The notes under the pieces are model-generated. The model did no database searches. It saw only the letters and a list, made by a program, of their open reading frames with translations, and was not told where the DNA came from. Shown here piece by piece: positions 1-64,000 of a stretch of 64,000 nt of DNA (its first letter is position 1; every line of letters starts with the position of its first letter). The stretch comes from an uncultured bacterium (GTDB lineage: Bacteria > Planctomycetota > Phycisphaerae > Phycisphaerales > SM1A02): assembly GCA_903891095.1 (NCBI GenBank), contig CAITDI010000116.1, positions 1-64,000 of the forward strand, in the 5' to 3' direction. The position numbers were made by a program, and so were the translations under genes.

Positions 1-173
1 GCCAGGCACTGCACGGCACGTGCCGGGCACGATCCCGATCTGCCAGTTCCCGACAGGTCTCGGACCTTGGCGTGCCTCGATGGATGGCCGCTGGAGTGCT
101 TCGTTGGAGTACGTCGGCCGGTGCACGGCACGTGCCACCCTGTGCCTGGCACTGCGCGGCACGTGCCAGGCAC
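1..173. repeat. Three palindromic GGCACGTGCC elements upstream of panB
   Basis: The 10-nt palindrome GGCACGTGCC occurs at 15-24, 127-136 and 158-167. The flanks are also shared: GCACTGCACGGCACGTGCC near 7-24 and GCACTGCGCGGCACGTGCC near 149-167, and each copy lies among GCCAGGCAC/GTGCCTGGCAC words that are complementary to each other. This looks like a dispersed palindromic intergenic repeat of the kind known in many planctomycete genomes. It could form hairpins in RNA. No coding function is apparent. Confidence 0.6.
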
Positions 174-199
174 CGTTGACGCTCTATCATGCGGGTCTC

Positions 200-1120
200 A
201 TGCAGCCTGCCGAACCACGCCCCGCGACCTCGCCCGCGCAGCAGCAGCCGCCGCAACCGTGGCCTGGTCCCGATCCGAACCTCGCGCCTGTCACCGTCCG
301 TTCGCTCCAGCGCGCGATGCGCGAGCAGAAGACCTTCGCCGCGCTGACCTGCTACGACGCGACCACCGCCCGTTGGCTTCAGCGCGCCGGCGTCCCCGTG
401 CTCCTCGTCGGCGACACCGCCGCCGAAGTCATCCTCGGCCAACCGAACACCCTCCACGCGCCGCTCGACTTTCTCATCGCGCTCACCGCCGCGGTCAAGC
501 GCGGCGCCCCGCGCTGCCTCGTCATGGCCGACATGCCGTTCATGAGCTACCAAACCTGCGACGCCGACGGCGTCCGTAACGCGGGGCGCTTCATGACCGA
601 GGGCGCGGCCGACGTCGTCAAGCTCGAGGTCGATGCGTCCTTCGCGCCGCTCGTCCGTCAGATGGCCCGCGCGGGCGTGCCCGTCGTCGCGCACATCGGT
701 TCGCGTCCGCAGCACGCCAAGCAGGCCGGCGGCTACGTCTCCGCGGGCAAGACCGCCGACGACGCGCTCAAGATCCTCGCCGACGCCGACGCGATGCTCG
801 AGGCCGGCGCCTCGATGCTCCTGGTCGAGGCGACGCCCGTCGAGGTGACCGAGGAAATCGTCCGCCGCTCGAGCGTTCCCGTGATCGGCTGCGGCGCAGG
901 TCCCGTTTGCCACGGGCAGGTCGTCGTCACCCACGACCTTCTCGGGCTGACCGAGCGGCAGCCTCCGTTTGCGCTTCCGATCGTGAACCTCGGCAAGCAG
1001 ATCACCGAGATGGCCGATACATGGAAGGATCGCGTTCGGTCCGGCTCGCTCGGCGAGCATCCGTACGCGCTCGCCGACGAACAGAAGGCCGAGTTTCTCC
1101 GACGGATTGGCCGCCGCTGA
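200..1120 (+). CDS. panB: 3-methyl-2-oxobutanoate hydroxymethyltransferase (ketopantoate hydroxymethyltransferase)
   Basis: PanB transfers a hydroxymethyl group from methylene-tetrahydrofolate to 2-oxoisovalerate, the first committed step of pantothenate (coenzyme A) synthesis in the cytosol. The 306-residue product shows the family hallmarks: LTCYDATTARWL near residues 49-60, the GDTAAEVILGQPNTL loop near 71-85 (family form GDSxGxVxxGxxxT), then LVMADMPFMSY, HIGSRPQ and a late VIGCGAG segment. I chose the ATG at 200 rather than the upstream GTG at 20, because the extra 60 residues would be translated palindromic repeat and have no family match. The first ~30 residues are proline/glutamine-rich and probably disordered. 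No panC or panD is adjacent. The family call is secure. Confidence 0.95.
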   Translation: MQPAEPRPATSPAQQQPPQPWPGPDPNLAPVTVRSLQRAMREQKTFAALTCYDATTARWLQRAGVPVLLVGDTAAEVILGQPNTLHAPLDFLIALTAAVKRGAPRCLVMADMPFMSYQTCDADGVRNAGRFMTEGAADVVKLEVDASFAPLVRQMARAGVPVVAHIGSRPQHAKQAGGYVSAGKTADDALKILADADAMLEAGASMLLVEATPVEVTEEIVRRSSVPVIGCGAGPVCHGQVVVTHDLLGLTERQPPFALPIVNLGKQITEMADTWKDRVRSGSLGEHPYALADEQKAEFLRRIGRR

Positions 1121-1204
1121 GCATCCGCTTCGCCGCGGAACGCAACAAGCACCATCCGCAACCGCTCACGCAAGCCCGCGAAGCACCACGCGAAGCATCC
1201 AACC

Positions 1205-2836
1205 ATGAAGACCTTCCCCTACTTCGGACCGAGCGTTGTTGTCCTGATCGCCGCGGGATGCACCTTGGTGGCCGTGCCGATGGTCGTGCGCCGCGCGCAC
1301 GATGCGCAGGCGACCGCGGACATCGTGCGTGCGTCCAATGTCCTCGCGCTTCCCGCGGTGATGGTCGGTGACAGCGACGACGAGATCCGCACGTTTGCCC
1401 TTGAGGGCGCGCGCGATCCCGTGGGCGACGAGCTCCGCCCCGCGCAAGTCGCTGACAAGTCGGCGAAGGCCGCATCGCCCGCGCCGCGCGAGACGATCCT
1501 CGAGCAAATCAACCGCGCCAACCGCGCGATCGCCAAGCTCGTCGAGCCGAGCGTCGTGCACGTCAGTGCTGTGAACACCATGCGCCGTCGCGGCGACGCG
1601 ATGCCGTACAGCTCGAGCGGCTCCGGCTGGATCTGGGACGAGGCCGGTCACATCGTGACCAACTCGCACGTGGTCGAAGGCGCCGAGCGCATGCAGGTCC
1701 AGCTCTTCGACGGCGAACTGCGCGAGGCCGAGCTCGTCGGCGTCGATCTTCGCACCGACATCGCGGTCATCAAGGTCGAGGCGGGCGGACTGCACGCGTC
1801 GCTGCGCGGCGATTCCGCCGAAGTCGAGCAGGGCGACATGGTCTACGCCTTCGGCTCGCCGTTCGACTTCCGCTTCTCGATGTCGTCGGGCATCGTGTCC
1901 GGCCTCGGCCGCAGCGCGGGCCTCGACAACATCGACTACGAGAACTTCATCCAGACCGATGCCGCGATCAATCCCGGCAACTCGGGTGGACCGCTCACCG
2001 ACATCCGCGGCCGCGTCGTCGGCATGAACACCGCGATCGCCACCGGTCGCGGCAACACCGTCGGTCAGGCGCAGTTCGCGGGCATCGGCCTCGCGATCCC
2101 GATGTCGATGATCGAGTCGACCGTCACGCAGCTCATCGAGACCGGCGAGGTGCGCAAGGGCTATCTCGGCGTCGAGGTGCTCGACCTCGAGGCCGTGCGC
2201 GCGGGCATGGTGCGCGACCGCGCGCTCGTGACGACCGCCGAGCGCTTCAAGGGTGAAGGCGCGATGCTCGGCCGCGTGACCGCGGAGTCGCCGGCAGAGA
2301 AGGCGGGCTTCCGCAGCGGCGACGTGATCACCGCCGTCGACGGCCGCAAGGTCGGCAGCGACAGCGCCGTGCGCGCGACGATCAGCTCGCGCCGTCCTGG
2401 CGACACCGTGCGTTTCGATGTCTGGCGCCTTGAGGCCGGTGAGGCGGAGGCCAAGCGCGTCGAACTCACCGCCACGCTCGCGCAGCTCGATGCGAGCATC
2501 AACGTCGCGCCGTACCTGCCGCCCGCGCTCAAGATGGCGGGCATCGACAAGTACGAGACCGCGACCGACGAACGCGCCAGGAAACTCGAGGTCCCGTTCC
2601 GCCGCGGCGTGCTGATCGAGCAGCTCCGCGAAGGCAGCGACATCGCCGGGATGGTGCCGGTCGGAAGCACGATCACCGCGATCTTCGACCAGCCGATCGG
2701 CAGCATGGACGAGATGTACACCCGCTGCGGGCGCGCGTTTGCCGAGCTGCGCACGCGTCGGGTCGACGTGCCGTTCACGATCGTCGTTCCCGACGGCCGC
2801 GTGGCGCAGATCTCCGTGCCCGTGGTCGTGCGCTGA
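1205..2836 (+). CDS. HtrA/Deg-like trypsin-type serine protease with PDZ domain
   Basis: This is a periplasmic, membrane-anchored quality-control protease of family S1C, 543 residues long. A hydrophobic N-terminal segment (residues 8-28, containing IAAGC, a weak lipobox-like site) should anchor it. The catalytic triad is visible: His155 in TNSHVVEG, Asp185 in LRTDIAVIK and Ser260 in NPGNSGGPL. A PDZ domain follows (about 318-400), including the carboxylate-binding-like GYLGVEV and SPAEKAGFRSGDVITAVDG. The C-terminal ~110 residues (YLPPALKMAGI onward) may be a second, degenerate PDZ. The gene starts 84 nt after panB in the same direction, which may be read-through rather than functional linkage. 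All catalytic residues are present, so it should be active. Confidence 0.93.
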   Translation: MKTFPYFGPSVVVLIAAGCTLVAVPMVVRRAHDAQATADIVRASNVLALPAVMVGDSDDEIRTFALEGARDPVGDELRPAQVADKSAKAASPAPRETILEQINRANRAIAKLVEPSVVHVSAVNTMRRRGDAMPYSSSGSGWIWDEAGHIVTNSHVVEGAERMQVQLFDGELREAELVGVDLRTDIAVIKVEAGGLHASLRGDSAEVEQGDMVYAFGSPFDFRFSMSSGIVSGLGRSAGLDNIDYENFIQTDAAINPGNSGGPLTDIRGRVVGMNTAIATGRGNTVGQAQFAGIGLAIPMSMIESTVTQLIETGEVRKGYLGVEVLDLEAVRAGMVRDRALVTTAERFKGEGAMLGRVTAESPAEKAGFRSGDVITAVDGRKVGSDSAVRATISSRRPGDTVRFDVWRLEAGEAEAKRVELTATLAQLDASINVAPYLPPALKMAGIDKYETATDERARKLEVPFRRGVLIEQLREGSDIAGMVPVGSTITAIFDQPIGSMDEMYTRCGRAFAELRTRRVDVPFTIVVPDGRVAQISVPVVVR

Positions 2837-2890
2837 CCTGACCTCGACGCTGTTCCGCCGCACGCCGCGAGCCGCTAGCATGGCGCGCTC

Positions 2891-3748
2891 ATGAGCGACG
2901 CCAAGTCCGACCAGCCGATCCTGCTCGAGGTGAAGAACCTCAAGACATGGTTCCCGATCCGCCGCGGCCTGCTGCAGCGGACCGTCGGCCACGTGAAGGC
3001 CGTCGACGACGTGAGCTTTTTCGTGCGCCGCGGCGAGACGCTCGGTCTCGTCGGCGAGTCGGGCTGCGGCAAGACGACCGTCGGCCGCACGCTCCTGCGC
3101 CTGATCCCGAACTCCGGCGGCGACGTGCGCTTCGACGGCCGCGATGTGTTCGCCGCCAACGCGCTCGACCTCCGCAACCTGCGCCGTGAGATGCAGATCA
3201 TCTTCCAGGATCCGGGCGGCAGCCTGAACCCGCGCATGCGCGTGGGCAACATCATCGGCGAGCCGCTCGAGGTGCACGGCCTGACCAGCGGTCCCGACGA
3301 GACGCGCGCCCGCGTCGAGGAACTGCTCGTCAAGTGCGGCATGTGGAAGCAGGCCGCCGACCGCTACCCGCACGAGTTCAGCGGCGGCCAGCGCCAGCGC
3401 ATCGGCATCGCCCGCGCGCTCGCGCTCAACCCGCGCCTCATCGTGTGCGACGAGCCGACCAGCGCGCTCGATGTCTCGATCCAGTCGCAGATCCTCAACC
3501 TGCTCGCCGACCTGCAGCAGGAGATGGGGCTCTCGTACCTCTTCATCTCGCACGACATGGCGGTGATCCATCACATCTGCGACCGCATCGCGGTGATGTT
3601 CAACGGCAAGATCGTCGAGGAAGGCACGCGCGACGAGATCATCAACGCGCCGAAGCACGAGTACACGCAGGCGCTGCTTTCCGCGGTGCCCGAGGCCGAT
3701 CCGCGGCGCAAGAAGCAGCGGATCAAGCTCGCGAACGCGCGCATGTGA
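2891..3748 (+). CDS. ABC transporter ATP-binding protein, oligopeptide/dipeptide (OppF/DppF) type
   Basis: This is the ATPase subunit of a peptide/nickel-type ABC importer, acting on the cytosolic face of the inner membrane. In 285 residues it has Walker A GESGCGKT (55-62), Q-loop [12 protein letters not shown] (106-115), ABC signature [15 protein letters not shown] (163-177), Walker [13 protein letters not shown] with catalytic Glu188, and switch His221 in FISHD. The [11 protein letters not shown] form and a long post-His tail are typical of OppF/DppF. Neither the partner ATPase (OppD), the permeases nor a binding protein lies nearby, so it is an orphan subunit here; its substrate cannot be read from the window. 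It starts 54 nt after the HtrA-like gene. Confidence 0.92.
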
Positions 3749-3769
3749 TCGAAACGCTACGCTTTGCCG

Positions 3770-4252
3770 ATGCGCGGACCCAAGCTCTTCTGGATCGTCG
3801 TGATCGCCCTCGGCGTACCCGCTGTCGGCATGTCGTGGCTTGCGTGGAGCGTGACCGCAGGCGTGCGCGCCGACGCGCGGCAGGCCGACGTGCACCTGCG
3901 CGAGGTCGCGTGGGCGGTGCTTGCGTACGCCGATGTGAACGACGGTTTCCCGATGTCGGAGGCCGAGCTCCGCGCGTTTGCCGCGCGCCCGGGCGGCGTG
4001 CCCGCGGAACTCGCGAAGCGCGCGCCTGGAATCCCCGCGACGCACGCGGAGGCGATGGCGGACGCGGCCGTGGCGCAAGCCTCGCCTGCGCCGAATCTTG
4101 ACGAGTGCATCGCCGCGATCGAGGTCGAATGGCCGACTGTGCGCGACGTGCAGCCGATCCTCCGCTCGAAGGGCAAGGCCACGCTCAACGGCACGCTGCC
4201 GACGATCGGGCAGTGGTTGTTCGCGGCGACGGAGCGGGTTCGGGCGAGGTGA
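3770..4252 (+). CDS. Hypothetical protein with N-terminal membrane anchor
   Basis: I do not recognise this 160-residue protein. Residues 4-28 form one hydrophobic segment (KLFWIVVIALGVPAVGMSWL), so it is probably anchored with the rest in the periplasm. The remainder is alpha-helical looking and Ala/Glu-rich, with no cysteines except one in LDECIAA. I start it at the ATG at 3770; an in-frame TTG lies six nt upstream. It follows the ABC ATPase by 21 nt and may be cotranscribed with it. The layout (hydrophobic helix, then AVLAYADVNDGFPMSEAEL) faintly resembles planctomycete prepilin-like proteins, but there is no clear prepilin cleavage site. Confidence 0.65.
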   Translation: MRGPKLFWIVVIALGVPAVGMSWLAWSVTAGVRADARQADVHLREVAWAVLAYADVNDGFPMSEAELRAFAARPGGVPAELAKRAPGIPATHAEAMADAAVAQASPAPNLDECIAAIEVEWPTVRDVQPILRSKGKATLNGTLPTIGQWLFAATERVRAR

Positions 4253-4277
4253 AGAAGTCTCATAAGCGGCTTCTTTC
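4251..4277 (+). terminator. Possible weak terminator hairpin after the panB-proximal gene run
   Basis: AAGAAG (4252-4257) can pair with CTTCTT (4270-4275) around a 12-nt loop, and the 3' arm runs into TTTC. The stem is short and AT-rich for this genome and overlaps the stop codon of the preceding gene. It may be only a coincidence. Confidence 0.3.
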
Positions 4278-4390
4278 TCGCGGAATTCGCCAACATCGCG
4301 ATTTGGGCGTGCGAGTGATCCTTCATTCCGGCGCATGACTCCTCAACGACGCGTAACCCCTGCGCGTCCACAACTGAGGAGACCAGAGGT

Positions 4391-7300
4391 ATGCGCAACT
4401 CGAAGTGGTTGGTGGCTCTTGCTGTCGCTCTGTCGACGGCTTCGTCTGTTTTTGCGGCTGAGATCGTGGTGCCTGAGCAGTACCCGACGATTCAGTCGGC
4501 CATCAATGCGTCGGTGAGCGGTGATGTGATCACCGTGATGCCGGGCACCTACAACGAGCGGCTCGACATCGGGCCTCGCAGCATCACGCTGAGGGGTCAG
4601 CTCGGCGCCGCTGCGACGATCATCGATCCGCAGGGAGTTGACGGCGTCGTGATCTACTCCGGCCATGCGGCGGCCAATGGCTGGACGCTGGATGGGTTCA
4701 CTATCCGCAATGGCCTCGATAGCGGTGTCTACATCACCGGCGTGACTGCGACGTTGAAGAACTGCGTGTTCCTGAACAACCAGGCGTCGCGCGGTGGTGG
4801 TGCGCATGTGCGTGATGGCGCGAATGTGAGTTTCCAATCGTGTGAATTTGATCAGAACAAGGCGGTTTCGGGGCAGGGCAAGGGTGGCGCGCTCTTCGTG
4901 GAAGGCGCCACGGTCACCATGACGTCCAGCATCCTTCGGGAGAACATCTCGGAGGTGGGATTCGCCGGTGGTGGCGCGATGGCGGCAGTGTCAGCACAGA
5001 TATCCGTCAGCAGCAGTCAGTTCATCGCGAACAAGGCGAGGTTCGTCGGTGGCTATTGCTCGGGTGACGTGAATGTGCGGGGTGGCGCAGCCGCGCTCGA
5101 AGGCAATTCTGTCGTATCGATGTCCGACTGCCAGTTCCAACAGAATCAGGCGCAGTGTTCGGTGGTGGACGTGTGCTACTACAACGGTGCGGGGGCGAAT
5201 GCGTACGGTGGCGCGCTGTACTCGGCAGACTCATCCACCCTAACTGTTGTGAGATGCCAGTTCGTGGGCGACAACGCCACGGCACTCGGTCAGGTTCCGC
5301 ACTGCTGCTCTGGAACGGCTTCGCGCGCGTATGGCGGGGCGATCTACTCGACTGGTGGACCGCTTCTCGTATCGGATTGCAGTTTCTCGGCGGTCGCGTC
5401 AGTAGCTCAAACCGGGTACGCCAATGGTTCCCGCGTGTCCCATGGTGGAGCGATCTACCGAGCTGGCGTAACGACGGTGATCTCTGGAACGAGCTTCATC
5501 GGTTGCACCGCGCTCGGAGATAGCCCGGATGGCCGAGGCGGGGCGTTGTATTGCTCAGGGCCAATCACTCTGGATCAGGTGAGCGTGCAAGGCTGCCGAT
5601 CGATCTCGGGCGGTGCGATCTTTAGCCCCAGCGCGTACTCGATTGCGGCCCAGTCCCTTCAGGTAGCCGATTGCGTCGCCGAAGGCGGCTCCGGCGGCGC
5701 CATCTGGCTCACCGGCGGAACCCGTGAGTTCGCGAACTGCACCTTCACCAACAACACTGCGCAGGGCGCGGGCGATCACCGCGGTGGCGCGATCTACGCC
5801 GAAGGCGGCGCGCAGGTCAACTTCACCGACTGCGGCTTCACGGGAAACCGTGCGCTCTCGAGCGGCGACAGCGCTGATCGCTGGACCTGGGGCGGCGCAT
5901 GCGCGATGTTCAGTGTGACTCCGCGCTACACGCGGTGCAGCTTCACGAACAACGCCGCGATCTCCGGCGGCAACGGCGGCGCTTGGCGCCGCGCCAATGG
6001 CGGCGCGACCGTCGAATACGACAGCGATGCAACCTTCACCGACTGCACCTTCAGCGGCAACAAGGCCGAAGTCGTCGGCAACGGCGCGCACTACGCGCAC
6101 GGCGGCACCGTGTTCCTCTGGAACAGCGACACCAAGTTTGTGCGCTGCGACATTTCGAACGGTCAAGCGCTGCCGACAAGCGAAGACGCCAAGGGCGGCG
6201 GCGTGTACATGGAGAATGTCTCGCGCCCCGGCTTCTCGTACTGCAACATCGTCGACTGCGCGGCCAACGAAGGCGCTGGCCTGAGCATCTACAACTCCGA
6301 GCCGTATGTCGTGAGCACTTCGTTCCGCCGGAACACGGCGGCGGCGAGCGGCGGCGGAATGTTCGTCGACGGCGCGAGCACGCCCTATGTGCTCGAGTGC
6401 TCGTACCAGCAGAACCAGGCGCCGAGCGGTGGCGCGATCAAGACGACGGGCAACGGAACCAATGTGCCGTTCGTCGTGCAGACGAGCTTCTGCGGCAACA
6501 CCGTCGACACGATCAGCGGTTTGATCCTCGGCGGCGAGGGCAACACGACCTCGGCGACCTGCGCTGCGGACTGCAACGGCAACGGCATCCAGGATGCCGA
6601 CGAAATCGCAGCGAATTCGGCACTCGATATCAACCGCAACGGCGTGCTCGACAGTTGCGAGGCCGACTGCAATCACAACGGCAAGCCTGATTCGTACGAA
6701 CTCGCCCGCAACGAGGTCTCGGACTGCAACGGCAACGGCGTTCCTGACTCGTGCGATATCGCGAGTGGAGTGAGCGCTGATGCGAACGCCGACGGCGTGC
6801 CGGATGAATGCCATCTCGAATCCGCGCGCCTCGTGCCGTTCGAGTACCCGAGCATCGTTTCGGCGATCAACGCGGCCAACAACGGCGACACGATCTTTGT
6901 TGCGCCGGGCGCGTACTACGAGAAGTTCAACCTCGGTGGCAAGCAGCTCACCATGAAGTCGGTCGGTGGCGCCGCCGTGACCTACATCGACGGCAACGGC
7001 CAGAACGGCACGCTGCTCACGATCCAGGGTGGGCAGAACGCCTCGACCGTGATCGATGGTTTCACCTTCTGGTACGCGCAGGGCGGCTACGCGATCTACA
7101 TCCAGAACGCGTCGCCGACGATCAAGAACTGCCGTCTGCTGTTCAATCAGGTTGCCGATGGCGCGGCGTTCCGCATCGACGCGCCTTCGAACGCGCAGAT
7201 CTTCGATTGCTTGGTGGAGTCCAACCTTGCGTATGGCACGGGCGGCGGACTTTGGACGAACACCAATCCGACGTTCACGCGGACCACGTTCCGCAAGAAC

Positions 7301-10300
7301 ACCGCGAACAACGCGGGCGGCGCTGTTCGGCTGAGCGGTGGTACCGCGAAGTTCGACAGCTGTGCATTTAGCGAGAACACCGCAGTGGGCGGCGGTGATC
7401 ACCGTGGTGGCGCAATCTCGGCGTCGAGCACGGTGAACTTCTCCGCGGTGAACTGCACCTTCACGAGCAACATCGCGGTCAGCAATGGCGACTCTGCTGA
7501 GCGCTACGGACGCGGCGGCGCGTGCGCATTCAACGACTGTTACACAAGCGGCGCGAACCCGCCGAAGGCGTTTGATCACTGCACGTTCACGTCGAACACG
7601 GCTCGCGCGACCGGCAACGGCGGTGGCACCCGCCTTGGTCATGGCGGCGCGATCTTCGACTACAACAGCGATCTGTCGTACTCGTTCTGCACGTTCACGT
7701 CGAACAAGGCGGAAGTGCTCGGGTCAGGCGCGATGCAGATGTATGGCGGCGCGATCTACGCCGACTACTCGAATCCGCAGATTTCCGACTGCGCCTTCCA
7801 GTCGAACTCGGGGGCCAACGCTGCGGTCGATGGATCTTTTGGTGGCGCGCTCTTCTACGACCACGCCAGCAACGGCAACATCACGCGCTGCACCTTCAAC
7901 TCCAACACCGCCTACCGCGGCGGCGCGTTCTACCTGCTTGGCAACTCGCAGCCGAACATCCGCAACTGCGAGTTCATCGCGAACGCCGCGTCGTACCGCG
8001 GCGGCGCGATCTACGCGAACTCCTCGCCCGGATTCTTCTACCAGTGCGCGTTCCGCCAGAACACCTCGCCCGCCGACGGCGGCAGCGCGATCTTTGGTGA
8101 AGGTGCGACTGGTCCGAACGTCTTCGGTTCGAGCTTCTGCGGCAATCCTGGCACCGATGTCGTCGGCACCTGGACGAGCAACCAGAACACGACCAGCGAA
8201 GTCTGCAACGACTGCAACGGCAACGGCGTCGACGACGTGCAGGACATCTCGTCCGGCAATGCGGTCGACTGCAATGCCAACGGCGTGCCTGATTCGTGCG
8301 AGCTCGACAGCGACGGCGACGGCGTGATCAACGGCTGCGACGCATGTCCGAACGATCCCAACAAGCTTTCGCCAGGCACGTGCGGTTGCGGCGTTGTCGA
8401 CACCGACAGCGATGGTGACGGTACGGCGGACTGCAACGACGGCTGCCCGAGTGATCCGAACAAGACTTCGGACGGCACGTGCGGCTGCGGCGTTGTCGAC
8501 ACCGACAGCGATGGCGACGGCACGGCGGACTGCAACGACGGCTGCCCGAACGATCCGAGCAAGACTTCGCCGGGAGCCTGCGGCTGCGGTGTCGCGGACA
8601 CCGATAGCGACGGCGATGGCACGGCGGACTGCTTCGACGGCTGCCCGAACGATCCGAGCAAGACTTCGCCGGGAGCCTGCGGCTGCGGCGTGGTCGACAC
8701 GGATAGCGACGGCGACGGCACGCCTGACTGCACCGACGGTTGCCCGAGCGACCCCGGCAAGCTCGAGCCTGGCACGTGCGGCTGCGGCGTTGCCGACACC
8801 GACAGCGATGGCGACGGCGTGCCGGATTGCGTGGACAACTGCGCGTCGGCGGCCAACGCCGATCAGTCCGATTGCAATGGCGACGGTGTGGGCGACGCCT
8901 GCTCCGAAATCGTCGACTGCAACGGCAACGGCATCAGCGATGCTTGCGAAATCGCCGCTGGCGCGCCGGATGTCGATGGTGACGGCCAACTCGACGCCTG
9001 CGAAACCGACTGCAACTTGAACGGTCTCCCCGACGCGTACGAACTTGCAAACGGCATGGCGAACGACTGCAACCACAACGGCATTCCCGATACCTGCGAC
9101 GTCGCGGCTGGAACCAGCACCGACAGCGACGGCGACGGCGTGCTGGACGAGTGCGAGGCCGACTGCAACGACAACGGCATCGCCGACCTCGACGAGATCG
9201 CCCAAGGCATCGCGGCCGATTGCGATGGCAACGGCGTGATCGACGCGTGCCAGGATCGATCGACGTTCATCACGGCGAATATCGCGCCGTGGGGCGGTGG
9301 TGCGCCGCTTCAGGCGTCCCGCACTGGCCTGCCTATCGCGACGAGCCCGGTCAGCTTCCGCGTCGAAGTGATCGGCGACCTCGACGCGTCGAACGAGTAC
9401 GTCGTGCTCAAGGTCAACGGCGTTGCAGTCGCGCTCTTCTTCGGTAGCACCGGCCAGCATTGCGCCGCGTCGTCGGAGGTCGCGGAGTTCACGATGACTG
9501 CTGCGCAGTGGAACACACTCGTTCCGAGTGGACAGGCGACGATCTCGCTCGAGGCGCCTTCGCCGGTCAGTGCAGGCGAGTGCTCGAACTCGTTCGCGCG
9601 CATCACCGTCAACTATCAGAACCCGACGTCGGATTGCGATCTCGACGGACTCAGCGGGCTCTGCGAGATCGCGAGCGGCACGCAGCTTGACTGCGATGGC
9701 GACCGCGTGCCCGACGACTGCGCGCTTGCCGAGGGCCTTGTGCCCGACTGCAACGGCAACGGCGTGCCCGATTCGTGCGACATCGCAGCGGGCGACCCCG
9801 ACTGCGACCACGACGGCGTGCCCGATGCTTGCGCGGTGGCTGCGGGTTCCGTGCCCGACTGCAATGGCAACGGCGTGCCTGACTCGTGCGACCTGCTCGC
9901 GCCAGGTGCCGACTGCGATGGCAGCGGTGCTCTCGACTCGTGCGAGATCGCAGCGGGCTCGGTGCCCGATTGCGATGCGAACGGTGTTCCGGACTCGTGT
10001 GACCTCGCGTCCGGTGGGTCGTGGGACTGCAACGGCAACGGCGTGCCTGACTCCTGCGACATCGCGGCGGGTTGGAGCAACGACGTCGACCAGAACGGTG
10101 TGCCCGACGAGTGCAAGAGCGACTGCAATGCCAACGGTCTGCCCGACGCCTACGAGATCGAGCACGGCCTCGTGCCCGACTGCGACGGCAACTGGACGCC
10201 CGACTCGTGCGATCTCGCCAACGGCGCACCTGATTGCAACGCGAACGGTGTGCCCGATTCGTGCGATATCGCGACTGGTGCGTCGACCGACTACAACGGC

Positions 10301-10690
10301 AACGGCATCCCGGACTCCTGCGAGACCGACTGCAACGGCAACGGGTTGCCCGACGACTACGAAGTCGCCAGCGGCCTCGCGCCCGATTGCAACGCGAACG
10401 GCATTCCTGATTCGTGCGACCTCGCAGCCGGCGCGCCCGATTGCAATGGCAACGGCATCATCGACTCCTGCGATGTTGCCAACGGCGAGGTCGACGACAA
10501 CGGCAACAACGTGCCCGACACGTGCGAGTTCTCGTCAGGCGATTTCGACCTCGACGGACAGATCGGCGCATCGGATCTCTCGATCCTTCTCTCGATCTGG
10601 GGTCTCTCCGACACGCCCATCGGCGACCTCGACGGCGACGGTCTCGTCGGCGCGTCGGACCTCGCAATCCTGCTAAGCCGCTGGAGTTGA
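4391..10690 (+). CDS. Giant secreted protein: duplicated right-handed beta-helix, EF-hand/TSP3-like repeats, dockerin-like C-terminus
   Basis: The 2099-residue product begins with a clear signal peptide (MRNSKWLVALAVAL...VFAAE). Two parallel beta-helix domains follow, at about residues 25-725 and 812-1270, both opened by a similar cap (VPEQYPTIQSAINA and VPFEYPSIVSAINA) and full of GGAIY/GGA turns and FTNN steps, as in pectate-lyase-like and polymorphic outer membrane proteins. Between and after them lie many 16-residue DCNGNGVPDSCDIA repeats with Asp/Asn-rich calcium-loop spacing. Five 33-residue CGCGVVDTDSDGDG repeats (thrombospondin type-3-like) sit near 1315-1495, and a beta-sandwich-like insert near 1625-1745. 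The C-terminus (about 2050-2099) has two dockerin-like calcium loops, FDLDGQIGASDL and DLDGDGLVGASDL. It is probably a calcium-stabilised surface or extracellular protein. GAGGAG lies nine nt before the ATG. Its ligand or substrate is unknown. Confidence 0.9.
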   Translation: MRNSKWLVALAVALSTASSVFAAEIVVPEQYPTIQSAINASVSGDVITVMPGTYNERLDIGPRSITLRGQLGAAATIIDPQGVDGVVIYSGHAAANGWTLDGFTIRNGLDSGVYITGVTATLKNCVFLNNQASRGGGAHVRDGANVSFQSCEFDQNKAVSGQGKGGALFVEGATVTMTSSILRENISEVGFAGGGAMAAVSAQISVSSSQFIANKARFVGGYCSGDVNVRGGAAALEGNSVVSMSDCQFQQNQAQCSVVDVCYYNGAGANAYGGALYSADSSTLTVVRCQFVGDNATALGQVPHCCSGTASRAYGGAIYSTGGPLLVSDCSFSAVASVAQTGYANGSRVSHGGAIYRAGVTTVISGTSFIGCTALGDSPDGRGGALYCSGPITLDQVSVQGCRSISGGAIFSPSAYSIAAQSLQVADCVAEGGSGGAIWLTGGTREFANCTFTNNTAQGAGDHRGGAIYAEGGAQVNFTDCGFTGNRALSSGDSADRWTWGGACAMFSVTPRYTRCSFTNNAAISGGNGGAWRRANGGATVEYDSDATFTDCTFSGNKAEVVGNGAHYAHGGTVFLWNSDTKFVRCDISNGQALPTSEDAKGGGVYMENVSRPGFSYCNIVDCAANEGAGLSIYNSEPYVVSTSFRRNTAAASGGGMFVDGASTPYVLECSYQQNQAPSGGAIKTTGNGTNVPFVVQTSFCGNTVDTISGLILGGEGNTTSATCAADCNGNGIQDADEIAANSALDINRNGVLDSCEADCNHNGKPDSYELARNEVSDCNGNGVPDSCDIASGVSADANADGVPDECHLESARLVPFEYPSIVSAINAANNGDTIFVAPGAYYEKFNLGGKQLTMKSVGGAAVTYIDGNGQNGTLLTIQGGQNASTVIDGFTFWYAQGGYAIYIQNASPTIKNCRLLFNQVADGAAFRIDAPSNAQIFDCLVESNLAYGTGGGLWTNTNPTFTRTTFRKNTANNAGGAVRLSGGTAKFDSCAFSENTAVGGGDHRGGAISASSTVNFSAVNCTFTSNIAVSNGDSAERYGRGGACAFNDCYTSGANPPKAFDHCTFTSNTARATGNGGGTRLGHGGAIFDYNSDLSYSFCTFTSNKAEVLGSGAMQMYGGAIYADYSNPQISDCAFQSNSGANAAVDGSFGGALFYDHASNGNITRCTFNSNTAYRGGAFYLLGNSQPNIRNCEFIANAASYRGGAIYANSSPGFFYQCAFRQNTSPADGGSAIFGEGATGPNVFGSSFCGNPGTDVVGTWTSNQNTTSEVCNDCNGNGVDDVQDISSGNAVDCNANGVPDSCELDSDGDGVINGCDACPNDPNKLSPGTCGCGVVDTDSDGDGTADCNDGCPSDPNKTSDGTCGCGVVDTDSDGDGTADCNDGCPNDPSKTSPGACGCGVADTDSDGDGTADCFDGCPNDPSKTSPGACGCGVVDTDSDGDGTPDCTDGCPSDPGKLEPGTCGCGVADTDSDGDGVPDCVDNCASAANADQSDCNGDGVGDACSEIVDCNGNGISDACEIAAGAPDVDGDGQLDACETDCNLNGLPDAYELANGMANDCNHNGIPDTCDVAAGTSTDSDGDGVLDECEADCNDNGIADLDEIAQGIAADCDGNGVIDACQDRSTFITANIAPWGGGAPLQASRTGLPIATSPVSFRVEVIGDLDASNEYVVLKVNGVAVALFFGSTGQHCAASSEVAEFTMTAAQWNTLVPSGQATISLEAPSPVSAGECSNSFARITVNYQNPTSDCDLDGLSGLCEIASGTQLDCDGDRVPDDCALAEGLVPDCNGNGVPDSCDIAAGDPDCDHDGVPDACAVAAGSVPDCNGNGVPDSCDLLAPGADCDGSGALDSCEIAAGSVPDCDANGVPDSCDLASGGSWDCNGNGVPDSCDIAAGWSNDVDQNGVPDECKSDCNANGLPDAYEIEHGLVPDCDGNWTPDSCDLANGAPDCNANGVPDSCDIATGASTDYNGNGIPDSCETDCNGNGLPDDYEVASGLAPDCNANGIPDSCDLAAGAPDCNGNGIIDSCDVANGEVDDNGNNVPDTCEFSSGDFDLDGQIGASDLSILLSIWGLSDTPIGDLDGDGLVGASDLAILLSRWS
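8340..8850 (+). repeat. Five tandem ~99-nt coding repeats (33-residue TSP3-like units)
   Basis: Within the giant secreted protein, units ending in TGCGGCTGCGG and encoding CGCGVVDTDSDGDGT recur every 99 nt. Two neighbouring units, near 8549 and 8648, are almost identical at DNA level, which points to recent duplication or gene conversion. The repeats stay in frame and carry no spacers, so this is not a CRISPR array. Confidence 0.85.
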
Positions 10691-10714
10691 GAGCGGATTC
10701 AAGTTTGCGTATCC

Positions 10715-10759
10715 CGCCCCCCGGATCCGTCGCCCGACGGTTCCGGGGGGCGTTTCTTT
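10715..10759 (+). terminator. Strong rho-independent terminator after the giant secreted protein
   Basis: CGCCCCCCGG (10715-10724) pairs with CCGGGGGGCG (10743-10752), and inside it CCGTCG (10727-10732) pairs with CGACGG (10735-10740). TTTCTTT follows directly. The stem is about 16 bp with one small internal mismatch. It isolates the 6.3-kb gene from thyX. Confidence 0.9.
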
Positions 10760-10808
10760 CCGCGCCAGCTCGAGCCGCCGCCGCACGCGGGCTTGCTACA
10801 TTTCAACG

Positions 10809-11714
10809 ATGTCCGACGCCACCGCCACCGCCCCCTCCGCGGCTCCCTTCCTCATCCAGAAGTCGCTTCCCGAGACGCCGCTCCGCGACGTCATGGCTGG
10901 CGCGAGCCGCTGGAACATCCCGATCCACGAGCACGGCTTCATCTCGCTCGTCGATGCGATGCCGCGCCTCGTTCCCGAGGGGCAGACCGCCGACAGCGCG
11001 ATCGTGCAGTCGGCGCGCGTGTCGTACGGGCAGGGCACCAAGATGGTCAGCGAGGACCGCGGGCTCGTGCGCTACCTCATGCGCCACCGCCACTCGACGC
11101 CGTTCGAGATGGTCGAGTTCAAGTTCCACATCGCGATGCCGATCTTCATCGCGCGCCAGTGGATCCGCCACCGCACCGCGAACGTGAACGAGTACAGCGC
11201 GCGCTACTCGATCATGCCCGACCGGTTCTACCGGCCGAGCATCGACAATGTCCGCAAGCAGTCGAAGTCGAACCGCCAGGGCGGCGAGGGACCGATCGAC
11301 GCGGGCACGGCCGAGGAGTTCCTGCAGCTCCTCGAGAACGCCGAGGCGAACTACCAGAAGTACCTCGAGCTCACCGAGAAGGGCGTCGCCCGCGAGATCG
11401 CGCGCGCCGTGCTGCCCGTGAGCGTGTACACCGAGTGGTACTGGAAGTGCGACCTGCACAACATCTTCCACTTCCTGTCGCTGCGCATGGATCCGCACGC
11501 GCAGATCGAGATCCAGGACTACGCCAAGGCGATGTACGAGCTGATCAAGCCGATCGTGCCAACCGCGTGCGAGGCGTTCGAGGACTACCGCCTCAACGCG
11601 ATGCACCTGACGGGCCTCGAGATCGACGCGATCCGCAGCGGGAAGCCGCTCGCGACGGAGAACAAGCGCGAGACCGCGGAGTGGGAAGCGAAGAAGGCGC
11701 GGCTCGGGATCTGA
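10809..11714 (+). CDS. thyX: FAD-dependent thymidylate synthase
   Basis: ThyX makes dTMP from dUMP using methylene-tetrahydrofolate, FAD and NADPH, in place of ThyA. The 301-residue protein carries the ThyX signature RHRxxSxNExSxR in the variant RHRTANVNEYSAR (residues 120-132), preceded by LMRHRHSTPFEMVEF, a conserved flavin/dUMP-site region. The C-terminal part has RMDPHAQIEIQDYA and a helical end. Start is the ATG at 10809; the first ~20 residues are Ala/Thr-rich and variable. It sits alone between the terminator of the upstream gene and a convergent minus unit. ThyX is common where a ThyA/DHFR pair is absent, though that cannot be checked here. Confidence 0.96.
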   Translation: MSDATATAPSAAPFLIQKSLPETPLRDVMAGASRWNIPIHEHGFISLVDAMPRLVPEGQTADSAIVQSARVSYGQGTKMVSEDRGLVRYLMRHRHSTPFEMVEFKFHIAMPIFIARQWIRHRTANVNEYSARYSIMPDRFYRPSIDNVRKQSKSNRQGGEGPIDAGTAEEFLQLLENAEANYQKYLELTEKGVAREIARAVLPVSVYTEWYWKCDLHNIFHFLSLRMDPHAQIEIQDYAKAMYELIKPIVPTACEAFEDYRLNAMHLTGLEIDAIRSGKPLATENKRETAEWEAKKARLGI

Positions 11715-11752
11715 GGTTTCGGGCTCTGAGGCCTCGCGCCTCGGCGCCCTGA

Positions 11753-12478
11753 TCAGCGCCCAACCAACTCGCCCAGCGACCCCACCGTCGCCGACGCATC
11801 GCTCGACGCCGCCGCACCCGCGACGCTGAGTGCGATGCCACGCGCGCCCGCGTTGCGCGCGGCGACCGCGCCGGCGGGGCTGTCGTCGACCAGCGCCATC
11901 AGCGCGGCATCGTTGATTCCAAGCACGCGCAGCGCCTCGAACACGCCCCACGGCGCGGGCGCGGGTTCGCACGCTTCATCCGCGGTGACGATCGCGTCGA
12001 GCGGCACATCGGCGGCGGCGAGCGCGTCGAGCTGCGGCCCGAGCAGGCGCCGCGGCGTGCAGCAGATCACCGCCGTGCGCATGCCGCGTGCGTGGAGGGC
12101 ACGGATCGCGTCACAGGCCTCCTGATTTGGCGCAGGCGCGGACGCCGCCGCCGCCAGCAGCCGCGGCTCGTGATCGCGCGCCATCGTGTCGAGGTCTTCC
12201 TCGCGCACCCAGTGGTTGTGGCGCGCGCGGAACGCCTCGGCCACATGCGGAATCGAGAACAGCCGCACGATCTGCGGCCTTCCCGTCGGGCCGCGCGTCG
12301 CGACGAGGTCGGCGTCGGCGAGCGGCACGCCCCATTTGGCAAAAGTCTCGCGCATCGCCGCGTGGATCGCCACGCGGTCGCGGTCGAACAGCACGCCGTG
12401 CCACGAGAAAGCCACCGCTTGCGCGTCCTTCAGGATCTCGCCTGCGGGAGCGTTGCTGTTGCGCGTCTGGTGCGGCAT
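11753..12478 (-). CDS. Phosphonoacetaldehyde hydrolase-like HAD protein, probably catalytically inactive
   Basis: The 241-residue product has the outline of a PhnX-type HAD phosphatase: a motif-I region AVAFSWHGVLFD (21-32), a cap helix region with TRGPTGRPQ (61-69), motif II AVICCTPRR, the EPAPAPWGVFEALRVLGI segment and motif IV ALVDDSPAGAVAARNAGA. The motif-I nucleophilic Asp is Ser25, and the cap Lys that forms the Schiff base in true phosphonatases appears as Gln69. The aspartates of motif IV remain. Phosphonatase activity is therefore unlikely; a binding role or changed chemistry is possible. The ATG at 12478 lies one nt after the stop of the lipoprotein gene, so the two form a coupled unit. 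No phosphonate gene (phnW, phnA) is nearby. Confidence 0.8.
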   Translation of the reverse strand: MPHQTRNSNAPAGEILKDAQAVAFSWHGVLFDRDRVAIHAAMRETFAKWGVPLADADLVATRGPTGRPQIVRLFSIPHVAEAFRARHNHWVREEDLDTMARDHEPRLLAAAASAPAPNQEACDAIRALHARGMRTAVICCTPRRLLGPQLDALAAADVPLDAIVTADEACEPAPAPWGVFEALRVLGINDAALMALVDDSPAGAVAARNAGARGIALSVAGAAASSDASATVGSLGELVGR

Positions 12479-12479
12479 G

Positions 12480-12956
12480 TCAGTTGTCCTTCTTGAGCTG
12501 CGCCTGGTCGAGCTCGCGCTCGGTCGGGATCGCGACCAGACCGACAAGCGGCTCGGTCGGCGACGTCTGGACCTGCACAAGGCGGATCGGCGTCGGCGGG
12601 TAGTAGCGGAACAGGCCGCCCGGGAAGGGCCCCTCGCCGCGCAAATCCCAGAACTCGCCAAGCGAAATGCGCTTGGTCTCGCCCGAGTTGAGCTGGTCGA
12701 GATGCAGCATATAGCGCTGGTTGAGCCACAGGTCGAAGTTCGCCCAGCTCTCGGTGGTCGCGTTCACGAGCAGCATCGCGTCGCCGTCGTTGAACACCTG
12801 CACCTGCACGATGCGAGCCTGCGGCAGCTCGAACGGATACGCGCGCGTCGCCTTGGTCGGATCGCGGCGCACGGTCTCGCAGCCGATCGAAGCCCCGGCC
12901 GAAACGACGGCGAGCAGGACAGCGGTGGCGGGGATGGCGGCTGCGGTCAGGCGCAT
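12480..12956 (-). CDS. Hypothetical lipoprotein
   Basis: This is a 158-residue protein with a lipoprotein-type signal: charged start, hydrophobic run AIPATAVLLAVVSAGA and a lipobox-like ASIGC, with Cys26 the likely lipidated residue. The mature part is beta-rich (RIVQVQVFNDGDAMLLVNATTE, then PIRLVQVQTSPTEPLVGLVAI) and resembles small periplasmic beta-sandwich lipoproteins, but I cannot assign a family. It is the first gene of a two-gene unit with the phosphonatase-like HAD protein (gap 1 nt). That pairing gives no obvious function. Confidence 0.75.
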   Translation of the reverse strand: MRLTAAAIPATAVLLAVVSAGASIGCETVRRDPTKATRAYPFELPQARIVQVQVFNDGDAMLLVNATTESWANFDLWLNQRYMLHLDQLNSGETKRISLGEFWDLRGEGPFPGGLFRYYPPTPIRLVQVQTSPTEPLVGLVAIPTERELDQAQLKKDN

Positions 12957-13039
12957 GGAGTGATCCTAGCAGAAGCCCTGTCAATCAAAGCCCTGTTGAG
13001 GCCCCGTCGAGGTCTCGGCGAGGTCTCGGCGAGGTCCCG

Positions 13040-14446
13040 TCAAAGCCCCGCGGCCTTCGCCGCCTTGGCGACGAGTTCCTCGGCGCGGGCCTTGGTCGGC
13101 GCCTCGGCAATGATGCGCGCGATCGGTTCCGTGTTCGACGAGCGGACATGCACCCAGCCGTCGGCAAAGTCGATGCGGACGCCGTCGATGTCGCTCACGC
13201 GCTCGCTCGCAAACGCCGCCTTGAGCTTGGCCAGCGCGGGCGCGACCGCAGCGAGGCCGCCGATCGACGCGAGATCGAGCTTGGTCTTGACGATCGCGTA
13301 GCGGGGGAGGCCGTCGACGATCTTCGACAGCGGCTCGCCGCGCGAGGCGATGAGGTCGAGCACCAGCGCCATCGCGGAGAGCGAATCGCGCACCCAGCAG
13401 ACCTCGGGCACGATCACGCCGCCGTTGCCTTCGCCGCCGAGGAGGCCCTTCGCAGGCTTGAGCGCGCTCACGACGTTCGCCTCGCCGACCGCGGTGCGGT
13501 GCACGACGGCTCCGGGGAACTTGGCCGCGACGTCGTCGATCATGCGCGAGGTCGACAGGTTCGCCGCGAGCGCGAACGGCCCGCGCAGTTCGAGCATGCG
13601 CTGCGCCGCGAGGACGAGCGTGTACTCCTCGCCGATGTAGCGGCCGTTCTCGTCGACGATCGCCAGGCGGTCGGCGTCGGGATCCTGCGCGAAACCGCAG
13701 GCGGCGCCGGCGGTCGCGCGCACCTTCGCCGCGAGTTCGCCGAGGTTTTCCGCGGTCGGCTCGGGCGTGTGGCCGAAGATGCCCGTCATTTCGCCGTAGA
13801 TGTGCGTCACGCCGCAGCCGAGCGCGTCGAGCATCATGCGGCCGCCTTCGCAGCCCGAGGCGTTGACGCTGTCGAGGACGACATGCAGCTTGCGCGCGCG
13901 CACGCGGTCGGCCACGCCGGTCATGACCTCGAGCACGCGGTCGACATGGCGCTTGGCCGCCGTCGTGTCGGTCGTGATCGAACCGATGTCGAGCGGCTTG
14001 GCAAACGAGATGTTCGCCGCCTTGAAGCGCGCGATGATCGCTTCCGCGACCGGCTTCGGCGGCGCGAGTCCGTCGCCGTCGAGGCACTTGAGTCCGTTCC
14101 ACTCGATCGGGTTGTGGCTGGCGGTCACGGCCATGCCGCCGTCGGCGCCGAGCGCACGGATCATCAGTCCGACCGTCGGCGTCATCGCCACGCCGATGTC
14201 GACCACGTCGCAGCCGACCGACGCGAGCGCGCCCTGCACGGCGCGCGCCAGCGATTCGCCGCCAAAGCGGCCGTCGCGCGCGACGACAAGCTTGGGGCGG
14301 CGTCCCTGGACCAGCGTGCGAATGTGCGAGCCAAACGCCCCCGCGAAGGTCGCGGCGACGACGGGGGTCATCGTGATTCCCACGATTCCACGGGCGCCGG
14401 AGACGGAGAGCATGAGGGGAGCGTTGTCGGTAGCGGGGGCAGACAT
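13040..14446 (-). CDS. Phosphohexomutase (phosphoglucosamine/phosphomannomutase family)
   Basis: An alpha-D-phosphohexomutase of 468 residues that moves a phosphate between C6 and C1 of a hexose or hexosamine, feeding cell-envelope sugar precursors. Visible elements are the catalytic phosphoserine loop TASHNP (Ser110), the magnesium loop DPDADR (255-260), the sugar-binding GEGNGG loop and the phosphate-binding RSSNTEP near the C-terminus. The N-terminal SGARGIVG matches GlmM and archaeal-type mutases. Which sugar it prefers cannot be settled by eye; GlmM-like phosphoglucosamine mutase is most likely. I use the ATG at 14446 rather than an upstream start at 14506, because the earlier start would run through the inverted repeat shared with queD. 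Confidence 0.93.
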   Translation of the reverse strand: MSAPATDNAPLMLSVSGARGIVGITMTPVVAATFAGAFGSHIRTLVQGRRPKLVVARDGRFGGESLARAVQGALASVGCDVVDIGVAMTPTVGLMIRALGADGGMAVTASHNPIEWNGLKCLDGDGLAPPKPVAEAIIARFKAANISFAKPLDIGSITTDTTAAKRHVDRVLEVMTGVADRVRARKLHVVLDSVNASGCEGGRMMLDALGCGVTHIYGEMTGIFGHTPEPTAENLGELAAKVRATAGAACGFAQDPDADRLAIVDENGRYIGEEYTLVLAAQRMLELRGPFALAANLSTSRMIDDVAAKFPGAVVHRTAVGEANVVSALKPAKGLLGGEGNGGVIVPEVCWVRDSLSAMALVLDLIASRGEPLSKIVDGLPRYAIVKTKLDLASIGGLAAVAPALAKLKAAFASERVSDIDGVRIDFADGWVHVRSSNTEPIARIIAEAPTKARAEELVAKAAKAAGL

Positions 14447-14453
14447 GAGGGGC

Positions 14454-14510
14454 GCGAGTGTACGGCGGGAAACGAACGCTGAGAACGCGGGTTTTCCGCG
14501 ATACACTCGC
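14454..14510. repeat. Long inverted repeat between divergent phosphohexomutase and queD genes
   Basis: The arm GCGAGTGTA-cg-GCGGGAAAC (14454-14473) is complementary to GTTTTCCGC-ga-TACACTCGC (14491-14510). The two nine-base blocks pair, one with a single G-U, and are separated on both sides by a symmetric two-base mismatch. The loop is 17 nt. It fills most of the 86-nt gap between two divergent start codons. It could be an operator, a divergent promoter (TACACT occurs in each arm) or a structured leader. No riboswitch consensus was recognised. Confidence 0.75.
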
Positions 14511-14532
14511 CCGACCCGCTGAACCTGAATCC

Positions 14533-14988
14533 ATGGCCGCGCACTCCGTCAACCTCGCTGCTTCCGCCGCTCATTCCGCCGCTCCTTACTCTTTGGAGGT
14601 CGAGTGCGAGTTCGCCGCCGCGCACGCGATCGTCCTGATGGGCGAGCGCGAGCGCCTGCACGGGCACAACTGGCGCGTCGTCGTCTCCGTCGCGGGCGAC
14701 CGGCTCGATGGCGAGGAGCTCCTCTGCGACTTTCACGCCGTCGAGCGCATGCTCGCCGCGATCGTCGCGCCGTTCCGCGACGGCAACCTCAACGACACGC
14801 CGCCGTTCGATCGCATCAATCCGACCGCAGAGGCCGTCGCGCGCCACGTCGCGCGCGAACTTTCCGCAGCGCTTCGCCGCGGGCTGCCGCCGACCCAGAC
14901 CGTCCACCTCGAATGGGTCCGCGTGACCGAGGCCCCGCGGTGCACCGCGGTCGTCCGGCTCTCGCGCGACGCACAGAACACACCATGA
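14533..14988 (+). CDS. queD: 6-pyruvoyl-tetrahydropterin synthase / QueD family protein
   Basis: The 151-residue protein belongs to the PTPS/QueD family, which converts dihydroneopterin triphosphate either to 6-carboxy-tetrahydropterin (queuosine/7-deazaguanine pathway) or to 6-pyruvoyl-tetrahydropterin. The zinc ligands are visible: His in FAAAHAI and the pair in LHGHNW. LNDTPPFDRINPTAEAVARH and the late Glu in HLEWVRVTEAP match the family. The first ~17 residues are a variable extension. The usual catalytic Cys between the two zinc motifs is not obvious, so the exact reaction is uncertain. Its stop overlaps the ppk1 start (ATGA), so the two are translationally coupled. Confidence 0.82.
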   Translation: MAAHSVNLAASAAHSAAPYSLEVECEFAAAHAIVLMGERERLHGHNWRVVVSVAGDRLDGEELLCDFHAVERMLAAIVAPFRDGNLNDTPPFDRINPTAEAVARHVARELSAALRRGLPPTQTVHLEWVRVTEAPRCTAVVRLSRDAQNTP

Positions 14989-17165
14989 GCGAGCTCACCA
15001 AGCCGATGAACCCGAAGCGCCCACTCTCGCCGAACGAGATCACTCCGATCGGTCCCGATGATCCGGCGCGCTTCCTCAACCGCGACATCCAGTGGCTCGA
15101 GTTCAACCGCCGCGTGCTCGCGCAGGCGCTCGATCCGCGCAACCCGCTGCTCGAGCGCGTGCGCTTCCTCGCGATCTTCGGCTCGAACCTCGACGAGTTC
15201 TTCATGAAGCGCGTCGGCGGCCTGCGCCGGCAGATCGACGCGGGCGTCGGCAGCCCTCCGTGGGAGCCGCTCTCGCCCAAGGAACAGATGGCGCTCATCC
15301 GCGAGCGCGTGCTCGAGCAGACCACGCTCGCGACGCGCACGTTCCGCGACATGCTCGTCCCGCAGCTCAAGCGCGAGTCGATCGAGCTCATGCGCTGGAC
15401 CGAGCTCACCGACGCCGAGCGCGCCGAGGGCGAGCACTGGTATCGCCGCAACATCTTCCCGATCCTCACGCCGCTCGCGGTCGATCCCGGGCATCGCTTC
15501 CCGTTCATCTCGAACATGTCGATCTCGCTCGGCGTGCTGCTGCGCCGTCCGGGCGAGAGCGAGGCGCTGTTCGCGCGCGTCAAGGTGCCTGAGATCGGCG
15601 GCAAGCTGTTCCGCTTCGGCACGTCGCGGCGCTTCGTGCCGCTGCAGGACATCATCGCCAACAACCTCGACGACCTGTTCCCGGGGATGGAGATCCTCGA
15701 GGTGCTTCCGTTCCGCGTGACGCGCAACGCCGAGACCGAGCGCGACAACGAGGACGCCGAGGACCTGCTCGAGCAGATCCAGCAGCAGCTGCGCGAGCGG
15801 CGCTTCGCGCGCGTGGTGCGGCTCGAGGTCGGCGCGCGGCCCAACGAGCGGATCATGCGATTCCTCGAGGACGAACTCCAGCTCGGCGACGACGATCTGT
15901 ACGAGACCGACGGCATGCTCGACTGGAGCACGGTCAACGAGCTCGCCGACATCGACGTGCCCGAACTGCGCTGGCCCAAGTGGACGCCCGTCGCGCCCGC
16001 GGGCCTCGAGGACGACGACTCCGACATCTTCGCGCTCATCCGCGAGGGCGATGTCCTCGTGCACCATCCGTACGAGAGCTTCGACCACTCGGTCGAGCGC
16101 TTCATCGAGGCCGCGGCGGCGGACCCCAAGGTGCTCGCGATCAAGCAGGCGCTCTACCGCACCAGCGGCGACTCGCCGTTCATCCCGTCGCTCATCCGCG
16201 CCGCCGAAAGCGGCAAGCAGGTCGCGGTGCTCGTCGAGCTGCGCGCGCGCTTTGACGAGGCGCGCAACATCCTCTGGGCGCGCAAGCTCGAGGACGCGGG
16301 CGTCCATGTCGCCTACGGCGTCGTGGGCTACAAGACGCACACCAAGGTCGCGCTCGTGGTCCGCCAGGAGCAGGGCGGCATCCGCTCGTACGCGCACATC
16401 GGCACGGGCAACTACAACTCCAAGACCGCGCGGCTCTACGAGGACATCGGCCTCCTCACCTGCGATCCCGCGATCACCGAGGACCTGATCGGCCTCTTCA
16501 ACTACATGACCGGCCGCAGCCGCCAGACCGAGTACCAGAAGCTGCTCGTCGCGCCCGTCGCGATGAAGCGCCGCTTCATCGAGCTCATCGAGCGCGAGGC
16601 CGACATCGCCCGCGCGGGCGGCAAGGGCCGCATCATCGTCAAGATGAACCAGCTCGAGGACCGCAGCGTGACCGACGCGCTCTACCACGCGTCGATCGCG
16701 GGCGTGCAGATCGACCTGATCGTGCGCGGCTTCTGCTGCATCCGCCCGGGCGTGAAGGGCCTCAGCGAGAACATCCGCGTGAGCTCGACGATCGGCCGCT
16801 TCCTCGAGCACAGCCGCATCTTCTGGTTCGGCAACGGCAAGGCCGATCCGCTCGACGGCGACTTCTACCTCGGCAGCGCCGACTGGATGTACCGCAACCT
16901 CAACACGCGCGTCGAGTGCGCCGCGCCCATCGAGGGGCGTCGCCATCGCGAGCGTCTGTGGGAAGTGCTGCAGTTCCACCTGACCGACCGCCGCCAGCGC
17001 TGGACGATGAAGGCCGACGGCAGCTACGCGCTGACCGATGCGCCCGAGGTGTCGATGCAGGCGGATGCCGAGCGCAATCCCGAGTTCCTCGGGACGCACC
17101 AGCGGCTCATGCGCCTCACGCACGAGCTCCACGCGCGTGCGCGCGCGGCGCGGTTGCAGGGCTGA
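14985..17165 (+). CDS. ppk1: Polyphosphate kinase 1
   Basis: PPK1 reversibly builds inorganic polyphosphate from ATP at the membrane. The 726-residue length is normal. The N-terminal domain begins FLNRDIQWLEFNRRVLAQA with the family's ERVRFLAIFGSNLDEFFMKR. The catalytic core has HHPYESFDHSVE, KQALYRTS, KTHTKVALVVR and the autophosphorylated His in YAHIGTGNYNSKTARLYED. The second catalytic His region is represented by FLEHSRIFWFGNG, followed by DWMYRNLNTRVE. The start ATG overlaps the queD stop codon by four nt, an unusual partner. No exopolyphosphatase gene (ppx) follows; the next gene is convergent. Confidence 0.97.
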   Translation: MSELTKPMNPKRPLSPNEITPIGPDDPARFLNRDIQWLEFNRRVLAQALDPRNPLLERVRFLAIFGSNLDEFFMKRVGGLRRQIDAGVGSPPWEPLSPKEQMALIRERVLEQTTLATRTFRDMLVPQLKRESIELMRWTELTDAERAEGEHWYRRNIFPILTPLAVDPGHRFPFISNMSISLGVLLRRPGESEALFARVKVPEIGGKLFRFGTSRRFVPLQDIIANNLDDLFPGMEILEVLPFRVTRNAETERDNEDAEDLLEQIQQQLRERRFARVVRLEVGARPNERIMRFLEDELQLGDDDLYETDGMLDWSTVNELADIDVPELRWPKWTPVAPAGLEDDDSDIFALIREGDVLVHHPYESFDHSVERFIEAAAADPKVLAIKQALYRTSGDSPFIPSLIRAAESGKQVAVLVELRARFDEARNILWARKLEDAGVHVAYGVVGYKTHTKVALVVRQEQGGIRSYAHIGTGNYNSKTARLYEDIGLLTCDPAITEDLIGLFNYMTGRSRQTEYQKLLVAPVAMKRRFIELIEREADIARAGGKGRIIVKMNQLEDRSVTDALYHASIAGVQIDLIVRGFCCIRPGVKGLSENIRVSSTIGRFLEHSRIFWFGNGKADPLDGDFYLGSADWMYRNLNTRVECAAPIEGRRHRERLWEVLQFHLTDRRQRWTMKADGSYALTDAPEVSMQADAERNPEFLGTHQRLMRLTHELHARARAARLQG

Positions 17166-17195
17166 CCTGGCGACGCGGCGGTGACGCGGCTGCGA

Positions 17196-17801
17196 TCACC
17201 ACACGATGCGGCGCGGCGCGGTGCTTCCGACCAGGTGGATCGGGATCACCTCGTTGCCTTCGATCGTGAGGCTCGCGTTGTCGTCGGCGACCACGGTGAT
17301 GTCCACGTTCGCGCGGACAAGCTTGACGCCGTTCTCATACTCGAGCGTGAACGCGCCGAGCGCGGTTCCATCGGTGTCGACAGGACCCTTGACGCCTTCG
17401 AGCAGCAGCTGCTCCGCGCCGGAATCGACCCTCATGAGCAGCGCGGAATTCTCGCGGTCGAGCCGCAGCGTGATCTCGCGGTCGAGGTCGTCCATGAAGG
17501 TCATCGTGTCGGTGGGCACGAGCGTCTCGCGCGCATCGGTCGGCAGGGGGCCGAAGCCGACGCCGTTGCGGATGAGCGCCATCACGCGGTGCATGACCAC
17601 GCGGCCGATCACGTGCGTCGAGGCCTGCTCGGTCGTCGCCTGGTACGCGCGGAAGCTCGCGTGCAGCGACACCAGCGTCGCCGTCAGCAGCGCCGCGCAG
17701 ATGCCCAGCGCGATGAGCATTTCGATGATCGAGAATCCGCGGCGGCTGCCGCGACGTGCGGGGTTCGAGCGGTTCATGATGTGGTTCGCGGGCTTGTTCA
17801 C
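17196..17801 (-). CDS. Type IV prepilin-like protein
   Basis: A 201-residue prepilin-like protein and last gene of the PilT/PilC operon. The class III leader ends in RRGSRRG, followed by FSIIEMLIALGICAALLTATLVSL, the methylated Phe, Glu5 and hydrophobic helix expected of type IV pilins and pseudopilins. The rest has short beta stretches (ITLRLDRENSALLMRV, FTLEYENGVKLVRANVDI) as in minor pilins. I chose the GTG at 17801, which overlaps the upstream stop (GTGA) and has GGGAGG six nt before it; the ATG at 17777 has no ribosome binding site. It is probably a minor subunit assembled with the products of the two genes upstream. Confidence 0.85.
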   Translation of the reverse strand: MNKPANHIMNRSNPARRGSRRGFSIIEMLIALGICAALLTATLVSLHASFRAYQATTEQASTHVIGRVVMHRVMALIRNGVGFGPLPTDARETLVPTDTMTFMDDLDREITLRLDRENSALLMRVDSGAEQLLLEGVKGPVDTDGTALGAFTLEYENGVKLVRANVDITVVADDNASLTIEGNEVIPIHLVGSTAPRRIVW

Positions 17802-20206
17802 GAGCGGCCTCCCTCGCGGTAGGTGTCGGTGTCGACCGTGACCGAAGCCGGCCAAAGGATGCCGTCGGGAAGCTTGGCGTTCGGGTCGTAGCGCAGGCGG
17901 ATCTCGCCGTAGCCGCTAAAGGTTGAGCCGCTGGGCAAGGAGCCTTCGCCGTCGCCGTCGAGCGCGCCGAAGTAGCCGAGCGTGGTGTTGAACGACTCGG
18001 GCTGGCCCGCATAGAACAGCGGTCCCTGGCCCGCGACGGGGCGGTACGTCATGAGCATCGTGCCCAGGACGTCGGCGGTGCCGCGGATGTCCATCACGCC
18101 CGCGATGATCGTGCCCTTGAGCTTCACGCGCGGCGTGAGGTCGGGGTTCGCCGACTGCTGGTTGGAGAAGTTTCCGACGTCGACCGACCAGCCGGGCATC
18201 ATGATCGAGCTGCGCTGCAGGTGATCGAGCTTGTCGGTGCCGAGCGCGAGCAGCGATGCGCGCAGCGCGGCGCCGTCGGCCTGGAGCGCGAGCTCCGAAT
18301 CGTCGGGATCCGAGTAGAAGCGCGTCGCGCCCGTGATCTGGATCTTGTTGCGCCAGTGCGCGTACTCGCCGGGCGTGTCGCCCGCGATCGAGCCGAGGAA
18401 CGTGCATCCGTCAAAGCGGATCGAGTTCGAGATCGTGCGCGTATCGGTGTACGTCGTCGAGCCGATCTTGGACACGACGCCAGGGAATCGCGGCGAATAC
18501 GTGTAGTTTCCGCCACCCGCGCTCACCTGCTGGAGCGCGCCGGTGTAGTTCCAGTTGACGTCGTTGCACGCGGTCTCGGTCTCGATGTAGACCGTGCCCT
18601 CGAAGCGGCAGTTCTGGAACAGCGCGTTCGTGCCCTTCGGGATGCGCACATCGCGGAAGGTCATGTTGCGGTAGATCGGGCGCTGATAGAAGTCGTACGC
18701 AGAGGTCGAGCCGTACGGCACGGCTTCATACGGCGCGCTCGCCACCGGCGTGTACGTGCCGCCCGCGCTCACGCCCGCAGTCACCTGCTGCGCGAAGTTG
18801 TTCGCGACGTTCGTCGAGAACCACGACGCCGAGGCCGCGAAGTCCGCGGTGGTGACCACGCGGAGTTCGTCGGTCGACGCGCCGAACTGCACGGGCGACT
18901 GATCGAGATCCGCGCGCACCGGGCCCTGCGCGATGTTGCGCCAGCTCTCGGCGGCGACGGTTTCCCACTGGGTCTCCGTCACGCCAAAGACCAGGCGGCC
19001 CTTGACCTTCGCGTAGTTGTCGTACTTGTTGAGGACGCCGTCGTTGTAGCCCAGGCGCGTGTCGCGGGCGTCGACCACTCCGTCCTCGTTGCGGTCGGGC
19101 ATCGAGAGGTCGATGAGCCGGCCAAGCTGGTTGTCGATGCCCGAGAATTCCGCCGACCCCGTGTTGCCCGACGCCTGCGCGCGGGTCGTGTCCCAGATCA
19201 CGGCGCCGTCGTGGTTCGTGTCGTATTCCGACAGGAAGAGATCGAAGTCGTCCACGTACTGGTCGCCGTCGAGATCGCGCAGCGCGTTGTTCGAGAGTCC
19301 CTGCGCCTCGGTCGGATGGCCGGGGCGGAGACGACCGTCGCCGTCGACGTCGTACTGCGCGACCGCGGCCGCGAGCAGTCCGATCTTGGTGTCGAGCGAG
19401 CTCGAGAGATAGCGGAAGTCCGAGCGCATCACCAGCGGATCGCCGTTGCCCGAGGTGAGCTCGCCGGCGTTCGTGCCGTAGCGCGTGCCGAGCGGACCCT
19501 CGATCATCACGTTCTTGCCGATCATGATGCGGTTGGGCGAGATCACCGCGTATTCGATCTTCTTGGTGAGCGTGAACTGCATCGAGATCGAGCGGCGGAT
19601 GTCGCCGTCGACGCCGACGCTGGTCACGCGCACGTTCGACGTACCCGGAACGAGCTCATAGATGAGCTGGAACCAGAACGTGTCGTTGCTCGCCTCGAGG
19701 CGGACGGGCTCGGTCACGAGCGTGCCGTCCGACAGGATCTCGGGAAGGTTCTGGTGCTCCGCATACGGCGCAAACGCGCTCGAATCCGCGAGGTGCGCGT
19801 CGCGGATCGCCTCGGCAAGACCATCGGGATTCGCAGGGCCGTTGAAGCCGAACGCGGCGGTCACCGTCACGGTGCCGTCGGAGCCGGTCCACGTTCCCTT
19901 CCACAGGCGCTCGGCGAAGCCGGAGTCGACCACGCCCTTCGCGACGACGAAGCGGCGCGTCTCCTTCTCAAGCCGGTGCTGCGCGAACACGATGCCGCTC
20001 TCGGCCGCGCTCTGCGCGCGGGAAACCTTGAGCGAGCTGTCGGCGGTGCGAAGGTTGCCCTGCGCGACGATCGCCATCGCGGCCGCAAGCGAGCCAAAAA
20101 TGACGAGGAACATCATCGCCAGAACGCTTGCGACACCGCGGCGCTTGGTCGGCGTCGGGCGGTTGCGCTTGCGGCTGTCGGTCATGGTGGTGCCACGCTT
20201 GTTCAT
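17798..20206 (-). CDS. Large PilX-like pilus-associated protein
   Basis: An 802-residue protein with the N-terminal layout of PilX-type pilus assembly proteins: a basic start, then GVASVLAMMFLVIFGSLAAAMAIVAQG as a membrane helix and SRAQSAAESGIVFAQHRLEKE. Most of the protein is a long extracytoplasmic region rich in Asp/Asn and beta stretches, with calcium-loop-like DVDGDGRL, DLDGDQYVD and DRNEDGVVDARDT near residues 300-400. The C-terminal half (FQNCRFEGTVYIET, IRFDGCTFLGSI, TIIAGVMDIRGTADVLG) looks like a polymer-forming or beta-helix fold. It is far longer than typical PilX and could be a tip or adhesin component. Its stop overlaps the next start by four nt. Confidence 0.75.
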   Translation of the reverse strand: MNKRGTTMTDSRKRNRPTPTKRRGVASVLAMMFLVIFGSLAAAMAIVAQGNLRTADSSLKVSRAQSAAESGIVFAQHRLEKETRRFVVAKGVVDSGFAERLWKGTWTGSDGTVTVTAAFGFNGPANPDGLAEAIRDAHLADSSAFAPYAEHQNLPEILSDGTLVTEPVRLEASNDTFWFQLIYELVPGTSNVRVTSVGVDGDIRRSISMQFTLTKKIEYAVISPNRIMIGKNVMIEGPLGTRYGTNAGELTSGNGDPLVMRSDFRYLSSSLDTKIGLLAAAVAQYDVDGDGRLRPGHPTEAQGLSNNALRDLDGDQYVDDFDLFLSEYDTNHDGAVIWDTTRAQASGNTGSAEFSGIDNQLGRLIDLSMPDRNEDGVVDARDTRLGYNDGVLNKYDNYAKVKGRLVFGVTETQWETVAAESWRNIAQGPVRADLDQSPVQFGASTDELRVVTTADFAASASWFSTNVANNFAQQVTAGVSAGGTYTPVASAPYEAVPYGSTSAYDFYQRPIYRNMTFRDVRIPKGTNALFQNCRFEGTVYIETETACNDVNWNYTGALQQVSAGGGNYTYSPRFPGVVSKIGSTTYTDTRTISNSIRFDGCTFLGSIAGDTPGEYAHWRNKIQITGATRFYSDPDDSELALQADGAALRASLLALGTDKLDHLQRSSIMMPGWSVDVGNFSNQQSANPDLTPRVKLKGTIIAGVMDIRGTADVLGTMLMTYRPVAGQGPLFYAGQPESFNTTLGYFGALDGDGEGSLPSGSTFSGYGEIRLRYDPNAKLPDGILWPASVTVDTDTYREGGRS

Positions 20207-20274
20207 CGTCGTTCCTCGGCCTCACGCAAAATCACTGCAAAAACGGCTCGGACGGGCCGTCGTTCGTTCGTTCA

Positions 20275-20874
20275 TCAACCGGGCGCGATCCAGGTCACGC
20301 GCGTCATCTCGCGCGCGGCGGACTCGCCGGGCGCCTTGTACTCAACGACCACTCGGATGCGCACCGTGTCGCTCGAGCCGTCCGCGACGACCTGGGTCAG
20401 GTTGTACGGATTGACGTTCTCGACAAACACATGCTGCGACCAGCCCTGCATGCCCGTCAGCGGGAAGCCGAGCGCGCTCAGCGGCCCGGATCCGTCGTCG
20501 GCGGAGAACACGGTTCCCTTGCCGTCCTCGCCGTCGAAGTCGTCGAGGTCGTCGTAGTCCTCGACGTCGTACTCGTTCGGCTCGGGTCCCCAGTACGAGG
20601 TGCCCGTCACGGGATCGTGCTTCGGCAGGTGCAGCGTGAGCTCGCGGATCTCGTTGCCGAGACGCTGCGCGGTGCTCGCCTGCGTCGACCACTCGTTCTG
20701 CTTGAAGAACGCCTGGTGCGCCGACACGATCGCGAGCACGCCGGTGCCGACGATGACCGTCGCGAGCGCGGTCTCGATGAGGGTGAAGCCCCTGAGCTTC
20801 GAGCCCTTCGAGCGACGCTTCGCGCCGCTGCTGGCGTGTGGCTGGCTCGTGAACGGTCCCATGAGCGAACGCAT
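20275..20874 (-). CDS. Type IV prepilin-like protein (PilV/GspI-like)
   Basis: A 199-residue prepilin-like protein. After a long basic leader ending SKGSKLRG comes FTLIETALATVIVGTGVLAIVSAH, with Phe at +1 and Glu at +5 and a hydrophobic helix, typical of PilV/GspI minor pilins. The C-terminal part contains an acidic run (YDVEDYDDLDDFDGEDGKG) and a terminal beta hairpin (DTVRIRVVVEYKAP). The ATG at 20874 has GAGGAG six nt before it; the alternative start 27 nt upstream lacks one. It lies 10 nt after the PilC-like gene and 68 nt before the PilX-like gene. Confidence 0.85.
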   Translation of the reverse strand: MRSLMGPFTSQPHASSGAKRRSKGSKLRGFTLIETALATVIVGTGVLAIVSAHQAFFKQNEWSTQASTAQRLGNEIRELTLHLPKHDPVTGTSYWGPEPNEYDVEDYDDLDDFDGEDGKGTVFSADDGSGPLSALGFPLTGMQGWSQHVFVENVNPYNLTQVVADGSSDTVRIRVVVEYKAPGESAAREMTRVTWIAPG

Positions 20875-20884
20875 GAACAACTCC

Positions 20885-22120
20885 TCAGTGCCCCGTGACA
20901 AGGCTGGACATCTTGAAGATCGGCAGGATGATGGCCATGGCGATGAAGCCGACGACCGAACCCATGAGCACGATCATGATGGGCTCGATCATGCTGGTGA
21001 CGTTCTTGATCGCGTCCTTCAGCGCCTTCGCGTAGAAGACCGAGATCTCGTCGAGCACTTCGCCGAGCTTGCCCGACTCCTCGCCTGCGCTGATCATCTG
21101 GACGACCGAGCGCGGCAGCAGCGGGCTGCGCTGGAGCTGCGCCTGGACCTTCTTGCCCTGCTTGACCGCGCCGTACACCGAGCGCCAGAGACGCTTGTAG
21201 TGGCGGTTGCCGGACACGTCGCCGGTGATGGCGATGGTGTCGAGCATGGGAACGCCTGCGTTGAGCAGCTCGCCCATCGTCTGCAGCGAGCGGCTGATGT
21301 ACAGCGCGCGGAACATGCGGCGGATGAGCGGCGCGGAGATCTTGACCCTGTCCCACCAGCTGCCGCCGAGCTCCGTGCGGATGAACGCGACGAAACCGAC
21401 GATGCCGGCGACGGCGACCGCGAGCAGCAGCCACCACCACTCCACCATGAAGCTCGAGAGCGACATGAGGAACTTGGTCGGACCAGGCAGCGCGTCTTCC
21501 TTGCCCTTGAACACGCCCGCGAAGCGCGGAAGCACGAAGGTGAGCAGGAACACCGTCGTCGACACGGCCATCATGAGGATGATGCCCGGGTAGATGCTGG
21601 CGCCGACGACCATCTTGCGCGTCTCGATCTCCTGCGTCAGGTACGCGGCGATGCGGTCGAGCATCTTCGCGAACGAGCCGGACATTTCCGACGCCTTGAC
21701 CATGTTCACGTACAGCGGTCCGAACAGCTTCGGATGGCGCGCGATGGCCTCCGAGAACTGCTTGCCGCTCTCGACGTCGGTCTTGATCTGCAGCAGGATC
21801 TTGCGGAACTTCTGGTTCTGCACCTGCTCCGAGATGCCCTCGAGCGCCGCGCGGATCGAGATGCCTGCGCGGATCATGACCGCGAGCTGCGTCGTGAAGT
21901 CCAGGATGTCCTTCTGCGACGGGCCCGACGTGTAGTTGAACTTCTTGAGCGCCGCGCGGAAATCCTCGCCCGCAGCGGCCATCGGCACGAGCTGCACGAC
22001 ATGGTCGCCGCGCGCACGGAGCAGCTGCGCTGCCTCCGCGACGCTTTCGGCCGTGAGGACACCCGCGACGAGTTCGCCGCGTTCATTGCGAGCCTGGAAT
22101 CGGTAGTGCTGCGTAGCCAT
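20885..22120 (-). CDS. PilC/GspF family inner membrane platform protein
   Basis: The 411-residue protein is the polytopic platform on which the pilus ATPase works. It has the two repeated GspF domains: first near 70-195 (DFTTQLAVMIRAGISIRAALEGI, LYVNMVKASEMSGSF) and second near 270-400 (SLQTMGELLNAGVPMLDTI, VVQMISAGEESGKLGEVLDEI), each followed by hydrophobic segments (GASIYPGIILMMAVSTTVFL; IMIVLMGSVVGFIAMAIILPI). It ends shortly before a prepilin gene and follows the PilT-like ATPase by 18 nt. It is a paralogue of the gspF at 41335-42552 and should serve a separate pilus-like machine. Confidence 0.93.
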   Translation of the reverse strand: MATQHYRFQARNERGELVAGVLTAESVAEAAQLLRARGDHVVQLVPMAAAGEDFRAALKKFNYTSGPSQKDILDFTTQLAVMIRAGISIRAALEGISEQVQNQKFRKILLQIKTDVESGKQFSEAIARHPKLFGPLYVNMVKASEMSGSFAKMLDRIAAYLTQEIETRKMVVGASIYPGIILMMAVSTTVFLLTFVLPRFAGVFKGKEDALPGPTKFLMSLSSFMVEWWWLLLAVAVAGIVGFVAFIRTELGGSWWDRVKISAPLIRRMFRALYISRSLQTMGELLNAGVPMLDTIAITGDVSGNRHYKRLWRSVYGAVKQGKKVQAQLQRSPLLPRSVVQMISAGEESGKLGEVLDEISVFYAKALKDAIKNVTSMIEPIMIVLMGSVVGFIAMAIILPIFKMSSLVTGH

Positions 22121-22138
22121 CGAGTGGTCCGTCCGGAG

Positions 22139-23206
22139 TTAGGCCGCCAGGGTGCGGTCGAGCTTGTCGGGATACGCCGCCTGAGCGATGGCGTCCTCGC
22201 GTGAGATGAGTCCGTTGAAGTAGAGCTCGGCGATCGCGTTGTCGAGCGTGGTCATGCCGATCGAACGGCTGGTCTCGATCACGTTCGGGATCTCGAACGT
22301 GCGCGCCTCGCGGATGATGTTGCGCACGGCGGGCGTGCAGAGCATCACTTCGATCGCGGGAACCATGCCCGCCTTGTCGACGCGGCGGAACAGCGTCTGC
22401 GAGATCACCGCCTGCAGCGTGTTGGCAAGCATGGCGCGGATCTGGTTCTGCTGGTTCGCGGGGTACATGTCCACGATGCGCTCGACCGTCTGCGACGCGT
22501 TCACGGTGTGGAGCGTCGAGAGCACGAGGTGGCCGGTCTCCGCCGCGGTGATCGCGAGGGCCGTCGTCTCGAGGTCTCGCATTTCGCCGACGAGGATGAT
22601 GTCCGGGTCCTGGCGCAGCGCGTGCTTCAGGCCGCTGGCGAAGGTCGGCATGTCGGCGCCGAGCTCGCGCTGCTCGATGAGGCACTTCTGGCTCGAGAAC
22701 GTGTACTCGACGGGATCCTCAAGCGTGATGATGTGCTTCTTGTAGCGCTCATTCATCGCCTGGATCATGGCCGCGAGCGTGGTGGACTTGCCGGAGCCCG
22801 TGTCGCCGGTGACGAGCACCAGGCCGCGCGGCAGATAGGTGAGGCGCGTGATGACCTCTGGGAGGTTCAGCGCTGAAAGCGGTGGGACCTTCGTGCGGAT
22901 CGCGCGCATCGCCATCGCCACCATTCCACGCTGCATGTGAGCGTTGACGCGGTAGCGCTTGAAGCCGGGGATCTCGTACGAGAAGTCAAGGTCCAGGTGC
23001 TGTTCGAAGTGACGGCGCTGGTGCTCGTTGGTGATGCCAGCGAGGATGTGCCACATGTCCTCTCCCGACAGCGCAGGCATGTCGAGCGGTTGCATGATGG
23101 TGTGCGCGCGAAGCATCGGCGCGTGATTGGCCACGAGATGGATGTCCGACGCGTCGGACTCACTGGCCTTACGCAGGATGTCATTAAGCAAAGCTGATTC
23201 AGCCAC
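22139..23206 (-). CDS. pilT: PilT-like twitching/retraction ATPase
   Basis: A hexameric secretion ATPase of the PilT group, 355 residues, which drives pilus depolymerisation in known systems. Seen: Walker A GDTGSGKST (134-142), Asp box LEDPVEYTF, Walker B-like IILVGEMRDLETT, His box GHLVLSTLHT and the PilT-type AVRNIIRE motif near 293-300 (AIRNLIRE in classic PilT). I start at the GTG at 23206 because GGAGGG lies seven nt before it; an in-frame GTG at 23230 lies ahead of that site. No PilB assembly ATPase is in this operon. The ATPase is followed by PilC and prepilin genes. Confidence 0.92.
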   Translation of the reverse strand: MAESALLNDILRKASESDASDIHLVANHAPMLRAHTIMQPLDMPALSGEDMWHILAGITNEHQRRHFEQHLDLDFSYEIPGFKRYRVNAHMQRGMVAMAMRAIRTKVPPLSALNLPEVITRLTYLPRGLVLVTGDTGSGKSTTLAAMIQAMNERYKKHIITLEDPVEYTFSSQKCLIEQRELGADMPTFASGLKHALRQDPDIILVGEMRDLETTALAITAAETGHLVLSTLHTVNASQTVERIVDMYPANQQNQIRAMLANTLQAVISQTLFRRVDKAGMVPAIEVMLCTPAVRNIIREARTFEIPNVIETSRSIGMTTLDNAIAELYFNGLISREDAIAQAAYPDKLDRTLAA

Positions 23207-23397
23207 AGCGTGTCCCTCCGAATTGGACACGCACTCATCGGCGCAGAAACGGCGTCAGGTAAGTCAGGCTCGCAAACGCGCGCGAAACAATGCGGACCGG
23301 CTCGCAAAGCCGCTGCACGGCGCACCCTACGCAGGCCGCGACCAGCCCCTGCATGGCCCGCTCGGGCGCAAACTTGTATCTGGACCTGCTCGCGGGG

Positions 23398-23877
23398 TCA
23401 GTTTCCGGGCTTGCGCGCAGAAACGAGAGAACCGGAGCCTTCGATCTGCGCCTCGGTCTTGAGGAGACCCGCCTCGTACAGGATGCGCGCGAACGACTGC
23501 GGGTCGCGGTACGAGACCGTGCCCGTGAAGTCCCAGCGCACGCCCTCGACGGCGCTCGCGACGGGAAGCACCGCGGGGATCTTCGCCTCGACCGTCTGGC
23601 CCGGCGGCAGCGCGCGCAGCGCGGCCCAGCGGCCGCCGTACGAACTTCCGTCGGCAAGCTTGATGATGTAGTCGTAGGTCACGAGCTCGACCTCGGTCGT
23701 CCCCGTGTTCTCGAGCGCGATCGTCACGTCGACCTGCGACGTGCCCGTGCCGCGCGTGCCGATGGTCGCCGCGGTCGCGCGCACGGACGGGCGGGCGACG
23801 GAGCAGCCGGCAAGCGCGATCGCCGAGGCGACCAGCAGCGGGGCGGCGAAGGAGAGACGGAGAGTTCCGCGATGCAT
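23398..23877 (-). CDS. LEA2/WHy-like lipoprotein
   Basis: A 159-residue lipoprotein. The signal peptide ends in the lipobox IALAGC, with Cys24 the likely lipidated residue. The mature domain has alternating beta strands: QVDVTIALENTGTTEVELVTYDYIIKLADG, then a GGRW turn, LPPGQTVEAKIPAVLP and VRWDFTGTVSYRDP. This is the pattern of the late-embryogenesis-abundant type 2 / WHy domain. The role in such bacterial lipoproteins is not established. The ATG at 23877 is preferred over an upstream start at 23958 because the signal peptide begins here. It is divergent from the large propeller gene and 191 nt from pilT. Confidence 0.75.
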   Translation of the reverse strand: MHRGTLRLSFAAPLLVASAIALAGCSVARPSVRATAATIGTRGTGTSQVDVTIALENTGTTEVELVTYDYIIKLADGSSYGGRWAALRALPPGQTVEAKIPAVLPVASAVEGVRWDFTGTVSYRDPQSFARILYEAGLLKTEAQIEGSGSLVSARKPGN

Positions 23878-23975
23878 CGTCGGAAATGTAGCAGGAGCGG
23901 CCGCGGATTCGCCGCGTTTGCCACCAGTCGGCTGCATGCCCGCTACGCTTCGCGCCACGTCCCGAGGTCAGCAAG

Positions 23976-24065
23976 GATTGGGTGACGAAGGCTTGGGTGA
24001 GTAGACCTTGGATGCGTAGACCTTGGGTGAGTAGAGCTTGTGTAAGTACAGCCAGGGCGAGTCAA
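23976..24065. repeat. Six imperfect tandem copies of a 15-nt repeat
   Basis: Consensus g-CTTGGGTGAGTAGA, in register at 23976, 23991, 24006, 24021, 24036 and 24051. Copies 2 and 4 differ at only one position (GCTTGGGTGAGTAGA and CCTTGGGTGAGTAGA), while the outer ones are more diverged. The array ends six nt before the preferred start codon of the propeller gene, so it forms its promoter/leader region. An upstream in-frame start at 23982 would translate it as a degenerate PWVSR pentapeptide repeat. Confidence 0.85.
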
Positions 24066-24071
24066 GCCGCG

Positions 24072-27000
24072 ATGCCAGCAACGACCTTCGCATCTCCCGC
24101 TCGGTTCCTGCGCGCCTCGCTCGTGGCGCGCGCGTGTGCGGTCACGCTGCTCGTGCCGTGGGCGCTCGCCGCCACTGAGCTTTGCGCGCAGCAGCAGACC
24201 ACGACGCCCGCGATCGCCGACAGCCCAACCGCGCAGACGCTCTTCGAGGACATCCGCGCGCAGGCTCGCGAGAATCCCGCCGAAAGCGCCCGCATCGCGC
24301 GTCGCCTGCTCGACGAGTACGGCGCGCGCGTGATCCGCATCGGGCCCGAGAGCGATGGCGTGTTCGCGTCGGTGGCCGACGAGACGGAGCGCTTCCTGCT
24401 CGCGAATCCCGCGATTCTGCAGCGATTCCGCGACATGGAGTCGCGCGCCGCCGAGCGCATGCTGCGTGAGGACGGGCCCGCCTCGACCGCCGCGCGCCGT
24501 CGTCTCACGCCGTCCGGACTCGCTGCGACCCTCGCGCTTGCCGAGCGCGCGATCCGAGCCGACCAGTGCGACGAGGCGCTCGCGCTGCTCACGCGCGTGG
24601 CCAAGCACCCTGATCTTTCGGGCGCCGATGCCGTCGCGCACGCCGCGCTCGAGGCGATGGCGCGCAACCGCGTCGGCGATCGCGCCGGCGCCGACGCCGC
24701 TCTCTCGCGCCTCGCCGCGGTCCCTGGCGTGGACGCCGCGCAGGTCGCGCGCGCACGCGCCACCGCGGAACACACCCAGCCGCTCGCGGTTCGCCGGTCG
24801 GCGCGATCGCCGCTGGCCAGCTCCGCGCAAGGCGGCAATGCCGACGAGTCCTGGCGCGAGATCTGGTCGCTCGAGCTCGACCAGAGCCTCTTCCGCCGTC
24901 TCTACGGTGGCCCGCAGTCGGTCGCCAATCCCAAGAGCATCGAGCGCTTTCGCACCGAAGCCAGCAACATGACCGCGTCGCCGACGGTCCTCGGCAATCG
25001 CATCTATCTCAGCGAAGGCCAGCGCGTGCGCGCCGTCGACGCCGATTCGCGCGACGAGCTCTGGATGCGCGAGATCGGCAGCGGCGGCTCGGGCGCCAAC
25101 GACCTCGTCGCCAACGGCACGGTCGGCGACCTGTCCGCGATCGCCGTCGACGACGGCGTCCTCATCACCTACGAAGGCCACGGCTACCCCGGTCAGCGCA
25201 GCGCCACGCCGCGCGTGTGGTGCCTCGATCCGCGCGACGGCAGCGTGCGATGGAGCGTCGTGATCGACGGCGCCGAAGGCCGCGCGGACTTCGCGGGGCT
25301 CTTCCCCGTCGGCGAGCCGCTGCTGGTGTCCGATGTCGTGGTCGTCGCCGCGCGCAAGAACACCCAGCGCTTCGAGCAGGTCGACTGGCTGCTCGGCCTC
25401 GATCGCCGCGACGGACATGTGCGTTGGTCGACATCGGTCGCCGGTGCGCCGGGCACGCGCTCGGGTCGACGCCAGTCCGGCCTCGCGACCGATGGCGCCG
25501 TCGTGATCGACGCCACGCCGCTCGGCGCGGTCGCCTGCGTGCGCGGCTCCGACGGCATGGTCGAGTGGCTGCATCGCTTCCCGGTGCCGCTGCGCGAGTC
25601 GCGCGGCATCGCGCAGCCGTGGGAAGCGCAGTCTCCCGTCATCGCCGGCGACCGCGTGCTGGTCATCGCGCCCGACGAACAGGAAATCATCGCGCTCGAT
25701 CGCGCCAACGGCCGCCTCGTCGAGGCCCGCCCGATCGGCCCCGGCACCGCGTGGGAAACGCCCGCGTATCTCGTGCACGCCGTCGCCGCCAACGGCGCGC
25801 CGATCGTGCTCGGCGTCGGCAGCGACGTCGTCGCCTTCGATGCGCGCGACCTGTCCAAGCGGCTCTGGGCGCTCTCCGATGCGGTCGGCAAGATCACGCC
25901 GGCGCGCGCGGGCAGCGCCAGTCGCCAAGGCGTCCGCGGCCGCGTGAGCATCGCGGGCGGCCATGTGCTGCTGCCAGGCGTCGACGACATGCTGCTGGTC
26001 GATCTCGAGAGCGGTCGCGTGCAGTCGCGCATTCCTTCGCCGCAACCCGCCAACGCGGTGCTGATGTCCGACCGCATCGTCGCCGCCGGCGACGAGTCGC
26101 TGCGCGTGCTCATGCCGACCGAGCGCGCCGAGAGCCTGCTGCGCGCACGACTCGCCGCCACGCCTGACGACCCTGGCTCCGCGCTCGCGCTGCTCGAGAT
26201 CGCCGCCGCGACCTCCCGAGCGAGCGTCGCGCTCGACGCCGCGCGCACCGCGCAGCAGTCGCTCGCCCGGGGCAAGGGCAACGACGCGATTCGCTCGACG
26301 CTGGTCGACCGACTCATCGAGTTCTCCGCCAAGTTCCCCGAGTCCGGCGATGCGGCCTACGCGATCGTCGGCAGCGTGAGCGACAGCCCCGTGCTCCGCG
26401 TGCGTGGCGAGCTTGCGCGCGGCGAGTTCCTCCGCGGCGCCGGCCGCGCGCGCGAAGCCGCCGAATGCTGGCGCACGCTTGCCGCCGACAGCATGCTCGG
26501 CGCGCTCTTCACCATGAACGACGGCGTCGGTCGCCGCGCGCGCATCGAGGCGCTCGAGCGGCTCGCGCGCCTCACCGCACGCGATGCGGAGATCGCTGCA
26601 TCGCTCGAGGCCAGCGCGGCCGAAGCCGTCGCGCGTCTCGGTGGCGGCGCCCAGCGCGCAGCCGATCTCGCCACGCTCGTCGAGTCACACCCGCGCACCC
26701 GCGCGGTCTGCGACGCGCTTGCCGCGGCAACCGCACTCGCGCCTGCCGACGCCGAACGCCTGCTGGTCTCGGCCATCGAGGACGTGCTGGTTCCGCCGGC
26801 GCGCGCCGATCTCATCGACCCGCTGCGCGCGGACTACGCCAAGCGCATGGCTGGTAGCGCGGGCGCCGATCGCCTCGCGTCGCTCGACGACCGCATCGGA
26901 GCGCTGCTCACCGCGAGCGGCGTCGACCGCCCCGAACTCCGCAAGCCGATGCCCAAGCTGCCGTCCGTCGGCCGCGAGCCGGCCAAGGGCATCGACATCA

Positions 27001-28400
27001 CCGCGCGCCTCATGGAGGCGACGCTCTTCGCCAACGAGACCCGTGCGCGCGATCTGATCCTCGGCCTCGAGGCGGGGTCCCTCGTGCGGCTTTCCGTCGC
27101 CGATCCCAAGCAGCAGCAGTGGCGCCTCCGCCTCGATGACCGCGAGCCGACCTTGCTGTGGGCGCGCGAGCGCATCGTGCTCTCGCAGACGACGGCGACC
27201 AGCGGTGAAGGCGCGCTCATCGTCGACGCAGCCAGCGGCGTCGTGGTCTACGCGTCGCCCAAGGCCCAGGACCTGTGGCCAGGCGATGGCGCAAACGCAC
27301 CCGCAGTCGCAATCGACGAAGCCGCCGAACGCCCGCAGCCGCAGGTGCGCCCGGGCGGCCAGCAGCAGCTGAACGGTGTTCCCCGGAGCAACATGTTCCT
27401 GCAGTCCCAGTGCGCGGTGGCCTGCGACGGCGAATCGCTCGTCTTTGTCCAGCACGGCCACGGCGATCTGGCCCGCATCGGCGTGATGGACGCGCAGCCC
27501 AAGCCGCTGATCGCGCGCAAGGTGCTCGACCAGATCGGCTGCGAGAGCATCCAGGACGGCTACCTCACGGTCGGCGGCAGCGAGTCGACGCCCAACGAAA
27601 TCCGCGCCGTCGTGCGGGTGTTCGACGCCAAGACGCTCGAGCCCAAGTTCCGCATCGAGCCGGTCACCGCTTCGCCCGTGAAGTGGGCTTTCACCACCGC
27701 GCTAGGCGAGGTCTTCATCGGCACCCACGCGGGCATCGAGCGTTGGGTCGTCGGCCCACGCGGCGAAATGCAGCCGACCTTCGCCGCAACGGTCACCGAA
27801 TGCCGCGAGACCGATCCGTCGCGGACGCGCCTCCTCGGCGCGAATATCTTCTGCATGGACGGCTGGCACCATCCGACCATCGCGCCGATCTTCGCGGGCG
27901 TTCCCAAGAACTACGAGTTCCCCGACAAGGCAGAAAGCCGCGAAGTCCGCGAGGTCTTCCCCGTCGCCGGCGGCCTGCTGCTCCAGGCCGACGACCGCTT
28001 TGTCCTGCTCGGACCGACGGGCGAGACGATCGGCATGGACGCCAACGCGCGCTCGGCAAACCTGGCCTTCGCGCTGCCCGTCGAGGGCGCGCTGCTGCAG
28101 CTCGCAGCGCTCAATCCCGACATCGATGCAGGAAACATCCGCGGCGGAATTCGCTGCGTCGTCGATCGCCTCCTGCCTATGAAGGGCTTGCGAAACGACG
28201 GCGGCGCCTTTGAGTTCGTGACCCGCGACTCCCGGGTCACGCGCGCGCTCGCCGTCGACGGATGGCTGCTCTTTTCAACTGCACAAGGAACGATGGCGAT
28301 CTCCATGCCCGCCGAGGCCGCGCCGAGCGCACCTGCGAAGGACGACGCGAAGGACGACGCGAAAGACAATGTCTCTGAAGCACCTGCTTCCGCGCCTTGA
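24072..28400 (+). CDS. Large secreted PQQ-like beta-propeller repeat protein
   Basis: A 1442-residue protein with an N-terminal signal region (RFLRASLVARACAVTLLVPW). Residues ~40-250 are helical and Ala-rich, like TPR or coiled helices. A first PQQ/YVTN-type propeller spans roughly 290-700 (RVWCLDPRDGSVRWSVV, WLLGLDRRDGHVRWSTS, GAVACVRGSDGMVEWLHRF), a second helical part 700-950, and a second propeller-like part 990-1420. Blade motifs of the form D-x-x-x-G-x-x-R-W repeat, but I see no dehydrogenase active site or PQQ ligands, so a scaffold or BamB-like role is more likely than catalysis. I chose the ATG at 24072 over the upstream ATG-proximal frame at 23982, which is built from the tandem repeat. 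Confidence 0.8.
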   Translation: MPATTFASPARFLRASLVARACAVTLLVPWALAATELCAQQQTTTPAIADSPTAQTLFEDIRAQARENPAESARIARRLLDEYGARVIRIGPESDGVFASVADETERFLLANPAILQRFRDMESRAAERMLREDGPASTAARRRLTPSGLAATLALAERAIRADQCDEALALLTRVAKHPDLSGADAVAHAALEAMARNRVGDRAGADAALSRLAAVPGVDAAQVARARATAEHTQPLAVRRSARSPLASSAQGGNADESWREIWSLELDQSLFRRLYGGPQSVANPKSIERFRTEASNMTASPTVLGNRIYLSEGQRVRAVDADSRDELWMREIGSGGSGANDLVANGTVGDLSAIAVDDGVLITYEGHGYPGQRSATPRVWCLDPRDGSVRWSVVIDGAEGRADFAGLFPVGEPLLVSDVVVVAARKNTQRFEQVDWLLGLDRRDGHVRWSTSVAGAPGTRSGRRQSGLATDGAVVIDATPLGAVACVRGSDGMVEWLHRFPVPLRESRGIAQPWEAQSPVIAGDRVLVIAPDEQEIIALDRANGRLVEARPIGPGTAWETPAYLVHAVAANGAPIVLGVGSDVVAFDARDLSKRLWALSDAVGKITPARAGSASRQGVRGRVSIAGGHVLLPGVDDMLLVDLESGRVQSRIPSPQPANAVLMSDRIVAAGDESLRVLMPTERAESLLRARLAATPDDPGSALALLEIAAATSRASVALDAARTAQQSLARGKGNDAIRSTLVDRLIEFSAKFPESGDAAYAIVGSVSDSPVLRVRGELARGEFLRGAGRAREAAECWRTLAADSMLGALFTMNDGVGRRARIEALERLARLTARDAEIAASLEASAAEAVARLGGGAQRAADLATLVESHPRTRAVCDALAAATALAPADAERLLVSAIEDVLVPPARADLIDPLRADYAKRMAGSAGADRLASLDDRIGALLTASGVDRPELRKPMPKLPSVGREPAKGIDITARLMEATLFANETRARDLILGLEAGSLVRLSVADPKQQQWRLRLDDREPTLLWARERIVLSQTTATSGEGALIVDAASGVVVYASPKAQDLWPGDGANAPAVAIDEAAERPQPQVRPGGQQQLNGVPRSNMFLQSQCAVACDGESLVFVQHGHGDLARIGVMDAQPKPLIARKVLDQIGCESIQDGYLTVGGSESTPNEIRAVVRVFDAKTLEPKFRIEPVTASPVKWAFTTALGEVFIGTHAGIERWVVGPRGEMQPTFAATVTECRETDPSRTRLLGANIFCMDGWHHPTIAPIFAGVPKNYEFPDKAESREVREVFPVAGGLLLQADDRFVLLGPTGETIGMDANARSANLAFALPVEGALLQLAALNPDIDAGNIRGGIRCVVDRLLPMKGLRNDGGAFEFVTRDSRVTRALAVDGWLLFSTAQGTMAISMPAEAAPSAPAKDDAKDDAKDNVSEAPASAP

Positions 28401-28568
28401 CAGCGCGCCCGCGAGATACGACAACTCCGCCCAATCCCGCAGGCAATGTCGTCTTAGGGGCGTTTGGGGAAATCTCGGATCTCTTCAGAAGTTCCGAGGC
28501 ATTCGTCCGATACAGGGGCGATGACGAGCCGCCACCCGAACGTGGGAATCGACGCGGCAGGACAGGAC

Positions 28569-29009
28569 ATGACCATGAACCGAACTCTCTCCGAAACAGC
28601 TCTTCCTGAACTCTCGACTGAGATCGACCTGTTCTTTGCGCTGGCCGCTGCGCCAGAGCTGATGAGCCCGATCCTCGCGCTGCCGACCGAGCAGCTGGTC
28701 GCGCGCGACGAGGACGAGGACGAGAGCTTCGACCTCGATGACGACGACGACGACTTCGGCGAGGAAGACGACTTCGGCGACGAAGACGAAGAAGCCGAGG
28801 CCGACGACGACGAGGACGAGGACGAAGACGAAGACGAGGATGAAGACGAGGACGAGGACGAACTCGAAGACGAAGAAGAGGAAGAAGTCGAGGAAGAAGA
28901 CGAGGACGAAGAAGAGGATGAGGACGAAGACGAGGAAGACGACGGCGACGACGAATTCCTCGACGACGAAGACGACCTCGATGACGACGACGATGACGAC
29001 GACGAGTGA
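28569..29009 (+). CDS. Hyper-acidic protein with Asp/Glu-only C-terminal tail
   Basis: A 146-residue protein. Residues 1-48 form an ordinary amphipathic-looking head (TLSETALPELSTEIDLFFALA...LPTEQLVARD). From about residue 48 to the end the sequence is almost entirely Asp and Glu, with rare Phe, Leu, Gly and Ala. GGACAGGACATGACC precedes the two alternative start codons at 28569 and 28575. The predicted pI is extremely low. Such tails occur in histone-chaperone-like and calcium-binding proteins, but the family cannot be named. Because GAC/GAG repeats are slippage-prone, the length may vary between strains. The next gene is convergent. Confidence 0.65.
   Translation: MTMNRTLSETALPELSTEIDLFFALAAAPELMSPILALPTEQLVARDEDEDESFDLDDDDDDFGEEDDFGDEDEEAEADDDEDEDEDEDEDEDEDEDELEDEEEEEVEEEDEDEEEDEDEDEEDDGDDEFLDDEDDLDDDDDDDDE
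28708..29006 (+). repeat. GAC/GAG/GAA low-complexity tract
   Basis: About 300 nt made almost wholly of GAC, GAT, GAG and GAA codons on the plus strand, with CTC/GTC complement on the other. It encodes the acidic tail of the preceding entry. Codons vary irregularly, so selection on protein charge is likelier than simple microsatellite expansion. Confidence 0.8.
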
Positions 29010-29042
29010 GTCGCCCGAGTAAGTCGCCCGAGTGATTCGCTC
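29004..29042. repeat. Three 13-nt tandem repeats at a gene end
   Basis: GAGTGAGTCGCCC, GAGTAAGTCGCCC and GAGTGATTCGCTC lie head to tail and include the TGA stop of the acidic protein. No obvious function. Confidence 0.6.
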
Positions 29043-29140
29043 TTGCGCGTGGTCCCTGCCGGCGCATCGATCAGCAGCCGCTGAGCGGACGAGCCGGAAC
29101 TTCCCCATGACGAACGCGGAGCCGCAGGCTTAGCCGCCCG

Positions 29141-30340
29141 CTACTTCGGCAACCGAACAATCGAGAGCCTCGCGCCCGCCGACTCTGGTGAAACCAGCAG
29201 AATCGCGGGCGCGTTCTCTATCTGTCCGAGCGCGCGCGGGACGCCGAGCTGCTCGGTCACGATCGTGCCTGGCTCGGTCGTCGGAGTGCCTGCCTGCTCG
29301 GATCCCGCCAGCTTGGCCGGACCGCGAACCCGCACGCTGCCGCCCGAAAGCACCGCCTCGCGCGCCTCGTCGATGCGCGCAAGCGCGAGCACGCCGCCTG
29401 GCACCACGCGCAGCCCATCGGTCGCGTTCCACCGCGCCAGCGAGCCCGCCGAGCGGTGGTAGAGGATCCAGTCCTTGCCGTCGACGCCGTCGCGCACGCC
29501 CTGCGCGCTGCACATGAACAGCGCGAGTTCGTCGCTCCCGCGATCGGTCACGAACGAACGGACGAGCGATTGCTTGAGCGCCTCGTCGCTGGTCGTGTCG
29601 GCGCTCGCGAGCTCCAGCACGCCGTCGCGCAGCGAGAACGCGAACACGCGCGACCCATCCGCCGACATGCACGGAAAGACATAGCTTCGCGTGCCGTCGC
29701 CGGGGAGCCGGCGGCTGCTACCGTCCTTGCGCACCACGAGATCGAACACGCGTTCCGTCGGCCGGCGCGAGCTGAACACGATCGTGCCGTCGGCTCCGAA
29801 TGCGCCGAACGCATTCACGTTGCCGTCCTGCACGAGCCATTCGATGTCGAGCGTGTTCCACTCGAGGCGGCCGATCCAGCGCGCGCCGTCGGGGCGCACG
29901 CTCTCGACCAGGACTCCGCGCGCATCAGCATTGCGCCCGAGGATGAGCCCGCCGTCGGACTCACCAAGCCGCACGATGCCTCGCGGATCGATGCGATACA
30001 GCGCCACGCGCGAAGCCAGCGGCGCGCGCTCGCCGGGCCGCGCGAGCGCGGTCGCGAGATCGGGCGCGACACCCGTCTGCACCGCGAGATGGCGGCCGTC
30101 TGGCGAAAGCACGGGCAGCGTCACGCCATCCGTCGGGATCGAGCCGAGCGGCCGCGTGTCGATCTGCACGGCGCTTCCCGTGATCGGGGCTGCGATCGGC
30201 GTCAGTTCCGCGCCAGGGTTCGCCGTCTTCGGCGCGGGCTTCGCCGCGCCCGTGCACGCACAAAGCACCGCGGAAAGAAACGCACCCGCCGCGAGCAAAC
30301 GCGGCGGGTGCGGGATGTCAGTCTTGCTTGCGAGAGTCAT
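29141..30340 (-). CDS. Lipoprotein with WD40/TolB-like beta-propeller repeats
   Basis: A 399-residue protein with a lipoprotein signal (RLLAAGAFLSAVLCAC, Cys29 the likely lipidated residue) and a mature region with TolB/WD40-type blade motifs: VLSPDGRHLAVQTG, GADGTIVFSSRRP and MSADGSRVFAFSLRDGVLEL. I cannot name a specific family. It starts 29 nt after the gspD stop in the same direction, so it is probably the last gene of the type II secretion operon, and could be an outer-membrane-linked accessory. The ATG at 30340 begins the signal peptide cleanly. Confidence 0.75.
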   Translation of the reverse strand: MTLASKTDIPHPPRLLAAGAFLSAVLCACTGAAKPAPKTANPGAELTPIAAPITGSAVQIDTRPLGSIPTDGVTLPVLSPDGRHLAVQTGVAPDLATALARPGERAPLASRVALYRIDPRGIVRLGESDGGLILGRNADARGVLVESVRPDGARWIGRLEWNTLDIEWLVQDGNVNAFGAFGADGTIVFSSRRPTERVFDLVVRKDGSSRRLPGDGTRSYVFPCMSADGSRVFAFSLRDGVLELASADTTSDEALKQSLVRSFVTDRGSDELALFMCSAQGVRDGVDGKDWILYHRSAGSLARWNATDGLRVVPGGVLALARIDEAREAVLSGGSVRVRGPAKLAGSEQAGTPTTEPGTIVTEQLGVPRALGQIENAPAILLVSPESAGARLSIVRLPK

Positions 30341-30369
30341 GCGGTCTCGGGTTTTTCCTCAGGGCTTCC

Positions 30370-33189
30370 TCAGGGCTTGGCGGCCGGCGTCGTCGTCGTG
30401 GTCGACGACGAGCCAGTCGTGTTGACCGGCGGCGCATCGAGCGTCTTCGACGCCTTCAGATCCTTGAAGAACTGGCTCTCTTCGTTCATGGTCTTCGAGC
30501 TCTTGTCGAGCGGCTCCTCGAGCTTCCGCAGGCGCTCGAGCTCGGACGCGTTGAAGTTGTTGTCGTTCGAGTCCGGGTTCTCGACGACGACCGGAACCAG
30601 GAACACCATGAGCTCAACGACGCGCTTCTGGCGCTCGGTGGAGCTGAACGCCGCGCCAAGCAGGGGGATGTCGCCGAGGAACGGCAGGCGGCGATCGAGG
30701 ACGGTTTCTTCCTCGCGACGGATGCCCGAGATCACGATCGTCTGGCCGTCCTTGACGGTGACGTTCGTGTTCGTCTGGCGACGGTCGATGACCGCGTTGC
30801 CGTTCTGCGTGGCGCTCGTGAGGTTCGAGAGGAGGATCTCGACTTCCATCGCGACGTTGTTGTCCTGGGTGATGCGCGGACGCACGTTGATGCCGACGCC
30901 GACGAACTGCTGCTGGAAGCTCGAGGTCGTGCCTGTCGTGCCGAAGCCAGAGGTCTGGCCCGTCTGGATGGTGACGTCCTGACCGGCGACGAACTTGGCT
31001 TCCTTGTTGTCACGCGTGAACACGCGCGGCTGCTGCAGGATGCGCGCCGAGTTGTCGGTCGACAGCGCCTGCAGGAAGAACCCGAGGTCCTGACCGGTCG
31101 AGATCTTGAGCAAGCTCGAGTCGAACCACGGCGACGCGAAGTTGCTGGAGCTGCCAGCAGTCGCGCTGCCCTTGGAGAGGTCGAGCGAGAGCGATCCGCC
31201 CACCGAGTTGTCGCCGCCGTTGATCGGCGCCGACAGGCCGGTGCCGACGCGCGCGCCCCACGAGAAGCCGTCGCCGACGACGACTTCCGCGAGGATCGCG
31301 GTGATCATCACCTGACGGCCCGGCTTGTCGAGCTCATGGATGATCTCGACGACCTTCTTCTCGACTTCCGGCGGCGCCATGACGAGCACCGAGTTCTGCT
31401 CGGCGTTCGGCACCACGCGGCTGCGGCCGATGAGGCCGCTGACTTCGCTGACGGGACCGCTGCCCGCGCCCTGGCCCGCACGCGTTCCCTGCCACGGGAA
31501 GCGGAGCTGATCGCTCGACCCAGTGGAGCCCGGGTTGAACGGCGAGCTGCCGAGGCCGCTGCTGCTGCTGCCGCCGCTGTTGCCGCTGTCAAACGTCGCG
31601 CCGAGGCCTTGGATGCCTTCCTGCGGAAGGCGCAGGCCGCCACCTTCGGAGCCGGACGATGCGAGCAGGGTGTTGAGGATCTCGCTGAGCTCGACCGCGC
31701 CCGCGTGCTTGAGCGGCACGTTGACGGGGAGACCCGACGTAAACGGCTGATCGAGGTCTGCGATCCAACGATCGAGCCAATCGTAGTTGTCGGGGGTCTT
31801 CGAGATCACCACGAGGCGATTCGAGTCGGGGTACGCCTCGATCGAGAAGATGTTGGCCACGGCCGCCGTCGGCGAACCGTCGCCACCCTGCGCGCCGCCA
31901 AGCTGCGGCACGCGGCCGCCGGCAAAGGCGCGGTTCTGCGTCTGGCCCTGTCGGCTGCTGCTGGAGCTGCCTCCGCCGAGCAGAGTTCCCAGAAGGTCGC
32001 GCACCTTGCTCGGATCCGCGTACTTGAGGTCGTACGTGCGGAAGATGCTGCCAGCCGAGTTCGGCGGCAGATCCCACGCCTTCGCGACGAGGCGACGGAT
32101 CTCAGCCATCACCGTCGGCGTTGCGCGCACGGTGAGGGAGTTCATCGACTGCAGCGTGGAAACGATGAGTCCGTTGGCGCTTCCGCCGCCCTGCGCGCCG
32201 GGCACGCCTGGCTGCTGCGGGACGCCGCGGTTCTGCTGACGCTGGTTGTTGCCGCCGGCGCGCTGGCCACCGATCGAACGGCCGCCGCCCGAGCCCGAGT
32301 CGGAGAACAGGTCCTCGATGATCGCCGCGATGGTGCTCGCGTCCTGGTACTGCAGGCGGAAGGTCTCGGTCGTGTAGTCGTCCCACGACGGCACGTCGAG
32401 CATGTTGATCAGCGTCTGCACCTTCTTGGCGAGACCGATGTCACCCGAGAGGATCAGCTGGTTCGAGTCGCCGTCGGCAGCAAGCTGCGCGTACTCCTCG
32501 GGAATCAGCGGCTCGATGCGGTCGAGCACGTCGGTCGCCTTCGACTGGCGCAGGCGATAGACCTTGGTCACGAACAGACCGTTGTCGGGCATGCTCATGA
32601 CCTCTTCATCGGGGCCGAGCACGACGCCGGGCTGCGTCTTCTTCTGCTGCGAGACCTGACCGATGTAGATCGCGTCTTCGGTCTCAGTGACCGCGAGATC
32701 CTCGAACTTGAGCGCCTGGAAGATGAAGTCCAGCGCCTGGCTCTTCGGGATCTTCTTCGTGCCGAGGAAGGTGATCTTCTTGTTGGCGAGGTCCGCCGGC
32801 TTGTAGAAGACGAACTTGCCCGTCCACTGGAAGATGTTGGGGATCACCGCTTCGATCGGCTGGTTCGACACCGAGAAGTCGACGAGTTCGTCGTCGATCA
32901 CCTGGCGGCCTTCACGCACGCCGCGCAGCTGCGACGGCGGGGTCGCTGCCGGCGGGCTGGGGGGGAAGCTCGCGACGTTGCGCGGGTCGGGCTTGGTGGC
33001 GCCGGCGTCCGCGGTCTTCGGCGGGGTGGCGGGAGCGGCGTTCGTTGCGACCGGGTCGGCCTTCGGCGCGCTCGCGGGAGCCTGGGCGATCGCAGTCGGC
33101 GTCATCACGCCAGCAAAGGCGATGAAAGTCGACGTGCGCACAATCTCGGTCAGGCTCGGCGCGCGGAAGAAAATTCGGTTCGGACGCAA
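30370..33189 (-). CDS. gspD: Type II secretion system secretin (GspD)
   Basis: The outer-membrane channel of the type II secretion system, 939 residues. A signal region ending near AIAQA is followed by a Pro/Ala linker (40-90). Then come N0 (VDFSVSNQPIEAVIPNIF...AIYIGQ, ~100-180) and several N-type domains: FVTKVYRLRQSKATDVLDRI, TTETFRLQYQDASTIAAII, FRTYDLKYADPSKVRDLL and VPLKHAGAVELSEILNTLL. The beta-barrel secretin domain (~640-890) has VGVGINVRPRI, VTVKDGQTIVISGI and RLPFLGDIPLLGAAF. Gly/Gln/Ser-rich insertions separate the N domains. I keep the TTG at 33189 because GGAG lies eight nt ahead and an in-frame TGA lies just upstream; a GTG 17 codons in is the alternative. Confidence 0.94.
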   Translation of the reverse strand: MRPNRIFFRAPSLTEIVRTSTFIAFAGVMTPTAIAQAPASAPKADPVATNAAPATPPKTADAGATKPDPRNVASFPPSPPAATPPSQLRGVREGRQVIDDELVDFSVSNQPIEAVIPNIFQWTGKFVFYKPADLANKKITFLGTKKIPKSQALDFIFQALKFEDLAVTETEDAIYIGQVSQQKKTQPGVVLGPDEEVMSMPDNGLFVTKVYRLRQSKATDVLDRIEPLIPEEYAQLAADGDSNQLILSGDIGLAKKVQTLINMLDVPSWDDYTTETFRLQYQDASTIAAIIEDLFSDSGSGGGRSIGGQRAGGNNQRQQNRGVPQQPGVPGAQGGGSANGLIVSTLQSMNSLTVRATPTVMAEIRRLVAKAWDLPPNSAGSIFRTYDLKYADPSKVRDLLGTLLGGGSSSSSRQGQTQNRAFAGGRVPQLGGAQGGDGSPTAAVANIFSIEAYPDSNRLVVISKTPDNYDWLDRWIADLDQPFTSGLPVNVPLKHAGAVELSEILNTLLASSGSEGGGLRLPQEGIQGLGATFDSGNSGGSSSSGLGSSPFNPGSTGSSDQLRFPWQGTRAGQGAGSGPVSEVSGLIGRSRVVPNAEQNSVLVMAPPEVEKKVVEIIHELDKPGRQVMITAILAEVVVGDGFSWGARVGTGLSAPINGGDNSVGGSLSLDLSKGSATAGSSSNFASPWFDSSLLKISTGQDLGFFLQALSTDNSARILQQPRVFTRDNKEAKFVAGQDVTIQTGQTSGFGTTGTTSSFQQQFVGVGINVRPRITQDNNVAMEVEILLSNLTSATQNGNAVIDRRQTNTNVTVKDGQTIVISGIRREEETVLDRRLPFLGDIPLLGAAFSSTERQKRVVELMVFLVPVVVENPDSNDNNFNASELERLRKLEEPLDKSSKTMNEESQFFKDLKASKTLDAPPVNTTGSSSTTTTTPAAKP

Positions 33190-33205
33190 GGTTCAGGCTC
33201 CGGTT

Positions 33206-33367
33206 CTAGCGCGGCTCGATTGAGCCGCTGGTGTCATCCATCTGTTGCCGCACGAGGGCGGCAATGGCGGTGTTCGTTATGTCTCCATCGGCAAGCGCTG
33301 CAGAAAGCGACCAATGGAAGGTGATTTCCAGTCCCGAGAGGGTCGGGGCGGGGATCTGCTGTCTCAA
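33206..33367 (-). CDS. Possible small gene (53 codons) between the gspC-like gene and gspD
   Basis: The otherwise empty 174 nt between two tightly packed operon genes hold an open frame from a TTG at 33367 to a TAG at 33206-33208. The TTG overlaps the upstream stop as TTGA, the same type of joint seen elsewhere in this window, and the stop lies 16 nt before gspD. The predicted peptide (LSGLEITFHWSLSAALADGD...TAIAALVRQQMDDTSG) looks natural and mostly uses G/C third positions, but has no recognised family and no strong ribosome binding site. It could instead be a leftover of a longer, frameshifted C-terminus of the upstream gene. Confidence 0.4.
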   Translation of the reverse strand: MRQQIPAPTLSGLEITFHWSLSAALADGDITNTAIAALVRQQMDDTSGSIEPR

Positions 33368-34494
33368 GGCTTGCTGATTCGCGCCTGGAGAAGCTGGCGC
33401 TCGTGGTTCAGCCGCGCGCGGCTGTGGTCGTCGACGTTCCACGAGTTTGTGGCGTCGATGGCTGCGAGCGCGGCGCGCGCCTGATCGCGGTTCATCGCAG
33501 AGATCTGCACGTCGGTCAGCGTGGGCGGCAATTGCTCGCGGTCGACGTACTCCTCCACCGGTTTGTCATTGCTCGAGGCAGGGGGTTCGAACTTCTGCGG
33601 CTTCATCGCCTGCGATGGAAGCTGGGGCTCGCCCTCAGGTCCTGGGCCCGAGGGACGATCAGCACCAGGCTGTTCGCCAGGGCCGACGTTGTTCGGATTG
33701 GTGTTCGGATTGGCGTTGGGATCGCCGGGCTTGACCGGCGTCGCGGTACCAGGGGCGTTGCGCGTTCCTACGCGCGGACCGCCGAATCCAGCTGCGCCCG
33801 CCGCGCCACCGACGCGCGGTCCAGCCGCGCCGCCGACTGCGGTTCCGGCTGCGCCTGCGCCGCCGGCCGCGCCAGTCGCCGAACTACCGCCAGCAGTGCC
33901 AGAGGAGCTCGCGGACGAGGTTCCAGCGCCGCCAACGGTAAGACCGCTGCTCGACGCGGGCTTCATCAGCTTCGAATCCATCTTGGGCAGCAGGGGCACG
34001 TCGTACTCGCCACGCTGGTAGCCGAGCTTGATCGAAGCGCTGCTGGTGATCGCGATGACCGTGATGCCCTTCTCAGTCTGACCGAGCTTGACGGTGTCCG
34101 TCCCGAAGTAGACGGTCTCGCCGATCACGCTGGTCGGTGCAGGTCCGGTGTAGCTGGCCGGCGCCGGCGGCGGACCAAGGTCCACCTTCGGCTGCTCGAC
34201 GGGCTTCGGCTGCTCCACGATCTTCGGCCTGCGCACCGGCATCGGCGGCAGCGAATACATCGAGCGGCCTTCGAAGCGCTTTCGGCTCTGCTCAAGCAGC
34301 TTGCTGCTGCCATCGGTCAGTGGCCCGAGCGGGTCGGCCTTGTCCGCCGCAATCGACGGCTGCAGCAGCGAGCGGCCGATGGCGCCCACGCCAAACGCCA
34401 CGACGACGGCAGAAACGCCGACCGCCGCAGCCGAGACGAGCACGGGCGTCGAGACGCGCATACCCGCGGGAAGGCGATCAATGATGAACCTCAT
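33364..34494 (-). CDS. GspC/PilP-like type II secretion component
   Basis: A 376-residue inner-membrane protein: one N-terminal transmembrane helix (VLVSAAAVGVSAVVVAFGVGA, ~18-40), a Pro-rich stretch (60-120), then a small beta domain SVIGETVYFGTDTVKLGQTEKGITVIAITS...IKLGYQRGEYDVPLL like the HR domain of GspC or the PilP core, which contacts the secretin. A long Gly/Ala/Ser/Asn linker (~195-300) follows, and a C-terminal ~50-residue helical segment (LTDVQISAMNRDQARAALAA...) similar to the end of the GspL-like protein. Its ATG overlaps the stop of the GspM-like gene (ATGA). The assignment rests on domain layout and operon position, not on strong motifs. Confidence 0.7.
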   Translation of the reverse strand: MRFIIDRLPAGMRVSTPVLVSAAAVGVSAVVVAFGVGAIGRSLLQPSIAADKADPLGPLTDGSSKLLEQSRKRFEGRSMYSLPPMPVRRPKIVEQPKPVEQPKVDLGPPPAPASYTGPAPTSVIGETVYFGTDTVKLGQTEKGITVIAITSSASIKLGYQRGEYDVPLLPKMDSKLMKPASSSGLTVGGAGTSSASSSGTAGGSSATGAAGGAGAAGTAVGGAAGPRVGGAAGAAGFGGPRVGTRNAPGTATPVKPGDPNANPNTNPNNVGPGEQPGADRPSGPGPEGEPQLPSQAMKPQKFEPPASSNDKPVEEYVDREQLPPTLTDVQISAMNRDQARAALAAIDATNSWNVDDHSRARLNHERQLLQARISKP

Positions 34495-35129
34495 GCTCCA
34501 CCTCGCGCGGTCTTCTTCACGACGCCCCACTTCTCAAGGGTCATCTGCACGCCGACACGCTTGGTGCCGGGGTTGTAGTTCAGGCGAAGGTCGCCGATCG
34601 CGTCGATCGCCGGATTGGCGTCGAGGTCGGAAATCACCGAGAGAACCGCTTCAGGCGAGCCTTCGAAGCGGACTTCGGCAACGGTCTTGCCCATCGTTCC
34701 GCCGAGCGCCGACGCGACGTCGGGCATGACCGACCCCGGCAGCGGCTGCGCGGGGCGAACGTCCTGACCGGGATTGATGTTCTTCTTCTTGAACACCTCG
34801 GCGATCGCCGCGGCGAGCTTCTCCTTGCCGGAGGTCTCTGCCTTGGGAACGGTGTTCGGTCCGTGGGCGAGCACGCTCTGCTCGACGTCGCTCGGGAGAC
34901 CTTCGGAGCGGGCGGAAGCGCGCTTCAGCACCAGCTCCATGCGATCCGCACGGCGGTTCATGTCGTCGGCGATCGGCCAAAGCACGCTATCGAGGACGAA
35001 GAAGCCACCGAGGGCGATCACGCCAATCGCACCCCAGCGACCGGCGCGCGGCAGCTGGTGATACGCGTGAAGGGCGCGCTCAAACGGATCGCGGGAACGA
35101 GCGGAGTTGTTGTTGGTGGGCGTACTCAC
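34491..35129 (-). CDS. gspM: GspM/PilO-like type II secretion component
   Basis: A 212-residue bitopic inner-membrane protein. One transmembrane helix (GRWGAIGVIALGGFFVLDSVLWPI, ~31-54) is followed by a helical region with heptad character (DDMNRRADRMELVLKRASARSE) and a ferredoxin-like alpha/beta end (TVAEVRFEGSPEAVLSVISDLDANP...VGVQMTLEKWGVV). This is the PilO/GspM layout. It starts with a GTG overlapping the GspL-like stop (GTGA) and its own stop overlaps the next ATG, so L, M and C-like products are coupled and probably form the GspL-M-C assembly platform. Confidence 0.8.
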   Translation of the reverse strand: MSTPTNNNSARSRDPFERALHAYHQLPRAGRWGAIGVIALGGFFVLDSVLWPIADDMNRRADRMELVLKRASARSEGLPSDVEQSVLAHGPNTVPKAETSGKEKLAAAIAEVFKKKNINPGQDVRPAQPLPGSVMPDVASALGGTMGKTVAEVRFEGSPEAVLSVISDLDANPAIDAIGDLRLNYNPGTKRVGVQMTLEKWGVVKKTARGGA

Positions 35130-37108
35130 TGCATGCCCTTCAGTCGGTCGAGGATGCGATTGAAATCGACGTCCAGCCGCTTGCGCGTGTCCGCGTCGAG
35201 GTCCGGGCGGCGCTTCGCCTTGGCGAAGTCTGCGAGAAGCGCTCGCGCCGTTTCCTTGGTCATCGTCTTGAGCTGGTCGTCCGTGACTTCATCGGGAATG
35301 GCGGTGTTCTGCATCGCGGTCGCAGCGGGGCCGCCGCCTGCGCCAACGCCAGAACTCGCCGTCGCAGGCTTGTCGCCGCCATCCGTCCCCGGTGCCGTGG
35401 CGGGATCGCGACGACCGATGCCGCGCGCGGGAACGCCACCGTCTCCGCTGCCGCCGGCCGTTGAGCCGCCGTTGCTGCGAGAAGAGGTTGCGCCGTTCGC
35501 TTTGGTGGATGTATCCGCCGCGCTCGCCAGCGTGTTTCCTTCCGCCGCGGCGCCATCGCCCTTGGCGGCATCAGTGCCTGCGTTGGCGTGGGTCGCGGCG
35601 TCATGCGACGAGTCCGCCGAATCGGCGTCGTCGACCATGTTGTACTTCCGCTGCGCGAGCGTCTTCACGGCCCAGTCGCGGTCTTCGGGGAAGTCGGCCG
35701 CCATCGTCGGGCGCGTGATCAGCGAGTCGAGATCGAACTTGAAGATTCCGCGGCCGTCCGGGGTGTTCCAGCGCCAGTGGGTCTTGTCGAACACGCCGGA
35801 CGAATCCATCAGGCGAGCCATCGAGTTCACGATCTCGGCTGCGGACTTCTCGCCCTGCGCCTTGGCAACGCCGCGCACGGAGATGCCCTGCGTCGCGGAG
35901 AGCTGGATCGATTCGATCTCGACGCCGTCCGGGGTGCAGCAGGCGAGGTCGCCCAGCAGCTTTGCCATCGGGAGCGTGCGCTTGGAGAGTTCGCTGTACA
36001 GCTGGATGCGCTGCTCGATCTCCTTCTGGGAGACCTCGAACTTGCCCGCGCTTTCCGGCATCTTCCACTCGAGCACCTTGCCGCGCAGCCAAGCTGCGGC
36101 GATCGGGGCAATGCCGGCGATCACGAATGCGGCCACCGCGACGCGAAGCGCCCGCGAAGGCGACGAGTAGCGCTCGGCGAACTGTTCGATGCGGGTCGGC
36201 GCATTGCGCTGCTCGCGGCGACGAAGCCGAGCGAGTTCGCTCAGGTTGCCGCAGCAGATCAGCGTCGCGGCGAGCGGGATGGCCCAGCTCCGCCACCAAC
36301 TCGCGTCGTCTTCCGCTCCCGCAACTTGCACGGTGAGCTTGGATCCAAGCAGATCGGCGACGTTGGCGTCGAGCATCACGACGCGCGTGCCTGACTCCTC
36401 CGACGACGAATCCGCCTGCGCGAGGAACGCCGCGATCCGCGACGGCTCCATGCCAGCGTTGAGCGCGGTCTCCACCAGTGCCTGGCGAAGACCCTCGCGC
36501 CATGCGGCGCCGCCATCGGCGGCATCAGCGGGCGATTCGCGGGTTGCGCGGATGACGAGTCCTTCGGTGCCCTGCAGAGCGATGGCAATGGACCCGTCCG
36601 CACTGTCGGCGGCAACGGCAGGGTGCCCGTTCGCCGCGAGCAGCAGCATGGCAGCCGGCTCGGGGACGTAGCGGGTGATGGTCTCGAGCTTCGCGCCGAC
36701 TTCGACGCCGACCTGCGTCTCAGGCCACGCCATGATCACGCCCTGGCGCTCGGTGTCGGACTTTCCGTCGAGGATGCCGAGGCCGATGCGCGCCATCGGC
36801 ACGGATCCGAGGAAGACGCCCTCAGCCTGGAGACGGAGCGCCGCGAGCATCTGCAGCGGGGCGGCGGCAGGCATGCTCTGGGTTCGGACGATCGTCGCTG
36901 CGGCCGGCAGGATCACCCGCAGGTCGCCGCATCGCTGCGAATCGAGCCAAGCCGCAAGACCGGTCTGGTCGTTGGCGGAGAACTCGCGTGCATTCAGGAT
37001 GGTGGGTCGGTCGCCGCGGCGAACGAGCAGCACCCGCCAGCCTTCGGCTTGGCGCTCGGCGACCGCAAGCAGCGTGTCGTCGATGGTGTTGGTCGGTTGG
37101 GATTTCAC
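35126..37108 (-). CDS. gspL: GspL/PilM-PilN-like type II secretion component
   Basis: A 660-residue protein with a GspL/PilM-N layout: an N-terminal actin-like cytoplasmic part (~1-270: LLAVAERQAEGWRVLLVRRGD, TIVRTQSMPAAAP, LAALRLQAEGVFLG), a transmembrane region near 285-350 and a PilN-like periplasmic part (KMPESAGKFEVSQKEIEQRIQLYSEL, IESIQLSATQGISVRGVAKA). It bridges the ATPase to the periplasmic platform. After about residue 510 comes a long Gly/Ala/Ser/Asp linker, then a helical end (VTDDQLKTMTKETARALLAD...) shared with the GspC-like protein. Both ends overlap neighbouring genes by four nt. Confidence 0.82.
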   Translation of the reverse strand: MKSQPTNTIDDTLLAVAERQAEGWRVLLVRRGDRPTILNAREFSANDQTGLAAWLDSQRCGDLRVILPAAATIVRTQSMPAAAPLQMLAALRLQAEGVFLGSVPMARIGLGILDGKSDTERQGVIMAWPETQVGVEVGAKLETITRYVPEPAAMLLLAANGHPAVAADSADGSIAIALQGTEGLVIRATRESPADAADGGAAWREGLRQALVETALNAGMEPSRIAAFLAQADSSSEESGTRVVMLDANVADLLGSKLTVQVAGAEDDASWWRSWAIPLAATLICCGNLSELARLRRREQRNAPTRIEQFAERYSSPSRALRVAVAAFVIAGIAPIAAAWLRGKVLEWKMPESAGKFEVSQKEIEQRIQLYSELSKRTLPMAKLLGDLACCTPDGVEIESIQLSATQGISVRGVAKAQGEKSAAEIVNSMARLMDSSGVFDKTHWRWNTPDGRGIFKFDLDSLITRPTMAADFPEDRDWAVKTLAQRKYNMVDDADSADSSHDAATHANAGTDAAKGDGAAAEGNTLASAADTSTKANGATSSRSNGGSTAGGSGDGGVPARGIGRRDPATAPGTDGGDKPATASSGVGAGGGPAATAMQNTAIPDEVTDDQLKTMTKETARALLADFAKAKRRPDLDADTRKRLDVDFNRILDRLKGMQ

Positions 37109-38637
37109 TGTTCTCTGTACTCCAGAATGCGCGCGGGGAGCGTCGAACGATCAATCACTGCTGTGATTTCAACCTCAAGTCCAGTTGTCGCAGATCGCCC
37201 ACGGCTGGTGACCGTGAACACGTAGCTCTGCGTATCGGCGTAGGCGGCGAGGGCTGCGAGCGCTTGGGGGGTAATACGGTTGGAATCACGAAGATCGGAA
37301 ATGGCGAGCAGCCCTGAGGATGACGCGCTCCTCAGCGAGATGATCGCCTCGGCACTAATCGGATCATCAGGCAGCAACGCACGAAGAACGGACGGCGGGG
37401 CGGTATTGAGGTTGACCTTGCCGACCGGCGGGGTGTCCGCGGTGTCCAGCGTGGCCTCCTGGAAGATCTTGCGGAGCTGCCCTTGGTCGAGCGACTGCAT
37501 GCGCCCGTTGCCGCCTTGCTGGCCGCCGACGCCCGAGGAACTGCGCCCGCTCTGACGACCCGTTCCCGACTGCGACTGACCGCCGCCGCCGTCGAAAGCC
37601 TGCTTGCCGTTATCAGTCCCCTTCGCAGCGTTGCCGGTCGAGAGTCCGCCGTTGTTGCCGCCGCCGCTGCCGCCGCGCTGCATCGGATTGCCTCGCCCTT
37701 GGCTGCTGGACTGCTGTCCGCCGCCCGCAGCGAGAGTGGATAGATCCTGCGTGAGGAGCATCTCCATGCGTGCGCTTTGCGACTTGCCGAACGCGCTGAG
37801 CGCGCCAGCCTGTTCGGCGGTGACGCCGAGACGGGCCTGAAGGTCTTCCACCGTGGCATCGCGCAGGTTGAGTCGCGGCTCGCCGGACGAGCCGATCAGG
37901 CTGCCCGTGGTGCGCGCCGTCAGCGCGCTCGACCAACCGGCGTCGAGAAAGCCGTCTGCGTCGTCCGGCGGCTCGCTCGCCGAGCCGTCGTTTTCGTTGG
38001 GATCGAGCCGGCCGTTGAGGTTCTGGTCTTCGCCGCGCACGCTCTTGGGGAACGCGCCCGCGACGAGCTCCAGTTCGGCCACCGAGCGGAAGTTGCCGTT
38101 GCGAGGCTCATAGCCCAGTCGGCGGTTGACGTAGAACTCGTACTCAGCGCCCATCATGCCCGGCGTGTCGTCGGCGTCACGCCAGTCGATGATCGCGTCG
38201 GCGACGTCCATCGTCATGCCGTCGAGTTCGAGCAGGGTGTTGCGCGTCACCGTGTTGACGTTGAGCTTCGCGTGCTCGTCCTGCGGTCCCTTGACCTCGA
38301 CGCCGTCCTCGGCGTGGCGGATCTGCCAGTCGCCCGAGGCCAGCTGCCCATCGGCGACGGTCTCGAGGTCCTTGTACATCTGACGTGCATTGGAAGGGTC
38401 GGGCTTCTCGGTGTGGTACTCCAGCACCGCGAGCGTCTCTTCGATGCCTGCGCGAGCGGCCCAACGCGCCTCGACCTTGGCGATCGACTCGCGTCCCATC
38501 GAGGCCTGGCGGAATGCAAGCACCTGCGCTGCGCCGACGATGACCGCCGCGATAGCGACCGCCCAGATGACGATCACGATCACGGATCCGCGTCGAGCGA
38601 TGGTGCGCGTTCGCTTGTTCATCAGCGGCCTCTTCAT
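37105..38637 (-). CDS. gspK: Type II secretion pseudopilin GspK
   Basis: GspK forms the tip of the pseudopilus with GspI and GspJ. The 510-residue protein starts with a basic leader and RRGSVIVIVIWAVAIAAVIVGAAQV, the GspK-type N-terminal helix lacking the usual Glu5. The alpha domain typical of GspK follows: AELELVAGAFPK, ARLGVTAEQAGALSAFGK and VNLNTAPPSVLRALLPDDPISAEAI, the last being the conserved 'VNLNTA' helix-hairpin-helix-like motif. A calcium-loop-like DQNLNGRLDPNENDG sits near 205-220. A Gly/Ser/Gln/Asn-rich insertion (about 310-385) splits the domain and is not typical. Its start overlaps the gspJ stop by one nt (TAATG). Confidence 0.92.
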   Translation of the reverse strand: MKRPLMNKRTRTIARRGSVIVIVIWAVAIAAVIVGAAQVLAFRQASMGRESIAKVEARWAARAGIEETLAVLEYHTEKPDPSNARQMYKDLETVADGQLASGDWQIRHAEDGVEVKGPQDEHAKLNVNTVTRNTLLELDGMTMDVADAIIDWRDADDTPGMMGAEYEFYVNRRLGYEPRNGNFRSVAELELVAGAFPKSVRGEDQNLNGRLDPNENDGSASEPPDDADGFLDAGWSSALTARTTGSLIGSSGEPRLNLRDATVEDLQARLGVTAEQAGALSAFGKSQSARMEMLLTQDLSTLAAGGGQQSSSQGRGNPMQRGGSGGGNNGGLSTGNAAKGTDNGKQAFDGGGGQSQSGTGRQSGRSSSGVGGQQGGNGRMQSLDQGQLRKIFQEATLDTADTPPVGKVNLNTAPPSVLRALLPDDPISAEAIISLRSASSSGLLAISDLRDSNRITPQALAALAAYADTQSYVFTVTSRGRSATTGLEVEITAVIDRSTLPARILEYREQ

Positions 38638-39779
38638 TAGCGACCCCGTGTAGCAGACATGGAATAGCCGCCGCGTCCGCCGCCGCTGCCATTGATGATG
38701 GCGCCGCCGGCGTTGCCGCGACCGCCACCGCCGTTGATCGGCCGTCCACCCATTCCGCCGCCGTTGCTTGGGCGTCCGATGGGGCCGCCGCCGTCCATCG
38801 TGTCGCCGCCGGGGCGACCGCCACCAGGACGACCACCAGGACGACCACCACCTGGGGGACCGCCGGCATCGCCGAAGTCACCACCACGGCCACCGCCGCG
38901 ACCGCCACCTGGACCACCAGGTCCACCGGGCACACCGCCCTCGAGGCCACCAGGGCCTGCCGCGCTGGGATCGCCATTCGCTGCAGCGTCTGGGTTGGCA
39001 CCAGCCGCGTTCGGGTCGTTCGGGTCAACCGGATCCGGCGGCGGCGGGGGCGGAGGAACGATGCGGTCGATCGCGATCTGCGTGCGGAGCACGGCAGTCG
39101 AGTTCATCGGGTCCGAGGAGACGTTGTCGGGCGACTCGCCGGTCGCGGTCACGGTCACGCGCAGCGCCCACGGGAGCCCGTAGACGTCCGAGTCCCAGTC
39201 GGGGTACCACGCTTCGCCGTCATAGGCCTCGATCTCAATGCCGACGACGCCGTCGACGGTCGGGATCGCAACGCCACCGCCCTCGGGATTCTCGTCGCTC
39301 ACGGGATCGCGGCGAAGCCAGAGCACGCTGCCCGAGCGGTCGTCCTCGATGCGGTACTGCGACTCGTACTCGCCACCCTCGCCCGCGTACGCGTCGCGCT
39401 TGAGCGGACGGAGGCGGTTGTTGAAGATGAGCACCTCGTCGCGGCCCATCTCGCCGTACGGCGTGAAGGTCGTGCCATCCATCAGCAGCACGCGCGAGTA
39501 GAAGAGGTCGCCATCGCGGATGACCGACACGAGATCGCGGCGCACCGCGTCCAGCGCGGCGCCCGCGCGCGTCACGGCCTCGAGCCGCGTGCGTGCCACG
39601 TCGCGCGTGCGAGAGATGCGCGACAGCGCGGTCGACACGGTGACGATCACGAGCGCGCTCACGGCGATCGCGACCACGAGCTCGACGATGGTGAAGCCGC
39701 CACGGCGCAAGCCGAGGCCGCGGACTTCACCGGCCAGTTTGTGCTTGCTGCCCTTCACGGGCTTGCTGCTTTTGAACAT
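38637..39779 (-). CDS. gspJ: Type II secretion pseudopilin GspJ with Gly/Pro-rich tail
   Basis: A 380-residue minor pseudopilin. The leader ends LGLRRGG and is followed by FTIVELVVAIAVSALVIVTVSTALS with Glu5. The core (~30-240: TRAGAALDAVRRDLVSVIRDGDLF, SVLWLRRDPV, ALRVTVTATG) matches GspJ. After a run of seven prolines near 240 the last ~130 residues are Gly/Pro/Arg/Asn repeats such as GGGRPGGRPGGG, absent from classic GspJ. GTGAGGCAC before the ATG at 39779 supports this start, giving a 53-nt overlap with the gspI end; a start 12 nt further upstream lacks a site. Confidence 0.88.
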   Translation of the reverse strand: MFKSSKPVKGSKHKLAGEVRGLGLRRGGFTIVELVVAIAVSALVIVTVSTALSRISRTRDVARTRLEAVTRAGAALDAVRRDLVSVIRDGDLFYSRVLLMDGTTFTPYGEMGRDEVLIFNNRLRPLKRDAYAGEGGEYESQYRIEDDRSGSVLWLRRDPVSDENPEGGGVAIPTVDGVVGIEIEAYDGEAWYPDWDSDVYGLPWALRVTVTATGESPDNVSSDPMNSTAVLRTQIAIDRIVPPPPPPPDPVDPNDPNAAGANPDAAANGDPSAAGPGGLEGGVPGGPGGPGGGRGGGRGGDFGDAGGPPGGGRPGGRPGGGRPGGDTMDGGGPIGRPSNGGGMGGRPINGGGGRGNAGGAIINGSGGGRGGYSMSATRGR

Positions 39780-40245
39780 AGCGTGCCTCACGGTCGATGG
39801 GTTCTGACGGAATTCGAAGGGGATCGGGCTCTTCGCCGCGCTTCTCGGCGATGCTCGTCTCGACGGTGTATTCGCGGCCGTTTTCGTGCGTCACCTTGGC
39901 GATCACACGCGCAGGAACGCCAGAGCCGCCTTGCTCGATCTGGATGTCGAAGTCGAAGTCCGCGTACGGGCTCGTCGCATCGAAGTGCCCGTTGAGCGGC
40001 ATGCGCTTGTCGTAGTCGACGGGGCCTTCGGTCAGCACGCTCGAGAGCAGCTCGTCGAGCGCGCTCGCCGCGCGCACATCGATCTCGCCGCGGCGCGCCA
40101 TCGTCATCGCCTGGCCGCCCACCGAGAGGACCGTGATCATGCCGATCGCGAGCAGCACGCCTGCGATCACGGCGTCCATGAGCGCGAAGCCGCGGCGCGC
40201 GGGCGCTCGCTTGTGCATGCGTGAGTTGGTCTGGTTCGGCGCCAT
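39727..40245 (-). CDS. gspI: Type II secretion pseudopilin GspI
   Basis: A 172-residue minor pseudopilin: leader ending RAPARRG, then FALMDAVIAGVLLAIGMITVLSVGG. Position +5 is Asp rather than the usual Glu (F-A-L-M-D), a conservative change at a residue important for assembly and N-methylation. The globular part (DFDFDIQIEQGGSGVPARVIAKVTHENGREYTVETSI) is a short beta sheet as in GspI/PilV. It begins three nt after gspH and its last 53 nt overlap gspJ. Confidence 0.85.
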   Translation of the reverse strand: MAPNQTNSRMHKRAPARRGFALMDAVIAGVLLAIGMITVLSVGGQAMTMARRGEIDVRAASALDELLSSVLTEGPVDYDKRMPLNGHFDATSPYADFDFDIQIEQGGSGVPARVIAKVTHENGREYTVETSIAEKRGEEPDPLRIPSEPIDREARYVQKQQAREGQQAQTGR

Positions 40246-40248
40246 GGA

Positions 40249-40845
40249 TTACCAGCGTTCCTCGGAACGGCCTTCGCGATCGAGGTCGACGGGCTGGCGT
40301 ACGAGGGCCTTCTCGTCGTCGGCGCGCACGGGAACGGTCGAGTACGTCTCGAGCAGCAGCAGGCCCGCGGCGTTGCGGCCCTTGAGCGAAACTCCGATGC
40401 GCGGACGGCTGCCGTCGGGATGCGTGGTGATGGTCCACGTCTCGTCGTGCATGGACGAGTCGTCGCTCATCGCCTCGTCAATGATCATTCCTTCAGGCAG
40501 CTCGACGGGAGTGCTGAGGCGATCCTGCTGCCAGATGCGCGCGCCTTCCGGGTTGTTCGGGTTGAGGTCCATGATCCACAGCGAGACCTCGTTCGACGCC
40601 TGCTCGTAGTGCAGCGCGATCTGCTGCGTGCCCGCCGCATTGCGGAACGCGAACATGCGCATCAGGTCCTCGACGTCGCCGATCGCCTTCTCCTCGCGCT
40701 GGCGCTCGACCACGATGAACCGCGGCAGAGCCATCGCTGCGACGATCACCAGCATCACGCAGACGATGATCACCTCAAGCAGCGAGAAGCCGCGCTTGAT
40801 GAAGCGCGGCTTTCGGATGGCGGTGATGTCCGAGTGGCTGGTCAA
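40249..40845 (-). CDS. gspH: Type II secretion pseudopilin GspH
   Basis: A 198-residue minor pseudopilin: KPRFIKRG leader and FSLLEVIIVCVMLVIVAAMALPRF helix with Phe1 and Glu5. The C-terminal domain contains IGDVEDLMRMFAFRNAAGTQQIALHYE and ETWTITTHPDGSRPRIGVSLKG, in keeping with a GspH/FimT beta barrel. The only suitable start before the leader is TTG at 40845, with a weak GAG eight nt ahead. The gene order G-H-I-J-K is the standard type II pseudopilin order, which supports the call. Confidence 0.85.
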   Translation of the reverse strand: MTSHSDITAIRKPRFIKRGFSLLEVIIVCVMLVIVAAMALPRFIVVERQREEKAIGDVEDLMRMFAFRNAAGTQQIALHYEQASNEVSLWIMDLNPNNPEGARIWQQDRLSTPVELPEGMIIDEAMSDDSSMHDETWTITTHPDGSRPRIGVSLKGRNAAGLLLLETYSTVPVRADDEKALVRQPVDLDREGRSEERW

Positions 40846-40870
40846 ATTCGGATCTCAGTCGGTAGCCGTG

Positions 40871-41305
40871 TCAGTCGGTCTTCTTCGGGGCCTTGCCGTT
40901 GGTGATGTCGGCGTTCTCGCCTTCACCGCCCGGAGTGCCGTCCGCGCCGTAGCTCACGATGTCGAAGTCGCGGCCGTTGGTGCCGTCGACGATGAGGTAG
41001 CGGTTGCCCCACGGATCGAGGAGGTCGTCGGTCGACTCGAGGAATTCGGGAACGAGCGCGTCGAGCGCGAAGTCCGAGCCAAGCTTGGTCTGCTTGCGGT
41101 CGGTGAGGTAGAGCTTGACCTGGGTGGCGATGGTGTTCGCCTCGGTGCGGGCCTGGTCCTGCTTCGCGCCCGAGAGTCGCTTGAGCAGCTGCGGCGCGAC
41201 GAGACCCGCGAAGATCGCGATGATCGTGACGGCGACGATGACCTCGATGAGGCTGAAGCCACGGCGGATGGCGCGGACCGAGCGACGAGTGTTGTTGGAA
41301 CGCAT
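40871..41305 (-). CDS. gspG: Type II secretion major pseudopilin GspG
   Basis: A 144-residue major pseudopilin that polymerises into the periplasmic pseudopilus. The leader ends SVRAIRRG and continues FSLIEVIVAVTIIAIFAGLVAPQLL with Phe1 and Glu5. The body matches GspG: KQDQARTEANTIATQVKLYLTDR, then LLDPWGNRYLIVDG and FDIVSYGADGTPGGEGENADI, the last being the calcium-binding C-terminal loop. AGGAG sits five to six nt before the ATG at 41305. It follows gspF by 29 nt. Confidence 0.96.
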   Translation of the reverse strand: MRSNNTRRSVRAIRRGFSLIEVIVAVTIIAIFAGLVAPQLLKRLSGAKQDQARTEANTIATQVKLYLTDRKQTKLGSDFALDALVPEFLESTDDLLDPWGNRYLIVDGTNGRDFDIVSYGADGTPGGEGENADITNGKAPKKTD

Positions 41306-41334
41306 GGATATCTCCTAGTTCGGGCGCTGGACTA

Positions 41335-42552
41335 TTACGCGCCCGCGGCTTTCTGAAGTTCGATGATCGGAAGCAGGATCGCGGAGAGCACGAAGCTCGC
41401 CACGAGCGCCATCACTACAAGCAGGACAGTAGGGAGGATGCGGGTAAACAACTTGAGGGAGTTGTTGACCTGACGGTCGAACGACCCCGCGGCGTGCAGG
41501 AGCATCTGCTCCAGGCGGCCGGAGCGCTCGCCGATATTCACGATCTGGACGAGCAGCGGCGGGAAGTGTCCGCTGCGCTCGAGCGGGTCGGCGAGCGACT
41601 GTCCGGTCGAAACCTTGTCCGAAACCTGGTCGATCGCGTTCATCAGCGCCTGGTTGCCCAGCGTGTCGCGGACGATCTTGAGCGCGCTCAGGATCGGGAT
41701 GCCGGCCGAGACCAGCGTTCCGAGCGTGCGCGTGAAGCGCGCAACGGCAATGTCGCGCACAAGGCGACCAACGACCGGAAGTCGCAGCAGGAAGGTGTCG
41801 AAGCGGAGCCGGTTGGCGGGCTTCGCGAGCCAGTTTCGCCATGTCACGACCGCCAGAAGGATGGCGGCGAGGATGACGAGCCACCAGCTGGTGACGAACG
41901 CCGAGATCGCCATGAGGATCTTGGTCGGCAGCGGCAGTTCGAGGTTTGCCTGGATGATCGGTTTCATCACGCGCGGAAGAACGAACGCGATGAGCACCAC
42001 GACGCTGACCGCGATCAGACCCGCGATCATCATTGGATAGACGACGGCGCCGACGACTTCGCGGCGGAGCTCCACCGAGCGCTCGAGCAGATCGCCGAGC
42101 TGATGCAGGATTTCCGCGGTACGCCCCGACGCATCGGCCGCGCGCAGCATGCCGGTGGTCATGTCGTCGAACGGCGGCCCGTACTCCTTCGCAGCGGTGT
42201 GGAACGGCACGCCCGCCTCCACGCGCTCGATGATGAAGTCGAGGATCGTCTGCAGGTTCTTGTGTCCCGCCTGGCGACGCACGGTCCGCAGCGCCTGCAT
42301 GAGCGGGAGGCCTGCTTCAAGCGCGGTCGCGAGCTCGCGCACGAGATCGGCGAGCTCGGAGCGTGAGATCACAGGGCGCGCAGCTGGTCCGCTGGATTCA
42401 ACGGCGGCATCGGCTTCGCTCATCGTGAGCTCAAGCGGAGTCTCGCCCTTTTGCTGGATCAACCGCATGGCAGTAGCGCGGTCCGGCGCCATGAGCGTGC
42501 CGGACTGCATTGCGCCATCCGACGCCAGGGCTTGGTAGCGGAACGACGGCAT
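41335..42552 (-). CDS. gspF: Type II secretion inner membrane protein GspF
   Basis: The 405-residue platform protein of the type II system. The N-terminal cytoplasmic part begins MPSFRYQALASDGAMQSGTL; two GspF domains follow (RELATALEAGLPLMQALRTV; RFTRTLGTLVSAGIPILSALKI), each ending in hydrophobic helices (GAVVYPMMIAGLIAVSVVVLIAFVLPRV; ILPTVLLVVMALVASFVLSAILLPI). The intradomain LVQIVNIGERSGRLEQMLLH motif is typical. It starts nine nt after gspE, and the paralogue at 20885 belongs to the separate pilus-like operon. Confidence 0.95.
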   Translation of the reverse strand: MPSFRYQALASDGAMQSGTLMAPDRATAMRLIQQKGETPLELTMSEADAAVESSGPAARPVISRSELADLVRELATALEAGLPLMQALRTVRRQAGHKNLQTILDFIIERVEAGVPFHTAAKEYGPPFDDMTTGMLRAADASGRTAEILHQLGDLLERSVELRREVVGAVVYPMMIAGLIAVSVVVLIAFVLPRVMKPIIQANLELPLPTKILMAISAFVTSWWLVILAAILLAVVTWRNWLAKPANRLRFDTFLLRLPVVGRLVRDIAVARFTRTLGTLVSAGIPILSALKIVRDTLGNQALMNAIDQVSDKVSTGQSLADPLERSGHFPPLLVQIVNIGERSGRLEQMLLHAAGSFDRQVNNSLKLFTRILPTVLLVVMALVASFVLSAILLPIIELQKAAGA

Positions 42553-42561
42553 GGTGGCGGA

Positions 42562-44286
42562 TTAGCCCTTCTTGTCCTGGTTGCCGACGCGCTGGTTCGC
42601 CTCGCGGAGCTTCAGATCCTCGGAGAAGTCCTCGACGTCCTGCGTGGCGCGGAGCACTTCCTCGACGGTGGTGATGCCTTCGGCGACCTTGCGGATGCCG
42701 TCTTCGCGCATCGTGATGAAGTCGGGATCAAGCAGCGCCTTGAGTTCGTGCACCGGGCGGTTCTGCGCGATGGCGGCGCGGAGCGGCGACGAGATGCGAA
42801 CGATCTCGAAGAAGCCGAGACGACCGCGGAAGCCGCTGTTGCCGCACTTCTCGCAGCCACGGCCGACGTTCTGGAATCCGCCGAGTCGCTGCCGTTCATC
42901 CGGGGACAGGCGGTTCTGCGTGTCCTCGCTGATCGGGCGACGCTCCTTGCACACGTCGCAGATGCGGCGACCGAGGCGCTGCGCGAGCAGGCCTTCGAGC
43001 ACGCTTGCCGCGAGATACGGTTCGGCGCCCATGTCGAACAGACGCCCGACCGACGAAATCGCGTCGTTGGTGTGCAGCGTCGAGAAGATGAGGTGGCCCG
43101 TGAGTGCGGAGCGGATCGCGATGTCGGCCGTTTCGGTATCGCGGATTTCGCCGACGAACACGATGTCAGGGTCCTGACGCAGGATCGCGCGCAGGCCCGT
43201 CGCGAAGCTGAGTCCGCGCTTGGCGTTGACCGGGATCTGGTTGATGCCGTTGAGCTCGTACTCGACGGGATCCTCGATGGTGATGATCTTCTTGCGCGGG
43301 TCGTAGAGCTTCGACAGCGCCGCGTACAGCGTGGTCGTCTTGCCCGAGCCGGTCGGACCCGTGACGAGCACGAGGCCGTGGGGCTTCTCGATCATGCGGT
43401 CGACCACCGCGCGGTGCGATTCGCTCATGCCGAGGCTCTTGAGGTCGAGCGGCAGCGAGCTCTTGTCGAGGATACGCATGACAACCGATTCGCCGTACAG
43501 CGTCGGCACGGTCGACACGCGGATGTCGACCTTGCGGCCTTCGAATCGCAGCGTGATGTGGCCGTCCTGCGGCACATAGCGCTCGGCGATGTTCATGCCC
43601 GCCATGATCTTGATGCGGCCGATCAGCGCGGCCTGCAGATGCTTCGGCGGCTGGGGCTGCGAGACGAGCACGCCGTCGACGCGGTACTTGACGCGCAGCT
43701 CGCTCTCGAACGGCTCGACGTGCACGTCGCTGGTGCGGCTCTGGATCGCTTCGAGAAGAATGAGGTTGACCAGGTTGATCAGCGTGGGCTGCTCAGCCAT
43801 GCGGTGGACGTCATCCGCTTCGATCGCGTCGAGGTTGTGCTCGTTGTCAGGGGTCGCGGCAAGACCGCCGTCGGACGCCAGCGTCTCCGCCATGCGCGCC
43901 GCAGTGGTGCCGTAGCGGTCGCGCATGAGCTCGCGGAACGCGGGTCCTTCGAGACCGATGCGTCGCACCGAACGCGAGGTGACCGCGCCGATCTCATCGA
44001 CCGCGGCGGTGTCCAACGGGTTGAGCATCGCGACGATCAGTCGCGTGCCATCGATCGACACTGGAACTGCGCCGAGCCGAACCGCGATCTCGGGAGCGAG
44101 CAACTCCGCCGCTGCGGCGTCGGACTGCGGGACCTTGTCAAGCCACTCGATGCCGAGCATCGCGCAGCGCTCGCGCACGCCTGCGTCCTGCGAAGGTGAC
44201 ACAGGGGTCGCTCGCGCGTCCTTGACGTTGGCCGTGATGGTGGTCACGGTCGCGGTTCCGTTCATGCCGTTGGTTCCAGTCTGCAC
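42562..44286 (-). CDS. gspE: Type II secretion assembly ATPase GspE
   Basis: The cytoplasmic hexameric ATPase that drives pseudopilus growth; 574 residues. N1E-like domain near 45-140 (IAVRLGAVPVSIDGTRLIVAMLNPLD). Core: Walker A TGPTGSGKTTT, Asp box TIEDPVEYELNGINQIPVN, Walker B FVGEIRDTETADIA, His box GHLIFSTLHTNDAISS, and a tetracysteine zinc site CDVC...CEKC near 460-500. I chose the GTG at 44286 because AGGA lies six nt ahead; an in-frame ATG at 44265 is close and possible. Most of the downstream operon genes abut or overlap one another, so this is effectively the head of the core system. Confidence 0.94.
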   Translation of the reverse strand: MQTGTNGMNGTATVTTITANVKDARATPVSPSQDAGVRERCAMLGIEWLDKVPQSDAAAAELLAPEIAVRLGAVPVSIDGTRLIVAMLNPLDTAAVDEIGAVTSRSVRRIGLEGPAFRELMRDRYGTTAARMAETLASDGGLAATPDNEHNLDAIEADDVHRMAEQPTLINLVNLILLEAIQSRTSDVHVEPFESELRVKYRVDGVLVSQPQPPKHLQAALIGRIKIMAGMNIAERYVPQDGHITLRFEGRKVDIRVSTVPTLYGESVVMRILDKSSLPLDLKSLGMSESHRAVVDRMIEKPHGLVLVTGPTGSGKTTTLYAALSKLYDPRKKIITIEDPVEYELNGINQIPVNAKRGLSFATGLRAILRQDPDIVFVGEIRDTETADIAIRSALTGHLIFSTLHTNDAISSVGRLFDMGAEPYLAASVLEGLLAQRLGRRICDVCKERRPISEDTQNRLSPDERQRLGGFQNVGRGCEKCGNSGFRGRLGFFEIVRISSPLRAAIAQNRPVHELKALLDPDFITMREDGIRKVAEGITTVEEVLRATQDVEDFSEDLKLREANQRVGNQDKKG

Positions 44287-44368
44287 TCGGGATCCTGTTC
44301 TGGAGCTGTTTGCCGCCAATTGCGTTCGACTGCGTTGCGGCTCTTTGTGCGCTGACGCTCTGCTTCGC

Positions 44369-45781
44369 TCAGTCCACGGACTTCTTGGGATTGGGCGCGG
44401 GCTGCGCGCCGGTCGGCGCGGTGTCGTTCATCGACGGCTGCTGCGGGGTGCGCGGCTTGACGTTGGGGTCCATCGAGTCCTGCGCGGCCTTCACGCCGCC
44501 CAGCTTGCCGTTGCTCGGGTTCACGCCCGCGCCACTGCCAGCGTGCACGGCAGCGTTGTACTTGCCGCCGTCAGCTCCCGCAGCGCCAGGCTTGCCGAAG
44601 CCCGGAACCGCGTCCTTCTGCGAGTCGGTGAGGATCTCCGCGAGCATCGCGCGGTAGCGCGAGAACAGGTCCTGGCGCTCGTCCTTGATCTTCTCGACCT
44701 CGGGAGCGTCGGTGTACTTGATCGTGCCGCCAGCGGCCTTCTTCGCGGCGAGGTCGGTGCGGCGGCGGGGCTCGGTCGGTTCGCTCTGGCGAATCGCCTC
44801 GACGTAGCGGGTCTGGAGCGCGCCGTGCTCGCTGTCGAACTGGGTCTTGAGCGCGGCGATCTTGCTCTTCTGCTCGACCGAAAGATCGGAGAGAGCCTGA
44901 GCTGCCTCGAAGAGCGGATTGACCGGGTCGGGTCCGTACACGGGAGGGAAGGCGCGCTTGAGGGCGCGCTTCTCGAAGTTGTGGCCGAGGTCGCCGCCGA
45001 ACGCGGTAGAGATCGCGGTGATGCCGCTGTCCTGCACCGCGCGAACGGCGATGCGGCGCTGCATGATTCGCTCCTGCGCGGCGACTCCGCGCTGGGCGTC
45101 GTTGGTCGACATCGCCTGGAGCAGCGGGGTGATGGTGGCGTCGACTTCCGCGTCGCGGGCCGCGAGCGCCTCGTCGAGCTTGAGCTCGTACTCATCCATC
45201 GCGACGCGAGCGGCATCGAGCGCCAGCGGGGATGCGTCGATTTCGCGGGCGAGAAGCAGGAGGTTGAGCGACTCGCCCGAGAGCTCGCCGTTCGGCAGGG
45301 ACTTCTCGCGACGCAGCGCGCGCTGGAGGCGCGGCCACGACTCGCTCTGCACGTCGCTGAGCTGGCTCTTGACGCTCGCGAGGAAGTCGTTCTGGAGCTT
45401 CTTCTTTTCGCTGGCCCACTCCATGAGCGGGCGGGTGATCATCTCGACCACCTTCTCGGGGCTGGCGCCTGCAGCGGCGTCCTTGAACTGCCCCATCTTG
45501 GCGCGCACGCCGTCCGCGGCGGTGTTGAAGTTCGTGTTGTAGTCCTCGAGGAGGGCCTCGAGAATCGGGCGCTGCCACTCTTCGAGCGACAGCGAGTCCA
45601 CGAAGACCGGGAGGTCGCGCGGGAGGTAATCCGGAACGAACAGCGTGGCCATTCCGCCACGGCCGCCGAACTGCGCAGTGGCGGGCGTGACGACGGCGCA
45701 CAGCAAGCCGACGCCGATGACGGCGGTGGCGAGGCGGGAGCGGATCGAGCGCTGGACGTTCATGGCTGCTGTGCGAATCAC
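44369..45781 (-). CDS. Hypothetical secreted coiled-coil protein at the head of the type II secretion operon
   Basis: I do not recognise this 470-residue protein. A signal peptide (RLATAVIGVGLLCAVVTPATAQF) is followed by a long region of charged helices (YNTNFNTAADGVRAKMGQFKD, LMEWASEKKKLQNDFLASVK, ALRREKSLPNGELSGESLNLL, VEQKSKIAALKTQFDSEHGALQ) likely to form coiled coils, reminiscent of Spy/CpxP-like periplasmic helix bundles though much longer. The last ~70 residues are Gly/Asn/Pro-rich. The start is taken as the GTG at 45781, six nt after AAGGAG; the ATG at 45787 sits directly on that site. It lies 82 nt upstream of gspE, same strand, so may be cotranscribed. Confidence 0.7.
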   Translation of the reverse strand: MIRTAAMNVQRSIRSRLATAVIGVGLLCAVVTPATAQFGGRGGMATLFVPDYLPRDLPVFVDSLSLEEWQRPILEALLEDYNTNFNTAADGVRAKMGQFKDAAAGASPEKVVEMITRPLMEWASEKKKLQNDFLASVKSQLSDVQSESWPRLQRALRREKSLPNGELSGESLNLLLLAREIDASPLALDAARVAMDEYELKLDEALAARDAEVDATITPLLQAMSTNDAQRGVAAQERIMQRRIAVRAVQDSGITAISTAFGGDLGHNFEKRALKRAFPPVYGPDPVNPLFEAAQALSDLSVEQKSKIAALKTQFDSEHGALQTRYVEAIRQSEPTEPRRRTDLAAKKAAGGTIKYTDAPEVEKIKDERQDLFSRYRAMLAEILTDSQKDAVPGFGKPGAAGADGGKYNAAVHAGSGAGVNPSNGKLGGVKAAQDSMDPNVKPRTPQQPSMNDTAPTGAQPAPNPKKSVD

Positions 45782-46109
45782 ATGCATCTCCTTCGCGGGG
45801 CGGGCAATCCCTCGGTCGGCGCGCGTATCACGCCTGGGGCGCCGAGGGGTCGTCATTGTTCCACATCACGCTGAGTTCGTTGCCCATTCCGAGTCCAGAG
45901 CAACGAAGTCAGGGCGAATCTCATGCATCCATCGATGCGGGAATTGATTGATCGTGCGAACCGCATCCGTGCCACTCGCGCGGATGGGACTTCGGTGACT
46001 GTTGAGGGCCGTCCGAAGGCACGGGAAGATCGACCGATCGCGGCGACTGCTCCACAACGGAGGCAAAACAAGACGGGATCACCCTGTTGTCCAATAACCG
46101 CGCTCAGAG
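45782..46109. other. 328-nt stretch with no convincing gene
   Basis: Between the secreted coiled-coil gene and the CoA-transferase gene. A plus frame from the ATG at 45923 (MHPSMRELIDRANRIRATRA...) runs into the antisense of the next gene, lacks a ribosome binding site and has weak codon bias; a minus frame is no better. A promoter for the secretion operon should lie here. No strong hairpin was found. Confidence 0.5.
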
Positions 46110-46811
46110 TTAGGCGCGCGCCTTCACGGTGCGCTGTTCGATTCGCTTCTCCGCGGTCGTCTTCACGATGCGATCGACGTAGATGCCCGGGGTGTGGATC
46201 TGATCGGGGTCGAGTGCGCCCAGGGGCACGATCCCCTCGACTTCCGCAACGCACGCCTTGCCGCACATCGCGACCATCGGGTTGAAGTTGCGGGCGGTCT
46301 TTCGAAAGACGAGGTTGCCGCTGACGTCGGCCTTCCAGGCCTTCACGAGCGACAGATCGGTGCGGATCCCGCGCTCGAGGACAAAGGTCTCGCCATCGAA
46401 ATCCTTGGTCTCCTTGCCCTCGGCGACCACGGTTCCGACACCGGTCTTGGTGTAGAAGCCGGCGATTCCTGCTCCTCCGGCGCGCATGCGCTCGGCGAGC
46501 GTGCCTTGCGGGTTGAACTCGAGCTCGAGCTCTCCTGACATGAACTGCCGCTCGAACTCGGCGTTCTCGCCGACATAGCTCGAGACCATCTTGCTGATCT
46601 GGCGGGTCTTGAGGAGGAGCCCAAGGCCCCATTCATCGACGCCCGCGTTGTTGCTGACCGCGGTCAGGCCCTTCACGCCGGAGTCGCGCAGGGCGATGAT
46701 GAGCTGCTCGGGAATGCCGCACAGACCGAAGCCGCCCACCGCGACCGTGAGTCCGTCGCGAAGCAGTCCTTCGAGCGCGGCCTTGGGGGTGTCGTAAACC
46801 TTGCTTTTCAT
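46110..46811 (-). CDS. 3-oxoacid CoA-transferase, subunit A
   Basis: The 233-residue protein matches the alpha subunit of succinyl-CoA:3-oxoacid CoA-transferase (ScoA/AtoD type), which moves CoA from succinyl-CoA to acetoacetate or another acid. Seen: [30 protein letters not shown] near the start, [51 protein letters not shown] and TKTGVGTVV. The active-site Glu belongs to subunit B, which is not adjacent on either side, so this copy cannot act alone unless B is encoded elsewhere. The ATG at 46811 is the natural family start. Confidence 0.93.
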
Positions 46812-46848
46812 GGGGCGCGGAGTGTACCGATCTCCAATGAGGCTCGGG

Positions 46849-46896
46849 AAAACGCACGCGGGGCGCGCAGCCTTGTTGGTGGTTGCGTGCCCCGCG
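46849..46896 (-). terminator. Rho-independent terminator after the sigma factor gene
   Basis: Read on the minus strand, CGCGGGGC (46889-46896) pairs with GCCCCGCG (46857-46864), and TGCGTTTT follows to 46849. A second, smaller hairpin, GAGCCAG/CTGGCTC (46914-46933), overlaps the sigma-gene stop. Confidence 0.75.
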
Positions 46897-46931
46897 GTGT
46901 TTGGATTGTTGTCGAGCCAGAGTGACCTGGC

Positions 46932-48185
46932 TCAGTTGGACGGATAGGTCGACGGATAGGGGATTCGACCATCGCGCGCTGCGATGTCCGCCGCCATTTC
47001 GCCAGCGGCTTCGGGGTTCGCGGATTGCAGCGCCCAGCGGATCTTCTCGAGCGCCTTGTTCTGGATCTGGCGGACGCGTTCCTTGGTGACGCCGATGACC
47101 TGGCCGACTTGCTCCAGGGTTAGCGGCTCGCTGGACACCGGGGAGGCCGTCTCGGCGTTGCCGGCGCCAGTCGGGTCCAGCCCAAAGCGGTGGGCAAGCA
47201 CCTTGATCTCGATGTCCGACAGGTCAGCCTTGTTGGCCGTCACGATGTACTTGACCTCGTCGGCGCACTCCCGCTCGTGCGTGGCGCGCATGACTTCCAG
47301 GTGATTCGAGCGCTCGAGCGCCGGGTCGTACTCGGCGCCAAAGCGACGCTTTTGCGTCGTGACCTTGATGCCATGGCGGCTAAAGGCCTTGAGAATCGCC
47401 CGACACGCGTACGTCGAGAACTTGAAGCCTCGACCGCAGTCGAACTTGTCCACGGACCGCATCAGGGCCATGTTGCCTTCGCTGATCAGGTCGGCAAAGT
47501 CGACTTCAGACAGCCGAACGCGCTTGGCCATGGCAAGGACGAGCGCGAGATTGGTCTCGGCGAGCTGTTCGCGGTACTGCTTGGAGATCGCGTGCCAACG
47601 GAGCACCTCGCGCGCCTCGGCGAGCGTCAGGGCCCTCGAGGCAGCCTGCTTCTGGATCTCCGACACGCTAAAGCGCGCGAAGTTGTACTTCATGAAGAGG
47701 ATGCGCTCCTGCGCGCCAGTGAGCAGCACGCTCGACTGCGACTTCGGCGTGCGTGCGCCTCGGCTCCTCGTCGAGATGAAGTCGTCCATGAGCGGTCGGT
47801 ACCACGTCACGTCGGGTCGGGTGATCTCCGCCGCGCCGTAGATCCGGAGTTCGGCGCCCGGCTCGTGGTACTCAGGGTGATCGATGTAATCCATCGGTTC
47901 CGAGAGCAGCTTCTTGAGGAGGCGCTCTTCGGTCTGCGAGAGTGGATGCAGTTCGGAAGTACCATTCTTGGAGGCACTTACAGCGCGATCGCTCCGCGCT
48001 GGCTTGACGGCCACGTCGGTTCCCTGCGCTCCACGGCCTTGACCCTGCGCGGCAGGCGCTTGAGTTGCAGGAGCTTGGGTCGCATGACGCCGCTTGCGAG
48101 CCCGCAGCAGCGGCGACTCGCGGTTGGACGGATCACGTCCAGCTGAGGCGGTGAGCAGGTTGGATTGGCTTGCAGCGTGGCGCAT
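46932..48185 (-). CDS. RNA polymerase sigma-70 family factor with long N-terminal extension
   Basis: A 417-residue alternative sigma factor. Residues 1-80 are low-complexity (Ala/Gln/Pro/Arg). Region 1.2/2 follows: AETNLALVLAMAKRVRLSEVDFADLISEGNMALMRSVDKFDCGRGFKFSTYACRAI (209-264; core-binding and -10 recognition), and region 4 has the helix-turn-helix LTLEQVGQVIGVTKERVRQIQNKALEKIR (356-383). Region 3 between them is divergent, and a unique segment (85-200) precedes region 2. It resembles the planctomycete sigma subgroups that are neither RpoD nor ECF. GGAGGG eight nt before the ATG at 48185 supports the start. Targets are unknown; no anti-sigma gene is adjacent. Confidence 0.9.
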   Translation of the reverse strand: MRHAASQSNLLTASAGRDPSNRESPLLRARKRRHATQAPATQAPAAQGQGRGAQGTDVAVKPARSDRAVSASKNGTSELHPLSQTEERLLKKLLSEPMDYIDHPEYHEPGAELRIYGAAEITRPDVTWYRPLMDDFISTRSRGARTPKSQSSVLLTGAQERILFMKYNFARFSVSEIQKQAASRALTLAEAREVLRWHAISKQYREQLAETNLALVLAMAKRVRLSEVDFADLISEGNMALMRSVDKFDCGRGFKFSTYACRAILKAFSRHGIKVTTQKRRFGAEYDPALERSNHLEVMRATHERECADEVKYIVTANKADLSDIEIKVLAHRFGLDPTGAGNAETASPVSSEPLTLEQVGQVIGVTKERVRQIQNKALEKIRWALQSANPEAAGEMAADIAARDGRIPYPSTYPSN

Positions 48186-48896
48186 GGTGTTGACCCTCCG
48201 AGGTTTGGGAAGTGAACGGCGGGGTGAAGAAGACGAACAAGGCTGAATGGCGGTTTCGGCAGACTTTTCGGGCGACTTGGCGGTTTTTAGAAGCAGTTTC
48301 GCGGCAGATCCTTTGGTGGACGGTTGAGATTTTGATGAGACTTGGCCGTTTGGCTGAGCTGAGTGCACACGACCGACAGCGGACAGCACCTCCATGAGCC
48401 ATGACACCAGCCACTAGGTTTCTAGTTTTGCTTTTCCCGGCTCTCGGGTTTGGCTGAACCGCTGCGCTTGATGGCGCGACTGAGTAAGACGTTCTCAGCG
48501 GCGCAAAGTTCCGACCTTGGCGCCGTGGATTTCGAAGATTCCGCACTTTCGATTCGGCGATCGCTCGTCAGTGAGCCCGACCGCCAACCTCTGGCTTTGA
48601 ACTGGCTGGCCGGCTCTGAGATGCCGCCCGTATCGCTCGCCTGGCCGAGTGCTAAGTCGGTCCCGAGCATGGGGCACCACAATAGCCGGGTCCCCCTCTC
48701 TCTACGCATGGGAATGGTCCCGCGCTGCTTTGTTTCAGCCCATCGGGGCGACAACCCCATGGGAAACTCACTGGTCCGCGGTTTCACGCGCTCGCAGCGT
48801 CCGATTACAAAAAGCGCAACAAAAAGCGCAAGGCGGCTGGGGGTCGCCCAGCCGCCTTTGCGGATCAATCGATGTAGGTGCCAGCCTGGCAGAGGC
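48186..48896. other. 711-nt stretch without a convincing gene; contains strong hairpins
   Basis: Upstream of the sigma gene and downstream of ndk. Open frames on both strands run through it but have mixed codon use, odd composition and poor starts. A hairpin at 48732-48767 (GTTTCAGCCCATCGGGG with CCCCATGGGAAAC) is the clearest structure; the ndk terminator is at 48821-48856. It may be a long leader of the sigma gene or hold a small RNA. I tested by eye for tmRNA, RNase P and SRP RNA hallmarks and found none. Confidence 0.5.
48821..48856 (-). terminator. Rho-independent terminator after ndk
   Basis: On the minus strand GGCGGCTGGG (48847-48856) pairs with CCCAGCCGCC (48832-48841) around five nt, followed by TTGCGCTTTTT. 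The 10-bp stem is perfect. Confidence 0.88.
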
Positions 48897-49367
48897 TTAC
48901 TCGGGCTTGCCCGAGCTCGCGTCGTAGACCCAGCGGTCGCCGGCGCGCGGGAAGTCGAGGACTTCGCCAGCCTTGAAGAAGAGACCGAGCTCGCGGGCCG
49001 CAGCCTCGGGGCTGTCGGAACCGTGGATCAGGTTGAACGAGTTCGAGACGCCGAAGTCGCCGCGGATGGTGCCGGCGGCGGCCTTCGATCCGAACGTCGC
49101 GCCCATCATGGAGCGGGCGATGGTGATCGCGCCGATGCCGCGGACGGCGAGCACGAGGACCGGCGAGCTCGTCATGAAGCCGACGAGGCCGTTGTAGAAA
49201 CCCTTGCCCTGGTGGTCCTTGTAGTGCGTCGCGGCGAGCTCGGGCGAGATCTGCATGAGCTTGGCGCCGACGATCTGAAGGCCCTTTTCCTCGAAGCGGG
49301 TGATGATGCGGCCCATGAGACCGCGCTGAACTGCATCTGGCTTGAGGATGATGAGAGTCGTTTCCAT
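48897..49367 (-). CDS. ndk: Nucleoside diphosphate kinase
   Basis: Ndk equalises nucleoside triphosphate pools by a phospho-histidine ping-pong reaction in the cytosol. The 156-residue protein has TLIILKPDAVQRGLMGRIITRFE, the NxxHGSDS active-site motif as NLIHGSDSPEAAARE (phosphorylated His), and IRGDFG. It is slightly longer than the usual ~140 residues because of a C-terminal AGDRWVYDASSGKPE. Start is the ATG at 49367, where the family begins (METTLIILKPD); longer frames upstream carry no conserved sequence. It is divergent from topoisomerase VI subunit B. Confidence 0.97.
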   Translation of the reverse strand: METTLIILKPDAVQRGLMGRIITRFEEKGLQIVGAKLMQISPELAATHYKDHQGKGFYNGLVGFMTSSPVLVLAVRGIGAITIARSMMGATFGSKAAAGTIRGDFGVSNSFNLIHGSDSPEAAARELGLFFKAGEVLDFPRAGDRWVYDASSGKPE

Positions 49368-49542
49368 GGTGTGCCTCTTGTTCTCGCTGTTGTCTTGAGT
49401 GGGTTGGAAGGGCGGAGAGTATAGCGGAGTGCGCGTTTTCCCGTGCGGCGCGTATGGAGTTTGGCGGGCGCGCCGTTGGGTGCCGTTTCTTCGGCTAATG
49501 TCGTCGTTCGCAATTGGGCGATGGAACGCCCGGAGATCCACC

Positions 49543-51642
49543 ATGGAGACTGCAGTGAAGGAACGGAAGCCCAAGCAGGAGAAGTCGCGTCGTGGCGCCA
49601 CGGCCGAAGAGATGTCGGCGCGGCAGAAGGAAGTCTCGGTCAGCGAGTTCTTTGTCAAGAACCGCCACCTGCTCGGCTTCGACAACCCGCGCAAGTCGCT
49701 CCTCACCACGGTCAAGGAAGCCGTCGACAACTCGCTCGATGCGTGCGAGGAAGGCGGCATCCTGCCCGACATCGTCGTCGTGATCGAGGATCTCGATCCC
49801 AAGCGACCCGCGACCGCGAAGAGCTCGCGCTATCGCGTGACCATCATCGACAACGGTCCCGGCATCGTCCGCAAGCAGGTGGAGAACATCTTCGGCCGAC
49901 TGCTGTACGGATCCAAGTTCCATCGTCTGAAGATGTCGCGTGGCCAGCAGGGCATCGGCATCTCGGCGGCGGGCATGAACGGTCTCATCACCACGGGTCG
50001 ACCGATGGTGATCCACACCAAGCCCAGCACCAAGCAGCCGGCTCACCACATCGAGCTGGCGATGAACACCAAGACCAATCGCGCAGAGGTCACGCTCGAC
50101 AAGGAGACGAAGGACTTCCCGCCCGAGCGCTTTCGCGGCATTTCCGCGGGCACGAAGCAGCTCTCTGGCGAAGGCGTGTTCCTCTCGCCCGACGTGTTCG
50201 CGACGGGCACGAGCGTCTCGATCGAGCTCGACGGCAAGTACCAGAAGGGTCGCGGCTCGGTCGACGAGTTCCTCGAGCTCACGGCGATCGCGAACCCGCA
50301 TGCGCGCATCGTGTTTGTTCCGCCGTCGCGCGTGTCGCAGGATGACGTGGACGACATGCTGCCTGGCACGAGCAACGCCGCTGCTGAGGGCGGCAAGGCC
50401 GAAGCGCCCGCGCAGACCTCCGAGACCGGCGGCGTGATCGTGTTCCCGCGCGGCGTGCAGGAACTTCCGCCCGAAACGAAGGAGATCCAGCCGCACCCGA
50501 AGGGCATCGAGCTCGGCATCCTCCTGCAGATGATCAAGGACTACGAGGCGAGCGAGAAGGGCACGCTGTACGACTTCCTGCAGGAGCGCTTCTGCCGCGT
50601 TTCGTCGTCGACTGCGAGCAAGTTCTGCTCCGCGATCGGCGTGACGAGCCGCACCAAGGCCGCCGACATCGAGCCGCCGCAGGTCGAGAAGCTCTTCAAG
50701 GTGTTCGAGGATGAGAAGCTCGCGCCTCCGCCGACCGACTGCCTCGCGCCGATCGGCGTGCGTCAGATGCTCGCGGGCATGCTCAAGGGCGTGAAGGCCG
50801 AGTTCTACGCTGCGTCCACGCGCGAAGCCGCGGTGTATCGCGGTCGTCCGTTCCAGATCGAGGCCGCCATCGCGTTCGGCGGCGATCTTCCGGCGGATCA
50901 GCCCGGCCGCGTGATTCGCTTTGCCAACCGCGTGCCGCTGCTCTTCCAGCAGAGCGCGTGCTCGAGCTTCAAGGCCGTCACCGAGACGCCGTGGAAGAAC
51001 TACGCGATGCAGCAGCCGCGCGGCAGCCTGCCGGTCGGTCCGCTCGTCGTGATGATCCACATGGCCAGCGTGTGGGTGCCGTTCACCAGCGAGTCGAAGG
51101 AAGCGATCGCCGACTACGACGAGATCCGCAAGGAGATGAAGCTCGCGCTGATGGAATGCGGCCGCAAGCTCGGCACCTACCTCCGCAAGCGTCAGAAGAT
51201 GCGCCGCGAAAGCGAGCGCCGCGATGTGTTCGAGCGCTACATCGGCGAGATCTCGAAGGCGCTCAATGCGATCACGGGCGAGGATGCCAAGCGTCTCTAC
51301 GAGGCGCTTCTCGAGCAGGCACGCGCGAAGACCGCGGTCGCCGACCAGGAGCTCGACGAAGACGGCAAGGTCAAGAAGCAGCAGGAAGAGGACTTCGACG
51401 ACGACGGCGTGATCATCGTGCAAAGCGCGATCGCTCCGATCGAGGCTGCGGCTCCGATCGCCGCGCCCGACTTTGACGAGCCCGCGAAGAGCGCGCCACG
51501 CAAGGCATCGAAGCCGTCCGAGCCCGGCATCAAGACCAAGAAGGACCTCGACGCACGCAAGACGGAGGCGAAGCCCGCGTCCGACACCAAGTCCAAGCCG
51601 CGCGCAAAGTCCGCCGTCGACGACGATCCGCGCCTCTTCTGA
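49543..51642 (+). CDS. top6B: DNA topoisomerase VI subunit B
   Basis: The ATPase subunit of the type IIB topoisomerase VI, an A2B2 enzyme that relaxes and decatenates DNA; typical of archaea and plants, patchy in bacteria. The 699-residue protein has the GHKL ATPase site: FVKNRHLLGFDNPRKSL, KEAVDNSLDACEE (Asn/Glu/Asp), IIDNGPGI and the lid MSRGQQGIGISAAGM, then a middle H2TH-like part, and the transducer with RFANRVPLLFQQ and VPFTSESKEAIADYDEI, including the switch region. The C-terminal ~110 residues are an acidic then Lys/Ala/Pro-rich tail. GGAG lies seven nt before the ATG at 49543. Subunit A starts 30 nt downstream. Confidence 0.96.
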   Translation: METAVKERKPKQEKSRRGATAEEMSARQKEVSVSEFFVKNRHLLGFDNPRKSLLTTVKEAVDNSLDACEEGGILPDIVVVIEDLDPKRPATAKSSRYRVTIIDNGPGIVRKQVENIFGRLLYGSKFHRLKMSRGQQGIGISAAGMNGLITTGRPMVIHTKPSTKQPAHHIELAMNTKTNRAEVTLDKETKDFPPERFRGISAGTKQLSGEGVFLSPDVFATGTSVSIELDGKYQKGRGSVDEFLELTAIANPHARIVFVPPSRVSQDDVDDMLPGTSNAAAEGGKAEAPAQTSETGGVIVFPRGVQELPPETKEIQPHPKGIELGILLQMIKDYEASEKGTLYDFLQERFCRVSSSTASKFCSAIGVTSRTKAADIEPPQVEKLFKVFEDEKLAPPPTDCLAPIGVRQMLAGMLKGVKAEFYAASTREAAVYRGRPFQIEAAIAFGGDLPADQPGRVIRFANRVPLLFQQSACSSFKAVTETPWKNYAMQQPRGSLPVGPLVVMIHMASVWVPFTSESKEAIADYDEIRKEMKLALMECGRKLGTYLRKRQKMRRESERRDVFERYIGEISKALNAITGEDAKRLYEALLEQARAKTAVADQELDEDGKVKKQQEEDFDDDGVIIVQSAIAPIEAAAPIAAPDFDEPAKSAPRKASKPSEPGIKTKKDLDARKTEAKPASDTKSKPRAKSAVDDDPRLF

Positions 51643-51672
51643 ATCCGCACCTGAACGCGAAGGACCAACCAC

Positions 51673-52827
51673 ATGGCCAAGAAGACCAATCAAGAAGCCG
51701 CGTCGGGCGCGAAGACTCCATCAGGCAAGCTGAAGGAGCGCGACGTCAAGACGCAGAAGAAGATCCACGACCTCGCCGAGACCATCGCCAAGCGTGCGTT
51801 GACCGGCAAGGAGCCGATCGTCGCGATCCCGACGCGCACCAAGTCGAACACGATCTGGAACAAGAAGCGCGGCATCCTCGAGATGGGCGACGGCACGGCC
51901 GAGCGCCCGCTGTTCGATCTCAAGACCGCCAAGCAGTTCATGCAGACGATGCTGCATGCGAGCACGATCCAGGACCTCATCGCGGCGGGCAAGACCAGCA
52001 GCCTCCGTGGTGTGTTCTACAAGGCCAAGCACACCGTCGCGGGCACGAAGGAGAACACCTTCGACACGCAGGACGAGAGCGACCCGATTCTCGAGGACCT
52101 CGAGGTGCTGCTCGCCGCGCTGCGCGAGGAACTGCACGTGTTCGCGGAGAACCGCGGCTCGATGGTCGGCAACATCACCATCGTCGACAAGGGCGATGAG
52201 ATCGACTGCCGCCGCATGGGTTCGGGCGGCTACGCGATGCCGTCGATCGTGGAGCCCGACATCATCCAGTTCAAGAAGTGCGAGGCGAAGTTCGTCCTGC
52301 ATGTCGAGAAGGGCACGGTCTGGAACCGGTTCAACGAGGACCGCTTCTGGGAGAAGCACAACTGCATCCTCACGCACGGCGCCGGCCAGCCGCCGCGCGG
52401 ATGCCGGCGTCTGCTGCAGCGCCTCAACCAGGAGCTCGGGCTGCCGATCATCTGCGTGCTCGACAACGATCCGTGGGGGCACTACATCTACAGCGTGATC
52501 AAGCAGGGCTCGATCTCGCTCGCGTTCGAGTCGACGCGCCTTGCGATCCCCGATGCGAAGTTCCTCGGCATCCGCGCGAAGGACTACCGCCAGTGCGGCC
52601 TCGACGACGCGGTCAAGATCGACCTTACCGACAACGACATCAAGCGCGCGAACGAGATCGCCGCCTACCCGTGGTTCGAAGGCCACAAGGGCTGGCAGAA
52701 GGAGATCGCCGCGATGCTCTCGAACGGCTTCAAGATGGAAGTCGAGTCGCTCATCACGAAGGACATCTCCTACGTGAGCGAGGTCTACGTTCCCGAGCGT
52801 CTCAAGGCGAAGGACTGGCTCGAGTGA
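51673..52827 (+). CDS. top6A: DNA topoisomerase VI subunit A (Spo11-type)
   Basis: The DNA-cleaving subunit, homologous to eukaryotic Spo11; 384 residues. The 5Y-CAP domain holds the likely catalytic Tyr116 in SLRGVFYKAKH. The Toprim metal site is visible as VEKGTVWNRF (Glu), HGAGQPPRGCRRLL and LDNDPWGHYIYSV (DxD). A basic N-terminal stretch of ~25 residues precedes it. With subunit B immediately upstream, a complete enzyme is encoded. A terminator hairpin follows. In bacteria this pair usually coexists with gyrase, which is not in this window. Confidence 0.96.
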   Translation: MAKKTNQEAASGAKTPSGKLKERDVKTQKKIHDLAETIAKRALTGKEPIVAIPTRTKSNTIWNKKRGILEMGDGTAERPLFDLKTAKQFMQTMLHASTIQDLIAAGKTSSLRGVFYKAKHTVAGTKENTFDTQDESDPILEDLEVLLAALREELHVFAENRGSMVGNITIVDKGDEIDCRRMGSGGYAMPSIVEPDIIQFKKCEAKFVLHVEKGTVWNRFNEDRFWEKHNCILTHGAGQPPRGCRRLLQRLNQELGLPIICVLDNDPWGHYIYSVIKQGSISLAFESTRLAIPDAKFLGIRAKDYRQCGLDDAVKIDLTDNDIKRANEIAAYPWFEGHKGWQKEIAAMLSNGFKMEVESLITKDISYVSEVYVPERLKAKDWLE

Positions 52828-52860
52828 CTCGCGCGTGAGCGCATGCATGCATCTCGCAAC

Positions 52861-52888
52861 GGCCTCGGCTTACCCCGAGGCCGTTTCT
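52861..52888 (+). terminator. Rho-independent terminator after the topoisomerase VI genes
   Basis: GGCCTCGG (52861-52868) pairs perfectly with CCGAGGCC (52875-52882) around a six-nt loop, followed by GTTTCT. It would also isolate the convergent histidine kinase. Confidence 0.82.
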
Positions 52889-52931
52889 CCAGCGGGAGCG
52901 GCCGCAGCCGGGACTGCTCCGAATCGCGTGA

Positions 52932-53837
52932 TCACCGCGCGCGTTCGGCGCGCTTGAAGAGGCGATCGAGCACCGTCTTGCGCGCATCGTCATCGTCGCC
53001 TGCACCGCTGGTGGCGCGTGGGCCTGCGATCGGCAGCCGCACCGCGAAGTCGCTGCCCTTGCCAGGCTCGCTGAAGACGTCGATGTGCCCGCCGTGCTCC
53101 TCGATGATGCGCCGCGTGACCGCGAGCCCGAGGCCCGAGCCGCCCTTTCGGCCGCTGACGTAGGGGCGAAAGATCTCGGCGTGCTTGTCTGCCGCGATGC
53201 CGGGACCCGTGTCGATCACATGGACCGCGACATCCGACGGCAGCGCCTCGAGCCGCACGAGGAGCTCGCGCTGCGCGGAGTCATGCGCGGCCATCGCCTG
53301 CGTGGCGTTGATCAGGAGGTTGAGCAGCGCCTGCTTGACGAGCGAGGGGTCCACGCGCGCCATGACGGGGGATGTCGGCACGTCGGCGCGCAGCACAACG
53401 CGGTGCAGTTCGCACTGCGGGCGGTAGAAGTCGACGAGTTCATCGACGACCTCGCGAAGGTCGGTGTCGACCGGCGCCAGCTTGACGCGGCCTGCGAAGC
53501 GCAGGAAGTCGTTGAGGATGTTCGCCAGGCGGCTTGCCTCGCGGTTCACGGTCTCGACGCGGCGGACCAGTGTGGCCTTCTCGTCGTCGGGGAGCAGCGA
53601 GTCGTTGATCGCCTCGCTCGCGAGCTGCACGTTGAGCCCGATGGTGGAGAGCGGGTTCTTGATTTCGTGGGCGAGGCCGCCTGTGAGCGAGCCCAGCTCT
53701 GCGAGCCGCTCCTGCCGGCGCGCGCGCTCTTCGGCTGCGCGGAGCCGCACAATGCGGCGCGTGAGCAGCGACGCAGTCACCAGCAGTGCGGCAGCACCGC
53801 CAGCAGTCGCGCCAAGAGCGAAGGAACCCCAGTCCAT
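52932..53837 (-). CDS. Membrane-anchored sensor histidine kinase
   Basis: A 301-residue histidine kinase. One N-terminal membrane helix (GSFALGATAGGAAALLVTASLL) and a short helical linker lead to the HisKA domain with the phosphorylated His in GGLAHEIKNPLSTIGLNVQLA. The HATPase_c domain has N-box LLNLLINATQAMAAH, G1 VIDTGPGIAADKH and G2 GRKGGSGLGLAVTRRIIEEHGG. It resembles NtrB/AtoS-type kinases. There is no periplasmic sensor domain, so the signal is probably cytosolic or membrane-borne. No response regulator is adjacent. I use the ATG at 53837 because the membrane helix follows directly. Confidence 0.92.
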   Translation of the reverse strand: MDWGSFALGATAGGAAALLVTASLLTRRIVRLRAAEERARRQERLAELGSLTGGLAHEIKNPLSTIGLNVQLASEAINDSLLPDDEKATLVRRVETVNREASRLANILNDFLRFAGRVKLAPVDTDLREVVDELVDFYRPQCELHRVVLRADVPTSPVMARVDPSLVKQALLNLLINATQAMAAHDSAQRELLVRLEALPSDVAVHVIDTGPGIAADKHAEIFRPYVSGRKGGSGLGLAVTRRIIEEHGGHIDVFSEPGKGSDFAVRLPIAGPRATSGAGDDDDARKTVLDRLFKRAERAR

Positions 53838-53915
53838 TGTCAGAGCGTAGCAGCCCGCGATGGAACAACGCACCGCGCGTTTGCTGCGGTTGCAGGCGGA
53901 TGATTCGATGGAGAC

Positions 53916-54197
53916 TTACTCGGCGACGCGCGCGCGGCTGTTCGGCCGCTCGGCGGGAGGAACGCGGCTGCCAAGCGACTTGGCCTTGGTCGCAGACCAG
54001 CCCTTGTCGCCATCGGCTGCGGAGTAGGTGACGCGCTCGCCATCGCGAAGCGCGCGGAAGCCTTCAGACTGCTCGATCACTGAGAAGTGAACGAAGATGT
54101 CCTGGCCTTCAGGTCCGACGATGAAGCCGAACCCCTTGCGGGCGTCGAACCACTTGACGACCCCTTCAACATCGATGAGAGACTGTGCACCTGCCAT
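53916..54197 (-). CDS. Cold-shock domain protein
   Basis: A 93-residue single cold-shock domain (OB fold) RNA/ssDNA-binding protein. RNP1 is KGFGFIVG and RNP2 DIFVHFS, preceded by GVVKWFDA. The C-terminal ~25 residues form an Arg/Pro/Ser-rich tail beyond the usual 67-70 residues. GGAG lies six nt before the ATG at 54197. It is downstream of the pnp terminator and probably has its own promoter, though no clear one was seen. Confidence 0.93.
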   Translation of the reverse strand: MAGAQSLIDVEGVVKWFDARKGFGFIVGPEGQDIFVHFSVIEQSEGFRALRDGERVTYSAADGDKGWSATKAKSLGSRVPPAERPNSRARVAE

Positions 54198-54319
54198 GCC
54201 GAGCTCCAAGAGCAAACGCTCGTGTGGTTCTAATCCGCGGAGACGAGCCCGCGACCTGCATTGTGGTGTCGGATCGCGACGCGTGCAAGACCAAGCCATT
54301 GTTCAGCGCAGATTCAGCG

Positions 54320-54358
54320 AAAAACGAAACGGGGGCGGCCGATGAGGGCCGCCCCCGT
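54320..54358 (-). terminator. Strong rho-independent terminator after pnp
   Basis: ACGGGGGCGGCC (54329-54340) pairs perfectly with GGCCGCCCCCGT (54347-54358) around six nt. On the minus strand the stem is followed by TTCGTTTTT. It ends the rpsO-pnp unit. Confidence 0.92.
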
Positions 54359-54427
54359 GTGTGTTTGATTTTCGCGCGCAATCGTGAGCCTCAAACTCAC
54401 GCTGCCGCGAGGCTTAGGCTCGAGGAA

Positions 54428-56581
54428 TCAGGACTTCGCAGCGCCTTCCGGCATCGGCATCATCGCCTTGCGGGAAAGCTTGATGCGGCCGTTGTCGTCG
54501 ATGTTGATGACCTTGACGGTCACGATGTCGCCGACCTTGACCTGCTCGTTCACGTTCTTCACGTAGCCGTGCGCGAGCTCGCTGACATGGACCATTCCGT
54601 CCGTGCCGGGTGCGAGTTCGACGAAGCAGCCGAAGTCCTTGATGGCGACGACCTTGCCGGTGTAGACGGCGCCGATCTTGACTTCCGCGCCGAGCGCCTC
54701 GACGGCCGCGCGGGCCATCGCGGCCTTCGCAGCGTCGGAGCACGCGATGAAGACGGTGCCGTCCTCCTCGACGTCGATCTGCGCGCCGGTCATCTCCTGG
54801 ATGCCGCGGATCGTCTTGCCGCCCGGTCCGATGAGCTTGCCGATCTTCTCCGGGTCGATCTTGACGATCGTGATGCGCGGAGCGAGCGGCGAGATGTCGG
54901 GACGCGGCTTCGCGATCACCTGCTCCATGAGCCCGATGATGTGGAAGCGGCCTTCCTTCGCCTGCGCGAAGATCTTCTCGATCTCCTCGACCGACAGGCC
55001 GCGGGCCTTGAGGTCGAGCTGGATGCCGGTGATGCCCTCGCGGGTGCCGGAGACCTTGAAGTCCATCTCGCCGAAGAAGTCTTCCTCGCCGATGATGTCG
55101 GTCACGTGGGTGACCTTGCCATCGGTGTCGGTGAAGCGACCGACCGAGATGCCCGCGCAGGTGTTGCGGATCGGGACGCCCGCGTCCATGAGCGCAAGGC
55201 AGCCGCCGCAGACGCTGGCCATCGACGACGAGCCGTTCGACTCGGTGATGTCGCTGACGAGGCGGATCGTGTAGGGGAACTCCTCAGTGGTCGGCAGGAT
55301 GCCGAGCAGCGAACGCTCGGCGAGCGCGCCGTGACCGATCTCGCGGCGACCCGGGCCCATGATGCGGCCGGCTTCGCCCGTGCAGAACGGCGGGAAGTTG
55401 TAGTGGAGGTAGAACTTCTTCGCGTACTCGTCGAGAAGGCCATCGACGATCTGCTCGTCCTTCTTGGTGCCGATGGTGCAGGTGACGAGCGACTGCGTCT
55501 CGCCGCGCTGGAAGAACGCCGAGCCGTGGGTGCGCGGGAAGACCGCGACCGACATGTCGAGGTCGCGGATCTGGTTGAGCTTGCGGCCGTCGGCGCGGAT
55601 CGAGTGCTGCGCGACCAGGTAGTGCGTGATCTTCTTCTCGAGGATGCGGAGCGCTTCCTTGGCCTGCTTCTGCTTCTTCTCGGCTTCGAGGTGATCCGAG
55701 TAGGGGACGCCGGCGGGGATCGCGAAGTGCGTCTTGAGGACCTCGCCCTTGATGGCGTCGACGGCCTCGTTGCGCTCCTTCTTGCCGTTGATCTTGCGAG
55801 CCGCGACCATGCGGTCGTACGCGAGCTCCTTGACCTTCTTGGTGATCTCGTCGCTCGGGGTGGTGAGCTCGCCCATGCGGACGGCGGGGGCGCCGCACTT
55901 CGCGCGGAGCTCCTCCATCATGCCGAGGATCGGCTTGATGCCTTCCTCGAGGCCGAAGCGGATCGCGGCGACCATGGTGGCCTCCGAGACTTCCGCAGCG
56001 CCGACTTCGATCATGTTCACGCCGTCCTTGTGGCCGGAGAGCACGAGGTCGAGGTCGCTGAACTCCATCTGCGCCTGGGTCGGGTTGAGGACGAAGCGCT
56101 CACCCTGCTCGGTGATGATGCGGCCGACGCGGACCGTCGCGACCGGGCCCTGGTAGGGGGCGTCGGTGATGTACAGCGCGGCCGAAGCAGCGGTGCAGGC
56201 GAGGACGTCGGAGTCGTTCTGGCCGTCGTGGGACATGACCCAAGCCTGGAGCTGGATCTCGTCGCAGAAGCCATCCGGGAAGAGCGGACGGATCGGACGA
56301 TCCATCATGCGCATCGTGAGGATTTCCTTCTCGCTGGGCTGGCCTTCGCGCTTGCGGAAGCCGCCCGGGTACTTGCCGGCGGCGCCGAGCTTCTCGCGGT
56401 AGTCGCAGGTGAGCGGGAAGAAGTCGATGCCCGCGCGCGGATTGGCGCGGACGCAGGTCGCGAGGACCCAGGTGTCGGCGTACGAGGCGATGACGGAGCC
56501 GCTCGCGAGCTTCGCGACGCGACCGGTCTCGAAGCGGAGCGTGCGCCCGCCGATGACCTTCTCAACAACAGTGATTGCCAT
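54428..56581 (-). CDS. pnp: Polyribonucleotide nucleotidyltransferase (PNPase)
   Basis: PNPase degrades RNA 3' to 5' by phosphorolysis and can add nucleotides; 717 residues. Two RNase PH domains are visible (start GGRTLRFETGRVAKLASGS, FRKREGQPSEKEILTMRMMDRPIRPLFP; second with RADGRKLNQIRDL, FQRGETQSLVT, SVCGGCLALMDAGVP), then a KH domain (KIGKLIGPGGKTIRGIQ) and an S1 domain (VGAVYTGKVVAIKDFGCFVELAPG... in the variant IGAVYTGKVVAIKDFGCFVE). GGAG six nt before the ATG at 56581 fixes the start. It follows rpsO, the widely conserved order. Confidence 0.97.
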   Translation of the reverse strand: MAITVVEKVIGGRTLRFETGRVAKLASGSVIASYADTWVLATCVRANPRAGIDFFPLTCDYREKLGAAGKYPGGFRKREGQPSEKEILTMRMMDRPIRPLFPDGFCDEIQLQAWVMSHDGQNDSDVLACTAASAALYITDAPYQGPVATVRVGRIITEQGERFVLNPTQAQMEFSDLDLVLSGHKDGVNMIEVGAAEVSEATMVAAIRFGLEEGIKPILGMMEELRAKCGAPAVRMGELTTPSDEITKKVKELAYDRMVAARKINGKKERNEAVDAIKGEVLKTHFAIPAGVPYSDHLEAEKKQKQAKEALRILEKKITHYLVAQHSIRADGRKLNQIRDLDMSVAVFPRTHGSAFFQRGETQSLVTCTIGTKKDEQIVDGLLDEYAKKFYLHYNFPPFCTGEAGRIMGPGRREIGHGALAERSLLGILPTTEEFPYTIRLVSDITESNGSSSMASVCGGCLALMDAGVPIRNTCAGISVGRFTDTDGKVTHVTDIIGEEDFFGEMDFKVSGTREGITGIQLDLKARGLSVEEIEKIFAQAKEGRFHIIGLMEQVIAKPRPDISPLAPRITIVKIDPEKIGKLIGPGGKTIRGIQEMTGAQIDVEEDGTVFIACSDAAKAAMARAAVEALGAEVKIGAVYTGKVVAIKDFGCFVELAPGTDGMVHVSELAHGYVKNVNEQVKVGDIVTVKVINIDDNGRIKLSRKAMMPMPEGAAKS

Positions 56582-56792
56582 GTGTGTCTCCATCTGCCGC
56601 AGTCATTGCGGCTGGGCGTTTGCCGCCCGGTTTCAAAAAGGAATGTGGCTTGGGTGAAGTGCAGCGCCCCGAAGAACCATGTCGCCATGGGACAACGAGG
56701 GCGCTTGGCGCCGCGGATGCGGGCGGGCGTGACGAGCGGGGAATCCGCTTGAATCGTGCAACGCACAACGCCGCGAGCGCGGCGCCGGGATG

Positions 56793-57044
56793 TTACTTGC
56801 GGAGGCCGAGGCGCTTGATGAGCGAGAGGTAGCTCTCGCGGTCAGTGTTCGCGAGGTACTTCAGCAGGCTGTTGCGGCGGCCGACGAGGAGGAGAAGGCC
56901 GCGACGCGAAGCGTGGTCCTTCTTGTGGGCCTTGAAGTGATCCTGGAGTTCAGCGATGCGCGTGGTGATCGCGGAGATCTGAACTTCGGTGGATCCGGTG
57001 TCCTTGGCGTGATGACGGCTGGCTTCGACGATCGAGTTGCTCAT
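56793..57044 (-). CDS. rpsO: 30S ribosomal protein S15
   Basis: The 83-residue product is a small-subunit ribosomal protein binding the central domain of 16S rRNA. Conserved parts: [36 protein letters not shown] and the C-terminal [28 protein letters not shown]. It is a little shorter than the 88-89 residues of E. coli S15 at the N-terminus. The ATG at 57044 is the normal family start. It precedes pnp by 211 nt; S15 leader autoregulation is known in other bacteria but I see no specific pseudoknot here. Confidence 0.98.
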
Positions 57045-57315
57045 GAGTGTTCTTTCAGACGGCAGTCCCGCCGTCTCGCTCCTACTGGTTTGAAGAGGAT
57101 CGGAAACGATACAGGAAGCCGCACTTCTGACGCAAGGGGTTCGGAGGTTGAGAGTGCGGGGAGGGGGAGCGATTGTCCGCGGGTCCGGCGGGTTCTCGGA
57201 ACTTGGTCGGTCGGCGCGACGGGTGGCGGTCGGCATGGTCTATTCTCCGCGCCTCGATTCCGCCCGCCGCGGGTCTCCAGTCCAAACGCTCGACCGAACA
57301 CCTCGACTGAACCTC

Positions 57316-58959
57316 ATGACTGCCTCTCCCAGCTCCATCGACATCGCGACCACCGAGTACCTCGCCGAGGCCGCCAAGATCGAGGAAGGCGGCGGCAAGT
57401 CGGGCATCGAGCGCCAGCATCGCAATGGGCGGCTCACGGCGCGCGAGCGGCTCGCGCTGCTTGCCGACAAGGGCGCGCGCACGATGGAGTGCGGGCTGTT
57501 CAGCGCGTGGCGCATGTACAAGGAGTACGGCGGCGCGCCGGCTGCGGGCGTTGTCACGACGATCGCGGAGGTCGATGGCCGCCTGACGATGGTGATCGCG
57601 AACGATGCGACCGTGAAGGCGGGCGCGTTCTTCCCGATGACGTGCAAGAAGATCATCCGCGCGCAGATGATCGCGGAGCGCGCGCGCTTGCCGCTGCTGT
57701 ATCTCGTCGACAGCGCGGGCGTGTTCCTGCCGCTGCAGGAGGATGTGTTTCCCGACACCGACGATTTCGGGCGCATTTTCCGCAACAACGCGGTGATCAG
57801 CGCGCAGGGCATTCCGCAGATCGCGGCGATCATGGGCAACTGCGTCGCGGGCGGCGGCTACCTGCCGGTGCTGTGCGACACGCTGCTGATGACCGAAGGC
57901 AGCGGCCTCTATCTCGCGGGCCCCGCGCTGGTGAAGGCCGCGATCGGCCAGGAAGTCTCGAGCGAGGAACTCGGCGGCGCCGAGATGCACGCGCAGATCT
58001 CGGGCACGATCGACTTCCGCGAGAAGGACGATCCCGCGTGCATCGAGCGGCTGCGCCGCGTGTTTGCCGCAGTGCGCACCGCGCCTGCGAAGTCGAAGGC
58101 GCCGTTCGCGGCGGTGGCGCCCAAGCGCGCGGCGGGCGAGGTGACGCAGGTCTTCCGCAGCGAGGCGGGCGCGCAGTACGACGTGGTCGAGCTGCTGTCG
58201 TGCGTGGTCGACGCCGACAGCTTCGACGAATACCGCGCGGAATACGGGCGTTCGCTCGTGTGCGGCTACGCGCGCATCGGCGGATTCCCGTGCGGCATCG
58301 TCGCGAACCAGAAGAAGCTCACGCAGCGCAAGATGCCCGGCGGCAAGGCCGGTCCGTCGAGCGCGACCAACATGCCGGCGGTCATCTACGACGACAGCGC
58401 CGACAAGAGCGCGCGCTTCATCATGGACTGCAACCAGAAGGGCCTGCCGATCATCTTCGTGACCGACACGACGGGCTTCATGGTCGGCCGCGACAGCGAG
58501 CAGGGCGGCATCATCCGCTCGGGCGCGAAGATGGTGAACGCGATGTCGAACTGCGTCGTGCCGAAGATTTCGCTCGTCGTCGGCGGCAGCTTTGGCGCGG
58601 GCAACTACGCGATGTGCGGCCGCGCGTTCGATCCGCTGCTCACGCTCGCGTGGCCGGGTTCGCGCTTTGCCGTGATGGGCGCGGCGCAGGCCGCGGGCAC
58701 GCTGCTTTCGATCGATCTCGCCGCGCGCGAGCGCAAGGGCGAGAAGGTCGACGAGGAGATGCGCAAGCAGCTGCTGGCCGCGATCACCGCGAGCTACAAC
58801 GAGCAGCAGGACATCCGCTACGCGGCGAGCCGCGGCTGGGTCGATCGCATCATCGAGCCGAAGGACACGCGCGAGGAACTGATCCTCGCGCTGCAGGTCG
58901 CCGCGCAGGCGCCGATGCAGCCGAGCGGCGTGTACCGCACGGGCGTGCTGCAGACCTGA
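57316..58959 (+). CDS. Acyl-CoA carboxylase carboxyltransferase (beta) subunit
   Basis: A 547-residue carboxyltransferase of the propionyl-/methylcrotonyl-CoA carboxylase beta family, which transfers CO2 from carboxybiotin to an acyl-CoA. The N-terminal half has HRNGRLTARERLALL, LVDSAGVFLPLQEDVFPD, FGRIFRNNAVISAQGIPQIA and GNCVAGGGYLPVLCD; the C-terminal half TDTTGFMVGRDSEQGGIIRSGAKMV, VGGSFGAGNYAMCGRAF and RFAVMGAAQAAGTLL. The methylcrotonyl-CoA (MccB) group is the nearest by eye. No biotin carboxylase or biotin-carrier gene is nearby, so the holoenzyme needs partners elsewhere. The ATG at 57316 begins the conserved region; longer frames start inside the promoter area. Confidence 0.9.
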   Translation: MTASPSSIDIATTEYLAEAAKIEEGGGKSGIERQHRNGRLTARERLALLADKGARTMECGLFSAWRMYKEYGGAPAAGVVTTIAEVDGRLTMVIANDATVKAGAFFPMTCKKIIRAQMIAERARLPLLYLVDSAGVFLPLQEDVFPDTDDFGRIFRNNAVISAQGIPQIAAIMGNCVAGGGYLPVLCDTLLMTEGSGLYLAGPALVKAAIGQEVSSEELGGAEMHAQISGTIDFREKDDPACIERLRRVFAAVRTAPAKSKAPFAAVAPKRAAGEVTQVFRSEAGAQYDVVELLSCVVDADSFDEYRAEYGRSLVCGYARIGGFPCGIVANQKKLTQRKMPGGKAGPSSATNMPAVIYDDSADKSARFIMDCNQKGLPIIFVTDTTGFMVGRDSEQGGIIRSGAKMVNAMSNCVVPKISLVVGGSFGAGNYAMCGRAFDPLLTLAWPGSRFAVMGAAQAAGTLLSIDLAARERKGEKVDEEMRKQLLAAITASYNEQQDIRYAASRGWVDRIIEPKDTREELILALQVAAQAPMQPSGVYRTGVLQT

Positions 58960-58962
58960 CGC

Positions 58963-59715
58963 TTAGCGGCGACGACGGCGCGCGCCGAGACCGGCGATCG
59001 CAAGCGTGGCCAGCGCGCCCGGCGCGGGCACGGTCGTGAACTCGATCTGCAGCTTGGGCACGATTCCGCCGAGTTCGCCGCTGTCTGCGCTGTCAAAGCG
59101 ACGCGCGGTGCCGAAGGTCGACTCGTCGCCGATCACGAACCAGCCGAGGTTGAGGTTCGCGTTGGTGGCGAAGGCGCGCACGTCGGCGAGCAGGCCTGCG
59201 GAATTCCAGGTGTAGAGGCCGAGCGCCTGCGTGGTGATGCTCGCGCTCGCGGTGCTGGCGAAGTCGCCGCCCGCGTTGTTCCAGGTGGCGCCGCCGCCGT
59301 TGCCGTCGTAGCTCGACCAGAGCCAGGTCGCGTCGTTGACGAGCGCGCTGGTTCCCGAGCCTTCTGCCTCGCTGGCGTCGCTGAGGCCGCTCGTCCACGC
59401 GGTGAGCGCGCGGTAGATGCCGACTTCGCGCGCACCTGCGGTGGTTTGCGACATGTTGAGCGTCAGGCTTGCGTCCGTGATCGTCGCGCCTTCCGGCACC
59501 ATCGATGCGATGTCGAAGTAGAGCAGCCCGCGGCGCGCGCGGTTCTGGTTGTTCTTGCCCGCGAAGAAGTACTGGCCTGCGCCGTTGGCGACCGAGCCGT
59601 CGAAGAACTCGTACAGCGTGGCGTCGCGAGACGCGGTCACCGTCACGGTTTCGGCCGACGACGAAGCTGCGATTCCACCAATGACACAACCAATGAACAG
59701 GGTTCCCCGATACAT
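58963..59715 (-). CDS. Secreted DNRLRE-like protein with PEP-CTERM-type sorting tail
   Basis: A 250-residue exported protein. A signal peptide (LFIGCVIGGIAASSSAE) is followed by a beta-rich domain: TVTASRDATLYEFFDGSVANG, RRGLLYFDIASMVPEGATIT and ASLTLNMSQ, the layout of the DNRLRE carbohydrate-binding-like domain common in surface proteins. The C-terminus VPAPGALATLAIAGLGARRRRR is a PEP-CTERM-type sorting signal (motif, hydrophobic stretch, Arg cluster). The exosortase is not in this window. It is convergent with the carboxyltransferase gene, with only three nt between stop codons. Confidence 0.88.
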   Translation of the reverse strand: MYRGTLFIGCVIGGIAASSSAETVTVTASRDATLYEFFDGSVANGAGQYFFAGKNNQNRARRGLLYFDIASMVPEGATITDASLTLNMSQTTAGAREVGIYRALTAWTSGLSDASEAEGSGTSALVNDATWLWSSYDGNGGGATWNNAGGDFASTASASITTQALGLYTWNSAGLLADVRAFATNANLNLGWFVIGDESTFGTARRFDSADSGELGGIVPKLQIEFTTVPAPGALATLAIAGLGARRRRR

Positions 59716-59778
59716 GACTTCCTCCGCAAGTTAGGCTGCGTCCATTCGCGCGATCCGCAACCTCCACGAGCCAATGCC

Positions 59779-60369
59779 TTGCAAAAACTGACCATCGCCA
59801 CTTCGAATCCGCACAAGGTCGAGGAGATCGCGGCCGTTCTCGGACAGATCGGGATCGCGTGCGTGCCGCTCGCCCGCACGGACATTCCCGAGCCGGACGA
59901 GAACGGAGCGACGTTCGAGGAGAACGCGCGCATCAAGGCGATCGCGTACGCGAAGGCGCTCGGCGTGACGGTGCTCGCGGATGACTCGGGTCTCGAGGTC
60001 GATGCGCTCGGCGGTGCGCCCGGCGTGCACAGTGCGCGATACGCGGGGATCGGCGCGACGCGTGCGGAACGCGACGCCGCGAACAACGCAAAGCTCCTGC
60101 GCGAACTCGCGGGCGTGCCGCACGGACGGCGCACGGCGCGATTCGTGTGCGTGCTGTGCGTGGCGCGGCCGGACGGCTCGATCGCGGCCGAGGCGCGCGG
60201 TCACTTCGAGGGTTGGATCGGCGAGGCGCCGCGCGGTTCGAACGGATTCGGATACGACCCGCTGCTCGTCCTCGACGACGGACGCACGAGCGCAGAACTG
60301 ACGAGCGCGGAGAAGAACGCGCGCAGCCATCGTGGGAACGCGCTGCGCGAACTGGTGAAACTGCTCTGA
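59779..60369 (+). CDS. rdgB: Non-canonical purine NTP pyrophosphatase (RdgB/HAM1)
   Basis: This enzyme removes ITP, dITP and XTP from nucleotide pools by hydrolysing them to the monophosphate. The 196-residue protein has KLTIATSNPHKVEEIAAVL, DENGATFEENARIKAIAYAKA, the VLADDSGLEVDALGGAPGVHSARYAG signature, GWIGEAPRGSNGFGYDPLLV and AEKNARSHRGNAL. I place the start at the TTG at 59779 because the family N-terminus (MQKLTIATSN) begins there; the longer upstream frame overlaps the neighbouring minus gene and has no conserved sequence. The ribosome binding site is weak. Confidence 0.95.
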   Translation: MQKLTIATSNPHKVEEIAAVLGQIGIACVPLARTDIPEPDENGATFEENARIKAIAYAKALGVTVLADDSGLEVDALGGAPGVHSARYAGIGATRAERDAANNAKLLRELAGVPHGRRTARFVCVLCVARPDGSIAAEARGHFEGWIGEAPRGSNGFGYDPLLVLDDGRTSAELTSAEKNARSHRGNALRELVKLL

Positions 60370-60379
60370 TTCGCGCGGT

Positions 60380-61642
60380 TCAGATGCTCTCGCGCGTGAT
60401 GCGGCGCAGTCCGTCGTCGAGACGGAAGAACTCGAGCCGCATGCGTTCACCGACCGAGCCAAGCCACGGCGCGCGTCCTGCGTGACGGTCGATGCGCCCG
60501 AGCGCGTCGCGCACATCGTCGAGCGAGGCGTGCGTGCGTCCGCGCGCGGCGGCGAGTGCGCGTGCGGTCCACGCGGTGCAGGCGAGGTTGAGCGCGAGAG
60601 CCTGCAGTCCGCGCACGGCGGGCCAACCGTAGTAGCCCGCGCCCCACGCTCGGTTGCCTTGGATCGTCGCGCGCGCGTAGCGCGAGAGCAGCTGGTCAAT
60701 CGCGTCGCGGTCGGGGCTTTCAGAGAGCGTGGAAACCGCGGAAATCGCCGCGAAATCGCAGCCCTCGAGAATGCCGCGCGCGACGGGCGGCACGCGCCCC
60801 TTTCCGCGCGTGAAGGCGCGGCTCGCGAAGAGCTGCGTGAGAACCGTCTTGAGACGCCCCTTGGACTTTGCGCTGTTGACCTGCACATCCTCGAGCCGCG
60901 CGTAGACGGCCTGGCGCAGGAGTCGCATCTGCTTGGGCAGCGCTGGCTCGAGCGGAAGATGCTCGAGTTCGCCGGGCAGCGCCGACGCGAGCAGCGTGAC
61001 GAGCTCGCGAAAACGCGTCGAGCGCACCTCCGCGAGCTTCGCGCGGCCGAGATTCGCGACGAGCCACGCAAGCCCGTCGAAGCGATCACGCAGCACCACA
61101 TCCTCGCGTGCGAGGAAGTGATCGAGCACCTGCTTGAGCGTGTCGAGCTCTTGCTCCTTGGCGCTGAGCGAATCGGCAAGCATCGCGCTGTAGGTGGCCA
61201 CGCGCGTCTCGGGCACCGCGCGGCTCATGCGATCGACCTCGCGCAGATGCGTGCGCAGCTCGGAGCCCTTGTTCTCGCGCACGCTCTGGCATGCGAACGA
61301 GATGCCGACATGCGTGCGCACATCGTCGGGCACGAGCACGAACGGGAACATCTGGCACGCGATCGGCTTCTCCTCGAAGCCGTACTCCTTGTGGATGCGG
61401 CAGAGGCCGTCGTCCATGAGGAACACGCACGCGCCGTCCTCGCGCTGACGCAGGTAGGTCGTGCCGCGGAACTCGGTCGTGACGGGCATGCCGAGCTTGT
61501 CTTCCCACTTCTGCTCGCGCAGCTTGGCGAGGTCGGCGTCGCGCAGCTGCACGGTGAAGTCGCGGCAGCAGTTGCCGCAGCCGTGGCAGCTGTAGCGCTG
61601 CGTCGGCACGGGAAGCATGAGGATGGGTAGCGCGATGCTCAC
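60380..61642 (-). CDS. YkgJ/FliB-like cysteine-cluster protein
   Basis: A 420-residue protein with the cysteine cluster RYSCHGCGNCCRDF near the N-terminus (CxxCGxCC-type), then CVFLMDDGLCRIHKEYGFEEKPIACQMFPF. This is the conserved core of the YkgJ/FliB family, thought to bind a metal or iron-sulfur cluster; FliB is a flagellin lysine N-methylase, but no flagellin gene is here, so the substrate is unknown. The C-terminal ~300 residues are helical and unassigned. The GTG at 61642 overlaps the upstream stop (GTGA); the ATG at 61618 is an alternative. Neither has a good ribosome binding site, so coupling is likely. Confidence 0.82.
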   Translation of the reverse strand: MSIALPILMLPVPTQRYSCHGCGNCCRDFTVQLRDADLAKLREQKWEDKLGMPVTTEFRGTTYLRQREDGACVFLMDDGLCRIHKEYGFEEKPIACQMFPFVLVPDDVRTHVGISFACQSVRENKGSELRTHLREVDRMSRAVPETRVATYSAMLADSLSAKEQELDTLKQVLDHFLAREDVVLRDRFDGLAWLVANLGRAKLAEVRSTRFRELVTLLASALPGELEHLPLEPALPKQMRLLRQAVYARLEDVQVNSAKSKGRLKTVLTQLFASRAFTRGKGRVPPVARGILEGCDFAAISAVSTLSESPDRDAIDQLLSRYARATIQGNRAWGAGYYGWPAVRGLQALALNLACTAWTARALAAARGRTHASLDDVRDALGRIDRHAGRAPWLGSVGERMRLEFFRLDDGLRRITRESI

Positions 61643-62646
61643 GGCGTTGGAGTGGAGGAGCGTACGCCCGTCGCGGCGCTGCGCATCGCACGCCAGCACC
61701 AGATTGCGCCGAAGAATCCGAGCGGGATCGTGATCGCGGCCTCGCCGGCGCTTTCGAGGAGCGCGAGTTGGGAAGTGAGCATGTCGAGCTCGTCCTTGGA
61801 TTTGGCGCCGGTGATCACATACGGCGCGACGAGCGCGACCAGCGCCTCGCGCCAGCCGATGCGGCCGAGCGGGTTGCCCGCGCCAAGGATCGCGACGGCG
61901 GCGAGCATCGCCGCCTGCGCGGGGCTGAGCGACACGCCGACGATCTTGGACGCAGCCCACATCCGCAGCGACCACATCGAGAGATCAACGGTGCGGAACG
62001 CGAGGCTTTCGCCGAGCGCGCGCGGCGACGTGAGCACGCGTTCGGCACCCTTGAGGTAGCGACGCAGCACCGGCGCGCGGCCGATCGCGAGCGTGAGCGC
62101 GGAGCCCGCGACGATGCACGCCGCGTAGGTCGCGAACCACATCCAGTCGAGCGCGAGTTCGCGTCGGCCGGCCGGGATCTGCACGAGTCCCGCCGCGAGC
62201 GCCGAGCCGATCGATCCGAGCGTGACGATCGCGACGCCCGCGATCCACGCGCCGATGTCGAGCGCGGGCATGCGCTCGACGCGCCAGTGGAACACGCAGC
62301 GCAGGAAGAGCCCCAGCCGCACCGGCGCGTAGTTGAACAGCGACGCCATCAGGTTGACGGCCTGCATCTCGATCACGCTGAAGCGGCGGATCGGGCGCGC
62401 GACGGTCCAGAACGTGAAGCCCGAGCAGATGATCGAGCCGAGCGTCGCGCCGAGCAATGCGACCACCAGCATCGGGTCGGCGGAACGGAGCTTGTCGAGG
62501 CCGTCGCTGCCCTTGGCGAATCCGCGCTGGATGCACCACGCGACCAGCGCGCAGCCGATCAGGAATCCCACGACTTGCAGCGCGATCTTGACGCGCGACG
62601 GCCGCGTTGGCTGCATTAGCTTGTTGGTCAGTGAAGGCTCGCTCAA
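61639..62646 (-). CDS. YbhN/LPG-synthase-like integral membrane protein
   Basis: A 335-residue polytopic membrane protein of the UPF0104/YbhN type (lysylphosphatidylglycerol synthase membrane-domain family). About eight hydrophobic segments are visible, including IALQVVGFLIGCALVAWCIQRG, MLVVALLGATLGSIICSGFTFW, IGAWIAGVAIVTLGSIGSALAAG and WMWFATYAACIVAGSALTLAIG; the MQAVNLMASLFNYAPVRLGLFLRC loop is typical. It lacks the aminoacyl-transferase domain of MprF. It may move or modify a lipid. It may start at the TTG at 62646, overlapping the glycosyltransferase stop (TTGA), or the ATG at 62616. Confidence 0.82.
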   Translation of the reverse strand: MSEPSLTNKLMQPTRPSRVKIALQVVGFLIGCALVAWCIQRGFAKGSDGLDKLRSADPMLVVALLGATLGSIICSGFTFWTVARPIRRFSVIEMQAVNLMASLFNYAPVRLGLFLRCVFHWRVERMPALDIGAWIAGVAIVTLGSIGSALAAGLVQIPAGRRELALDWMWFATYAACIVAGSALTLAIGRAPVLRRYLKGAERVLTSPRALGESLAFRTVDLSMWSLRMWAASKIVGVSLSPAQAAMLAAVAILGAGNPLGRIGWREALVALVAPYVITGAKSKDELDMLTSQLALLESAGEAAITIPLGFFGAIWCWRAMRSAATGVRSSTPTP

Positions 62647-63398
62647 GCGCGCGAGTGTATCGCACGGGCCGTCTTGCGCCGCTCGCGCCAGAGGACGACG
62701 AACACGCGCAGGCCGTCCTTCATGCGGATCTTCTTGCCTTCCTCGAAGGAGCGGGGCGCGTACGACGCGGGCGCCTCGCGGACGCGCAGCCCGTGCCGCG
62801 CAGCGGCGGCGACGATCTGCGGCTCGATGCCGAAGCGCTCTTCATCGAGGTCGCCGATGATCGTCCGCATGGCGGGAATCGTGAACAGCTTGAGGCAGCA
62901 CTCCATGTCGCTGACCTTGAGGCCGGTCATGACGTTGCTCGACACCGTGAGGAAGCCGTTGAGCATGCGGTGCGCGAGGCGCTTGAAGCCGCGCGGCGGC
63001 ACGGCCCAGCGGTTGCCGAGCACGATGTCGGCCTCGCCGCGTGCGACCGGTGCGAGCAGACCCGCGAAATCCGCGGGGTCGTACTCGAGGTCGGCGTCCT
63101 GGATGATGATCGCGTCGTCGTCGCGCGCGAGCGTGAGCGCATGCGCGAAGCCCGTGCGTATCGCGGCGCCCTTGCCGCGGTTCTTCGGATGGAAGAGCGC
63201 GATGGCGTCGCCGCTCGCGCCGAGCGCGCGCACGGCGGCGAGCGTCGATTCCGCGGAGCCGTCGTCGATCAGGATGACCTGGGTGCGCCAATCGCTGCTC
63301 GCGCCCTGGCTCACGCGCGCCGCGCGCACGCGCGCAACCGACACGGCGAGCGTGTCGGGCTCGTTGAACACGGGCATGACGACGAAGAGCGTGCGCAT
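62643..63398 (-). CDS. Glycosyltransferase family 2 (DPM1/PglJ-like)
   Basis: A 251-residue inverting GT-A transferase. Nucleotide-sugar site: LFVVMPVFNEPDTL, VILIDDGSAEST, FHPKNRGKGAAIRTGFAHAL and the metal-binding IIIQDADLEYDP. The C-terminal part (SFEEGKKIRMKDGL) is typical of dolichyl-phosphate/polyprenyl-phosphate sugar transferases, with no membrane domain of its own. It is coupled to the YbhN-like protein by a four-nt overlap, and such pairs often build lipid-linked sugars; this inference is moderate. Start is the ATG at 63398. Confidence 0.92.
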   Translation of the reverse strand: MRTLFVVMPVFNEPDTLAVSVARVRAARVSQGASSDWRTQVILIDDGSAESTLAAVRALGASGDAIALFHPKNRGKGAAIRTGFAHALTLARDDDAIIIQDADLEYDPADFAGLLAPVARGEADIVLGNRWAVPPRGFKRLAHRMLNGFLTVSSNVMTGLKVSDMECCLKLFTIPAMRTIIGDLDEERFGIEPQIVAAAARHGLRVREAPASYAPRSFEEGKKIRMKDGLRVFVVLWRERRKTARAIHSRA

Positions 63399-63416
63399 GA
63401 ACAGAAGTGGGCGGCC

Positions 63417-64000
63417 TTACGCCTGGGGCGGAGTTCCGCCGATCGCCGAGCGCATCTGCGTGTCGGCCATCATGTTCTGCATGCGGTAGTAGTCCATGAG
63501 CCCGAGCTTGCCGCTGCGGAGGCTCTCGGCGATCGCCTTCGGGACTTCGCTCTCGCTGAGGACGACGAGCGCGCGGTTCTTCTGCGCCTCGGCCTGGTGC
63601 TCGGCCTCCTGCGCGATCGCGAGCGCGCGGCGCTGCTCGGCCTGCGCCTGGAAGCGCTTGGTGTCCGCCTCGGCCTGCGTGGCCTGCAGCTGCGCGCCGA
63701 TGTTCTCGCCGACATCGATGTCGGCGATGTCGATCGAGAGGATCTCGAACGCGGTGCCCGAGTCGAGGCCCTTGGCGAGCACGGTCTTGGAGATGCGGTC
63801 GGGGTTCTCGAGCACGCTCTTGTAGTCCTCGGCCGAACCGATCGTGGACACGATGCCTTCGCCGACGCGGGCGATGATCGTCTCCTCGGTCGCGCCGCCG
63901 ACGAGACGCGAGATCGCGGTGCGCACGGTGACGCGCGCCTTGGCGCGGAGCTGGATGCCGTCCTTCGCGACGGCGTCGATCGTGGTCTTGCCGGACTGGA
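63417..64000 (-). CDS. floA: FloA-like flotillin (UPF0365), 5' end beyond the window
   Basis: The 3' 194 codons of a flotillin-like lipid-raft scaffold gene. Residues present include [42 protein letters not shown], a coiled-coil stretch rich in Ala/Gln/Glu ([21 protein letters not shown]) and a conserved [16 protein letters not shown] end. It matches the FloA/YqfA family of bacterial flotillins. The start codon and N-terminal membrane hairpin lie past base 64000. The stop is 19 nt before the glycosyltransferase start, suggesting one operon. Confidence 0.93.

Follow-up and report, generated by a model that had tools for sequence, protein, structure and literature searches.

The window, i.e., the whole 64,000-bp stretch that was analyzed (G000:C116:1-64000), comes from a 3.6-Mb genome that is 98.6% complete and carries a type II secretion operon on the minus strand in the order E-F-G-H-I-J-K-L-M-C-D. 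The operon starts with the GspE ATPase (42562..44319), recognized by Walker-type motifs in the open reading frame and by its same place in related operons, and continues with GspF (41335..42552; Pfam T2SSF, E 3.4e-53), the major pseudopilin GspG (40871..41305; Pfam T2SSG, E 3.5e-14) and the minor pseudopilin GspK (37105..38637; Pfam T2SSK_1st, E 5.5e-11). A GspL-like gene (660 aa; 35126..37108) lies between the GspK and GspM-like genes, and the GspM-like gene itself (212 aa; 34491..35129) is followed by a GspC-like gene (388 aa; 33364..34530) and by the secretin GspD (30370..33189; Pfam Secretin, E 4.8e-42), which against TIGR02517 scored 348 bits, slightly below the cut-off of 351.35. The GspD secretin, GspE/F, GspG and GspK are thus found within one operon, as a type II secretion system demands. 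No match above cut-off to any Pfam or NCBIfam family was obtained for the L-, M-, and C-type proteins, and their names derive from gene order, for L also from a weak match to PilN and for C from a homology-region (HR)-like beta domain. Ranked by GspL, planctomycete MAGs are the closest among named relatives, with ZH-13MAY13-plancto13 leading at 64% identity. A 181-aa open reading frame on the plus strand (28464-29009) adjoins the operon and encodes a protein whose C-terminus carries a very long run of Asp and Glu. Three more secretin genes are present in the source genome (G000:C65, C23, and C82), one of them in a 4336-codon open frame.

The GspL-like gene has the position between gspK and gspM expected for GspL, a protein that joins a cytoplasmic ASKHA-like domain to a transmembrane segment and a PilN/ferredoxin-like periplasmic domain. 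Its product contains a predicted transmembrane segment and a putative PilN/ferredoxin-like periplasmic domain (35636..36151, minus strand, as are all features of the two proteins described here; identity 0.60 within the genus), of which residues 384-442 match Pfam PilN weakly and under the cut-off (E 0.022). The protein continues past the ferredoxin-like domain with an Ala/Ser/Gly/Asn-rich linker of 112 residues (35300..35635) and a C-terminal module of 57 residues (35129..35299), delimited by the alignment of GspL tails, profile matches and an AF2 model. The GspC-like protein has, as is usual for GspC, a single predicted N-terminal transmembrane segment (34369..34443; hydrophobic stretch VLVSAAAVGVSAVVVAFGVGAIG) and a gene next to gspD; transmembrane segments and signal peptides were assigned by eye. 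In GspC the HR domain makes contact with the N0 domain of the secretin; here the candidate is a conserved block (33967..34161), an HR-like beta domain modeled by AF2 as six-stranded with a pLDDT of 77.8. When this model was compared by Foldseek with 350,542 PDB chains the best hit was GspB (4wfw, E 0.63), with GspC (3oss, E 1.8) at rank 7, neither being significant, and a profile of the domain found nothing among PDB sequences. After a Gly/Ala/Ser/Asn/Pro-rich linker of 145 residues (33532..33966) the protein ends in a module of 55 residues (33367..33531; profile match 33373-33531). The GspC-like protein matched nothing in Pfam, PDZ included, and the new module occupies that slot. As they follow the transmembrane segment, both modules are expected on the periplasmic side.

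The original prediction was that the two proteins end in segments of the same pattern (33367-33519 and 35129-35287), each joined to its main domain by a long Gly/Ala/Ser/Asn linker. Both statements are borne out, with the module extended by about four codons at its N-terminal end. Compared pairwise by BLASTP the two tails are 35% identical over 43 columns (E 6e-6 for a single comparison) and shuffling one of them 20,000 times reached the observed score once, a modest signal. Taken alone, such a match between Ala/Arg-rich segments encoded by GC-rich DNA would be compatible with chance low-complexity helical ends of like composition that share no ancestry. GspL tails were aligned from a first set of 41 operons (that of the window plus 40 more drawn from its genus, family and order), and all 41 have a conserved end module after an unalignable linker. 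An HMM built from these tails, with no GspC in it, recovered 20 GspC-like C-termini with E-values from 3e-21 to 3e-4, that of the window at 2.9e-9, while the next-best match among 5481 open reading frames had an E-value of only 0.89. Alignment of the GspL-tail and GspC-tail profiles by hhalign gave 99.3% probability and an E-value of 7e-21 over all 55 columns. Because a GspL-only model recovers the GspC-like C-termini with a clean gap to unrelated reading frames, and because the profiles align along their whole length, the GspL-like and GspC-like C-terminal segments are homologous and form one family. The HMM search and the hhalign result refute an explanation by chance composition, which is also contradicted by a gap-free conserved segment adjoining drifting linkers and which we regard as extremely improbable.

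Within the genus the GspL module has an identity of 0.56 with a gap fraction of 0.01, compared to 0.34 and 0.24 for its linker, and the GspC-like module has 0.60 and 0.00, compared to 0.40 and 0.27. The core domains have a within-genus identity of about 0.5-0.6, comparable to that of the module. The module is thus under constraint and the tether is not. An AF2 model from 45 sequences is a compact fold of three helices (7-12, 15-29, and 36-54; mean pLDDT 92.7), and the module is predicted to fold independently. The family, found on extracytoplasmic proteins, has the signature PLTxEQIxxM-x4-A-x3-L ... D-x5-RL-x3-F. According to column counts position 46 holds F or W in GspL and in the carriers outside the secretion system, whereas the GspC copy mostly has R there, i.e., the two copies have diverged. 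The 45 modules gave only scattered weak matches to Pfam, the best with an E-value of 0.0045, none above cut-off and none common to more than four members. The best match of the module profile to PDB sequences, 9zem, is a designed protein with a repeated 'ALTPEQIAAL' and was rejected as a motif match rather than a relative. Foldseek returned no significant structural relative, so that no binding partner can be deduced from a known fold; all that recurred were weak hairpins resembling uL29. Like the module, uL29 has a short helix followed by a helical hairpin (TMq about 0.75-0.8), but with non-significant E-values of about 1-4 and no relation in sequence the resemblance is likely an analogy.

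The module is a fixed part of GspL in this lineage. Among 70 loci from named genomes, 67 have a complete GspL end and all 67 carry it, while it was never found on GspM or GspD in the same 70 loci, nor is it present on these two proteins in the window. It was matched in 121 of the 132 genomes of the family. Five of the 11 genomes without a match give a GspL match, and the three of these in which the sequence reaches the GspL end (genera g55 and g57) have a diverged tail (E 1e-4 to 1e-5). These two genera are therefore no counterexample, as the diverged tail is found wherever the end of GspL can be read. In samples from the class and the phylum the module was found only within the order of the window, in families f1, f2 in part, f3, and f4, and was absent from families f5 and f6 of the sampled set. 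Elsewhere in the class, operons from other orders with an identical gene arrangement (L192 and L193) encode a GspL whose last part is the ferredoxin-like domain, which indicates that the tail is an addition. The module is thus a lineage-specific addition to the GspL end in part of Phycisphaerales. This agrees with the expectation that such a tail is foreign to classic GspC and GspL, as does the fact that no family library names it. The profile searches also removed the two outcomes that would have spoken against the original prediction, i.e., a similarity no greater than chance and a segment not conserved in related operons.

The copy on the GspC-like protein has a narrower distribution. Of 74 scorable operons, 32 have it and 42 lack it; 17 of 91 were left out of the scoring, as most relatives are MAGs with contig ends. 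On a tree of 91 GspL cores the pattern requires two changes, with gain and loss not separable, and 31 of the 32 positive rows fall in one clade that contains no negative row (SH-aLRT 88). From these two results it follows that the second copy is old and mostly vertically inherited: the GspC-like partner acquired it in one or two ancient events, and it has since been passed on by descent. This history bears on the original proposal that the two copies bind each other and so couple two platform proteins by a dedicated contact. Tethered copies on neighboring genes, co-conserved across a large clade and with group-specific residues as in a heterodimer, are what such a contact would look like. On the other hand, 42 operons, including those of all sampled outgroup families, have the module on GspL and none on the GspC-like protein. 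As the GspL module is present where the partner has none, an exclusive contact between L and C is excluded as the original function and could at most be a later role in one clade. The proposal thus keeps its co-conserved pair in the clade with the C copy and loses its claim to be the original or sole role, the GspL copy being universal; as an account of the module a dedicated L-C contact is quite unlikely. Where the C copy is lacking (L056, L058, L139, L140, and others) the end of the GspC-like protein is often a low-complexity stretch of strongly acidic character, and the mean net charge of the last 60 residues is -7.4 in genomes without the C copy, vs. -0.3. A charge pairing between the GspL module and these acidic tails was considered and dropped since the GspL module is no more basic in those genomes. 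Helical tails of other kinds, e.g., with a repeated MSEEDRERMKNRWSN-like motif, end the GspC-like proteins of other orders or families (L193:8573-9319 and L194:9066-10292), so that the C-terminal slot of GspC is variable across the class.

In some relatives the module profile also matches exported or extracytoplasmic proteins of unrelated function. The module stands at the C-terminus of a beta-lactamase-fold protein (L089) and of thioredoxin-like proteins (L100 and L107), twice in tandem at the C-terminus of each of several secreted DUF1579 proteins (L087, L091, L098, and L104), on a vWA protein (L088) and at the N-terminus of the proteins of L090 and L093. It also stands at the far, extracytoplasmic C-terminus of Ser/Thr kinases with TPR repeats in genus g56 (L105, L109, and L110), where up to eight module matches per genome are found, while some small lipoproteins (L108 and L111-L113) contain little beyond one module. 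A further group of secreted proteins ending in the module (L086, L099, L102, L103, and L106) was judged by eye to be secretin-N-like; these resemble the N0/N1 domains of secretins without the pore, and those scanned matched neither Pfam nor NCBIfam. One of them (L086:4131-5201) has a final 233 bp that are 93.6% identical in DNA to the gspL 3' end of the same genome (L058), and its module is therefore a recent copy of the end of the gspL gene. The neighbors of the extra carriers (genes for a GTPase, Met-tRNA synthetase, fructosamine kinase, and others) have no common theme. The source genome has the two secretion copies and no other carrier.

These carriers suggest two further explanations. First, the GspL and GspC-like modules may bind homotypically to exported proteins that carry a module of their own and so recruit them to the secretion machine. 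Exported enzymes with a C-terminal module, i.e., the beta-lactamase-fold, DUF1579 and thioredoxin-like proteins, fit such client docking, and so does the role of the Vibrio cholerae GspC C-terminal domain in substrate selection (PMC12369372). However, carriers are few or none per genome and none in the source genome, they include kinases, which are implausible clients, and the GspL tail is universal even where a genome has no other carrier. Client docking is therefore rather unlikely. Second, and as the main rival to a role in protein interaction, the module may bind peptidoglycan or another component of the wall or outer membrane and so fix the platform and the other carriers in the envelope. 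The unrelated extracytoplasmic carriers, including the lipoproteins that are nearly module only, point in this direction, as does a GspL module that is kept with or without the copy on its partner. Against such an anchor, the module resembled no known wall-binding family in searches of Pfam and PDB sequences and no such fold in Foldseek, the column counts reveal no prominent conserved polar pocket, and the source genome has two secretion copies only. An envelope anchor is unlikely, if still worth considering.

A small conserved fold that is flexibly tethered and reused on unrelated extracytoplasmic proteins fits a generic periplasmic interaction module, and the module is probably a reusable, previously undescribed protein-docking part. 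The chances are about even that it is an autonomous periplasmic three-helix interaction module that works by association between modules or by docking to a protein partner. The original prediction had offered an undescribed contact point or a regulatory handle of this secretion system. The homologous tethered helical module on neighboring proteins stands, whereas its restriction to the system and to the pair does not, since it also occurs outside the secretion system and on GspL without a copy on the partner; of the two roles, contact or docking is the more likely. With such a tether the module would presumably reach out from the platform in the inner membrane to a periplasmic protein and bind it. 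Most likely, modules would associate with each other in such a way that they cluster GspL, that in the clade with the C copy this clustering also takes in the GspC-like protein and that in some genomes extra module-bearing envelope proteins gather around the platform. An identical self-association of all copies is unlikely since the GspL and GspC modules differ at position 46. It is tempting to speculate that GspL and the GspC-like protein serve as receptor arms to which exported and envelope proteins with the same module are brought by homotypic binding. Such clade-specific plug-in docking is very doubtful; if true, a tag-and-receptor logic would have arisen by duplication of one machine part. 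No part of type II secretion is understood as poorly as the GspL/GspM/GspC platform. A module acquired by GspL in a single lineage, with later copies on GspC and further envelope proteins, amounts to a natural experiment in how the platform communicates with the periplasm. It also yields a signature by which a domain family not covered by any Pfam model can be recognized in sequences.

Short C-terminal domains of the SHOCT type are small, mobile and helical and are found at the ends of unrelated proteins. The module is alike in all these respects but has no Pfam match, is longer and was here found only on extracytoplasmic parts. Relative to known secretion platforms, the GspL-like and GspC-like tails make a new variant, and none of the papers searched combines Planctomycetes, type II secretion and GspL. 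In P. aeruginosa the periplasmic part of GspL consists of a membrane-proximal and a ferredoxin-like domain, and the protein dimerizes through the latter (PMC6233222). The GspL-like protein shares gene order, the transmembrane segment and a weakly detected PilN-type domain with XcpY and EpsL, and differs from the P. aeruginosa protein in that the 112-residue linker and the module are added in the periplasm. The C-terminal slot of GspC holds a PDZ domain, a coiled coil or nothing, depending on the species, and in V. cholerae the domain in this slot is needed for secretion of particular substrates (PMC12369372). Like the PDZ domain or coiled coil of EpsC, OutC, and XcpP, the module ends a GspC-type protein after a transmembrane segment, an HR-like domain and a linker. 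Unlike them, it has 55 residues in three helices, constitutes a family of its own without a PDZ match and is homologous to the tail of GspL, i.e., the variable slot of GspC has here been filled from inside the same machine.
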